64,000 bases of DNA from Daphnia pulex (taxonomy: Eukaryota; Arthropoda; Branchiopoda; Diplostraca; Daphniidae), in contig NC_060028.1 of NCBI RefSeq assembly GCF_021134715.1, forward strand, positions 10,391,482-10,455,481, given 5' to 3'. The notes beneath the pieces were generated by a model, which saw only the letters and a program-made list of their open reading frames with translations, was not told where the DNA came from and did no database searches. Shown here piece by piece: positions 1-64,000 of the stretch (the stretch's first letter is position 1; each line of letters begins with the position of its first letter). The position numbers and the translations under genes are program-made.

Positions 1-320
1 GCAGGAAGAAGATGAGAGGCGACGGTGGTGTATCTAAAGGTGTTTCCGATTAGGTTTTGATGTTTTTGACAATTTAAACAATAAAACTCTGGAAACCTAA
101 TCACGAAAACAATTTCACTGGCATATAATGAACACTTTCTCTAAACACTTACAAAAAGAAGGGCGGTGACGTAGAGTAGGGTTACAACTACTCGCTTATT
201 TTGGTGTAAGTTACAACTTGGCATGCAAGTGGATGAAATAAATCATGAGTGCTATCCATTATCCTTTCATCTTTTTACTCTTTTTAAAAGGCAAGAGTAT
301 ATTTACTTGAGGTAAAAGTT
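1..320. other. 3' flank of the TXNDC5-like gene, no gene seen
   Basis: This is the downstream flank of the minus-strand thioredoxin-domain gene that starts at 321. It is AT-rich and I found no open frame with family features on either strand. The 3' UTR of the neighbouring gene probably lies here, but no clear minus-strand AATAAA is visible. Confidence 0.5.
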
Positions 321-2001
321 CTACAATTCATCCTTTGCTTGTTTATCATTCATAAGCTTGGCGACAAAAGAAAACATGTCGTCTAAACTACGGTTTCCGT
401 CATATTCTTCTACTTTTTCTCCGTTTGAATACAAGAACATGGTGGGGAAACCATTGACCTATAATACAATTTTTGAATATTGATTACATGAATTGTAACT
501 TACATTATTCGATAATACCTTTTGGTCAGCACACAACTGTCGGTTTGATCCCTCAGTACAGTCTACTTTAGCGATTTTAACTCCGGTTTTACCGACAAAC
601 TTTGTTCCTAACTCGTCCCACTAATAAAATTATTATTAAAAATATTTGCAATCTCTATTAAAACTAAAAATGTAATTACAGTAGGGGACATTCGCTTGCA
701 GTGGCCACACCTGTAAAAAAAAAAAAAAATTTTATCATCAACCCGATTTCTAAGTTGCCAATAGATTGGTTTACCAAGGTGCATAGAATTTTACAAACGT
801 CACTCCTGATGCTATTCCGTTTTCAAAGTTTGAACCGACGAGCTGAACAACAGGACTAGAACTAGTCACAGTAGCCTTTGAAAATATTTATATTAGTGAA
901 GAAAACATTTATTTTATTTCAAATTTCTTTATCATCCTTACGGTCTTGGCATCTGCAGTTTCCGTATTGCCTTTCTTCATGCGCTCAATAAATGACTTGA
1001 GGTCTTCGTGGGTTCGCGATCCTTGATATTTTTCTACCTATCACAAAATAACATGAGTAAAATTAGGTATCTGAATTACAAGGGGAAACACTATATAGAT
1101 AACCGCACTTTCTTTCCATCTTTAATCCACAGGAGAGTAGGGTAACCTTTGACTTCGAACTCGTTGCATAAGTCGCGGAATTGAGTGCAGTCAACCTTTC
1201 CAATGGTAACGCTGTTTTCTTGCCCAACTGACTGTGCAAGGTTGTCCCATGTTCCAGCCATTTTTTGACAATGCCCACACCAAGGAGCAAAAAATTTCAC
1301 AAAATGATCTCCAGAGGCGACATGTAAATGAAAATTGTCTTCAGAAAGATCAAGAGCTCCTTTAACAGGCTCATCACTTTTAGTATCTACAACATTTTCC
1401 TATACGAAAAGAATTATAAATATTTAGTAATATTAAACTAAAAATGAGGATAAAAAAATGTAAGTACATTAATGCTTTCAGCCAAGCCTAGAGTCTCTTT
1501 AATGAATGTCAGCAATGAAGGCAAGTCCCTTGGTCCTCTGTAGCGCTGTGATTCTGCCACTCCTTTCGTAAAGAATTTCAACCTGTAAATTCAGTACTTT
1601 AGAAAAAGAACCATTGGATAAGGAAAATCTTTACGTAGGGTAGCCTGTGACATCTTGTTGGGAGCAAAGAGAAGTTGCAGTAGTACAATCAACTTCAGCA
1701 ATTTTTACTTCCTCATTCAACTTTGATTTAACAGTAGTGGCTAATTCAGCCCAAGTTGGCTTCAATCGTTCACAATGTCCACACCTGTAAAAAGTTAATA
1801 AGAATGAAACTCTAAATCATTTCGGGTCCAACTTAACACTAACCAAGGAGCAAAAAACATGACAAAATGATGGCTTTTGGGTAATTCTGCTTGAAAGGTG
1901 TCACCGTCAAGCTTTACAACTTGACTAGTATCAGAATTGGCCTCATTTCCCGAAACCCATTTCATCAATAAGATGATGGCTATAAAGATGCTGCACTGCA
2001 T
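321..2001 (-). CDS. TXNDC5: Thioredoxin domain-containing protein 5-like ER disulfide isomerase
   Basis: Nine coding exons on the minus strand: 1844-2001, 1635-1784, 1468-1582, 1109-1399, 942-1037, 775-875, 680-710, 519-620 and 321-458, giving about 393 residues. The protein starts with a hydrophobic signal peptide (residues 1-18) and carries three thioredoxin domains, each with an APWCGHC redox site. It ends in KDEL, so it should be retained in the ER lumen. Known relatives (TXNDC5/ERp46, Drosophila Pretaporter) catalyse disulfide formation in secretory proteins, and length and domain count match them. All three active sites are split by an intron inside or just after the APW codons, except in domain 2. 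One exon is only 31 nt. At 504-518 the alternative donor would add five residues; I chose 519 because it restores the usual Cys-x(4)-V-x-G-[FY]-P-T spacing. The ATG lies just inside an exon whose acceptor is near 2004, so a 5' UTR intron is likely. Confidence 0.92.
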
Positions 2002-2003
2002 GT

Positions 2004-3080
2004 CCTACAAAATGAAAATATACAGTTTAACTAAAGACCTTTGTGAATTTATAAAATAAGATGTTTGTACGCGAAATGATGTCTGAAAATACATCAGAAT
2101 GTCTTGATAGTAACTGAAAATTGGCAGTACGCCGGTATGAATGACGAGTTATGCTCAGAGACTGACACGTACAATATTTTTCAGTTGAGGCTTGCTAGAT
2201 ATACGATACCGGAGTCGGGAGGCAGTACAGGGCGCAAATAGAATAAACAGCGTGAGGAGATTATCAGCAGCTCGAAATACAACAAGTTAAAGTTAGTTAT
2301 CGTTGGACGTTGGGGCGTTATTTATTTCAGATTGAGATTCGTTCGGTGTAAAACAGTAAAACAAAACCACAAAACTACATCTGGTGTCGTTCTTGTCATT
2401 TACTTTCTGCCTGCAGCTATGTAGCGCCATTTGAGATGCATTTGAAAACGTTAAAAAACATTTCTACAAATGTTTATAAATATTTACTTTGATGGATTAT
2501 TAATAAAGTAAAATAAAATAATGCAACTTGAAAAACGTTAAAGTTTTTAAAACTGCTCATAAAGCAGAACTTCTTTGCTCTTCGATGGCCAGAAATATTT
2601 TTGTCGGACACTCAAATCGTCAACGCAAATGAATAAAAGCTTGGCTTGAATAAATACCTGTGTCACAAGTTGCTACACATGAAATTTGAATTTCTTTAAC
2701 GTCGACTGAATATGGAACACGTAAATGTTAATGAGCTATTGTCACAACAAAAATTACAACATTTAACGGCTTGTTGTAAACCGCGCTTTTACAGTTTACT
2801 CATCATTTTGAAACTGCGCTATCTCTTCATACAATGGATTAGAAAGGCTCAAAACCTAATTAAAGAAAAAAAAAGGAGAATAACAGAATGGGATCCGCAT
2901 GTTTTATTTAAGCCACACGTCATTAATATACGAAAGAACAATATATCCTTAGCTACAAAATTTTAGAGCGGCTTTCAAATAAATAATTATATTATCTAGC
3001 ATTTTTGTTTTGCATAAATATGAGCGAAGACCGCAATTATGTAAGGTTAATTTGAAATTGGGCAGGGCACTATGCTATAT
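2004..3080. other. Upstream region of the TXNDC5-like gene and 3' flank of the cuticle gene
   Basis: The part next to 2004 should hold the non-coding first exon and promoter of the TXNDC5-like gene; I saw no TATA box. An 84-codon plus-strand frame at 2712-2966 starts with ATG and is followed by AATAAA near 2979, but it has no recognisable motif. No other feature is supported. Confidence 0.4.
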
Positions 3081-3784
3081 CTATGCTGGGCACTGGCAAA
3101 CGCAACCGGATTTAAAGGCAGTTTGCTGGTACATCGATCCCTGACCAGCCATCACTCCAGCACCGCTCTGATAATTATTGTTGTAGCTTCCAGCACCGTA
3201 ACTGTTTCCTGTTGATGAAGCTCCGCCGTATTGGTATCCACCATTGTTGACTGAGTATCCACTATTGCCAGAAGTAGTTGGTGGATTGAAGTACGACGAG
3301 GTCTTGACGGAAGCACCACCCGATGAATAACCGCCAGCAGCTTTGCCATAAGCTGGACTGGATGAACCATCGGCATATTGGACGTCGGCAACGTAACCAT
3401 TTTGATCGGCAGAGTAGCTAACAACTTGAAGGCGATCGTCAGGTAGGAGAACACGGTATTCACCGTTCACTTTGCCAGATTTGCTGGCCTCTTCGTGCCC
3501 GAAATCCTGGCCGGAGTAAGTGTCCCTGGTATCGATTTAAAAAAAAGGTAAACTTTAATTCTTGTCAAATGGAAACGTAAACTCACAAAATTTGGTAGGC
3601 GTAAGAGTAACTCGGGGTGTTGGAATAAGTATCCGAGTACGAAAGTGATGAGCCGATGAGTGCCATCAAAACGGTAGCACCGATCTGGTGCGGAGGAATT
3701 AACATGAAACTTGAATAGTGAAAAAAATAACAATTAGGTATAAACCTAATTAAATCTTACCAAAGTAAGCATCGAGAAAGACAT
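3081..3784 (-). CDS. RR-type cuticle protein with a cysteine-containing tail
   Basis: Three coding exons on the minus strand (3761-3784, 3587-3684, 3081-3525) encode about 188 residues. The first eight codons plus the start of exon 2 form a signal peptide. Residues about 34-95 form a chitin-binding RR domain (Pfam Chitin_bind_4), recognisable from the YSYAYQ start, the GEYRVLLPD strand and the following aromatic/glycine spacing. The rest is a Gly/Ser/Tyr/Asn-rich tail, typical of a flexible cuticle matrix segment. Such proteins are secreted by epidermis and bind chitin in the exoskeleton. The last residues are GCVCQCPA; three cysteines at the C terminus are unusual for this family, which mostly lacks cysteine in the mature chain. 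TATA and initiator signals lie 60-105 bp upstream of the ATG. Family assignment is firm; the specific cuticle layer cannot be told. Confidence 0.92.
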
Positions 3785-3846
3785 GACGATAAGTATAAAG
3801 TAAATTGAGATTTCAGAGAGAGAAGCTGAGACTGGAAACTGAGAGA

Positions 3847-3888
3847 ACTGACTGTGCTTGTTAAGAACCACTGCATTGTCCTTTTATA
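3847..3888 (-). promoter_or_regulatory. Core promoter of the 3.1-kb cuticle gene (TATA + initiator)
   Basis: On the minus strand TATAAAAG occupies 3881-3888. A TCAGTT initiator lies at 3847-3852, a normal TATA-to-start distance. The arthropod initiator consensus is TCAGT. This places transcription start about 65 bp upstream of the ATG. Confidence 0.7.
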
Positions 3889-3899
3889 CATTAGTCGCA

Positions 3900-6800
3900 C
3901 TGTTGTCGTTTCAGCTGTGGTTACTCATTACTGCAAGTTACAGGCGACGCTGGGAAATGATACTATCCAAAAGGAGGGGTCTTGTTGACTCTTGAAGGTC
4001 TCTTGGCTCACCCCGTAAAACCGGATCATGCGTGAGTAGCTCGGCGCTAACGTCTCGCAGAGTTTCGGATTCTCGGTGACATCGCGTGAAACGGAAAATA
4101 ACAAGTAGCAAGCTATACATTCGCATAGCCTTCGACAACCGGCTCGCCTGTTTGTCGCTTGACCACAACGGTAACAAAAACAAAAAATTATAGAAAAGGA
4201 TATTGGAAGTTATACTTTCCCTTAATTGTGTCGCCTAATTCGAAACCAATTAAACGCGCAATTATTGCTATTTTTTTTTCTCTCACCATCCAAAATAATA
4301 AGTGTGATCTTTATGTGTGACCGAATAACCAGTCTTACGTGACCGGTCAACAAGCCAATTTCAATCCGGCAGGCGTTTCTTTAAATTGTGCAATTGAAAT
4401 CGTGAAATTTAAATTGTCTGGAAATTTTTTTTTGGTTGTTGGTTTGGATCTCTCAATTTTCGGTTTGAAGTCGAAAACGTAATTTTCCAAATGAATTAAT
4501 TTGCACAATCAACGTATTATTTGCAATCTGAAAAATTCCCTCCCAGTAGAAATTATAAGGGAAAAATATCGTAAGCGTATTAGGGAAATTCTGGGGATTC
4601 TACGAGGTCGTTGGAGAAGGGATTCATCACGATTGGACCGTGAACTACTAACCCAAGCGTCTTTAATGAAGTAGTTACGAAGCAGCAACTTATAATCATA
4701 TTTGTTGTAGATTTACGTTTCCGCGCTAATGAGTGACAAAGGAGACTATAAGACTTGGAGGATGCTTAGACAAGATTTAACGCAGATAATTCTATTTAGT
4801 GCATAGTTACCTCGACTGTAAAAGTATTTGATTCGTCGTTTCGTGAATTATCCTCCCGTGGAATATTGTGAGATACTAGTATAGTTATTAACGCTTGATC
4901 ACCTTCCACACGCTGTGTGTTGTCTGTGATATAACTGGGATCAACCCTTTTTCCAAACGCGGAATAACATTGCCTTGAAAATAAAATAGAAGCAAATGTA
5001 TAAATTCAACGACATAGAGAAAGAGACATGTAAGCTGTGAGAATCAGAGATATTTTATGTGTTCTACCCGACATACCAACGAGGTTATGATCAATCTGTG
5101 CTATCTACACCAATAAAAGATACCATTCAAATACTCAAATAGCCATTTTACGATTGAGAATGTATCTTCACCTTCAGATAGGGTCGCATCGTCAAACTTT
5201 TTTCAAAATAAGTCAACGAAATTATTTGCGATCTTTAGGAATTGAAGGGCACCGTTCGAAAGTCTACAGTCACAGATTTCACGAAATAGTTATGTCATTG
5301 AGGAAAAAGATTATCATTACACGGGACCATCCCAAAAAGGCGACCTGTTCTGAATAGAGGCTCATCTGCTTACGATTGTGTGTAATGACATCACATCATA
5401 GATAACCGCATGCATGGCATTGAAGAAAAAATCTACACAGCATCTGTCATTACGAAATCGTTGTAGTTAAGTAAATAATAAACGAGAATACGTACGTCCT
5501 TGGTAATTGAACACAGGTGCTGTACAAATTGCACTCGAACTGTAAAAACTTAAAAAAACTTAATTTCAATTTGGTTTTCTAAAGGAAACACAACTTCACA
5601 ATAAAACTTTGACGTAGATTCGTCTGCTAGATAGAAAAGCTTAGGCGTCAAGCAAAAATAAAATTCTTAGTTTGTCCATCTGCCACAGTGGTGCGAGTTG
5701 GCGTAACATGCGCACAGACTTTTGCCTTTTCTCCCCTTTTGCACCGTGGGAATTTTAAAAAATGCTGTTGATGATTTATTCATCGGCACTTATTAACAGA
5801 GCTTGGGAGAAAGAAAAAATTCCGATGTGTACACCATCATCAATAACCAATGACAATGTGGGGACAAAAATCCATTAGAATTCAAACATGTTTCGCTTAT
5901 ATCTAAATTTATTTCTGCTCAAAACCTCGTGAAATAATCGAACCGAGGACAACAGGTAGTGATGCCCTTACCGTTTGGCAAGATAATTTAATTCTGTTAG
6001 CACGCAGTTGGCGCCCTCATTTCGTAACCATTTCGAAAAACGACTGCGCAAATAGTTGCTGGAGCCTGGATGACGGTACCATAGTTATTATTCCGATTTC
6101 AGCGCGTATATTATTTCCTAGCTTGGACTTTCACCCGTCATTTCTAGACCAACACACATAGTAACATGCAGGACGTTTAAACAAGAATTGGGAAGTAATA
6201 GAAATCGCGGAAAATCTATTGATACGAATCGCCCATGCCTCGAGTTTGTTATACAGTCAGCGTTCAATTAGGCGTACACGTATAACATGACGATTGACTT
6301 TTTCGTTATCGCTATGTAGGTGTAACCACGCATTTCGGTTTCTATAGTATCATTCCTCCGCGGCAAAAGAAATACACGGAAAAAGTCGTGTTGAGAGGAA
6401 ATAAGTAATAGTTGCTGTACGTATATTTTACAAGTAAGTGTTGCGATGATTGATGAGTAAAAACGGGAAATGGCGCACCTGTAATAGATACACACAGACT
6501 TTCCCTTTCAGACGGATAGGATATGTATCGAACTCTATGTACAGCACCGTACAAACGTCTGAGAAAAATAAAAATGGATGTGTTGTTTCTCCTCTAGCCA
6601 ATTCTTTTTAAATTTTCCAACCACGGCGGGAAGTCTCTGCATTTCAAAATTGAGAAAAACACGAAATGCTAATAGACATCGTGACCCGTTATTCTTCTAC
6701 AGTTTGGGAAATTACTGCGTGTGAGTTTGACCTAAGCCTGGAAAAGTTGGGAAAGAAAACGTATGGATGTATAACAATCAACTCGAGTTGTTCAACTCCA

Positions 6801-7290
6801 CCGAATATATAAGCGCAAGAGAGAAGGGGCTCACGAAATGTACGAAATTTAACGAGCGGTGAATTTTGTTTCGTTTTTTTACTTTCCCTCCTGCACTGAA
6901 ACTTCATGCGCATCAACAAGGAGAAAAGCTCGGATACAAGAAGAGATCGCGTCTTCATCCCGCCGACAATCGCGAAGAAATTGGGCGGCACATATAACAA
7001 CGGTCGTCCATCATATCTTGCGGTTTCCTTTCCATGCGCCATGCTGAGCTTTTGTTTCCCCCCCCCCCCAGACGATTAAAGCCCTAGTTCTTTTTTGTTT
7101 CTTTTTATTCATTCGCTTTCGCTAGCTGCTGATTGCACAGTGGTGTTCAATTGTTGTTGACGAGTCGAGTTTCTCGCACACTTTGCTGGCTAGAAAGTGA
7201 AAGGTGGCGATTAAGAATAATGACGCCGTTTTGTTTCGATCTGAAACAAGAGAAATAACCAAAATAAATGCGGCGGATTAAAAGAAAAGA
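3900..7290. other. Long non-coding interval between two cuticle genes
   Basis: About 3.4 kb without a supportable gene. Open frames here are short and have no domain pattern or sensible splice partners. There is a pure C tract at about 7058-7069. The right end (about 7296-7301, AATAAA on the minus strand) probably belongs to the 3' UTR of the next cuticle gene. The interval may contain moult-regulated enhancers, but none can be named from sequence. Confidence 0.5.
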
Positions 7291-7481
7291 TAGACATTTT
7301 TTATTGATTCAATATCGAGGCACATGAATACAAATGAGGAAGCACTTTCTTATTACATAATAACTAAAAGGCGATGAAATGCTCATTCATCACGATTCTG
7401 ATAGTTGATTGTTTAAAATCTATTAACGTAAATCATCTGTTTTTTGGGGGTGTTAATAAATGGCTTAGTAGCTTTGTGTTA

Positions 7482-9355
7482 TTACGCTGGTACGTACTGC
7501 TGAGGTCTCGGGGCTCCTTCGACTTGCTCCTGACGGTGGTAGACGGGCCTGTAGACTGGGAAGGAAGGTTCAGGGTAGGAACGACGCTCTTCGGCCGGAT
7601 AAGGATAAGGTGGTCTTCCTTCGTAGACTGGCTGTGGGTAAGGAGGACGAGGATAAGCTGGTTCAGGATAAGGAGATGGCCTGTATGAAGGGGGGCCTGG
7701 CCTGGCATGAGGGTAGGAAGGAGGTTCGGGGTAGGATGGCTCCGGATAGCTGGGCTCGGGGTAGCTGGGCTCCGGATAGCTTGGCTTCGGAGTAGTAGTA
7801 GTTGTTGTGGGGGTTGGTGTAGTTGTGGTTGGGGCAGGAGTAGTGGTTTTGTATTCCGCCGTTGTGGTTTCAGGTACGGGCTCCGGAGTAGTAGGCTCTG
7901 GTGTAGTAGGTTCTGGCTTGGGTTCGGGTTTGTAAACTGGGGGCTGCTGTTTAGGGTATGGAGGCCTTGAATAGACGGGCTCGGCTTGGTAAGAAGGTTC
8001 AGGGTAATTGACTGGTTCTCTGTATACTGGCTTTGGTGGGGCTACTGGCTCAGCATAGGCAGGTTTGCTAGGGGGAGATGGTCTAGGATATGCGGGCTGT
8101 TTGGGCGATGGCTTGACGGGTCTAGGATAAGCAGGCTCTTCTGCGGTATATTCGGGTTCCTTTTCATAGCTCGGTCTAGGTCTGTATTCTGGCTGCTCTT
8201 TGGGGTAGGCAGGCTCAGCTTTATAGGCAGGCTCAGCTCTGTAGACAGGCTCTGGCTGGTAGGAAGGCTCTGGCTTGTAAGCAGGTTCAGCTTTATAGGA
8301 GGGCTCTGGCTTGTAGGCAGGCTCTGGCCTGTAGGAAGGCTCTGGTTTATAGGCAGGTTTATAGGCAGGCTCCGGTTTGTAAGCAGGCTCAGCTTTATAG
8401 GCAGGTGCAGGTTTGTAGGCAGGCGAAGATTTGTAAGGTGATTGGGTTGGCTCGATGTATTCGGGGTAAACAGCCTCTCCTTCGTAGGTGACATCCGCTG
8501 TGAATCCGGTGTGAGGATCAGCCCTGTACTTAACGATTTGTTTGCGACCATCGGGAAGGACTACGTGGTAAGATCCGGTCACCACCTTGCCATCGCTCTC
8601 CTCATGACGACCGTAATCATCGTACTCATCCTTGATGGCATAACCAAAGTTGTATGGCTCCCTGGGCACCTGTTCAAACACAATAAACCAGATAAATATT
8701 TTCCCAACAAGTCGTAATAAAAGAAGATAAATGTACCTCCTTTTGCTCCTCTTCGTAAGGTGATGGTTTGTATGCGGCAGGTTCAGCGGTGGCCTTGTAT
8801 GGGGCAGGTGCAGCGGGCTTGTATGCAGGTTGTTTCTTGGCAGCCGGACGAGGATATTGGGGCTCTGATTGCTCTTGGTAGACAGGCTGACGAGGTCGGT
8901 AGACGGGCTTGGGCTGAGGCTGATAAGGGCTCTCCTTGTATTCTGGCTCCTGTGGCTTAGGTGGAGCATAAGCGGGAGGAGCTGGTTTGTAATCTTCTGG
9001 CTCCTGGTAAGGAGTAGCTGGTTTGGGGTAAACAGCCTCAGCTGGAGCTGGTTTAGGATAATCCACCTTGGGCTCTTGATAGGGTTTAGGAACATAACGA
9101 GCCGATTGGACACGGCGGCGGACGATGGGTGTCTCCTCGGAGATGATCGTTTGGACTCGGCGACGATAGACTGGAGGTGCCACTTCGGAGACTGTTGATG
9201 GGACACGTCGTCTAACGACGGGAGAAGCCACTTTGTCGTCAGCGGCCAATACGGCGGTGGCCATCAAGGCGAGGCAAATCAAGAAAATCTAAAAAGAAAA
9301 GATACTCAAGAAGATTCAATCAAATTAATCGGCACGAGTAAAAACTTACCTTCAT
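7482..9355 (-). CDS. Large RR-type cuticle protein with proline-rich repeats
   Basis: Exons 9350-9355 (only ATGAAG), 8737-9288 and 7482-8669 on the minus strand give about 581 residues. A signal peptide (MKIFLICLALMATAVLA) precedes three imperfect VRRRVQ-type basic repeats and a Pro/Tyr/Lys-rich arm. An RR chitin-binding domain follows at the start of exon 3 (around residues 190-255, with GSYHVVLPDGRKQIVKY). After it come about a dozen copies of the YKPEP/YKAEP pentapeptide, more proline-rich sequence, a Thr/Pro-rich segment that looks mucin-like, several SYPEP repeats, and a PQQYVPA end. The RR domain lies between two long disordered arms instead of at one end. The likely role is a chitin-binding, extensible exoskeleton protein; tyrosines may be crosslinked (inference). 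The many frames open on the opposite strand are shadows of the repeat codons. Confidence 0.93.
8200..8440 (-). repeat. Coding pentapeptide repeat (Y-K-x-E-P-A)
   Basis: A 15-30 bp unit, read on the minus strand as AYKPEP/SYKPEP/AYKAEP, is repeated about a dozen times inside the large cuticle gene. Neighbouring copies differ by few substitutions, so the array probably expands and contracts by slippage or unequal exchange. Confidence 0.85.
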
Positions 9356-9426
9356 GATGTTTCTGTGCTTGTATGAGATAAAGCAAAGCTACAGCTTTAC
9401 TTCCAAAGGAGGTAGAAGTCAACTGT

Positions 9427-9460
9427 ACTGAATTGCTCAAACCGGGTCCGACTTATATAG
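9427..9460 (-). promoter_or_regulatory. Core promoter of the large cuticle gene (TATA + initiator)
   Basis: Minus-strand TATATAAG lies within 9452-9460 and a TCAGT initiator at 9427-9431, about 75 bp upstream of the ATG at 9355. Spacing fits a focused arthropod promoter. Confidence 0.7.
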
Positions 9461-9469
9461 GCGGTCTGG

Positions 9470-12400
9470 GCCGCTTCTATATATCCTCCTCATCGTTCAT
9501 AAAAATATAATACCGCCTCCTTTTTTTCCATGCGGCAATAATAAGCGTACGTACAGCATACAACAGGCAGTATAACTAAAAAGGGCCCCTGCTACCTAGG
9601 CAACCCACGCACACGTATACCATACCTTTGCTCTCTCTTGGGCTTGATGATGTTGCCAGTCTTTTGTCTTTCTCCTTCTTCTTTATTTTCCCACCTTAGT
9701 CAACTCCCCCACGAAAAAACACAGTTATAAGAACGATAGCCTATATATTCCAAAAGGGCGCAATTGTCCACGGCTTGTTGGCCTTTCCCTTTCTCTTCTT
9801 GCAACGCGAGCGTGTGATGATGTGTTCCTCCTCCCCGCCCAGCCGACTTGCGGCCCGATATTGTTGCTCAGACAGACGTATATAATGCAGGGCCACCGCC
9901 GACTGGATGGCAGGTGCGTGTTTGCCGTACGCATGTGCTCACGATGATAGAAAAAAAAGGAAGCAAAATGGAATAGAGCGAGAAAGTTTCCCAAAATCAT
10001 CCCTCTAACCATCACGACCGAGTCACGCCCTAATAAAACTCTTTTGGTTGGGTATCCTTTAATCGTATCAACCACGCTGGATCCCCCCTCCGTAGAAATG
10101 TACAGGTGCTGATGCAATCAATTGAAAAGCCACAATTAAAAATTCTCTTGTCGACCTCTCCCTTGACTGGTGAATCAAAGTACAGCACGACTCCAGCTCA
10201 GTAAGACCGCGAAACTTGAAAATCGTGAGATTCGTGACCGAACGCGGGAATGGTCCCATTTCTGACTTGTTGGTCAGCAGCAGCAGCAGCAATTGAACTA
10301 GATATAATAATAGAAAAATGATAGCTGTGTGAATCAACAAAACAACAATCATAATAAAAGCTGAAAAAGAGAAGAAAAAGTTGCGCAACTTTCGCCGAGA
10401 GTACTGCTGGTTGATTGGCGCAATATTTACTAACACAGGTGTAATTAAGTTAAGATTTTGGCTGTCGAGACGATAGCGGTCGGCTACACGTATACACACG
10501 TCAACACTCTTGTTAGATGACGGATAGTCACCGCTTGTTTTACCTTCTCCGTTTATGGAGAGTCAGTGACCTGGGAAAAAACAAAAAATTTTCCGCTTCT
10601 GGGCCAGCGAGTACGAATCCAATGGTGGAGTCGCGTGTGTTGCATAACTGCACGCCGAAAGAAAAAAAAAATTTCAGCGATTCGCCATCCAAAAATACAA
10701 TAAAAGTGAATTAAGACTTTTTTTCCCGAGCTGTGACAATTTGGAATTATTCTTCAGTGTACATGGGACTCAATTGGGGACACTGTTGCTGATAATCTGC
10801 CATTCTCCTTTATTCCTAATTTTTCCTTTAACCTTTTTCTGATTGCATAACAAGTCGTGATAATCCGCAGGAGAAATGGAAAGTGAAACGCTGGCTCCTC
10901 GTACGGTTTATGATTCATAACGAAAAAGAGCAAAAAACCAACTGACAGAGCTAGTGCTGTTACAAAAAGCGGCCTGACTAATATTTATTTTGAATGATTC
11001 TTCAAGCCAGGGCGTGGTGATGATTTCCCCCCAACCCCACAGTTTCGCTTGACCCAAATATCACCTATCACCAGGTGTGTGTGTGTGTAGTAAATTTCTT
11101 TACGTCGATCACATCCATAATGGTAACAAAACCGGTTGCGTGAGTGCTCTGCTTTTCTGGAAAATTTGAAAACAACAAACAAACAACTTTACTAGCTCGC
11201 CGAAAGTCAACGAACGACTTTGGGTGTGCGAACCCAACCCCAACCAGACGGACAAAAAAGTGTTTCCCGTTCCTGGTGCTGGCAAATTATTCATTAGAAA
11301 GTTTAGACACTTGGTGTGTATAGCCTTAAAAATATTTGTTGAAATTTCTCAGCCGCCCGTGTGCTTCTTACGTGACTTTTTCCTAGTGCCCTTTTAGGGC
11401 GAATTTAATATCCGCCTCTATACTTATACCTACTGCCGTCTAGTTATTACCGTTCAATTACTATTATTCTCTTTGTCTATGTACACAGACCTCCCATTAC
11501 GCGTGTTTTCTTTCCTAGATCACTCTGCAAATAAATTAGTTCAAATTACAACTCGGGCGGGACTGTAACAAAATTTTACGAACGCACAAAACCTTATAAG
11601 AGATAGTTGCTCTAATAAAATCAATTTTTCTTCCACACCAAAGGGGCAAAAAATAAAAATAGAAATCTAAAAAAATAAAAAATGATGAAATTCAAAGTTC
11701 TCAGGAATCCTTACCTTGGAAAAGTGATAGTCAATTGTTTTGGTGGCTTCCCTCAAAAGTTGCCGTTGCGCTATCCCTGGTCTCACTCTCTCCGTAGTAC
11801 CTCATTTTGCTATTCATAGAGACAAACAAAAGAGCATATAGTCGAGTGCAGCAATCAGAGAAGCACATCAGGTGGAAAACAAAATGGGCAACCGCATGCA
11901 GCACAGCCGGCACGAACCACGTGAAAAACAAATCAAAAGAGCGGCTACGAATCTTTTAAGTACAAAGAAGAATTTTTTCGCTCGGTGCGGAACAGAAAAT
12001 CACGAGCATAGCTGATTACGTCAACCTTGGCGGTTGATGTATAATAACGCGTGTCGGGACTTTTCCCTTTCGTATTGTCATTATGTGCAACCAAGGTGGG
12101 GAGACTGCCACAGGTTTTTGCTTTATTATTCGACTCTTCTGATGTTGTGATGGCCGACTAACCGCGTTCTTTTTTTCTTTCTCTTTTCCCCCAAATTGTT
12201 GAACGCTCTCGCTCTCTCCGTTCGGGAAAAACTTAGGACACGACACATCAGTAGCGATGGGAATTGAGTTTTTAAAAAACTAAATGAAATGTGATTCTAC
12301 ATACAGCTCGTAGTCTCTTTATGGCAAGATTGAGTTGCTTCACCAACGAGAACCACTAATAAGTGACTTGTTCACATGGATGATGTTGGACAAGAAAATT

Positions 12401-13190
12401 CTGAGATACCTGAAATGATGCCTTCATAATTATTCGTTCTAAGTTCTAATTCTTAGTTTGCTTTTAATTCGAAAATGCTGGCCTCAGTCTAGCCTCTGAC
12501 AAGAAAGAAAGCTATGTCTGTGTCTGCACTGCCTTTACCAGCTTTTAACACTACAAAATGATTCACTCAAATTTAGAAAACTAAGACAAACATACCTGCC
12601 AAAATAGTATAATGTCAGCTGTGAAATGCACAAACTATTTCCTTGTAGGTTTTATCTTTGATTTCTAGTATTATTTGCTCTCCCAAAACACTTTTAAATG
12701 TTTCATGTGCCGTTCGCTAAATTTTAGTCTGCAATCTGGGATGACGGATGGTCCGGTTTGGTGCCAGATTGCGAAAATGAGTCGAAAATTGAAAAGTTTT
12801 CAACTCAATTTTTTTTTTTAATTCTGGAGTTGTTTATTGAATTTGTATTAAAAACCAAATATTCAATCAAAATGATTGGATTGAAAAAACTGAATAAAAT
12901 AAAACTGAATAAAATAAAACTGAATAAAATGAAACCGAATAACAAGATATTGGCAAAACTAGATTTGCATTTTGCAACGCTACACATAAGCAGAGCAACA
13001 CAATCCGAATTATGTGTTGTTTCACAAATGATTTGTCAAGCTCTACTTGATAACAGTAAAAAAGGGGACAATAAAACAATTGAACGAAATAACAATTTCT
13101 CGATGCCAAACAGACCAGTGCGTCAACGCACAGAGAATGGGGTAGAAAATTGGGCGAGTGTAACGAATGGCTAATATAGTAATAAAAAGC
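9470..13190. other. Long non-coding interval between cuticle genes
   Basis: About 3.7 kb without a supportable gene. It holds a short GT repeat near 11074-11088, a 15-bp minisatellite at 12886-12944 (listed separately) and scattered short frames lacking domains. Part of the right end is probably the 3' UTR of the 13.3-kb gene. Confidence 0.5.
12886..12944. repeat. 15-bp AT-rich minisatellite
   Basis: The unit AAACTGAATAAAATA is repeated nearly perfectly about three to four times and decays at the right end. The repeat holds several AATAAA strings on the plus strand. It creates a spurious plus-strand open frame with repeated LNKIK. Confidence 0.85.
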
Positions 13191-13266
13191 TTAATAACTG
13201 TATATGCATAAGTTATTCGGGTTAAAAAAACAAAAACAAGATCCAATGTTTAGTAGCGCAGTAGGT

Positions 13267-14725
13267 TTACCACCATCTTTCAGCCTCTCGACGTCTGCTT
13301 GGATTGACAATCCGGCGGACAACTCGCGGATTGGCGACACGGCGTCGGTTACGGAAGGCAGCTGGAATAGGCAAGGGCCCGTCCAATTCAAAAACGTCGT
13401 TGAAGTCAACATCGATAGGAGAGAACTGTTCGGGAGCTGCTGGTCTGGCTTCAACAGCCGGATTGGGAAATTCAACGATCCTGGCACGGGGTGACGCGTT
13501 GAATTTTTCGGGATTCGGGAGTTTTTCGGAGATGATACTGAGCAACGATTCATCAGGAGCGGATGGAAATTCAGTGGTGGCAACCAGCCGTTCCGGAGTA
13601 GCAACCAAACGTTCCGGAGTGGGGAGGGATTCAGCCGGAAGGAAAGGTTCGATGGATCGAGCTTTGGACGGAGCCGGAGGACCGGTTTTATATTGAGCGG
13701 AATATTTGGCAGGAAGTTCAATGGCCCTGGCTGGGGGTGGTGAAGGGTTAGGACGAGTATAAACCGCTTTTACTTCTCGGTTTACTTTATTGACCTCCTC
13801 CACTTTTTTGCTGTTTGTTTTAGCGACTTCTTGTTTGTTGGTTTTGGGTGATTCCTTCGGCTCGGTTTTGATTGTCTGTCGGTTAATTTTGACACCTTGA
13901 CTGGCCCTCAGAGCGGGATTGATGGACGCAATTGGCGTTCTCTTCTCTTTGACCACCGGGGTGAAATCCGGGAACCTGGCCTCACCTTCGTAACTGACTT
14001 TCATGATGTTGCCAGTCTCCGGAGACGATCTGTAATTGACAAGTTGAGTGCGGCCATCAGGTAAACTTACTCGGTAGGATCCGGTCACCACATCGCCGTC
14101 GCGTTTCTCTTGTTGCTCAAAATCATTGAACGAGTCTTGATCCTTGATGACGTAACCATAGGAATAGGATCGGGCGCTCTTCGGTCCTACAATCGATCTG
14201 GTTACTGGGCTCTGTGATCACAAAATGGATTAGAATTAAATTGTGATTAAATCTCGATGAGTGTTTATATACTTACAGTCGATCTCTTGGGCTCTTCTCG
14301 TTTGATCTCTACTCGTTTGACCTCTTCTTTCTGCTCAACTTTCACCACGGATGGTCGGGCCTGACGTTTGATCACTGGCTTGACGACCTCCTCTCTGACT
14401 TCTTCTTCTTCTTTGACCTCCTGGAATTTCCTGGATGGAGTAATGACAACCGGAGGAGAAGCCGGAGATTCTCTTTTAATGGTCGAGTACGGCCTGGCGA
14501 TGGGAATCTTGTATTCCGGATGGTATATCCTGATGGAAGGATAAGTGTTAGGACGCTGCTGGGATCGCTGGGTGTCGCCTGCGACGGATGCGATGGCCAG
14601 GAGGACGACAACAAATGCCGAGATCTATGCACCAAAATGGAGGAAAATGTAATTGTAAATCCATTGCAATCTTTTATTTTTTTTTGTGAAGGATGATTAA
14701 ACCAATAAATGGGAACTACCTTCAT
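13267..14725 (-). CDS. RR-type cuticle protein with charged and proline-rich arms
   Basis: Exons 14720-14725 (ATGAAG), 14277-14624 and 13267-14211 on the minus strand give about 432 residues. A signal peptide (ISAFVVVLLAIASVAG after MK) is followed by an arm rich in Glu, Lys, Val and Arg. The RR chitin-binding domain begins in exon 3 (about residues 130-200, with the core GSYRVSLPDGRTQLVNY). The C-terminal arm has a Lys/Thr/Asn-rich part, Pro-rich stretches, a duplicated TPERLVA unit and a basic tail rich in RRR ending ERWW. It is secreted and predicted to bind chitin in cuticle. Exon layout matches the gene at 7.5-9.4 kb, so they likely derive from one ancestor. The family is certain; the function of the arms is unknown. 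Confidence 0.92.
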
Positions 14726-14790
14726 TCTGGATGTGTTGGGTTAAGAAAGTCTGAAACTATTGTGACGATTGAACCGTGTCCACTGCGTCG

Positions 14791-14800
14791 CCTTATATAT
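14791..14800 (-). promoter_or_regulatory. TATA box of the 13.3-kb cuticle gene
   Basis: ATATATAAGG on the minus strand lies about 70 bp upstream of the ATG at 14725. No good TCAGT initiator is visible at the expected distance. Confidence 0.6.
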
Positions 14801-14809
14801 GCCTGGGTG

Positions 14810-17800
14810 ATGGGCCAATCCGGAATTGGGCGTTCCTAAGAGCACTTTATCCAAGTTATAACACGTGCTACAGGATAGAGCCTCTTGGTGAACTGGAATC
14901 GGGAGAGAAGGTAGGAAAAAAAAACGACATGGATGTTTAACAACTAAATAAGAAAAAACAAAAACTGGTTTTAATTATTTTCTCGTGTTTTTTTTTTTTC
15001 AATTCCGTCTAGTCGTCGTTCTTATCGCATTAAAGATTGGCCGGTGAAATGAGGAAGAATGACACTCTCCTCTCGGTCAGTAGCGTCCAATAAGAGTAGC
15101 GCATCACAGGTTGACTCCCTTTCACCTCGTGATGGAGTCTCTTCCGCGCTGCTCCTCTTCCACAGATAATCGAGAAGCGGTTTGGTATAGATAGTCGTTG
15201 GTTGGGATTCCGCGTTGCCCGTTTTTTTTGTTTCTTTCTAGGAGAAAGTGGGGAGAGAGAAAATGAACGTGGGGATCAGAAAAACAAATAATCTAAGGAG
15301 AAAATGAACTAAATCCGTCGCTGCTGTAGACGACAGGTTTTTTGGTTCTTTCTTATGTTAAGAAAAAGAAGTTATTTACCATATTATATCTATGTCATCT
15401 TCGCCTCTGGACGCGATAGGCCGGTTTGAAAGCTGCTGACTTTTGATCTGAAATCAAAAACCGAGATTTTTTTATTAAATTCAAAAGTGATCAACGAGTT
15501 GTTACTTCTGGTATTTCTTATCCGTGTGCGTTCGAAATCAAACGATTTTCACTTATAAAGACGGGACTGGATCGGCACGATCAATAACTTGCCTTGCATC
15601 CCAATAAATCATAACCACCAGGAATTTTCTTGGACATGTGTCTTGGCTTGTCAGCGCGGTGTCCCACATCCATTATTTCAATGGGAAATGAGGGTTGACT
15701 GATGGATAACAAATTCTACAGAGATGTATGGGAAAAAAATAAAACAGTTCCATTCAAACTGTCAAATGATTGTGTAATAAAACAGTCCCTATATGGTCCC
15801 GTATGGTCCCTATTTATATGTATCTTACTGGGCGATTATACCAAACACGTTGAAGCCGATTTGTCCTTTTTCTCAGTCGACTTTATGGTCTTTTTACGCC
15901 CGCACGATTCATGACTATCCAATGACCGCCGTCTCGGAAAGTGAAAACAAATTTATGCCAATATAATGAATTCCGAATCGAGCGAACGCCGCTGAATTCA
16001 ATATGAATAATGTATATATAAATCTGTGAGCAGTATAAAATCCCTTATTTGGTTGCATTATTCCTATATATATTTTCTGGGAAAGTTGATATTCATCATA
16101 ATTCCGTATAATAGTAACTGACTTTAGATTTCGTTATAGATGAGTGAGATTGAAGCCATTATATACAAAAAGGGGGTCTACATCTCATTTAATATCTTTA
16201 CAACTTGTGTGTCCGGCGAATGGCAGTTTTAGGGCAACGTCCTCGGGTGTGCGTCTTCCGCGACTTTCTATTGCAACATTAAAAAGATTTGGCTTTCTTT
16301 TTCTGTCGCTATAATACTAGATTATATTCTTATTAGTTATGTTATGTCTCATCTTGTGCGGACGTTGATGAATGTCAACATCAGAAACAACTTCGATTGC
16401 GCGTTTTCTTTCAAATATGTATACAGTATAAGATGTCATAATGTGATAAGAGTCTTTAGACATTCGACCGACTGAACGTTCACCCTCTATATGTGATGTC
16501 CTCATTTCCTTGTGCTCCGGTGACATAAAGGTGAAATAAAAACACGCCCCGTTGATCCGACGACGACGACAAAACGGTTTCTGGTTTTTCTTTTTTCATT
16601 AAACTATTTTAGAAACGTCAAGATTTTTCATAATTCCTAGTATAACTGCAAATGAATCGAATAACGTGAGTGAAAACCCCGAATAGTTTTGGCGCGATAG
16701 TCGAATGACCCAATAAGCTCCAAATGGTGAAATCGAAGAGGTCATTCGGATGAGTCAGCTAGCTCGGGTTATAATGAAGCCACTAAAGTGTATCATTTAA
16801 GGGAATGTTATCTCCCGGGTTTATATAGTGGCAAAACCTGAATTGACTCTAGAACAGCAAAACAACATCTTCTCTTTCTATATACAGTGAAAGCGCTCCT
16901 CTTCCATGTACCTCATTTCACGCTTTAAAATTCACCGTGTAAAGGCGGTTCGTTTTGACGGTAGATGTTATTCATTGCGGTTTGTTGTTTATTGCCAGAC
17001 GCGGAGAATTATTAGGCATTCCATATCAAGGTCAAGATCATTCCCTCCTCTTTTTACGTTACAGACGTATCATTGTCATTCTTATGTAACAATAGGCACG
17101 AGTTTTCACTTTCCAAAAAGGCCCAGCAGCCACAGCCCCTCCAAGCTTTTGAGTTTTTCCAGAGAAATCGAAAGGCTTTTGAAATATTATCCATTGTGTA
17201 TAGACCTAATATAAAATCGTGACTGTTTCTTTTTCCTTTCAATTATACTATGGGTCTTTTAATTGAAATGCTGAGCTCCTCCCAAAGTCCCCCTCCCCAT
17301 CCATCTTCCAAGGTCGACTCTAATAATTTCTGTCTCGTTAGAAGCATCCGTCATTCACCTGCTGCTCTCTGACTGGGGCAACTCAATTTCAGCGTGACAG
17401 GATTGACCCAATTCATTGCGGTGACCATCCCTCACATTTTAGTTTTGATTACGGCGGAATTTCTGTCGTCGAGTTCGTTGATTTGTAAAAAAGAAGAAAC
17501 CGGTCGCCGATTTGAGGTTTCCTTGTGAGCTGCACAATCAATAATAATCTCCGAATAAAAGAAAACTTTTTGGAAAATAAGAGAGTGTACATAATATCTA
17601 TGGTGTACGTAGAGAGCGCTAGAGAGAATATGTAAGAAGAAGGAAGGTGTGCAGTAATGTGCACGCAGATGCCACCTATTGCCGGAACCCACCAAACCGC
17701 TTGTTAATTACTGATTTGCAGCTTGCGGCCGTCACGATCCGGTGAAAGAATGGAATTCCACGACTCTCTGCTCGCGATATCTTATTATTATTTACCAGCA

Positions 17801-18850
17801 TGTACGTCGTTTCTTTCAAATGAGACGAGACTAAATAATCTCCGGTATTTATTCTACAAAGTTCGAAGTTTGTCGTCAAAAAAATTGACCCGTTTTGTTC
17901 AAATAGGAGGAGAAAGAGAGTCGCCTCTCTCTACAATAACAAGTCAAAGAAAAAACGGATTGGTGTTAGTGGTTTTAAGTGCATTTGACTCGCTGGCAAC
18001 TGGTGAAACTGCTCTCAAGGAAAGAGAAAGAGAGAGAGCGTTGGTCGGAGAAAGCGCAGAGCCTTTCTTTTGTTTGCCTTTTGGTAGAAAAAAAAAGTCA
18101 CATGCCATCTGCAGAGTACAACATCTCTCTGAAAATTCCATCAACTGGAAAATGGAACTCAAATGATACCGAGGGGACAGCGTTTTTTCCTCAAAACTTT
18201 CATTTTAATGTTTTCAAACCTTATTTTTGTTATAAAAATAATCCCATGATTCAATATGAAAATAAGCCGATTTGATGACTCGAGTCTTTTTTTTTTAAAC
18301 AACCTCAATCCACATTTAACCTGTCGGATGTAGAAGATGCGGTTGCAGTCAGACAGGTGTACGATGACACAGGTGAAAACGACTCATGGGCACTCATCCC
18401 TCTTGGCTTGTTTCTTATTTTCTTATCACTTTTTCTCTCTTTTCCCCCCACATCACTGGGGGCTTTTTGTTATTTGTGGGAAAAGCATTTTCACTTTTTA
18501 CGGGATTGAACACTGTGTGTGTGTGTGTGTATATTGTGAGTCGACTTTTGTGGCGTGTGTTTATGTTGCGGGCGTTATTCTTAGTCTTCTTCTACGTCGT
18601 AGTAGAAAAGAGCCGAGCGGAGAAAGTCAGCCGAGATAGTATAGCCGAGTGGTCCTGCATGAGCGTCCGGCAATTAATGAGTCGCGTCGTAAACCGGTCG
18701 AGGTGAAAGTGAACAATGGAATATCTACATCCCTCCCTAATACTGCTGGCCGCTGCCCCTTTGCGTGTATGTTTCTTTCGCCCCGCTGCTGCCGACGTAT
18801 AGTACGCTAGCTGTACCAGCAGCTGCTGTCAAAAGTGTGTAGCTGGGCAC
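14810..18850. other. Long non-coding interval
   Basis: About 4 kb without a supportable gene. TATA-like strings occur at about 15553 (TATAAAG) and 16034 (TATAAAA), but no coding exon with a family signature follows either. A GT repeat lies near 18512-18530 and a GA-rich patch near 18020-18042. The right end is the promoter region of the small secreted protein gene. Confidence 0.5.
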
Positions 18851-18861
18851 AGCAGCGGCTC

Positions 18862-18868
18862 TATATAA
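18862..18868 (+). promoter_or_regulatory. TATA box of the small secreted protein gene
   Basis: TATATAAG at about 18863 lies some 95 bp upstream of the ATG. A TCATTC initiator-like element is found near 18892-18897, at the expected spacing. Confidence 0.65.
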
Positions 18869-18956
18869 GAGCTAGTCCTCCCTGCAGAGCTCATTCATCG
18901 CTTATTTGCCGACAACCAACCCTCCCGAAAGGAAGTTTTTATCCCAATTCCACACA

Positions 18957-19474
18957 ATGAAGGTAAAAACTCAATTCTTTTTTAAAAAGAAAAGAAAAGT
19001 GACACAAGAATTGAATTATTTTTGTGAAGGTGATGATCATTTGCACAGTTGGATGTTTGATGATGTTGACCGTGGCTTCGATGCCGGTGGCTCAAAAATC
19101 GTCGCTCGATCACCTGATCATCCCTTACGAGGATTCTCCAGTCGACTATGGCGTCTTCGTTTCGGATCAAGGATCCCAATTCAAGGACGAACCGACAGTA
19201 AGTCAATCAAATTGCTATTTCCTGGTTAATATTTTGACGATGACGTGATTGTCGTACAAACTACTCATTATATATCTACTCCCGCGAAAAGGTCATCACC
19301 ACCTACAACGTCGGCACGTTCAGGCAAGGTGATTTCCTCACGGTGCCACTTGGAGCTTCGTACACGGTCGGCGGACCCGATCACCAGAATCGTTTGAAAA
19401 AAGGCATCGTCACCGGAACAAAGCGCTTCTCTCTGACCAATACCGCCGGATATCGACCCGGAATTGTCTTGTAA
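18957..19474 (+). CDS. Small secreted protein of unknown family, cuticle-gene architecture
   Basis: Three exons (18957-18962, 19030-19197, 19292-19474) encode about 118 residues. The first exon is just ATGAAG, and exon 2 supplies a hydrophobic signal peptide (VMIICTVGCLMMLTVAS). The mature chain has no cysteine. It is rich in Gly, Val, Thr and Asp and contains motifs such as YNVGTFRQGDFLTVPLGAS and KKGIVTGTKRF, ending in RPGIVL. I do not recognise a domain. The two-codon first exon, the signal peptide and the TATA promoter are the same as in the two larger RR genes in this window, which suggests an exoskeleton or epidermal secretion role (inference). An AATAAA lies at 19731-19736. Splice sites and frame are clean, so the gene is probably real. 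Confidence 0.82.
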
Positions 19475-19730
19475 TCTCTCTCTTGATGAAAACAAAAAGC
19501 TAAAGGAAAGATCCTTACGAACCTATCGGATTTCTAAACCCTGAATGTTTTTTTTTTGTATAGAGCTCATGTGTGTGTGTGCCCGAGTGTGTGTGTGTAT
19601 TTCCATTGTCTCAATCACGAAATCCCTCCTGTCAATGTCTTTTTTTTCCCCGCTCAGGTAAGCGATAAGGACATTGATTATTTCCATTGTAAAACTGCAC
19701 GAGCTCATTTGAACCTGCGATGTTGTCACA

Positions 19731-19736
19731 AATAAA
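19731..19736 (+). terminator. Poly(A) signal of the small secreted protein gene
   Basis: Canonical AATAAA about 260 bp after the stop codon at 19474, on the coding strand, with no other gene between. Confidence 0.6.
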
Positions 19737-19739
19737 AAG

Positions 19740-21455
19740 CAACTGAATTTCTTTTAATTATACGCGTACATTCAATTGCCTTCGTTCTCTGAATGAAATA
19801 ATTAGACACACCTGTATAATTAAAAGTAAACTTGAATCGCACGCAGAGGTTAGCTCTAACAATTATCCAAATTACATTATAATTGAATAACGTATTTAGA
19901 CATTTGTTGCATCGAGAACATTTTCTGTGCTGCTGTTGTTGTCTGCGGTGTGCAGATATCCGGTCAGATAATCCCGGGAGGTTCGTCTGAATGCCAAACA
20001 CATCCTGTGTGAGTGGGTGTGTTTATTTCTTCATTCCACCGCACAACATACACACATGCAACGCCGAAAATTCGTGATTAAATGAGATGGCACAGATGGC
20101 ACTAAATTTCTAAAGAAAAACCAAGGCTGTACTATACCAGTACATTATCAAGACACTTGCTCACGCGCCAGTCCCCCCCGACGATCAATAAATATAATGC
20201 GCGGTTGTGTATGTAGCCCCTGTGCACGGTCGCGCAACCAAACGCGCAGGTTTTTCCATCGCCCAGGCCGGCCAAATGAACGCAGTTTCAGTCACTCTCG
20301 AAACAGCTGTTCCGCATGGTCTGCGTCTATTGTACACAGCACACACTCTGCTCTGTTTTGCTGTGTCCACTTTCTGTGGATCGATTTCTACACATCTAGC
20401 GTGAAACAGTGGCCAGCAGAAAGCTCCCACAAGGTAAGAACAAACCTGGGTTTTGTTTTCTGTTTAACAACTAGGTTGAACAGCAACAGGAGATCTCTGA
20501 CGTTTCGTTTCAAAAAAGTTATTGCATCATTTACCTTGGATAGTTTTTAAAAAAAACCTGCAGGACGTTTGTTAATGGAACTTGACAGGACAAGGAAAGA
20601 AACCTTAGAGCAGTCCCCGAGTTGCTGGTATTTTAGTGACATTTTCTTTGTAACTTTTCTCCCCTCTCGGTCGTCAGCCTTCTGTGACGATGAGCAAGTC
20701 GAACGAGCAATTATATACGTCCGTCGTGCTGATGCGAGCATCAAAAGGCATGAGAAACGTCATGGTCGTCTATATGTGAAAGCTACTGACGAGTGTTAAC
20801 GTCCTGTATACAGTGGGCTGCGCATGGAGAGTTACGTGTCGGGAACGAAATCGAATCAACATCATCTGTTGAATCTTTCATGACTTTCTATACGTACACC
20901 CCTTTCACCAATCTCTAGCCTCGACTACCGATCAGATCTCAACGTTCTGAATGTTAAGACAATCGAGAATCCCATCATGACCACCGACACTCTCTCGTTT
21001 TCACTTTAATTTGACGGAGTAGAATAGTATTAGAGCTATGTGGAGTCGACAGATTACTTGAGTGAGTCGCCATGTTTAAGGATACACAGTACAAGGTTTT
21101 CAAGTTAATAGTGTTCTAATTATTATTTTAAACATCGCCTTCTTCTATCAGAAATAGTTCAACGCACATTTGATTTTAAGAATTATAGATCCTGTTTAGT
21201 TTTCCAATATTTGTTCTGATATCGATCGGAGATTGAATGTTTATGTGTTCGGAAAACTGATTGACTTTCCCTTTGTCTCTGTATCGAAGAAGACACCGAT
21301 CAACGTTTATTGACATTTTTTTCAGCTATTCACCTGAGTGAAGATAATCAGAACCTCAGGGAGAACTTTTGTGTAGTCGACCTTCAAAGGATTGCATCAA
21401 GGGCGATCACCCCAGCTTGTTTATAGACACAACAGAGTTCGTCGTGGTATACTGC
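19740..21455. other. Non-coding interval upstream of the amino-acid transporter
   Basis: About 1.7 kb without a recognised gene. A consensus donor (AAG/GTAAGA) near 20432 could end an alternative upstream non-coding exon of the transporter, but no partner can be proved. Otherwise I see nothing. Confidence 0.4.
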
Positions 21456-21459
21456 CTAG

Positions 21460-21485
21460 TATAAAAGACAACGAAGTTCATCAGT
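21460..21485 (+). promoter_or_regulatory. Core promoter of the amino-acid transporter (TATA + TCAGT)
   Basis: TATAAAAG at 21460-21467 is followed by a perfect TCAGT initiator at 21481-21485. This predicts a 5' leader of about 370 bases before the chosen ATG at 21856. Confidence 0.75.
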
Positions 21486-21605
21486 CAACTAGCTAACACA
21501 GCGGGACTAAGTTGTCTTATATTGTTCCACTCGATCGCAAAAGTTCTTCTTAGTGTCAGTTGACTGGCTTTACACACAGCTCTGTACCTTGTACTGGCTT
21601 TTATC

Positions 21606-21719
21606 ATGGCCAATTTGACGTGCGTGCCCTTTTCCTTTTCAGTCCAAATGAAATTGTTGGTCTTTATGACCCCCCTGATTTTATTTATTACCTTGCACAC
21701 ACGGTTATTACGGTACTAA
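21606..21719 (+). other. Upstream open reading frame in the transporter 5' leader
   Basis: An ATG in the predicted leader opens a 37-codon frame rich in Leu, Phe and Thr that ends before the main start. If the leader is unspliced, it could lower translation of the transporter. Amino-acid-responsive uORFs are known in vertebrate CAT-1 mRNA; here this is only inference. Confidence 0.35.
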
Positions 21720-21855
21720 CAGGATTGACCTTTTATTTTGTTTGTTTGCTTTTTTCAAAAGAGAGAATCAGCCGCCGTTGGAGGCGAACAACATATCAGC
21801 TGTCAGCGCTTCGGAACTTAATAACCCCATCGACGACACTACGAAAACGGAAGAA

Positions 21856-24800
21856 ATGGGCGGACTGCGCAACCGATTAATGTGCCGATTTGTCAGTTCG
21901 ACATGTTTCCAGATGAACCGACGCAAGACCCTGGGCGAGGATCTCATGGAAACTCCTCTGCGACGATGTCTCTCCACTCTCGACATCACAATGCTCGGTA
22001 ATTACGCATTCTAGTCGTATTCTAAGGATGTACATATTTGATGTTGAACGAGGACGAGGTGCCGGTGTGGCGGCAGGTCCTTTATGGTCAAAAAATTTTC
22101 TTTTTGCACTTTGCATCAAGTGTTAAGTTCAAATATTTTAGAATGTGATGGTTTACCAACAGACAAACTTTTGAGGTAAAAAACAAAAACATGCCTGATC
22201 TGCAGTCGTTCGACAAATGAGATTTTTAGTGAACCCTTACTGAGAAAAAACAAAATGGAGAGAGAAAACAGTTGCAGTCAACCGCATAGCTCAGGAATAA
22301 ATATACTCCGTGACCAGCCTACGCGCGTAACGATTTCTAATCAACCCCACCAAAAATTGTCCAAAAAGAAGAATAGAGATCAATTTTGGGTCCTACCTTT
22401 ATGCCTGGGAAATACAGCCAGGCATCTACAGTTGCTCCATCCATCCGCTGAAGAGTTGAATTACACCAGGCTACTGGATAGGGTAAAAAGGGTGTCCTCG
22501 TGAATACACCCACATTCACATGGGCGTACACGCGGGCATTTAAGGAAAGAGGAAAAAGAGAGATCCATAAGCCGATTGCATTCCAATGCAATGGGATGCT
22601 TTTTATCTAAAAAAAAAATAGAAAATGGGTTACGAAAGGATACTAACAGAAACAACCAGTCAGGAAAAATTGAAAATGTGACATTGGTTAAACCCCAATT
22701 TTTAATAAATGGGAGAATTTAAGGATTACATGTAGTACACTGCATTGATGAAGGTAATGCAGCATTAAAATATCTAGTAGGTCCCAGCTCCCAGGTCAAT
22801 AAAAGTAAAGGACGAAATCATTACCCAAGCGATGATTATGAGATTGTTGCTGCTGATGACAGAAGAAACTGAAGAAAAACTTGCATGTTGTGTAGTTATG
22901 ATGGCTGGCTCTTGCCCTGCTCTTGCCTCAAATCTGCAAAGAAGAAAAGGGTTACATATAGCACAAACAAACTGCCATGCATCGACAAGGGAATTGCATG
23001 ATGAATGCTAGTCAGGACTCAGGAACTAACACTTCAGTTTAACTCTTCTATAGCTTCCAAAATCATTCTATTCTATTTGTATTCTTAGTTTTATTTACCG
23101 GCTAAACACCATGAAGATTATCAAAAACAAAAAAATCTATGACAATGTAAATCTTGATCTCTCTGACAAAAGCAGACTGCAGACCATATACTTATCCAAT
23201 TTTCTTCTAAAGTTCTAATCAGCATGCCTTACTCGATATAAATGCAATTTGCAATTCTAATTTAATAATTTGTACCTCTGAAGGTTTAAACAGTTAAAAT
23301 GTTTCTGTTTTATCAAATTCGCATGAAGACAATCATTGGTTCTTTTTTCCTCACCCGTCCCCTTTTTTATTTTTAGCCGCCATCATGGATTTTTATTGCG
23401 CGGGTTTTTTAAAAAGAACTTGAGTTTAAGGGCGGGAGAGATAATGGGTTGGTTTATTTGGTTTATTCGTTCTCTTCCTTTCGCAAAAAGGTTTACAAAA
23501 CCTTTTTTGCATATTTCTACAAAAAGGAAAAAAGGACGAGAGTATAATAAATCATTTTCAATGTTATAATAATTTATCTGAATTCAATTAGGAATTGGGC
23601 ATATGGTGGGTGCCGGTATTTACGTCTTGACCGGAACCGTAGCTCACAATATGGCAGGTCCTGCCATCGTTTTGAGTTTCCTGATCGCTGGATTAGCATC
23701 CGTTCTGGCGGCATTATGTTACGCAGAGTTCGGAAGTCGAGTACCAAAGGCCGGATCCGCTTACGTCTACACTTACGTAACTATAGGAGAATTCTGGGCT
23801 TTCGTCATCGGCTGGAATATACTTCTCGAACACATGATAGGTAATATTACAAGGAACTTTGTGTCTGTGTCCTCTGTAACACCTGTTATTATTTACTCAG
23901 GTGCGGCGTCAGTAGCCAGAGCTTGGAGCGGTTACGTCGATGCTTTGACTGGCGGAGTTATAGCAAACGCTACAGCCGGAACTTTTGGTGAAATGCACAG
24001 TGGGATGCTGGCCAAGACTCCCGATTTCTTGGCCTTTGCCGTTTGCCTGGCCTATTGTGGTCTCTCCACATTGGGCGTTAAAGGATCATCCTACTTTAAC
24101 AGTTTCTTCACCATGGTCTGTTAGTCCTCCTCATTTATAAGTAACTTAAAAGCTATTATTAAATGTCTAACTATAATTAACAGGTGAATATCGGCGTGAT
24201 TGTCTTTGTGAGTGGATTCGGATTCTACTGGGCCGATTACCGCAACTGGACCGACTACGGAGGATTCGCACCGTTTGGCTTCTCCGGAATCTTGAGCGGA
24301 GCGGCCACTTGTTTCTACGCTTACGTCGGCTTCGACAGTATCGCCACATCGGGAGAAGAGGCCCGTGATCCAACTTTCTCCATCCCGGTGGCAACTTTCG
24401 TTTCGATGAGCGTCGTTTCCCTGGGTTACATTTGCGTTTCGGCCGCTCTCACCCTAATGGTGCCCTATACCCTCATCAACCCGACGGCGGCGTTGCCGGA
24501 CGCTTTCGCCTCTCACGGCATCACCTGGGCGCGGATCGTCATCAGCGTCGGGGCATTGGCCGGAATGACGACTTCACTATTTGGCTCGCTCTTTTCTCTT
24601 CCACGCGGAGTGTACGCCATGGCACAAGACGGTCTTCTCTTTAAAGTCTTCGCTCGAGTCAACGAGAAGACCCAGGTCCCGTTGATAACCATCGGCGTCT
24701 GCGGACTCTTTAGCGCTTTTGTAGCTCTCTTTTTCGATATTGAAAAACTGGTCGAATTCATGTCCATTGGCACTTTGATGGCCTACACCATCGTCTCGGC

Positions 24801-25664
24801 AGCTGTCATCATCCTCCGCTATCGTCCAATTGTCGGTAGATCCGACGTGCTTCCCTTAACAGAATCCCCCGTGTCACCTGGAAGCGCCAAGGAATTTGTT
24901 AACGTATGAAAATTGAACGAATTTATTAAGTCAAATGAGAATCACCATTTATTTGTGTTGCAGATGCTGAATGAAGCCGGGCGATTGAAACCGAAATTCT
25001 ATTGGATCGAGCGGCTCGTGGGCAGGTATGAACCAGGTGTTCTTCCAGCTTCTTGCGTCTTTATTTTCACCGTCGCCTGCGCGTGTATTTTCTCCATTCT
25101 CCAATGGGGAGGAAATGCCGTCTACCATCCTAATGGTCCGGAATGGTGGCTCATCGTGTTACTAACTTTCCTCGTTGCAGTTTCTCTCATTAGTGAGTTC
25201 ATCCAAGTTGTATACTAGTAAAACAGAATTTTGTCATTAATATTAATTAATTTTTGTGTCCAATTATTTAGCTATAGCTCTTATTGCTGTTCACAATCAA
25301 TCGACCGAAGGATTGAGATTCAAAGTCCCTTGGGTTCCCACCATCCCAGCACTTTCTATCGTTGCTAATGTCGCACTTATGGTCAATTTGAATCCAATGA
25401 CGTGGGTCCGATTTGGCATCTGGATGTCTATAGGTATAAACGGAAAATTATTTTATAAATTATATCAGACATTTAATATTAATCAATCGATATTCAGGTT
25501 TTGTTATTTACTTTGCATATGGAATGAGACACAGTAAAGAAAACGCTACAGTAACCTCTTACTCTGGTTTACTGAAATCGAATTCCCGCACAGGAGAGTG
25601 GGGTTCTACTCTGACGGCCAAAGATCTCGATCCCGATACACCGTCGTCTCAGACAGAAAATTAA
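21856..25664 (+). CDS. Cationic amino-acid transporter, SLC7A4/CAT type
   Basis: Seven coding exons (21856-21997, 23592-23840, 23901-24115, 24184-24903, 24964-25192, 25272-25433, 25498-25664) give about 627 residues. The N terminus has the CAT-family pattern ending in TLDITMLG, then IGHMVGAGIYVLTGTVA begins the first membrane span. Further family motifs are AALCYAEFGSRVPKAGSAY, FAPFGFSGILSGAATCFYA, GFDSIATSGEEARDP, and PRGVYAMAQDGLLFK. About 14 membrane segments are expected. The sequence resembles insect CG13248-type and vertebrate SLC7A4 proteins more than CAT-1. The family moves arginine, lysine or related amino acids across the plasma membrane; SLC7A4 itself has little shown transport, so substrate is uncertain. 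The frame stays open upstream of 21856 but without an ATG. Intron 1 is long (1.6 kb). The gene converges with Rpt1, with 210 bp between stops. Confidence 0.93.
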
Positions 25665-25805
25665 AAAAACAGGCAATTATTTTTAAAAAGCTACTGTTTC
25701 TATGTCACGTTTAAATTTTAGATGTATTTAAAAAAAGGAAAAAGAAGTTTGATTTTAACTATTCAGAGCCACCGTTTTCAAATGTATTACAGGCCATATT
25801 TAAAA

Positions 25806-25811
25806 AATAAA
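25806..25811 (+). terminator. Poly(A) signal of the transporter gene
   Basis: AATAAA about 140 bp past the stop, in the short gap before the convergent Rpt1 gene. Confidence 0.55.
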
Positions 25812-25874
25812 GAAAGAGAGAATGGCCGAAATACACATTTATCTGCAACAGCAATCCGTTTTAATCGAGCAAAT

Positions 25875-27645
<1,771 letters not shown>

Positions 27646-27719
27646 TTTATAATATTGGTGTTGATTCACTGAGGAATAAGAACGTCTCTTCTCTTGTCGG
27701 AAAAGGGTGACAAGCCGAA

Positions 27720-28276
27720 ATTTTGGATGAGCATGAGTATAAGAAATAGGAAGCCTCTTCTAGCTAGAATTTGGAAGGTTGATGCGGGAGCAGGCGGGAC
27801 CGCGGGAGGAGCGGGAAGACTTGAATCCGAAATTCCGAATCGGGAGTGGGAAATGGGAATCCAATTGTTACTTAAATTTTTATGTTGGTATTTTATTTTT
27901 GTTTGTACTTTGTGCTTATACTAAAATATTATCACTGAAAACCAAATTCAAATTTAATCGTATATTCTTTAATGTTCTCTGTTTCAAGGAATTAAATGAA
28001 CAGACAATTAGCATCGTAATAAAAAGAGTAAACATAATGGCGTGATAGGCAAGGGTTTTCCGACTCTTTTTCAAAGTCTTCGAGATTTCCGGTGGGTTTT
28101 TTCCGGGTTTTCCTAAATTTCCTTTTGCAAATTTTCCAGATTTTCAGAATCTTTTTTTTATTTTCGGGTTTCCATTGTCTTTTCCGGACTTTTTTGTTCA
28201 AGTTAACCACCAAGAAAAAAAGAGTCCGGAACTGTGATAGGATTGGGGAGAATAAATATAATCGAGCAGCATTTTA
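27720..28276. other. Gap between Rpt1 and the ITIM-like receptor gene
   Basis: This holds the Rpt1 promoter side and the 3' flank of the receptor gene. A GC-rich purine patch lies near 27783-27820. A T/C-rich degenerate repeat of TTTTCCGG-like units spans about 28085-28205. No gene is supported. Confidence 0.45.
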
Positions 28277-29859
28277 TCACTTTCGTAGCTCGGCGTATAT
28301 GACTGAATCGACGTAGCCTTTTATATCGCGCTTTTGGTTAAGACCGGTCGTGGAATTAATTTCAGCAGCTACATTTTCTGGGTTTGAATTTTTATGGACG
28401 TTGAAATCCAATTCGACGTAAGTGATGGGTTCGTTATGTAACAAATTTGGAATCACATTTTCGTACGTCACGCTCTCAGATTGATTCGTAGAATTAATTT
28501 CAGAAGCTGCATTTTCTGGGTTTAAATTTTTCTGGACGTTGAAATCCAATTCGGTGTAGTTTAGTAACACATTTGGAGTCACATTTTCGTACGTCACACT
28601 ATCAATTGCAGATTGATTTTCGAGTCTTCTCATCGACACATCTGTGTAATAGAATGCATCGTCTACTACGTCGGGATTTTCACTTTTTCTTAAAAATTTC
28701 GCGATTTTGGCCCTGGAAGAAAAATACTATTTACTCTTGTAAAGACTTGAATTATTTAAACAGATGTACCTTTGACAGAATAGTATGACGAAAACTGCGA
28801 GTGTACAAACAACTGCAGTCGCACCCAAGGAAACCCACAGGATCTTGTAGTCAAAGCTGCTTTCATTTGGGCTTTGTTCGCTGAAATCAGTAGTAGTTGA
28901 GTTGCTCTTTTGCCGATGTTCGAGTGGTGTCTCAGTCCAATGTGTGATTGGAAGAAACGTCGAACGAGAAAAATTCGGAAAAGAAGTGATTGGTAATAAT
29001 GTTGAAGATGTCATCGTCCAAGCATTGGTGGTCGATTTAGTAGCCGCCGTCTTGACTGTTGTAGTGTCAGCAGTTTTTTTACACGTACATTAATTTGAAT
29101 GAAAAAAATATTAATATTACACTGTCATCGGACTATTCTTGTTCAGCAAATGAGATGCCGTACTGCATGTGCAAACTAATTTACTTACGACATTTTGGAC
29201 TATTGTTTGGCCATGTGTATCTTTTGCACCAATTCATATACCATTCTAGAAATGACCAATATTCCTTCGTTTTAAGCCATGTACATTGATTTTCTAGATT
29301 AACAAATAAGGTGAGATTTGTATTCAAAAATCTTTTCAAATTTTTGTTATTTTGCGTGGAACCGTTTTTTCCAGCCATCAGGTATGCTGTAATATCCATA
29401 AAATTCCTTTTGTTTAGGCAATCGCGAAGATCTAATAAGGTAAATTTTAATAAAACACAATTTTGTCAATCATATTAACGAGAAGAACATTTTACGACAA
29501 AAATAACTTGCAGCAATTAAAGCAGTCCATTTCGTTAACATGTAATTGATGATCGAAATTGCAATTCCCACTCACATCACTTCTGAACGGGCCGATACAA
29601 ATAGACGAAACTATTCCGCGATTTTCAAAGTAGTGATTAAACTGAAAATATACGGGGAGATGCTCTTCCCTCTGGGAGCTCGAACCTGGCATTTTTTAAA
29701 CATTTATTCACCGAGAACATTTATTGAATATTTTTACAGTTATGTCTTAAAAATCGTGAACCCACCTATAATGATCTGTATTACGAAAGTCAGAAAAACA
29801 AAAAGATTTGCAACAGGAGTCTCAACAGAAAAACGGAATCGTGGAACTTGTCTCTTCAT
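28277..29859 (-). CDS. Predicted type I membrane receptor with five ITIM-like motifs
   Basis: Five exons on the minus strand (29766-29859, 29496-29685, 29189-29406, 28770-29055, 28277-28712) keep one frame for about 407 residues. Residues 1-31 form a signal peptide. The ectodomain (about 32-200) has roughly ten cysteines and several Asn-x-Ser/Thr sites, then a Ser/Thr-rich stalk. One membrane span (ILWVSLGATAVVCTLAVFVI, about 238-260) precedes a 145-residue tail. The tail contains VTYENV, LNYTEL, VTYENV, ITYVEL and VIYAEL, with tyrosines at 304, 315, 346, 361 and 402. Each fits the inhibitory receptor consensus [ILVS]-x-Y-x-x-[ILV]. Such motifs recruit SH2 phosphatases in vertebrate immune receptors. 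I recognise no ectodomain family. The exon 2/3 junction is uncertain: a donor 12 nt earlier also keeps frame. The tail and membrane span are firm readings; receptor function is inferred. Confidence 0.68.
28290..28620 (-). repeat. Tandem duplication inside the receptor tail
   Basis: Two adjacent copies of about 130-140 bp encode VTYENVxPNxL ... YxELDFNVxKNxNPEN ... EINST. The copies sit at about 28475-28605 and 28335-28480 and carry two ITIM-like motifs each. Confidence 0.8.
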
Positions 29860-30538
29860 GCTAGTGGACGTTAAAGTTTCCAACTGGAAAAACATTTCAA
29901 AATAAATATACTCGGCAAGTGTACTTAACGTTCAAGTGAGACAAATTGCGGAGCTAACACGGTATATTATACATTTCAAAATTTGTTTACGAGACACGGG
30001 GATACCCAACTCCCTGGTTAGTAAACCGCCCCTCCGTCCGATAAGAAACGAGTTCGTAGATTAAAAAGTGTCGACACTTTCCGGAAACGGAAATTATGTG
30101 GTAAATTCTTCAGAATTCAGATTTTAAGATTACTTGTATTTTGGCTTATCTTTTAAAAATACAATTTAGGTTTAATGAGGTTGGTTCCGCCTCGTTTGAC
30201 GTGCATATGTCAAATGTTTTCCGCTCGATACTTTATTTGAATTAATTACTGGTGGATTTTATCGGTCTCTCGTCGTCAGAAATAAAGGCCGTCGAGGCTT
30301 TATTAGTTTCCCTCTTTGGTAAAATTTGATCGAAGTAATTGATCGAATTAATTTGTCATTTTTGGTATTATTAGATTTATTGTCAAGAAAAATGTCTTGC
30401 TACATGCTAAAAGGGTGAATCTGAAAGAAGTAGTTGAATTACAATCACGAGATCACGAGCCTTTATTAAATTCTCCGCCGGATAACATCTTATCCACCAA
30501 GTTTAATCTTTAAAAAATATTTTCCAAAATTTTCCAAA
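29860..30538. other. Upstream region of the receptor gene and 3' flank of double-BTB gene A
   Basis: No gene seen. A GGGGATACCC string at 29998-30007, about 140 bp upstream of the receptor ATG, matches the NF-kappa-B consensus at nine of ten positions. A TATATTATA-like string lies near 29962. Both are weak evidence. Confidence 0.35.
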
Positions 30539-32513
30539 TTAAAAAGGGGTAAGAAGGAAGGTGGTAACTTCATCGGTATCAATAGCAACACTATTATTGA
30601 ATTGGCAAATTTTCTTCAGGGTTTCCACTTCGTACATTTCCGCCAACGCAGTCAGCTGTCTAATATGTACGCTTGAATCCAACGAGCCCATACTGAGAAA
30701 TGCCAAAAAGTTCTTCACGACCTCAATATCCATTTCAAAGGTGACAGCAGGTTTGTCGGAGACGTCGACCCTGCTTGGTAGGGCATCGAGTTTAGATGTG
30801 ACATCCGGAGAAATGCAATTGGCCAGCTGGCAAATTTTGACAAGTGCATTCACTTCGTACATTTCGGCCAGTTCCAGTAGTTGCTTGTTGGTGGCGGACA
30901 TCTCTAAACATCCGGTATACAAAAATTTCAAAAAATGTTTCACTACGTCAACATCCATACTCTCCTCAATAGCCACCGACGATTTGACGTGATCGATGCT
31001 GTCCAGCAACACACTCAATACGGGACTGCGAGCGGAAAGTACAACTCGGTGGGCTTCCAGCTTGATGGACCCGATAAATATTTCAACATCCGTCAGCTGT
31101 TGGTCTAAAGCGGCCTGCCACAGCTGGGTCGTCCACGACGTGTCCATCATGTCGTAGTGATAGTTCTCAATGGTGCTGGTCATCTCGATGCGGAAATGAA
31201 CATTACAAGTGTAAAATGTTTCGGTCGCTTGAGCCACGAAGAGAAACAGTTCGACGTTATCGGCCCTCATGGGTTTCATTTTCATCCACGTCCGGCCGTA
31301 ATCGGTGGAACAAAAGGCGCCAGTGGCTTTCAAACCAAAGTTGCGATGGTTGACGCAAATTAAATGAATCCACGGATTTTCGATTCGTTTGCTGAACAGG
31401 ATTTTCCCAGTCAAGTGGGGCGCAAATAACTTTTCGTTTTGATAGTCGATGATGACATTGGGTGTCAATGCGGTTGAATCGAGGGCAGTTTCCCAGCGGC
31501 ACTGAAAGACGGACGTTGCGTCATCATGGAAAATTTCCGTCTCCTTATCCGGCCTGTTATACATCAGTTAAAAATAATCATCTTATTAAATAGAAATAAC
31601 CAGAAAATCTATTTTTATACCTTATGTGGACAGGATCGAAGAAATGTGTTTCCTCGTGCATCGTTGTCGCTTCCGGGTTGAGACTAGACATGCAGCTCAT
31701 CATCTGCTGGACATCGATATTGGTCAAGGCCGTCCGGCACAAGTCGATCAGAGTCTTGAGCTCGTAACGTTCAGCCAATTTGAGCAGCTCTTCATTAGCC
31801 AACGACGATAAAACCGGCTCTCCCGTGTACAGGAAGTGCAGGAATTGCTCGACAATTTCCGGTTCCATGTCGTCGATTCGGATGATCTGCAGGGGACCCT
31901 CGTCGTCCTTCCGTCCCGGCTTCTCTTTGGTGAACTCGGCCGCAAAGACGGGACTGCGAGCGGCCAGAATGGCCTGGTGGGCTGAAAATCGCTGGTCTTT
32001 AACAGCAAATTCGACATCGACGTGATGTTGGCTGTCGGAAGAGGCACTCCACAATTGCTCCTTGGCCAGGCGGTCGGACAAGTGGTAAGAATGAGCCGGA
32101 ACGCTTCCATCGATGCAAATCGAAAAGTAAAAGGTGCATTTGCCAGAGGGCATCTCGGAGAGGTCGATGGTGAACAACTGCAAACTTTCACCGGCATCTT
32201 TAGTCCTTTTGATTTCTCCTTCTTTCATCCTCTGGGTGGATTCGAGATCTTGTTTGCTGTACGTCACCTCTCGCACTCTCAATCCGAGTTTGTTGAGGTT
32301 GGCCACCAAGAAGATCAAGATGGGATTCTTGGACGTCGTCGTGTTCTTCAAGCACAAACGGAATACCTTCTCACCGTGAAAGAGAATCACTTTGGATAAA
32401 ACGGTGGTGGTTTTCTCGACGTGTTCCAACATCCATTCGTAATTCAACATCAGTTGGGACCCCAAAATCTCGACGGCCATGATATTGTTGACTGTGCTGC
32501 TGCAAAACGGCAT
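30539..32513 (-). CDS. Double-BTB protein A (MATH-like/BTB repeated twice)
   Basis: Two exons on the minus strand (31621-32513 and 30539-31553) join in frame to about 635 residues. Each exon carries a beta-rich, MATH-like region followed by a BTB/POZ domain. The first BTB is near residues 155-270 (VDVEF, FSAHQAILAARSPVFAAEF, FLHFLYTGE). The second is near 443-550 (LTDVEIFIG, AHRVVLSARSPVL, FLKFLYTG). MATH-BTB proteins such as SPOP bring substrates to Cullin-3 ubiquitin ligases; that role is inferred. The C terminus has an extra half-BTB: the FLxFL ... LAEMYEVxxLxKICQ segment occurs twice (about 495-545 and 570-620). The first residues are uncertain because a second in-frame ATG lies at codon 12. 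A paralogue lies directly upstream on the same strand. Confidence 0.82.
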
Positions 32514-32668
32514 GTAAATGGAATGAATTGGCGAATTACCTTTCGATCGACTTGATTGAACAATTTCGGACAGTCCAAGTGAGGCGTACGTGGTTAACTA
32601 TAGAAATGCTTCAAGACCTTGACGCTTTTGGCTTTAGCGTCTTGTCGACGTCGACTATCTTCTAGAAG

Positions 32669-32675
32669 CTTTATA
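32669..32675 (-). promoter_or_regulatory. TATA box of double-BTB gene A
   Basis: TATAAAG on the minus strand about 155 bp upstream of the first ATG. The palindrome TTCTAGAA at 32660-32667 lies right beside it and resembles a heat-shock element core; that is only suggestive. Confidence 0.55.
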
Positions 32676-32679
32676 GTCC

Positions 32680-33142
32680 CCAGAGTCGACGATTGTCAGA
32701 GGAATATGCTGTTAATAGAAAAATCTCTTGAATTTCAAAATCCTGGGAATCGATTGTAGATTTAATAATTGAACAGCGCAATTGAGAATTTTGCTGGGGA
32801 AATTATTCGTGCAGTGATTGGGGTCATATTATACTTTAAAAGCTTTCAAATAGTTTTTAAATAGAAATATTTTTTAATGTCACCTTAAATAATTAAGGGA
32901 GTCGCAGAAATATAAGGGGATTCCCCTTGCCAAAATATTTCAATTATGTGTTCGTGATAAAAACCCGCACTACCGGTTTAATAATTTACCGTTGGTAAAA
33001 GTTGCTGGACCGGTAATTCATATATGTGCGCTCACGCACATTGACTGGAAAGAGGTCAAGAGAATTATTTAAAAAAATCTCTTTTAAAAGAATTCAAATG
33101 TATATTTTCCGATAGTAAAAGAAAGTTTCACGATACAAGCAC
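32680..33142. other. Spacer between the two double-BTB genes
   Basis: About 460 bp of AT-rich sequence with the 3' flank of gene B and the distal promoter of gene A. I see no gene or mobile element. Confidence 0.5.
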
Positions 33143-35026
33143 TTAAAAGTTAGCCAGGAGGAAATTGGTCACTTCATCAACGTCCGGAGAGGAAACCATA
33201 GCCAGATTACAAATTTTGCTTAGCGTTTCAACTTCGTGCATCTCGGCCAGTGCCAGATATTGCTTGTTGCTGAAATTGATCTTGGACGAGCCCGTGTACA
33301 GGAAATACAAAAAGTGTTTGACTATACTAGAGTCGATATCCGCTTCAAATGTGATGGTGGCTTTTCCGTTCTTGGTCATGTTACTCAACAGGCTACTCAG
33401 GACGGGGCTGCGGGCAGACAGGATCACCTGATGGGCTTCCATCAACTTTTTCTGGCCGACGTAGACATCGACATCGGTCAGCTTTCCGTCTTCGGCGGCC
33501 TTCCAGAACTGAGTCAACCAGGAAACGTCCATCATCTCGTAGCGGTACTCTCCGATGGTGCTTATCATCTTGATGTCGAAATGGATCGATTGCTCGGAAG
33601 TGTGATCGAAATCGACGTCAGATTTGGCCACGAAGAAGAGCATTTCGGATTTCTCTAATTTGTGTTTGGCATTTTTCGGCTTCATTTTGATCCAGTTTTT
33701 AGAGTTGGTCGAGTAAATGACTTGGTTGACGAATTTGCGGTGATTAACGCAAATGAAATGGATAATTTCGTCTTTGAGATGCAGAGAAAAAAGATTCTCG
33801 TTTTGATAGTCGATTGCCAGTGGTTTTTCGGCCGCTTTGCGTCCTTCAAATATCCAAATGCATCGATAAGTGGATTCGTGATGGCCGAAACTTAATTCCG
33901 TGTCCTTATCCGGTCTACATTAGAAACAATCAGAGTTATATAATATAATATGCGCACTTGATTATTAATTAATTTAGAAATGTTTCTACCGGACAACGAA
34001 AGGTGGCGATTCAGGATCAAGATCGAGATTGGATACGAAACTTGCCATTTGCATGACATCGACTTTCTTGAGAGCAATTTGACACAATTCCACCAGAGTG
34101 TTGAGCTCGTAGCGCTTGGCCAATTTGAGTAATTCTTCGTCGGCTAAAGATAATTTGATGGCTTCTCCGGTGTAGAGGAAATAGAGGAATCGTTCAACAG
34201 CTTTCGGGTCCACGTCGTCAATGTGGATCTGTAGAGGTCCGTCGTCGTTGGTTTTAAATTTACAGTTCTTGGCCAATTCTTCAAATTCGGCTGCAAAGAC
34301 GGGACTGCGAGCGGCCAGGATGGCTTTGTGGGCCGAAAATTTCTTGTCAGCCTTGCAAACGAATTCGACGTCGACGTAGTGTTGACTTTTAGTCGAGGCA
34401 TTCCATAAATCTTTTTTGGCCAGACGATCGGCCAACTGGTAGGAATAGCAAACGGGGACGCTGCCTTCCAGCCAAATGGAGAAGACGAACGTGCAATTGC
34501 CGACGACCATTTCGGTCAGATCGAAGGTGAACAACTGCAGACTTTCGCCGTCGACATTGTTGTGAGTCATCTTTTGACGAATGTCGCTGTTTTGCTTATC
34601 GAATCCGACTTCGCGGACTCTCATTCCGATTCGGTTGAGGTCGATGGCCATGAAAATCAACGTCGGTTTGTCGCGGTTTTTCAAACCGACGCGGAACACT
34701 TTCTCGCCGCGGAAGCAAATCATCCTGGACGAGATTGTTTTGTGGTCTTTTTCCAAATCTTCCAGTTCCCAGCGATAAGTGATCATCATCATCGATTCGC
34801 CCAATATTCTGGCCGGTTTGATTTCTTTGTCACCAAGGATTTCGAAATCACTGCCAATAAATTGAAGAACACGCAATGTTACATTATAACTTGAGTAATA
34901 TTAATACTCAAATGAAATGATTTCATTTGTATACACTGACCTTCCTGGTATGGGGATATCCGAACTTAAGCTCGTCGAAACTTTGGTTCCGCCATGGTTC
35001 TCATGAGGTTCTTCGTCCGGATGCAT
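33143..35026 (-). CDS. Double-BTB protein B (MATH-like/BTB repeated twice)
   Basis: Three exons on the minus strand (34941-35026, 33990-34850, 33143-33914) give about 572 residues. The order matches gene A: N-terminal region, MATH-like segment, BTB near residues 185-300 (YVDVEF, FSAHKAILAARSPVF, FLYFLYTGE), a second MATH-like segment, and BTB near 460-565 (LTDVDVYVG, AHQVILSARSPVLSSLL, FLYFLYTGS). It ends VTNFLLANF, matching gene A's VTTFLLTPF. The RPD-K motif that opens the second half straddles the same phase intron in both genes. It has one more N-terminal exon than gene A and lacks gene A's extra half-BTB. It is a probable Cullin-3 adaptor-like protein or transcription-related BTB factor; substrate unknown. 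Confidence 0.85.
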
Positions 35027-35139
35027 TTTCAATGAAATTTGAGGGGGAGACTATTGTGATAATATGCGCGCACTTTACAAGTGGTAGAAGCAATATGTCA
35101 CAGCTTGCGGCTTGTTGGTCACTTTTATGAGCTCCTGAA

Positions 35140-36480
35140 ATGGCTCAAGCAACTCGTGAGCGTCTTGAAGACGTTGGTTTAGGCAAATTGACTTTTACTA
35201 GTATATTGGAGACGCTCCGACTGCACCTTTCTCTTGAGGATGTCTACCCATGAGATTTATCAAGAATTTTAACAACAATATTCATTATTGTCTACAGGTG
35301 CTGTAATTACCCAAAAAACCGACTTGCAGAGAGTCGTCTTCTAGACGATTTCGCTTTGTTGGGATGAACTTATGTCATGCTTATAATTAGAACAAACGTA
35401 ACTGCAATTTCCCCCAAATTTCCTCCGAGGATTGTGGTAATTAATTATTTGGCTACATGTAATAATTTTCGTAACTATTCATCCATTTGTTTTCATCCCA
35501 CATCGCATAAGGCCAGATAAATCACAAAGGTCTGACTAACTTATCTATACCCAGTAAATAATAATATAAGCCAATAAATGTTAATCCCTCGAAAGGTTCA
35601 TGTTTGTCCAAAATGTCAGCCAGCGAATTATTTGCTTATCAACCAAACTGCCAGCGCATTTGAGATGTTCTAAAAATCCGCTCAAAATATTTAGACGTTG
35701 CGTTACGTAAGCACTCTTCAACTGAATGAAACGCGCTGATGAGCCGTTATGTGTGTTATTTTTCAACAAACAACTACCGCTGTACATTATTCTTTTTTTT
35801 TTCATTCAATCAAACTTGTTCTGTCCCAATAATAAAGCTTTTATAAGTCGACTGGCACGGAATCTGACTCATTCCGCTCGACTAATCGCAGCGAATGCGT
35901 CAAAATTCATCGAAAAATTCCACCGAATCGAGACCTACTTACTAAATAATCCTTCTGAAATTACGTGTTTTATTTTAAAGCTAAAAATAAACTGCAATCC
36001 ATCGCAGCATTCTTCACATTTCCTATACTATTGGGAGCAGAAGAACCAAATTGCCAAGACATTAAAAATATCATTATTTTATTTTGGGCGGGATATTAAA
36101 ACAAATAATGTTACTTTATTTTTGGCGACCAACATTTCTTTAACGGCATATAGCCCCACGGTCGCCCACGTTAGACATGGGATTGCGCCATCTGCTAATC
36201 GATAGCGCAATATCCCGGCCGTTCCCGGCTCTGCACGGCGCAAGAATGGCGTAATCGTAAATTCCCCCCTCAGTCCAAAGTCTAACACACAGACAGCCGA
36301 ATTGTTGGTGGTGGTGCCACTTCACAACCGACCGAGTAACAAGAACGTTGTCAGGTATAGGACACTATAGGCGGCTGCTGTTGTTGTGCCGGCCGTGCCA
36401 AGTGTTCATCGTACGTAATTTCTATTACAGCAAATTGTCGTTTGATTGTTATTCTCCTCGACAGCGTAACGCCCGTTTCG
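35140..36480. other. Gap between gene B and the CCCH/MJ1316 gene
   Basis: About 1.3 kb with the promoter of double-BTB gene B (a CATAAAAG string lies near 35121) and the upstream part of the next gene. No ORF here shows a domain. Confidence 0.45.
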
Positions 36481-36488
36481 AGAACGAA

Positions 36489-37031
36489 ATGGATCCAACC
36501 AGCAGCAGGTGTCGTTCTAGTCAAAAAGGTAACCCAGTCATCATTTGTCTGTTTTTCTTGGAAGATCGCTGCAAATTTGGCGATCAGTGTCACAATCTTC
36601 ATCCAATCAGACGAAAACTTTCCAAAAAGAATAAGCCGAAAATCAATCAAGAGGACGACGATCTCGCCGCTGCATGTCACCAAAGTCTCAACCGGAAGAT
36701 GCGCACGGCTTCCGACGTCATCCATCGAATCCAATGGGATTCGGCTTTAAATGTCGCCGATTTCCGGGTGATTTACCTTGACCGATTCACCGGACTCGGT
36801 TGCACGACGATGGCCGAATTCCTGGAGCAGAATAGCGACGATCCCACCATTCCGCAGCATCGCATCCAGCAGATCTGCTACTGTCCATTCACCTCACCCG
36901 ACAGCCGGTGCGGATGGGTCGTCTGGGAAAAGCAGAGCAGGACCGATTACGTTTTCGGCAGCGGAGGTGGCGCAACAATCAAACTACTCGATTTGATCCG
37001 GCACGCGAGCAAAACCAGTCAACCGGTGTAA
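36489..37031 (+). CDS. CCCH zinc finger plus MJ1316 (DUF504) domain protein
   Basis: Single-exon frame of 180 residues from the ATG at 36489. The frame is open for 47 codons upstream but I see no good ATG there. Residues about 20-45 hold a CCCH finger (CLFFLEDRCKFGDQCHNLH). Residues about 75-165 form an MJ1316/DUF504 domain, with DVIHRIQWD, FRVIYLDRF and IPQHRIQQICY as landmarks. This pairing is known from LENG9-type animal proteins, where the MJ1316 domain is proposed to recognise cyclic-phosphate RNA ends. Those proteins usually continue into a 2H phosphoesterase domain, which is absent here. The likely role is in RNA end recognition or processing. AATAAA lies about 100 bp after the stop. 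Confidence 0.83.
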   Translation: MDPTSSRCRSSQKGNPVIICLFFLEDRCKFGDQCHNLHPIRRKLSKKNKPKINQEDDDLAAACHQSLNRKMRTASDVIHRIQWDSALNVADFRVIYLDRFTGLGCTTMAEFLEQNSDDPTIPQHRIQQICYCPFTSPDSRCGWVVWEKQSRTDYVFGSGGGATIKLLDLIRHASKTSQPV

Positions 37032-37466
37032 GCAAGCACGAAACAGGTGTGTTTCGCCTGTTACTACTCATGACCGCTAGATGGCGTGGCGTGTCATCTC
37101 GAGCCCCATTGGCGCCCATTATGGAAAAAAGGAAATAAAACGGGGGCGAGAGTAAAGAAATGAAAATTGCGCATAACGATGCTGCTGCTGCTATATGACG
37201 GGAATACACACATTGCATATCCAGTCGTTTGGTTTTTGTTTCTTTTTTCATACGATACAGGTCGTTATAAATGTTCAACAACTTATTGTCCATCGTGAAA
37301 AATGTTTAACTCAAGATAAAAGTTCAATGAATAAAAGGAGAGCAAATTGGTTTTTTTCTAAAGGTAAAATAAATAAATAAAAAGGTGGGCAGGTAAACAC
37401 AAAAAAGGTCCGTTGATAATAAACGGTCTTGTGTGGTTTCCATTTTATTTTTATTTTTTGGGAGGT

Positions 37467-37537
37467 AGAGAGAGAGTCAAATGAGAAGAGAGTGAGAGAG
37501 AGAGAGAAAAAAAAAGAGGGGGAAGAGAGAGAGAAAA
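37467..37537. repeat. GA-rich tract upstream of the PDZ scaffold gene
   Basis: Runs of GAGAG interrupted by A tracts. It lies about 330 bp upstream of the ATG at 37868, where GAGA-factor-type promoter elements often occur in arthropods; that role is inferred. Confidence 0.6.
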
Positions 37538-37867
37538 CTATCCATTCCGTTTCCTGCCCGCTGATAGGAGAGAAAATAAGAAACGGGTTCGGTCGGCATC
37601 AGCCAGTTGCAGTCCAGACTCGTTGGAGGACAGTCGGGTTTTATTTCAGCTGTTGGTGGGATTTTTTGTTGTTTTGTTTCATTATTTCGTGAAAAAAAGT
37701 GAATTTCAACCGTTTAATTAATTGGGTTAGAATTTTGTTTTTGGTCGACTTGCTAAAGAATTTTGTATAATCCTGTTGGATTGTGGGATTGTGGGATTTT
37801 TGAATTTCGAGGGGGTTTCACATCATCCACCATTGCGCCGTATTCGCAAAATTTACAACAATCGACG

Positions 37868-40800
37868 ATGGATGCGATTCCGCCAGACGCGCCGGCCCCT
37901 CGTCTCTGTCATGTAATCAAACGACCGGATTTCGAAGGATTCGGTTTTAACTTGTTCGCCGGTAAAGTGAAAACGGGCCAATTTATTGGCAAAGTGGACG
38001 CTGGATCGCCAGCTGAAGATGCTGGGCTCAAACCGGGCGACCGCATTATTGAAGTCAACGGCGTTCACATCGGCGTCGAAAACCACAAACAGGTAAAAAT
38101 TTGGGGGAAAAAAAAGGAAAAAAGTTTTGAAGCTACCATAATGTAATCAACGGTAATCATATAAAAACTCTTCCTCCATTTTTTGGCCATCAACAAAAGT
38201 AACTGAATCAAACGCGAATTTTATTAAAAAAGGAAAAAATACCATCGGAATTTTGTCATCGGTGGAATTTTTTCCTACGTTGCTGCAACGGGACATTATC
38301 GTTATTCCGAGATAAGTGTCGCTGGGTTGGGCTTTTGCGTCGAGATAATAGCATACACACGGTGTGTGTGTGTGTGTGTCTTAACTTGTTTGAAGTTGGG
38401 TTATTCACTCTCTGAGAGAGAACAAACTCGCGGCTCCCACCGTTTTCTTCTATCCCGGAGAGATTCCAAAACTCCTTTTTTTGTGTGTTGTTTCATTTCT
38501 TGTTAACGACTCGTGCCATTCCAACACGACCCAAAAAAGTAGTTGTCGGAATGTTCACTTGTATAATTAGTATTTTACTGAGATAATCTAATAAAGAAGA
38601 AAGAAAAGTCCCATGCCGAACGCAACTAGAACGAAACGAATGGACATTTTGGGCTGCTGCTTAGTTTAGTCAAGTTAAGGTACAGCCATATGTGTTGCGG
38701 TGTATGTGTGGATATCATTAAATACTCCTGCTGCTGTTGGGTCTGCGTGCGGAAGTGCGGGGGGGGGGGGCCCTCGTATGTCCGTGTTCCACACCCCTTA
38801 CAACAGCAGCAGCCGTTTTTCACATGTGTGCTAACCGGAAACGAATTCCCACCACCCCCAAACCGGGGTTGGGTTTCTCTCTCTCTCTGTGGGTGTACAG
38901 ATGTCGATTGAATCAAAGAATTGGGAAAACCAGTTGATTGTTTTCTAATCAATTTTTTTGTCTTTTTTCTTTAAACCAAAAAAAGGTTGTCCAGCGGATC
39001 AAGTTACGTCCCAACGAGACGGAATTATTGGTTGTCGACGACGAGACGGACGAATATTACGCCAGTCGCGGATTGACCATAAAGAGCACCAACTCGAACG
39101 TCATCCGCAAAAGGAGTTCGCCAGCACCGGAGCCGGCCAGAAAAATATCAAGTTCCTCTTCGGAGAGCGAGTCCGAACAACAGAAACAAGCCGCCCGTCT
39201 ACAACAACAACAACAACAACAACAAGCTTACGTGACAAACGGCCAGAGACGGGAATCCAGTTCGTCTGAGGGAGAGGTAAAAATATTTGATTGATTGAAA
39301 AAAAAAATTAGTAATTCAGCCAACAAATGGGCGGAAAATGATCTTGTTTAATACGCGTGTTAAACAGGATTGGAGCAACGCACCTGCGCCACGCTTATGC
39401 CACGTCATCAAGTGGAACGAGAATGATGGTTTCGGATTCCACCTGCTGGCCGATAAAAAGCGCAAGGTAACAAATTTCGGCACTCGTATTTGCGTGAAAT
39501 GAGAGACGGACCCTGATTTGTTCTGTGGTTATTTAATCCAGGGCCAGTTTATCGGCAAAGTCGACGCTGGATCTGCGGCTGAAGCGGCCGGATTGAAGCT
39601 GAGCGACAGGATCGTGGAAGTGAACGGACACAACGTGGTGGAGGAAACACACAAGCAAGTGGTTCAGCGGATCAAAGCCGTTGTCAACGAAACGAAATTG
39701 CTGGTCATCGATCCACAGGGGCAGCTGTATTACGCCGAGCGCAATATTACCATCACCTCATCCATGCCAAATGTCCAGAAGATGAGAACTCCAGCCACGC
39801 CACCTCAGCGAATAAATAATAGACCGGATAACTTGAAATTGGCCGTCACAACAGCAACAGCAATCACGGAAACCAACGGCTCATCCATGGCACCTCCTAC
39901 CAAATCATCCCTCAAGGTTTTTTACCGCAAATTATTTCAATTCTTTCCACTAAATAATAATTGACGTCCGCTTTCTCATTTTTTGTTTTTACATTTTCTA
40001 CCAAAATCTTTTATAATTTTCTAAATAAATTAATTCTTTTTTTTGGGGGGGGGGGGTTTTATTATTTTTTTAGAGAGTTAGCTCGGCTCCGGCTCCTCGT
40101 TTGTGTCACATCATCAAATGGAGGCAGGATGCAGGCTACGGATTCCATTTGTTGGCTGATAAGAAACGTGTCGGTAAGTCTTTTCGCAGACTTTGTTGTT
40201 TTTGTAACTATATAACTGATTGATGACGTCATTTCTGACTTCTATCATTTGAAAAAAAAAAGGTCACTTTATCGGTAAAGTGGATCCGAACACGCCAGCC
40301 AGTGCAGGAGGACTGAAAGTTGGCGATCGTATCATCGAAGTTAACGGTCACAACGTGGTCAACGAGACCCACAAACAGGTAAAGTTTGAAAACTTGTTTT
40401 TTTTTTTTCTGATTGAACTTATTTGAATGGGACCAACTGGTATGTGTACATTAGATTGTGGAGCGAATTAAATCCGTTTCCAACGAGACGAAATTGCTGG
40501 TGCTCGATCCCGAAGCGGACCTTTATTATCGCGAGCGTGACATCATGGTGAGCTCGTCGCAAAGCAACGTCGTTCTTATCAAAACGCCGGCCGCCCCACG
40601 GGCCACCAATGAATCGTCGGACGATGATGACGACTACGAGGTGAAACTTCGCTCCAAAGGATCTCGGGTATGTTTTGATACGCGGTCATTGGATCTCCTT
40701 TTTTATTTATTTATTTCGTTTTGAGTAATCGATACGCCCACCACCGCAAAATGACTACACCAGAAATCGTATTCTACACATGCGATTTATTCACGTTAGG

Positions 40801-43800
40801 GGTCTTAACCGTGCATATCATTTGCATGGCCAATCAGTTATTCCGACGTGTGCTGCGCTCGTTCACCTGTGCAGGTTTCCTCGACAAACATTTCGTGTCC
40901 TTTCATGAATCCCAGGGACAATTTGGGTTTTTGTTTTTTATCCTGGAACTGGAAATTCTTATAAGATGAGGCGCTGGCTCATTTGCGATGCAAATGTGTT
41001 TTCAATGAGGAGAGAAAGCGGAGAGAGAGAAATCTCGATGATCCATCGCTATTCTCCAACATTTTTCAGTTGTATTTCAACTTGAAAAAATTGTTTGCGG
41101 AGAAGAAGTTGTCTGTGAAGCCATGTAAGGCCGATTGAGGCTGAATAATTGAAAATCCGTCATTGCGGCTGTTCCCGGGATTTAAGAGACCGGTTTGTCT
41201 TTTTTTTTTACCAAATTTGTGGGTTAGAATTTTTGTTTGACCTTAGGGGGGAATTTTCGGGATAGCCAAGGATTAGAACGGGATTGGATTATAGGTACGG
41301 GATTTTGTAGTTATTTCGTTACAAGTCTGTTGCGTATCAAGCGAATGAAATGGAAACCTCGCAACAGCCAGCTCGACGAACCCAACTGAAACCAACACAG
41401 GTGTGTACACGGCGTCCCAACCCACAACAGTGAGTCAGTCGGGAAATAAAAAAAAAGTTTGGAATCTGTTTACGTTGAGAAACGGGGAAAATGAAATGGT
41501 CGGCAGGCGCAGCAGTGGCCGAGCCACCACTTTCAGTTGGTGATGGTCGTAATGGCTTTTCTTCAGTGAGTTTATATATAGTCCCCTCGGGTGGTTCTCA
41601 TAGTTTTGTCCAGGTAAAAAAAAAAAAAGTAAACGCGCGGGAAAAGTTAACACCGTGCCTACCGAAAGATTCCACCTCGTCATTCACGTGTTTTGTTGTA
41701 GAAACCGTTTCGGACATAGTGGGTAAAGAAAACGATTTGTTCCGATGGATGGAAAAATTTACTCTGGCGACAGTGATGGATGGCAACTTGTGAATCTTAT
41801 GGGCTAACGACGTAATCATCTGTAACACGATATTGCATATATAGGAGAAGCTTTTGGGCGTTGTTTTGAATAGTTAAATAATGTACGGTTGAATCGAAAA
41901 AATATGAATGACGTCATATGGCAGGTATGATAACCGAATGGAACCCCGAAGAAGGAGGTTTTTTTTTTCTCTTTCTTTTGTTGTAGTAAATGGAATTGTC
42001 GGCATGCAAAGAGCTGGAGGCAATGAAGCGGAATACTTTAACGTTTCTTCTCGAAAGAGCCGGAATTTTTCCCCTCTTCAAAGTTTTTTGATTTTTTGTT
42101 TGGCTGAATCGCCGCACAATTCAAAAAAAGAAAGAAAAAGGAGCCCAATGTGCACCTATAGGTCATAGATCGTCTTATTGTGGTTAAAAATGGGAAAATG
42201 GCCAAAATAGACAAGACATTATTCCGGCTGTGGATATTTTCTATTTTTTTTTTGTTATCCGGCAGTTCCGGCCGACAACAACAAAAGGAGACACATTGGT
42301 GTATGTGCCGTGTGCCCATTTCGCGTGTCTTTGTCACCTTTGTCTATAAAGAACAGACAGAAAACGAGATAAAAGAGACTGAAAAAAGAAAGGGAACTCG
42401 AATCTCTCCTCTTGTAGTAGTACCTGTGTGATGGCCAAAAAAGAATCAAGGTCGCTTTAGAAAAAGGTATACGCCACTTAAGGTTCTCTTTCTTTCTTTT
42501 CCTCGACTCGAAAGCCCCCTCCAGGTGTATTGTTGTTGGAGGAACTATCGTCGTCGTCGGTGCTCTCTCTACCATTTTCTTTCGTTTCTCATCGTCCGAA
42601 AAACGGGCATCCTTATATGTCGTGGAAAATTTCTCCATAGAGTTTTTATTATTTTCCTCATCTTGTTTCAGTACACATTGTCGGTTCGACCTCTTCTTTT
42701 GTTTCGTTAAGGGGGGCGTTGCTGATTGGAACATGAGTAATTGAGCAGTTTATTAGCATAGAGGCACTCATTTGTGCTCGGCGAAATCATTTTCAAAAAT
42801 GTTTAATTCATTCAGAGATAAATTTTGTTTTTCCATCAGAAATAATGCCAGAAGGGACTTGCATTTTTTGTCTCTATCCAAATTCTTTTATTTTAGCTCG
42901 GCTACCTGTGTGACGACATAATCAGACAAGATTACAGAAATAGCCCTTGTATTATATCTCCGCTGATTACAAGTGCGCACGCAGGCTAATAATCCTTGAA
43001 CCCACTTCGACACACTAAACAAAAACTGGAATAGTACACAGACAGAGTTGGTGAGAGAAGAGCAAAAAGGAAGACAATAGGTCGATATTTCCAAAGGAGA
43101 TGCAAAATAGATAATGTATACAACTTGCAGCCAGTTGGGGGAGGGGGGGATAGTAGACGGGGCCAAGAATAAGATGGCTCCATTTCTCCACTCTGAACGC
43201 TGGAGAAAGGAGGACACGTACCAAACAAAAACAAACAACACACACACACTGTAGTATTATTGTGGAAGTATAGAGAGATAAAATGTAAGCCAAGTCTCTT
43301 CATTTTTCCAAAAAGGGGGAAACCGGTAATAGATTAAAAGAAAAGTTTTTCAGCTGCGCATATGTTCGGCGCCACATTCCACGTACGCCAGTCTCTTTTT
43401 CTTCTTATATTTTTGTTTGTTCACTTTTTTGTTTCCTGAGAAAACAATCGCCTCTATCTTCTTTCCGTTATCAAAAAGACTCCTGTGAAGTGACGGTTAG
43501 TCATTTAAAGACAAACACAAATCCTCCCTTCATCTTCTTTTCAATCCCCTTGTGTGTTTAAACCTATCACGATAATGACACGGACGCGCATGTGTGAAAA
43601 AGAAGTAGTCCGGTGAGGATAGATAATCGGGTCGAACGAGATAGGAGTCTCCTGCTCTATCTCCATCTGTTTCTTTATTCATAAAAGCTTCAAGGAGATT
43701 TATATTTGAGTTGGAAGTGTGCTCGTCTGCCACACGTTTGTCCTTGCGCACACGTATAGACGCACGTCTCCTGTTTCATAAACTGGAGCTGGAAACAACA

Positions 43801-44286
43801 ACAACAACATACCAAAAAGGGGAAAAAGAGGAACATATATGGTGATCCAGCTTTTACGTGGTTTGGATTGATAAACATGAATGAATGGCCGAGGCTTATT
43901 TTGCAGGGGAAAACTTTAAAAAAGATTGATGAGATACGAAAAGTGCAGAATGTTGTTTGGAAAACTGCGTTTCACGGATTCCATTTTTGAAATGGTTTTC
44001 ACGATAAAACACGTGGAATCTTTTTCTAATTAAGAAGTTACTTAACTTGTTTTATTTATTTTCTCAGTCACCTCCATCGCGATCTTCCGTCTCCCCATTA
44101 ACGTCGCCAACTTCGCCCACTCGTCCGCTCTCAATGGCGACGATAGCAGCTGCCGCTAATTCCGGATTGAACTTGAACATGTCGGCTGCCCAACTTCGAG
44201 CCCGGCTGGCGGCCCAGAAGAAATACGATCCCAAACGGGAGGCTATGGACTTGCGTCGCAAGCACGAAATCATCCAAACCATGTGA
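37868..44286 (+). CDS. NHERF-like scaffold with three PDZ domains
   Basis: Eight exons (37868-38092, 38986-39276, 39368-39468 in outline with its donor at 39467, 39542-39916, 40074-40173, 40263-40378, 40455-40667, 44068-44286) give about 545 residues. Each PDZ begins with APRLCHVIK-like sequence and has a carboxylate loop (GFGFNL, GFGFHL, GYGFHL) and GQFIGKVD/GHFIGKVD. A glutamine run and Ser/Glu-rich segment separate PDZ1 and PDZ2. The C terminus DLRRKHEIIQTM aligns with the ezrin-binding tail of vertebrate NHERF1 (DWSKKNELFSNL). NHERF proteins link membrane transporters and receptors to actin through ezrin/moesin at apical membranes. Vertebrate NHERF1 and 2 have two PDZ domains and NHERF3 and 4 have four; three is unusual. 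The last intron is 3.4 kb and could hide alternative exons. Confidence 0.88.
38759..38770 (+). repeat. Poly(G) tract in an intron of the PDZ scaffold
   Basis: Twelve consecutive G. A second run of twelve lies at 40045-40056 in a later intron of the same gene, close to the acceptor at 40073. Such runs are prone to length errors. Confidence 0.85.
40668..44067 (+). other. Long final intron of the PDZ scaffold gene
   Basis: About 3.4 kb between consistent phase-0 splice sites. I looked for additional exons in both frames and found none with PDZ features. Open frames here lack domains. Alternative last exons or regulatory elements are possible but unproven. Confidence 0.5.
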
Positions 44287-44298
44287 ATAATCAACCCA

Positions 44299-44321
44299 CT
44301 ACACACACACACACACACACA
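44299..44321 (+). repeat. CA microsatellite in the 3' UTR of the PDZ scaffold
   Basis: About eleven CA units starting 13 bases after the stop codon. Length is likely polymorphic. Confidence 0.85.
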
Positions 44322-44329
44322 GCAGAGTA

Positions 44330-45960
44330 CAATCAGAAAGGTAGAAGAATGCAACCAATGGAGAGTAAAAAGGTGAAGAGAAAACATTTCTATTTGAATT
44401 ATTCGACAGCGTGTTAACACAATTGGTACTAACTTGACACTAATTATTTTTCACCTTTTTTGTTTAGTTGGTTTCTTTTTTTTTCAGTTTTTGTTTATTT
44501 CTTATTTCATTATTTTCCAAAATGATGACTGAGCTTGCGAGTGGTTGTGATGATCGTGTCATTTTTATAGTCACTTACGTATCGCAATGGCATACGTAAC
44601 CTCTAAAGAAATAATCCCCAAATTTTGGTTTTAAATTTTTTTTGACGGAAATGTTTGAACCCGTTTGACCCATTTAAGGGCCACCAAGAAAAGAAAAAAA
44701 ATATGGAAGAAATTAAGGAAAAAAAAAGAAACCTGTGTGCTTTTAAACGTCCCTTTTAAACCTTCTTAATGTTAGCCCGTAAACAATGACGAATGCTTTG
44801 TTTATCTCCCCATATCCAACTTGTTAACTACTTCCATCAAGTTCGAATTAGTGAATTTTTGGGTTGAGGTCGATTTGTTTTTCCTTCATTGGCTTTTTTG
44901 ACGACTATTTTGTGCAAAGGACGTAAAAACATGATGGATCAACTATTTGAAAAGAAAGGTTTAATATAATATGTGTATAATATACCATTTCAAATATAAT
45001 AGTATTTTGAAACGTGATTTCCAACCCTCAAAATATAATTTGAAAATTTTCTGAATTTCCGGTTGAGCCAAAAATAGGTGGGAAAAAAAGGTAAATGTCC
45101 AGTGATTTGCATTGTCGTCGTTCGTCCACCTGCCATTAAAGAAAGTTGATCCAATTATCGCGCGAGCAAAAGATAATTAAGGGGTTACCCAGGAAACGCA
45201 ACTCGACAATTGTGAAAGAAGAAATTTCTGTGCGATAAAAAAAAGTGGTGACAAATTGGTCAGATGGCGATAAGCCAACAACAAAAAAAAAAAGATAACG
45301 AGCCAAGTTATATCGTGTGGTTCGTGGCTTCCACCAGGTGCCGAATCGTCATTCAAAAACCACAAAACTCTAACGGCAATGATCGGTACAGTACGAGAGA
45401 GAAAAAAGAGAAGACCTTTTCTCTTTCTCATTAATAAAAGAGTAAATAAAAAAGAAACAACAACATTTATCGGCCAACGCAGCTCGGCAGGAGCAATAAA
45501 ACATCATTGCTGCGGTACGGTAAGTCATGTCGCCTTTGGAATGAAACACACCTCCTCTCTCTACTACCTACAACAACAACAGCAACAACCCAAACGGGCC
45601 GACTCATCCTGGCGCGCGCGCGAGCGTGGTCCCGCATCGATGAGATTCCGGTTTCAGCGTGAACAACACACACACACATACAAAGCGGTTTGGAATTCAA
45701 TGCGGTCTCATTCCCTTCTTCTTTCTTTTTTCTTTTCCCCTTTGGCGTGTGTGTATGTGTTCCCTTACAATGGAAGATGGAGGTGCGCCGGGGCGGATCA
45801 TGACGCTTGTCAAATGACTCTTCGAACATACACATACCTTATGGCAACTGGCAGCATCGATTACGTCAAGTCAACGTCGAACACGTATTTCTTTCGCTAC
45901 CCCATATCAAATCGTGAATCACCTGAGAGTTAAGACGCTGACGGGGCTGAGCCAGGATTA
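44330..45960. other. 3' region of the PDZ scaffold and 3' flank of LDAH
   Basis: About 1.6 kb between two convergent genes. It is AT-rich with simple-sequence stretches (a CAA run near 45570 and a GC alternation near 45613). No gene recognised. Confidence 0.5.
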
Positions 45961-45969
45961 TACAGATTG

Positions 45970-47215
45970 CTACGAAAGATCTTTGATCCATCCACTGACG
46001 ATAGTGGCCATCTGTTGGCTGGATTGCAGGACGAATGCGTGCTCGAATCCGTGTGGGCAGACAATGGCCCTGGCTTCGGGGACTTGGCGCTGCAAATTTT
46101 GACAGTACTCCATAGGGCACCAGTGATCTTTGGTTCCGAAATACAGGACTAGCCTATAACGTCATTCCGACATCCATCAAAATGCACGTCAGTTTTTGAA
46201 TGAACGGCAATTATAGGAATGTATACCAATCACCTGTCGCTGTGAAGACGAATATCGTCGGCGTTCAATTCACCCACCACTTTGAGCTCGTCGTGAGCCA
46301 TGAACAAAGACCGTTCTAAGGCTTGTGGGTGTAGCAGCCTCATGGTCGTTCTCACGTTTACGTGAACTGCAGACGGCGCACTACCCGATGACGTCGAACT
46401 TTCGATGGCCAAATGACTTCCTTTCGAACCTGCATGACGTGGGAAATTTAGAGTACAAGGAGAAAACGACCAAAAACAAATAGGCATTTGTCTTACGTAT
46501 GGCCCATTCGACGACCGGTGTTAACCAGGACTCAGGTAACCGATGAAGCAATGACGCAGCAAATACGACAACTTTTCTCAGCGGGCCTAAGATAGGCCAC
46601 AACTTTCTTCCACTAGGAGTCTGGGCCATTCTCTCCAGAGTAGGAAATAATAAGTAGGCAGCGGCGTTGTGTTTACTCCGATATCTTTTTACAAGTTCTA
46701 CACAAATTTTGGCGCCGATGGAGTGTCCGATAAAGTGTAAATTGACACCAGCAGGGACATAAGTGTCAACAAAGTTGATTTTGTGATTCACTTGTCCATC
46801 AAGAGTGAATAGCTCTGGTTTATCTAAATGAAATACATCAAGGGTTTATTAGATATTTGATGATGTGAAAAAAATGTGTTTAGAAAACAAAATTTTACCA
46901 TTTACACTTGGCATTGTTACATTGTTGGGAAAATCATGTCCTGCATGGCCTAGACCCCATATCACATATTCACCGAGTAATTCATCATAAAGTGATTTCA
47001 TGAAATGTTCATAGTAGCCAATTAACCCTGGATTACCTATGAAAACCAAATATACACTTTAAAATGCTGTACACACAAAAGTATGCCAAATATTTATTTT
47101 TACCTGGAATTACAATAATCAAATGCTTTTTTTTAATGGGTTGCCCTACGATCCAACCACCCATGGATATTACTCGGGTTGGTACGCTGTTAATGTCTAC
47201 ATAACCTTCTTCCAT
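45970..47215 (-). CDS. LDAH: Lipid droplet-associated hydrolase
   Basis: Five exons on the minus strand (47104-47215, 46899-47036, 46497-46823, 46234-46429, 45970-46153) give 318 residues, the usual family length. The fold is alpha/beta hydrolase. The early IPGNPGLIGYYEHF motif marks the oxyanion region and is typical of LDAH. The nucleophile elbow is GHSIG with Ser118. An Asp in FGTKDHWCP and a His in HGFEHAF near the C terminus complete the likely triad. LDAH sits on lipid droplets and has been linked to sterol-ester and neutral-lipid turnover; its exact substrate is debated. The start is 240 bp from that of CPT2 on the other strand. Confidence 0.93.
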
Positions 47216-47455
47216 TTTCAATAAAAACTATTCAAGAACAAGTACCAAAAAACCTACAAATCACTAAATACAGCTACTTTTCAAAACACCAGTTTCACAA
47301 TATTGACATTTTCTATTTCGGACACTAGCAGACGAAAATTGCAGGTTGCGATATAAACATTGTTTCTTATCTGTAAGATAGATGTCACTTTATTTGTTTT
47401 CTTCTTTCCCCATTTTTGCCCCACAAATTAATCTGTGATTACTGTTAAAAGTAAA
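47216..47455. promoter_or_regulatory. Shared promoter region between LDAH and CPT2
   Basis: Only 240 bp separate the two start codons on opposite strands, so both 5' UTRs and core promoters must lie here. No strong TATA box is visible for either, consistent with a housekeeping-type bidirectional promoter. Confidence 0.7.
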
Positions 47456-50225
47456 ATGTTTAAATGCAAGAAATCATTCTTCGTTAATAATGTTACATTC
47501 TTTACGAGACGTAGCGTGATAAATGTTGTACCTTCTATTCAATGCAAAAACTACTCGTGAGTTAATGTTTCCCTGCTGCCGTATCTCACATTCGATTCGA
47601 TAAATTCTTTTAAACTAAGCATTAATAAATTGTCTTTTAGGTCTGATAATGAAAGATATTTACACAAGTCAAAAGTTCCAACAATGCACTTTCAACCTTC
47701 TCTACCCCGTCTCCCAATCCCAAGTCTCGAGGAAACCTGCCAGCGTTATCTGAATGCTCAATTACCTTTACTAGATCCTACACATTTTGAGGACACAAAA
47801 AAGTTGGTTGCCAACTTCCAGTTAGAGGAGGGAAAAGGTAATAGTCACATCATTTCTTTCCTTCCCCCGAGTTTGACTACATTCTGTTTCAGAGCTCAAC
47901 CAAAAACTAATTGCGCAAGATAAAGCCAACAAGCACACAAGTTACATTACTGGGTCATGGTTTGACATGTATTTGAGAGATCGTCAACCTATTGTTTTGA
48001 ACTACAACCCATTTATTTCATATGTTGATGATCCAAAGACAGCCTACAATGATCAAGTTATCAGAGCTGCTAATTTCCTGATCTCAGCTATCAGGTGTTT
48101 TTTTTTTTACTTGTCAAATAGATTATTCCTTAGTTCAATATATCTAATAATTTGTTTGGCATATTGCTGTATAGGTTCAGGGAAACCATGAATGCTGGTC
48201 TACTTGAACCTGAAGTTTATCACATGAACCCAAAAAAGAGCGACACTGATACGTTCCGCAAAGTTGTTCGCATGCTGCCATCCTCGCTGTCGTGGTACGG
48301 CGCCTACTTTTACAAAGTGAGTTTGTTCAATTTGTTTAGTATACCACACCGATTTCATGGTCTCCTTTTCTATTTAGGCTTTTCCATTGGATATGTCTCA
48401 GTATTCCAGCTTGTTCAATTCAACTCGAATTCCAGAAATTGGCAAAGATCGCCTCGCTCGTTTCGAGAAAGCAAAACATGTTCTGGTAATGCGAGGCGGT
48501 CATTTCTACGTATTCGACGTTTTGGACAAAGATGGTATATCATTTTTCAACTAAATTTGTTTTTAAAAGGGCATTAGAGCTAATTGATACCCCGGTGTTT
48601 TCTGTGCAGGAAACCTGTTGGAACCACTAGATATCTACGCTTGTTTAAAGTGGATCCAGCAGGATCCGATTTCACCTTCCCGGGATCCGATTGGTTATTT
48701 AACGGCGGAAAATCGCGACACGTGGGCTAAAGCCCGTCGACTTTTGATGGAAAACAATAGCAGTCAGATGGAAGCTATCGACAGCGCTTTGTTTAACTTG
48801 GTATTGGACGACGTTGGTACCGACAACGATCCAGTCAAAATATCCAAGCTGTTTCTCCACGGCAACGGGGCTAACCGGTATAAAAAGAAACTTCCAAAAA
48901 GCTTTGGCTGCAGTCGAGCGACGATATCGTTTACATTACATAAACAAATCTGAAACTCGATTTTTAGGTGGTTCGACAAATCTTTTTCTCTTATCGTTGC
49001 TCGGGACGGCAAGGCTGCCGTCAATTTCGAGCATTCATGGGGGGATGGAGTGGCTGTGATGAGATTTATAAACGAGTCGCACAAAGATTCGATCGAAAAA
49101 CCTCGAGTACACCCCCACGAAGTCGCCGGGATGCTTCCACGTCGCGACGTCGATCCGTCACATCATGTCAGACGTCTTGGTAAATATGCTGAAATATCTG
49201 CCAGTGTGACAAGACAAAATCAAATAACATCTCCATGGAGTCGTAGATTAAAACGTCCTTTTCGTTTCACTATTCAGAATTTCAACTGAGTGATCAGCTC
49301 AAAACGGCAGTCAGTGACGCTCGGCAGCATTTCGATCAAATGACGGGCCCTCTGGCAGTCGACTTATTTATCTACGAGGGTTTTAGTAAACACTTTTGCA
49401 AGGAAAAGCAAGTCAGCCCAGACGCAATGATGCAGCTAGGCTTTCAGGTATCTCCCAGGGGATCGCCATAAACAGTCTATTTGGTGGCTGACAGGTTGTT
49501 GTGATTCTGAAATAGGTGGCCTATCAACTACAGAATGGCGGTACATGTGCCACCTACGAGTCATGCAGTACTGCCGCCTTCAAGCACGGACGGACGGAAA
49601 CGATTCGACCGTGTACTTCACAGACTACTGCCTTCAGCCGTGCCATTACCTCTTCTTCGGGCAAGCATAGTCTGCCGGAATTGCGTGCCATGATCGCCGA
49701 TTGTTCGAAAGTTCACGGCCAGTTGACTAAAGAAGCAGCCATGGGTACATTTAATTTATTCTCTTTTAAGTATATACATATACATGCTTCTTTGATGTCT
49801 TTTGTTCATCGTTTAGGTAAGGGGTTCGACCGTCATTTGTTTGCCCTTAAATATCTGGCCCAGCAACAGTCATTGCCCATCCCAGCTTTGTATCAAGATC
49901 CAGCTTATGCGGCCATCAATCATAACATTCTATCAACGTCAACCCTGGGAAGTCCGGCGGTCGAGCTGGGTGGATTCGCCCCGGTCGTCCACGATGGATA
50001 TGGACTCGGGTATGGGTGTCCCTCCTCCCTTGCAACCGCTTTTCACTTTGTTGACGTTACCGGATACCTTTGTTTCTTACATGTCCATCCAGGTACTCGA
50101 TCCAGGACAACCGACTGGGCGCTGTGGTGACCACTTACCCCCCACACCGATGCGGCTCGGATTTCGTTTCATGTTTACAGTCTGCCTTCCGCCGGATCGA
50201 AGATGTCTTGCGCCAGAAGATGTGA
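47456..50225 (+). CDS. CPT2: Carnitine O-palmitoyltransferase 2, mitochondrial
   Basis: Eleven exons (47456-47556, 47641-47837, 47893-48094, 48175-48316, 48378-48534, 48610-48877, 48968-49179, 49278-49447, 49516-49744, 49817-50009, 50093-50225) give about 667 residues, close to the 658 of mammals. The N terminus is basic and hydroxylated, as in a mitochondrial transit peptide. The choline/carnitine acyltransferase domain begins near [17 protein letters not shown]. The catalytic histidine is His378 in [11 protein letters not shown]. The carnitine-binding region includes [15 protein letters not shown], and the end has [16 protein letters not shown]. The enzyme on the inner mitochondrial membrane converts acylcarnitine to acyl-CoA for beta-oxidation. 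All introns have consensus sites and phases fit throughout. Confidence 0.97.
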
Positions 50226-50289
50226 TTCTGCAGCCATCCGCTGCTGTTTTTCGTGCTAGATCGTTTGGCTATCAGCAATAACAATATAA

Positions 50290-53200
50290 CAGTATTTGAT
50301 TCCCTACTACTTCCATCTATACCCGTGTTTTAATCGCAATCATTTCCGCTGTGTTTATTATTAGGTGGCGAGAGAATGAGAAAGGTCGAAACTCTTCTTC
50401 TCTGTTGTACAGTACAAAAACACAATAGATGCGGTCGGGATTCGTAGGATGCAGTTGTAGTAGTACTGGGAGTAGAAGACTATTTGTATTGTGTGTCACA
50501 ATGAACGGCCGGGTCACAATCTAGTCACACACACAGAACAGTGCTCAGACGTCTAGAGTATATATAAGAGTTCTAGGGGGAGTCACTCCTGATGTTCTGG
50601 GTGTGTATGTGTGTGTGATCCCCTCATTACACGTCCCGTTCAGCCGGCGCGTTGCTGGGCAACAGCCAATCAGCCTTTCTTTTCAACCAAAAAGAAGAAA
50701 TATATAGAAAATCAAAATAATGGAACGTGTGACGAGGCATGGCCCGAAAAAAAAGCGGATGAGGTGGGGGGGGGGGGTGTTTTTCTTTTTTTTATTTCAC
50801 CTGCTCTTCGCTCAACAAGAAAGAAGAAGAAAAAAGGTGTGTATATGTTGTGTATGCGTTTGATGCCTACATGAGATTCATAATAAGGAGGGAGAAGAAA
50901 GAAAGAAAGAAGATGTGATCCAACGAGTAGAAGATAATGATGAGTGACTATTTCGGGGACTCAATCCAGCCAGATATTTCCACGAATCGGTACTAGTGCC
51001 AAAACTTCAAGTAAAGAAGAAGATTAACATCACGGTCAATATTTATTTTATTATGTTTATTTCGCAACTCAATTTTATCACCTTTTTTTTTAGTAGAAAA
51101 AGGGCAGCGGTGTACATGGGCACTGATGATGATTTGGGGATTGACAAAGGAAATGATTGGCAGATGTATAGAATAATGGGGGTCTGCTTAGTACTGTATA
51201 ATGAATATGAACAAGTCCTTCAACCCCTCTGTGGAATATGTAGTGCTGGTCTTTAGAGCAATCACTCCGTCGCCCCCGTTTCATTTCAATGGAAAACGAA
51301 TCTCGACAAATGCATTCAGCTAGCTGCTACCGATGTTGTCCTCATTCCCCTCGGTCCCCCCCCTTCCTTTCTCTATACATTCGATGAGATGGATGGAGGG
51401 TTTCAGGATCTCTCATCTGATACCATCCATAATAACATCGATCCTCTACTTCGTCGGTGTTGTGACAGGTATAAAGGTAGTTATGTACTCTGTCACTACT
51501 CTTCTGTTCTAATACCAGCTATTTTTGACACCCTGACCTTTCACGCGTAATTTATCTGATGGAATAAGCCTCCGCCTACAGGGATTTTAGATATGATTTC
51601 TGATTTGTCTGAAACTGCAGATGGATTAGTAAGTGAGACTGAAGGATACTACTTATTACAGCAGCGATTTGTTGCTGTCGAGACGTGTTATTGACTTTTG
51701 ATTTAAATGGTTGATGAAACTCTCTGATGAGATTTTGAGAAGATTGCAAACATAACAAAGTACAAAGTTGTAGTTGACAATGACAACACAATATTGCTTC
51801 TCAGTTCTTTTATTTAATATTTTTATTAATTAATAAATCAAATCGAAAATTGTAATTATTTAGTCGGTAAAATATTCTATTTAAATTTTCGTATGTTTTA
51901 ATTAATTAAAAATTTAGTCAATGTTATTGCAACGTTGGCACGTGCTCAACTCCTCAGTTTAGACTAGGATTGTTAGTGCAGTACACCTATACCTCTGCTG
52001 CAGGCAAGTTGTTTCATTCCGGTATTTTTTGTCATTAGTTGTTTTTCAAGTGAAATTTGCAGTCGTCTATAATTGATAGACTAAAAGTTGCTTATGAACT
52101 CGGTTGTAGCCGTTGACTTACGGAATCCCAAATCACTTTAGCATGGCCCATAAAGTCTACTTTTTCTCTCCCCAGTTCACACAGTTCGTATTCAAATTAG
52201 AGACAGTTGCCTCGTTCTTTCCGATTGTCTTGAATTGACGAAACTTAATGTGATATGCAAATTATATTCCGTGACCAATTAAATCTCAAGTAATGTTCGA
52301 TAGATTCTCAAAGTCTCACCGGAAATCGTGAAACAAGAAGTCCATCATAAAGTTGCAGTCCATCCATTTCTCATCATGAAAGTTGCAAACACGTGGAGAT
52401 CGATAGACGCCTACGAGAAGGCGATACTGTCGTGTTTTAACTGATGTGTGGTGTACTGCAGAGGCATTTTACCCAAAAGGTAGAAGAGACATACTGTAAG
52501 CTACTTCCCGACACGTCATAATAGACTCCAACTTTATTGACAAAAGTCTTGGTCGAGTCTTCGATTTGTGTGAAGGTAAATACGTTATTCGCTCATGGCT
52601 GACTGATTCCGCTGCAGTTGATGAAGACTCTGCGCTCTGTTATACTGTACATGGATGGAAACTGCTCCACGTCCCTATAATGAGACGACTCGCTCGACTG
52701 CTTTGTCAGTCAGGTGAACTTTATTGCCGTCCATCGCCCCCGTCTACTCTGATATTACCTTTTATTTTTGTACACGTTGAGTAAAGGACTGACCGAGAAA
52801 TATTTTCCGGAAAATATCTAAAAGAAAAATTAAGCCGTTCAAAAGATGTATGTGTGTTGACCCTTGTTTTGATCGAGTTGACATGTTAAGATTGTACCCC
52901 CTATTTATTTAGATTTGCACCTTTTCTTTTTTCTTTCTTATTCAGGGTACAACTACCTTTTTAGCCTTTTTGGGTCTCTTGCTAGCAGCGCTGCTCCTTA
53001 TTCTTGGCTGTTGAACTCGACAGTTGGAGGTGGCAAGGTGAAGTCGATCAGCGAAAAATGATGCGATCAACAACAACCCACCGTTTCCAAAAAAGGAACG
53101 AAAAAAATGACAACAAAATAAAAGAAGAAATGGAAGAAATGGCCGTATCCTACTAGTAACGTCTCCACTAATTCGAGTGCACCCGAGCGTGAAAGTGGTC

Positions 53201-54130
53201 CCTTTGAACAGTAAGAAATCTAGAAATAAAACACAACATTCCCCCCCATCCCTCTTTTTCATTTTCCAATTCAACATGAAATATTTCTGACATTGACAGG
53301 TACAACTTGAGGGGTAAAAGTGAGAAGTTGACAATCTTCCGGATGTAGGATACACACACACCAAGTAAGTTTACGTAACCATTGGAAGTAACAAGTAAAC
53401 GACAAATTATTTTTAGACTGACGATATGATTTTGAAAACTGTACCAACGACATTGGGGGAGGTGGAATAGTTTGATCGGCCTAGGCGGAAACAAACTGAT
53501 TGTGACAGCATAGACTATTATATACAAACTGGTTGACTGCCAACTGATCGCAAAACTCATCCGCTAAAAACTTTTCTTTTCATACAGCAGTTGGCAACTT
53601 TCTTTTCCCACTTGGAATTGACAACCAGACCGCTGTGTGTGCACACACACACAGTTGCATTTCCAAAGTTTTGACGGCGACGTGTCATCCCAGCGGTAAA
53701 CCTACACGCGATTCGCTTTGTAATTTTGTTTTATTCTTTATTTTTATTTCTCAAACAGGCGCACGCCATGCAGTTGATCCCCCTTCGATCCCTTTATTTT
53801 AAACTCCTTACACGCTCGACGTAGTAGAGTTGTCTGTCATCCATCCATCCATCTAGGAGTGCTGCTGCGGATGGAATAGGGAAAAAGTGGGGCGGAATGA
53901 GGTGGGGATCGACGGGGTGGAAGAAAAGACGTCGTCGACGTCGAAGCGGTTTTGGTGATCATCGATCTACATCAAAGGCGTCAACCAAAAAGCCGACGCG
54001 ATACGTGACGGGCAAGTCTCTGACAGTCGCCGCCAGGAGGGTCGAACGCCGCTTTTATGGTGGAGGGAGAGCGAGAGGGATTTATAGCAGGAGTACAGTG
54101 GGTTTAATAAGGGAAAAGGGGGGAGCTGGA
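50290..54130. other. Long non-coding interval upstream of the RFX4-like gene
   Basis: Nearly 4 kb without a supportable gene. TATA boxes at 50561-50568 (TATATAAG) and 51470-51476 (TATAAAG) have no coding exon nearby; they could belong to distal RFX4 promoters or non-coding RNAs. A G run lies at 50766-50777. Confidence 0.45.
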
Positions 54131-54133
54131 TTG

Positions 54134-54218
54134 TGATTGGCGGTCGTTGCGTCGACTCCGCCCGCTCCTACAGCAGTGCGGGATCGAATCCACGGGCGGA
54201 GTCAACATCGCCATTGGT
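54134..54218 (+). promoter_or_regulatory. Candidate proximal promoter: GC-box hairpin with flanking CCAAT boxes
   Basis: An 11-bp perfect inverted repeat, GACTCCGCCCG at 54154-54164 and CGGGCGGAGTC at 54193-54203, embeds two facing GC boxes. Inverted CCAAT boxes (ATTGG) lie on both sides near 54136 and 54212. A possible non-coding exon ending with donor CAG/GTAAGT follows at about 54571. Confidence 0.5.
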
Positions 54219-54462
54219 TCCCTGCGTCTCCTTACTGACGTCACCCTTATGTACAACATGAGAGCGAAGGTTTTCTATACATTTTCAATTGAAGGATGGG
54301 AGAGGAGTCAAGGGAGGATTTGGGTGGGGAGAGATGGGAGGTGGAGAGGAGCTGAACGGTTACAAATAGTCTCGGAATCGTCCAATCTGATCGTAAACGT
54401 GATCCGGAAATCCCGCAATCAAATACTACACTCCCGCTTCGCTCCTTAAAAGTTTTGATCGT

Positions 54463-54571
54463 TGAACAGACACACGCAAACATCGTGGAAGCAAAACTCA
54501 CCACAACATCTCCGAGTATACAACTGCAAAGTGATCCTTCCAGCTTTTTGTCCCAATCAATTTGACCCAGG
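54463..54571 (+). other. Possible 5' non-coding exon of the RFX4-like gene
   Basis: The sequence ends at ACCCAG followed by GTAAGTTATC, a strong donor. An acceptor before the first coding exon exists near 55720. No ATG-initiated long frame is present, so it would be untranslated. The 5' boundary is a guess. Confidence 0.3.
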
Positions 54572-55042
54572 TAAGTTATCGATCCTATTTTTCTCCTTAT
54601 TTGTTGGCTTTGTAGCTTGGAAAAATCTTCAGCAAGATTTTTTTAGAGAAACAACTATCAGACAACTGTTCGCCTTTGACAAAAAGACAATGTTTTTACA
54701 AGTCATCCATGAAAAGTTTAGGCGGAGGTCAATTTGTAGGAAAAAATTCAAACTTTTTTACTCCTAACTTGAAGCTTAAAAACTTTTGTTCATCCAAAGT
54801 TTGAGTTTTTGAAAGCCAATTAAACACAACACCTGTGCATGAATTGTCGGCGAATAATCAATCAAGTGCAATAGTCTTAAATAAGTTTTGCGAACGAGGC
54901 CTATTAAGGGTGTTGCCTTCCCCGTCGGTTGTTGTTGTTTTTCATAAATGAAAAGATCAAATCTGTTTTACCGGTAGACATGGTGTCAACTCTAATCAAG
55001 TAATCAGGTAGCTGATTCCCTTTAATGACAGTTATGGGCTAG

Positions 55043-55050
55043 TATAAAAG
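55043..55050 (+). promoter_or_regulatory. TATA box of a possible proximal RFX4 promoter
   Basis: TATAAAAG about 735 bp upstream of the first coding ATG, with no intervening long frame. It could drive a shorter RFX4 transcript. Confidence 0.35.
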
Positions 55051-55776
55051 TTGTATCCAGCTGAGCAAAAACTTAATTACATTAGTTTGACGATTAACTT
55101 GACTCTGGGGGCCATGAAAAATGATTCCATTTTCTATAGAAAGACTAGTATGTTACAGCCTATTAATGCTTTTGGGGAAAAGCTGGTCAATAATATACAA
55201 GAACTGAAGCCCAGTTTCCGTCTCACCCTCCTACAGGCCAAAATGCGTCGCACACCTGGATTTGGAAGCTGTTAGTAGCTAGACTTGCTACTTATCCGCA
55301 CCAGTTAACTCGTTACAAGGGGATTTAAAAGGGAGGGAAAAAAAGAAAAAAAAAAGGATCTGCTGTTGACTGGTTTTTCCACTCAACTTAATGATGAGAC
55401 GACACTGGCTTTTCCTTTCTTTTTATATCCAACAGAGATTATCGGGCTCCTATTAATGCCGACTGTTGTGTAGGTAGCTACCGCTGCGTATCATCACTCA
55501 GAGTGCTCTGTGGGTCTCTTAAATGTTTGGCACCTTGAGACCCCCCACAGGTTCATCGCTATTGATACCTATACACATCACCCGTCCTTACATGTTCCAT
55601 AACATCCCACGAGGAGATTTAAAAAAATAAGGATTGCTATACAACAAGGAAAAGCAGATGTGTCGTTGCAGAATCAAATTTTCTAGAATTATTTCTTTTT
55701 TGTTTTTAATCACAGCAGGCAGGCAGTACATTGATCCCAAAGAAGTTTTTTTTCCAGAAATCCTGTCCTGCCGTTG

Positions 55777-58700
55777 ATGATGGAGACGCGGATCCTGATG
55801 TCGTCGTCGACTTCGTCTGCCAGCAATAGCAGCAATTACGAAGGTTAGTTTTGTCTTCTTGTCCCATTCTCCATCACCTTTTTTTGTCAGTCATTTTAAA
55901 CAAAAGATACGAGGGGCTACGCAAAGCGTCCGGGAAAGGTTTCGGTTGAATTGTATAACGAGTTTCGAGATAAAGGTATACGAGACTGAAACAAGAGCGA
56001 AGCAGTGGAAATGTCGGTTTGTGACTGACAAGTTTGTGCCAACTCATTAAGACTTTTAATTGCTTGACTTCCAAATGTTGATATTTATATCTTATACAGA
56101 GATGCACACAAAAAAGGTAGAATTAGAAAAGAAGAGAACCAGTCTATTTAACTACATATGCAAAAGAGAGAGACCTTTTTCCAACCAATTAAATGCTGCC
56201 GCAGTCGGCGCGGGTCGTTGTTGCGCTTGATATTACACGCATAAAGCGAAGCCGTATTAGATATCCCAAAACTGCTGCTTTTCCTATTTATCTAAACGTA
56301 ACCTGATCAAACGAACTAATTAACGAGCTCTTGCTTTTTGCCACCCCTAGTATCCTTTTCATTTTGATAACTTTGTCTCTCTCCTCCTCCCTGCTGTCTT
56401 ATAATAGAGCTAGCGTAGCATCAATCAGCCACTTGGAATTGACAAAAGTGTCAAGACTTTCAAATGAGCATTAAACGAAGGTAGACTTAAGGTTTTTGAT
56501 GACTTGCAATAATCGAGTTTCTCCTTTTTTTTTGATTTGATGAAGTACGGCGGTTGTTTCTCATTTTCGGTCTTATAATCTAAGATTTCCGTCACCCAGA
56601 CAACTTCAAAAATAAATCGAGCCGATGAATAAACACCAGGCCTCCCCATCTTTCGTTAGTTGATGTTTTCGAGCATTTAATACAAAGTATTAGATCTTCA
56701 GTCCGTCACAGCGTATTTTCAGGCCAGGCCTCTCTCTTTTACTCTTTTCAGCTACTAGTCTCTCTGCGTGCTATTGTATTTTGACCATGAAAACGATACA
56801 GCAAGGCTTCTTCCACCATAATATTACTATGAGCTGTATAGTATATAAATATGGGGGGGGGGGGGGCGCCTGGCCAAACAATAGGTACCAGGTAGAGCCT
56901 GAATACAGCTCAGCGTCGCTATACTGAAAGACCAGAGAGGAGAGAAGCCATGCCGAAATTCTTGTCTCAATAGAATCTCTCCCTTATTCTCCTTTTCATA
57001 TCATATTCAGCAGCAGCAGCAGCAGGAGATCCTGTATTATATAATCATGATGGCGGATATTGGTTTTCTCTCTCTAGCTTTCACCTTTTCCCCCTTCCTG
57101 TGCAGGTATATAGCCACGTCGTCATCAATTCCAAGATATATATATGTGTGTACCGTGCTGCAGATACATGCAGTCCGTGTAATGTTCATACAACAATCGA
57201 GAAAAACAAGTTGAGTGTATCGCACACGTTAGGAAACTAGTGACTCTGAATAGATCCGAGGGTACAGCACCCCTCTGAAATTATCGAACCGGATAATCCA
57301 GCTACGTGTATACATGTTGTATACGTATACAACTAAAGTAGTATATTTATAGCTTCACGAAAATGATGTTGTGCTCTCTTGGCCGAGTAAAAATGATTTA
57401 CCGTGATTAGTTTTCTTGCCAAAACACACCTGGAGCGCTAAAGTAATAATTTATTGATCGTCGATGAAATCAGATAGGGATGCGAGGTAGTAGGTAATTG
57501 AAACACTGTGTATATGACACATGGAGGAAGAACCAAAAAAAAAGAAGGGGGGGGGTGGGGATAGTCAACATGTGAGGAAGGGCAGGGAAAAAGAGGATGG
57601 CGCGTGGGATCGAATGTTTGGAATGATACACCGACGAGGGCACGTGGCCACGCTCTTGATTGACAGCCATTCAACTGTGATATTAGCTTCTGCTAGTAGT
57701 ACTCGTCACCGTGTCAGTACTTTGTCAGATATGTGATTCAAACCAACATGAATACACAAGTCGATTCGTTTCCCCCCTCTATCTCGTGTCCGTCATGTTC
57801 TGGTTTTCGGGCAATTCGATTAGCGCATAAAGGTGAAATTTCTCATCCGTTCCGTCATGGTTTCATCCGAATTTGTGTTGGCCAAATATAGGATCTTGTT
57901 AACGGTTTAATCTGCTATTGCGTATTAGAAATGATGCTGAACCGGAAGGAATCATCGTCGGTACATCATCATCACCACCAAAGAAGCAACAACTCTTCGT
58001 CAGTGACGGCCATCGGTGCCGGCGGTGGTAATGGGGGACATCATCATCATCACCATCATTCCCATCACAATCAAACGACTCAACTTCCTCCGTCGTTGAC
58101 CGTACAGATGAGGCCTCACTCAACGCCGGCCACTCTCCTCTGGCTGGAAGAGAATTATGAAATGGCTCAAGGAGTTTGCGTTCCACGCAACACCCTTTAC
58201 CTCCACTACGTCGATTTCTGTTCCAAACATGGCATGACACCCGTCAATGCCGCTTCTTTCGGCAAGGTATAAAATTATCTCGTTTAAAAAAAAATTCGGA
58301 TTAATTTGAATACTAACTATTTTCATTTTTAGATAATCCGGCAGCAGTTTCCGCAATTGACAACCCGCCGTTTGGGAACGAGAGGCCAATCACGCTATCA
58401 TTATTACGGGATCGCTATACGAGAGAACTCTGCTTATTACGAGCTCGTGTACTCTAAGAAAGGCCTACAAGCGTAAGTGGACCTTCAATTTATTTTTTCT
58501 AAATAGCCTGCCGAGTCATTTGACTGCGCAGTTTTTCTTTAACTATTATTCGATCGAATTTTGACAATCAAAAGCGTACAGTCCCAGTCGATCAAAATCA
58601 ATCGTAATACCTACTACTACTCGTATCTATAATAAGAAGACCGATTTTCTCTCGATTCGTGTATTTTCCTGTCGTATCATGAAGTAGTTGTGCGTTTATG

Positions 58701-61700
58701 TGTCGTTGGTTGCCTAGGTGAGAGCAGCCATCTTGTTATATCAAGCCTCCGTGAATCTTCTCTCCCCCGCCGTGCACATTTTCCTTCTTCTAAACCCATC
58801 TACCAATCTTCTTTTTTTCTTTTTGACTTTTTTCCCCTCGCACAATTTCCGACTGGATGTGCATGTCAAACGGCATAATATGTGCTACTGTAACTTGGCC
58901 TGACCCCTCCCTTTAGCCTTTCGGAAGTTGAAAAATTTTAAAGTTAAAAGTAAAAGTGAATGAATAAAGAACAGAAAAATGTTTTTCTTTTTTCAATCAG
59001 GACTGAAGATATTCGAAAGGATCATCTGAGACAGGTAACAAACTTGAATTGAAACTTTTATTATTTGACTGGATGGAATTTTTGTTATTAAATCTATGTA
59101 TGCGTTATTTGGGAATTCATTTTTAGATGCCTTCCTCTTGTTCGGGAAACCAGCAAGGAGGAATGTCGTCGTCGTCGTCTGCAAGATCTTTGACATCATC
59201 GACCTCGGCGGTGGGTACGAGCGGTGGCGGGATGCCGGTTTCAGTGGCAGTGGCTCAAGCGGCCACGGCCGTCGCCCTGGCCACCCGCCTACCCGAGTTC
59301 CCTAATTTACGTGATTTGTGTCTACCGCCGGGTGGCATCAGTGGGGGCGTACCCGAGGAGCGCGTGGCTACATTTATTGTAATGTACCGTGCACACTGTC
59401 AGCGACTCCTTGACACGATTATTCGGGGCAGTTTCCAAGAAGTAAGTTTTTTCTTTGAATTTGTTGGCGTCACTGATGGAAAAATAATGAGCCGTTTTGT
59501 CTGATTGAATGTTAGGTGCAAACATTCCTGCTGCATTACTGGCAAGGCATGCCGCCTCACTTGGTTGGTGTCCTAGGAAGTCACGTGGTCGTCAACATTG
59601 TCGGCGTCTGCGACTCGATCCTTTACCGCTCTGTGTGCAGCATCCTCATGTCTTCTGTTATTCGAGTAATTTCAATCGCGGCGACATTACTTTGTGCTCT
59701 ATTACTAAGTAACTATCGATTTTTTGATCCTGGCAGGGATTGCCGGAGAATTTGATCCAAATGATTCGCAAATTTGCTTCCGAACTGGATTCTTGGCTTC
59801 AAGCCGCTTTGGAGGACTTGCCGGAAAATTTGCGTGCCGTCAAAATCGATCGTAAAAATTTCTTCTTATCATTAAAATCAACAACGATTTTATAAAAATC
59901 TTTTTCATTTTGTACGTTAAGTTGCTCGACATTTTTGTCACATGCTCAGGAGACAAAGTTCCCTCAATCAGCTTTTTGGGACGGTGCGGTTAGCTTTACA
60001 CGATCCGCAAGTCAACAGCGTTTTGCTTCACGATTGGCAACGTCAGGATCTTCACGCCATGGCCAAAAGCGCACTGCAGGCCGTCAGCAATTTTCATTTG
60101 GGAGATCACAGCCAACAGTTTCGTAAACGTCGTTCGACAGATACCCAATCCATCAATCCGGCCACCGTTGAATTTATTGCTGCCTGTAAGTTGAAACATA
60201 ATTTGAACATTCTTTTTCTTTCAAAAATGTCATAATGTATTTTCAAATATTCCCAGTCGGCGGCGAGTTTGAACGCTTGTTGGCGGAGCAGGCGCCGTTG
60301 GAAGCCTACACTGAATGGGTGGAGTCGATTGTGGATCGGTGCGTCCTCCAACAGCGCGGCCATCATCGCAGCAGACCCGCCTCTTCGTTGCGCCACTCGA
60401 TCCGCCAGTTTCTCCTTGTATGGATGGCTTTTAGCGGCCGTTTGCTGCGTGAGTTGACCGCACAGACCGCTGCCGGATTCGGTTAGTTGCCCCGCAACAT
60501 TCGATTGCTTTGTCCTTTTTTGGGGATTTTTTATTTTTTAATACTTCCCCTTTTTTTCGCCTTGCTGACACTGACCGATTTTTATCAAACAGAAACGTTT
60601 CATTTGATGCGCATCATGGTGGACGATTATTTCCTGTACCTGGTCGAGTTGTTGCACGTTGACGACCGAGCTCGTGAGCTCATGCGTAACATCACACTCG
60701 ACATTCCGCCAGAATACCTGGACACTGACTATGAAGGTTTTTTTTTATAATAAAAAAGATTCTTTGATTTTCTGCCTTCTTACTTTGATGAATGAATCCA
60801 GGTTTCCTAGCCACCGTTTTTGCCAATTTTGATGTTTCACCAGAACTGGCTGGCCTCGGTTCGGATCATTCATCTTCCGCCAATCGCCATCTGACCGTGG
60901 GTGAACCACATTACGCTGAAGTCGTGACGGACGAAGCCAATCGTAAGAACAATATTTTATTACGCTTTTTTCTCAACTTGTTCAATGTAACATATAGTTT
61001 TCCCAGACATGGAAACCGGAAGTCCCAGCAGCCAGCAGCAACAAGTGATTGTGGTCAACAATACCAGCAACAATGATTACAACGGTCTACCGACCGAATC
61101 TACTTCTGACACTGGAGCATCAGATGAAACGTTCACGGGCTATGACTACGCAACCAACGTCAGGCTTGCCAATGGATACAAATTCACAAGTGGCGGTGGG
61201 CCTACCAATACCGGAGTGTATACGAGCTATCCGGCGACTAATACTCCGCCTGCAGCATCTCATCAAGTAATTAACACCTATAAGAATAGCTTTGCTGATT
61301 GACAGAAAGTTAATGTATCTTTGAATCTATTATGAAAACAGTTGAGTTATTATCCGAGTACTGGCTTTGGCGATGTCTCAACGTCGGCCGAACAGTATAC
61401 TAATGGCTCGTACAACGCAGCCTATCAGCAATTCCACATCCGACGGGACTTTAGCACCGAAGTTATCCATCATCAGGTGCACAGCTGTTCAACTTCGGGT
61501 GGAGGTTCTACCGGATTTTATCCGCCTGAACATCAGCAATCGCCACTGGTAATCACACCAACAACAGGCACAAATTACGTCACCACTGCCGGAAGCGGTG
61601 ACTATTACGGGACGGTCTATGATGTCACGTCGTCCGCTTCGTCCAGCAGTAGCACATCTGTATACGGAGACCTAAACGACCAGAATCATTCAAAGTAATT

Positions 61701-61908
61701 CGTTTGGATTGTTAATTGGCTATTGCTTGGTTCTGATGAATTTTTTTGGGATTTCAGATTGAAGAAAAATGAAACTGTCATAGCACAACAGTCGTCAAGT
61801 ATCATTAATAGCCAGGCACAACCTGAGACGGAATGTGGAGGTAAAGCGCCTGAAACAAATACTTCAAGCAATTTTCATATTTCCTCAGAGCCCTACATTC
61901 GTTCATAA
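55777..61908 (+). CDS. RFX-family transcription factor, RFX4-like
   Basis: Fourteen exons (55777-55843, 57929-58266, 58333-58472, 59001-59034, 59127-59441, 59516-59665, 59737-59851, 59922-60185, 60257-60481, 60593-60736, 60802-60942, 61007-61266, 61342-61694, 61758-61908) give about 898 residues. Ser- and His-rich tracts precede the winged-helix RFX DNA-binding domain (about 89-172; [38 protein letters not shown]). The extended dimerisation region follows: [61 protein letters not shown]. These match RFX4 best, then RFX6. The C-terminal third is Ser/Thr/Tyr/Gln-rich. RFX proteins bind X-boxes, and RFX4 acts in neural and ciliary gene control in vertebrates. If intron 13 is retained, translation stops at 61698. 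Intron 1 is 2.1 kb. Confidence 0.93.
55844..57928 (+). other. First intron of the RFX4-like gene
   Basis: About 2.1 kb. It contains a run of 14 G at 56853-56866 just after a TATATAAAT string, a CAG repeat near 57009-57024, and a shorter G run near 57547. No exon found inside. Confidence 0.5.
61695..61757 (+). other. Last intron of the RFX4-like gene, with an in-frame stop if retained
   Basis: The intron is 63 nt and starts GTAATT. Reading through gives AAG TAA, so a retained-intron mRNA would end after HSK. Splicing adds 50 more residues. Both forms are possible. Confidence 0.5.
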
Positions 61909-61947
61909 GATGTTCAACTGTACTATTTTGATTGAAACCTAGTCGAT

Positions 61948-62262
61948 TTATTTATCCCAATCTTTCGTAAATGATCTCATTATTGCCAAAGGACAATTCG
62001 GCAAATTAGTACAACATTCGCCAGAATCCCGAGTGAACACTTGGTCCCAGCACAAACCAAAATTCTTATCACTAACTAAAAAGTGAGCTTCTTCATGTCT
62101 TATTTGATCATTATATTTTCTAGTCTGCGTATACACTCCTTCCTTATACTTCGGTACATCAGTCAGATGCTGGTCAATGTTAAATTGCACACGACTTTTT
62201 TTTTTCTATCACTTCAAATTTATTTCGATGGCTGGTTGTTTGGCCTTTTGCTGAAACTTCTA
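61948..62262 (-). pseudogene. Orphan open frame, possible terminal exon or gene fragment
   Basis: About 104 codons are open on the minus strand without any ATG start, ending at TAA in 61948-61950 with AATAAA-like sequence at the stop. The sequence is not low complexity; it has three closely spaced cysteines (ECCTNLPNC) and a WDQVFTRDSGE segment. A weak acceptor near 62259 could begin an exon. No upstream partner exon was found to the right. It lies tail to tail with the RFX4-like gene. I do not recognise a family, so it could be a real last exon of a poorly visible gene or a decayed copy. Confidence 0.35.
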
Positions 62263-62269
62263 ATTAAGA

Positions 62270-64000
62270 ACTATTTCTTTCGTGTATTCAGACTTTGGAG
62301 TTTTACATATATTGCTGATTTCCTTCTTGTGTGCATGCTATTATCGTTCATAATTGAAATCCTTTCAATACACTTATATTTCGTTTGGATTTTTCCGCTT
62401 CTCTCTTTTTTTTTTGTAATTAATCCCATCAAATCAATTGTATATCAGGCTGTTTTTAAATAGGCAGATAACGGCATCTAGCGGTCAGATTACAAATACG
62501 CAGAACATTTGGGTTAAAGGTCGATGGCTCTCAAAGTCGGTAAAAAATGTGTTGCACGTCAAATGCAAATTATAAATGCATTATGCATTGCATTTGCCGC
62601 CTGATACAGGCGATTGTATAGCATCTAGCGGAGAAATTCTTTACTGCCTATCTGCCATTACCATTCATCGTCTGCTACTTAGCTTCTTCGGTCGGAGTGG
62701 AGACGGTCGGACGGCTGGTCGCCATTGTACATTTTTCCTAGAATTTGGAAATTCCTTAGCTAGTTTATTTATTTAGGTTATCTCTCTTCTAATTGTGCTG
62801 CTGAGTATTGTTAAATATTAGTTGTAGCCATTTCGATTTCACAAAACATTTATCCCTCTCAAACAGTATCGATATTTGTTCTTGTCCAGCCCAGATTTTG
62901 ATTCATTGCTCAAAGTGACTTCACATAGAAATTTTCCAAAAATATTTTTGTTCTGTTTTCATTGTTATTCAGAATAGTCAATCAACCAAAAAGTTATTTG
63001 TGTTAATCTGTTCTTTGAACAGTTCTATTCTATTCAGATTCTTTGACTTCAGAAGTTGCAGACGGTGAGGTGTTGAGATTTCTCAGATCTGCCAGATTGA
63101 CCAGGACTTGTGTTTATCACCAAATTATTTCATGTTGTAAGTTACATGTTTATTGAACACTTAAGATTGTTCCTAAGTTGAGACATCACAATTTTCATAA
63201 AAGGTAATAAATCTATGTCCGCTAGATGGCGCGAATGGGTCCGTTAGTGACGAAATTTCTGCCATTTCTTCTAAAGACACTGAGCGGAAAGGTTTCTCAT
63301 TCTTTATTATTATGGATATGTGGATTACATTTGCTATTTTCAAGTTGGAAAACTTGACAACTACAAATTCCTTTGTAAGATTTATCAAGGTAATTCTGAG
63401 AGGTTTTATAGTTAAACTTCATACTTCTGTCGTTTTGTTATGTCACACGAGATTCTGTTCCTTGATAGTTGATAGTAACTTGATTTTGTTTTTCAATAGC
63501 CAGGTGAAGTCTGCGCTTCTTTGTTGCAGTCTAATGTGCACATGGATTGGTTGCAGTCATCCAGTGAAAGGTGTGATTAAATTGAGCTGTTGCATGCAGT
63601 CTTTGGTGCTGATGTTGTCCTGGAGTGTGGGAGAGTTCCATGCATGCTTCAAGTCTTCTGGGATCAGCCATATCTGAGTTGACGCTGGATCATGCTGCAT
63701 TGTGGTTGCCGAAATGTTGGACATCTAGTAGAACTGCAAGAAGGCTCCTTGAAATGGTAATTTGATAAAAATTACAGGTTCTAGCTTGGGAAGTATCATG
63801 CTTGGACTACTATAATTGCTTACATTGTTTAATTTTAACATTTGGGGATTTCATCATGTCAACAGCTCTTTCCTTCGATCATATGTAAATTGAGTTATGG
63901 ATTGTTTAAGGGGAATTGGTTAACAAGATAGGCAGATACTGTAGAAGAATGTTTTTGCTTCGCTGCAGAGCACTACAAATTTCAAATGAATTAAATGAGT
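62270..64000. other. Terminal non-coding stretch
   Basis: About 1.7 kb of AT-rich sequence with no supportable gene on either strand. Frames present lack domain signatures and plausible splicing. Confidence 0.45.

Follow-up and report, generated by a model that had tools for sequence, protein, structure and literature searches.

A stretch of 64,000 nucleotides from the Daphnia pulex genome (contig NC_060028.1; hereinafter the window) raises the question of whether a crustacean codes for an inhibitory, i.e., ITIM-bearing, surface receptor. The preliminary description, made from the letters alone, placed such a gene of five exons at 28277..29859. These coordinates proved correct: the gene lies on the minus strand, with its ATG at 29859 and its TGA ending at 28277, and the splice sites and phases allow the five exons (Table 1) to be joined into one open frame of 410 codons plus a stop. 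The locus is probably a genuine gene, its predicted product being receptor-like, with a single membrane span and a tail bearing tyrosine motifs.

Table 1. Exons of the predicted receptor gene and the duplicated part of its tail (positions in the window)
Feature	Position	Strand	Content or basis
Exon 1	29766..29859	-	start codon and N-terminal hydrophobic stretch; ATAG/GTGGGT donor
Exon 2	29512..29685	-	ectodomain cysteines 1-4; 3' end requires a GC donor
Exon 3	29189..29431	-	ectodomain cysteines 5-8; TTAG acceptor, GTAAGT donor
Exon 4	28770..29055	-	Ser/Thr-rich stalk and membrane span (about residues 242-265)
Exon 5	28277..28712	-	tail of 144 residues, five [ILV]xYxx[LV] motifs, stop codon
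Tail tandem duplication	28348..28604	-	nucleotide identity of paired segments

Upstream of the gene lie four adjacent minus-strand frames matching the BTB/POZ domain (30542-34900), apparently a tandem family, and downstream, on the same strand, the 26S proteasome regulatory subunit 7 (about 25875-27650, limits by reading), in which PRS7_OB is matched at 26841-27158 and AAA at 26040-26384. The window further holds two minus-strand cuticle-protein (Chitin_bind_4) frames at 7485-9263 and 13270-14217 and a plus-strand amino acid permease frame at 23582-24906. An Rfam scan of the 64-kb window returned no families, a result with no bearing on the receptor gene.

Introns 1, 3 and 4 of the model have GT-AG ends. 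Intron 2 (80 nt) is of the GC-AG type: both the frame and the full set of eight ectodomain cysteines are kept only via the GC donor at 29511 (GCT/GCAAGT), while the same-phase alternative donors for exon 2, which include GTs at 29571, 29580 and 29598, entail the loss of cysteines. GC donors usually take the form GCAAGT. An alternative junction between exons 1 and 2 is likewise frame-preserving. The 3' end of exon 2 is the least certain boundary of the model and its placement is weak.

Hydropathy analysis of the predicted product reveals two strong hydrophobic stretches, at about residues 14-34 and 242-265, the latter being a membrane span with a Kyte-Doolittle value of 2.5 and the only strong span besides the N-terminal stretch. 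The first of these, encoded by exon 1, is likely a signal peptide; it could instead serve as an uncleaved anchor. The predicted ectodomain has eight cysteines (positions 61, 73, 86, 89, 94, 139, 158 and 170), which might pair in disulfides, and is followed by a stalk with Ser or Thr at 25 of its 65 residues. Basic residues (QRAKIAKFLRK) immediately follow the span and, by the positive-inside rule, under which a basic flank marks the inner side of a span, this suggests that the tail is cytoplasmic. As N-x-S/T sequons, at which glycosylation may be envisaged, are as numerous in the tail (six) as in the ectodomain and stalk together (six), it is the charge rule by itself that orients the protein.

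The ectodomain had not been recognized in the preliminary description, and database searches bear out its lack of a recognizable family. A Pfam search of the protein reported no families up to E 10, although at this threshold the majority of very weak matches are removed by the filters of HMMER; in particular, neither an Ig-like nor a C-type lectin (CTLD) ectodomain was reported. Solved structures were uninformative, with three chains at E 1.4-6.5, none of which covers the cysteine-rich part, and an AlphaFold2 model of exon 3 alone, made without an alignment, has a mean pLDDT of 54.5 and is too uncertain for use. Exon 3 and the greater part of exon 2, when compared with the Daphnia genome itself (13 contigs, 133,188,837 bases), gave self-matches only at E <= 1, and the stalk/membrane exon retrieved itself along with three weak matches (E 0.053, 1.72 and 1.75) that we take as chance. 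Against viral contigs exon 3 gave eight pattern matches, none of which was confirmed, and the phage records searched yielded no relative of the ectodomain. By these sequence and structure searches, the ectodomain is an orphan, also within its own genome.

The tail offers more to compare. It had been described as 145 residues long with five motifs: its length is in fact 144 residues, and all five motifs are present (VTYENV, LNYTEL, VTYENV, ITYVEL and VIYAEL), each conforming to [ILV]xYxx[LV]. FYYTDV, noted in addition to these, is also found and falls outside the pattern itself because its -2 residue is Phe. The ITIM consensus, as quoted in PMC8631942, is (S/I/V/L)xYxx(I/V/L); five matches to it thus lie in the predicted cytoplasmic tail of a transmembrane protein. 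The V-T-Y sites were also considered as ITSMs, an identity rejected since T is required at -2 and V is found.

The number of motifs exceeds chance. When the tail was shuffled 100,000 times for each pattern, the five observed [ILV]xYxx[LV] motifs, compared with a shuffle mean of 0.31, were never reached (0/100,000), and the five matches to the looser [SILV]xYxx[ILV] (mean 0.54) were reached in 4/100,000; plain Yxx[ILV], with six occurrences against a mean of 1.8, was reached in 159/100,000. Among 372 frames of the window (six-frame, stop-to-stop, >=60 aa), the frame of the tail has five motifs in 145 residues, the runner-up two.

These five motifs are nevertheless not independent, since a tandem duplication supplies two of them. 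Two pairs of repeated segments, 28486-28558 with 28348-28420 (73 nt, 90% nucleotide identity) and 28559-28604 with 28433-28478 (46 nt, 87% nucleotide identity), indicate that a unit of VTYENV plus Y(T/V)EL was duplicated in tandem. With one repeat unit removed, three motifs are left, a number reached in 49/100,000 shuffles, and the plain Yxx[ILV] count drops to four, reached in 1626/100,000, so that its excess is only mild. Over 39 codons the two units differ by a dS of 0.16 and a dN of 0.12, changes too few for selection between them to be judged.

Compared with its own genome, the tail recurs in one other place, on contig C8, where it is 53% identical over residues 1-87; as the best candidates alone were scored in the tail search, one further place is a lower bound, i.e., there is at least one. 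The C8 copy comprises the membrane-span exon, a 67-nt intron and an open tail of 101 codons with a single motif unit; its membrane-span part is absent from the results of the stalk-exon search and was detected by blastn and by reading. The succession of span and tail recurs here: in both copies the membrane-span exon directly precedes the tail exon, and intron 4 is similar in length (57 nt at our locus as against 67 nt) and at its ends. DNA homology ends inside exon 4, at about C8:8463946, and no ectodomain exon was recognized upstream of the span in the 9.9 kb examined. Hence, what is left of the C8 copy amounts to no more than a span and a tail; a product of span and tail alone, for which an in-frame ATG is present by reading, was considered and set aside.

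Only 5 bp from the homology break lies a repeated element (C8:8463951-8464211) some 250 bp long and bounded by perfect terminal inverted repeats of 19 bp. A 261-bp query drawn from it is matched over its full length at 22 places in the genome, counting its own, with identities of 86-100%. Also near the C8 copy, on the plus strand, are alpha-kinase (PF02816) frames at L005:5559-6320 and 9029-9520, the second of which is a partial match.

Leaving out one repeat unit at a time, tail-tail dN/dS is 0.475 with the first unit aligned and 0.375 with the second, and 19/2000 and 1/2000 codon bootstraps, respectively, reach 1. Differences at codon positions 1, 2 and 3 number 28, 26 and 35 (or 41, depending on the unit), a third-position excess that is only modest and weakens the case somewhat. 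With dN/dS below 1, the tail was probably constrained as coding sequence during some or all of its history.

These results bear on whether the model itself is wrong or the gene decaying, with tail and ectodomain belonging to separate transcripts, or the whole being a recent orphan in the process of loss. Such a scenario would account for the dependence of the eight cysteines on a GC-AG intron at the exon 2/3 junction, for ectodomain exons that have no relative in their own genome, Pfam, solved structures, viral contigs or phage records, and for a C8 copy with nothing recognizable upstream of its span and a repeated element at the break. It sits poorly with five exons that close in phase without a stop, with a GC donor in its usual form and with the dN/dS of the tail, and we regard it as improbable.

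The C8 copy also informs on which features of the tail persist. It keeps the tyrosines of FYYTDV, VTYENV, the Y(T/V)EL site and VIYAEL, and lacks that of KGY. The full ITIM pattern is seen at only one of three comparable sites (VTYDVV), in what is a single truncated relative; at the other two (DSYTKL and NAYTEL) the +3 Leu is retained and the hydrophobic residue at -2 is gone, and FYYTDV has become YYYTDA with loss of the +3 residue. The tyrosines being kept while the ITIM pattern mostly is not, a tail with functional tyrosines is better supported than one with strict ITIMs.

This pattern brings up a sorting role. The clathrin adaptor AP-2 reads YxxPhi, for which no hydrophobic residue is needed at -2 and of which one or two normally suffice, and the product might accordingly be envisaged as a receptor that internalizes its ligand, whether soluble or particulate, with no need of phosphotyrosine signaling. 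The six YxxPhi (Phi = L or V) of the tail would fit such signals, as would the persistence of three of them in the C8 copy even where the -2 residue was lost. Yet I, L or V stands at -2 in five of the six sites, superfluous for AP-2, and six signals are more than the one or two normally enough; we consider this unlikely.

If the tail is instead read by SH2 domains, candidates for such partners are present in the genome, which has 43 SH2 and 52 tyrosine-phosphatase matches at E <= 0.001. In ITIM-bearing inhibitory receptors, phosphorylation of the motif brings in an SH2 phosphatase, with inhibition of a co-engaged receptor as the outcome. An SH2 fragment on contig C1 has its best matches, among the 60 of 80 listed, to PTPN11 (SHP2; E 1.4e-30) and PTPN6 (SHP1; 1.6e-19), the next chain in the same listed set being RasGAP at E 1e-7. 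The lead of PTPN11 over PTPN6 stems from chains with two matching stretches; where one N-SH2 domain is compared alone, PTPN11 and PTPN6 are nearly level (68.5 and 70.8 bits), and the fragment is therefore of the SHP type, not specifically SHP2. At a distance of 7.6 kb, and with the same orientation, there are a second SH2 match and phosphatase matches, all within 10 kb, and we infer that these SH2 and phosphatase exons belong to one gene, presumably the ortholog of Corkscrew, the arthropod member of the SHP type. Between the SH2 and phosphatase exons of this region (L013, C1:3946900-3956600) there are long same-strand frames that look WD-repeat-like by eye.

An Asn at +2 of a phosphotyrosine (pYxN) is the Grb2-type pattern. 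The N-terminal SH2 domain of SHP2 prefers I, L or V at -2 and T, V or A at +1, according to an excerpt of PMC12151841. Three of the five motifs (LNYTEL, ITYVEL and VIYAEL) fit the preference quoted there, whereas both VTYENV have Glu at +1, outside that preference, and Asn at +2.

Tandem SH2 domains offer a different reader for the same tyrosines. An ITAM follows the consensus YxxL/I-x(6-12)-YxxL/I, with Leu or Ile at +3, and Shark is the arthropod relative of Syk; in an ITAM-like activating tail, a Src-type kinase would phosphorylate the paired YxxPhi and Shark would then dock on them through its tandem SH2 domains, as in Draper. The spacing of YENV-x7-YTEL and YENV-x11-YVEL, and of YDVV-x8-YTKL in the C8 copy, is within the ITAM range (7, 11 and 8), but each of these pairs has Val at its first +3 position, so that the tail falls short of the paired consensus. 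That the ITIM -2 residue is mostly not kept in the C8 copy is congenial to this alternative; the good match of three motifs to the SHP2 N-SH2 preference is not. The genome has a Shark-like SH2-ankyrin-SH2 locus on C8 (L020), where a kinase domain was not seen, and on C11 (L021) an SH2 match with an adjacent frame that reads by eye like a tyrosine kinase. An excerpt of PMC8092387 sets out how Draper works through Src42a, Shark and Corkscrew, and under the looser, single-YxxL definition of an ITAM in an excerpt of PMC6851185 the tail would qualify. On balance we hold an activating tail of this type to be a credible if rather unlikely alternative.

We favor, with a probability of roughly 0.5, an orphan SH2-docking receptor, i.e., a type I single-pass surface protein whose tail would act as a phosphotyrosine docking array. 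In such a receptor, the small cysteine-rich ectodomain would be exposed at the surface on its Ser/Thr-rich stalk, and ligand binding or clustering would lead a Src-family kinase to phosphorylate the tail, which might be disordered. The phosphorylated YTEL, YVEL and YAEL would recruit the SHP2 ortholog Corkscrew. For YENV, either an adaptor that binds pYxN (Grb2/Drk) or pairing with the site that follows may be envisaged. The sequence is compatible with an inhibitory output as much as with an activating one. The interpretation in the preliminary description survives in part: a frame that closes, the succession of span and tail exons in both copies, a tail dN/dS below 1, an ectodomain of no recognizable family, the fit of three motifs to N-SH2 and a genome with SH2 and phosphatase sequence of the SHP type agree with it. 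Less favorable to an inhibitory role are the poorer fit of VTYENV to N-SH2, the ITAM-like spacing of the pairs and the retention of the ITIM pattern at one of three sites in the C8 copy. An inhibitory, immune or phagocytic role would be a reasonable hypothesis only.

Of the receptors already characterized, those of vertebrates that carry ITIMs (KIR, LILRB, Siglec, PD-1 and others) share with the predicted protein a type I architecture and several (S/I/V/L)xYxx(I/V/L) motifs in the tail. They differ in having Ig or C-type lectin domains, none of which was detected here by Pfam, and in that two of the five motifs of the Daphnia protein are duplicates. Draper, a Drosophila phagocytic receptor with ITAM or ITIM isoforms, is likewise a single-pass protein with tyrosine motifs, and counterparts of its partners (Shark, Corkscrew and a Src-type kinase) are likely present in the Daphnia genome. 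However, Draper, MEGF10 and CED-1 have EMI and EGF-like domains and NPxY, while our protein has no Pfam match and no NPxY in its tail, and no relationship of its ectodomain to Draper was seen by Pfam.

Corkscrew is stated to bind Draper-II in an excerpt of PMC9008705. The tails of Daphnia Dscam, unlike our protein a large Ig-domain molecule, reportedly occur with and without ITIM or ITAM (an excerpt of PMC6851185, citing a 2008 Daphnia paper), and for shrimp and crab Dscam the same excerpt reports no ITIM. Among invertebrates, a tyrosine motif of the immunoreceptor type is also found in the oyster membrane receptor CgIgIT2, which differs in its five Ig domains, its ITAM and its molluscan origin (excerpt of PMC11999971). 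In the literature on Daphnia and arthropod ITIMs, Draper and hemocyte receptors, the titles and abstract openings among the matches listed do not describe a comparable gene.

A more far-reaching reading, which we offer as speculative and doubtful, is that of a lineage-specific arthropod receptor with a new ectodomain fold and an independently evolved multi-ITIM tail like those of vertebrates, its array having grown by tandem duplication of a unit of two motifs. If it were true, inhibitory receptors that recruit SHP2 would have arisen by convergence outside vertebrates. In excerpts of PMC6851185, PMC8092387 and PMC9008705, ITIM-type motifs are ascribed, among arthropod receptors, to Draper-II and to the tails of Daphnia Dscam. 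A compact receptor with up to five motifs would offer a simple test for SHP2-type checkpoints in invertebrate phagocytes or hemocytes, and the locus would illustrate how a docking array may grow by duplication.
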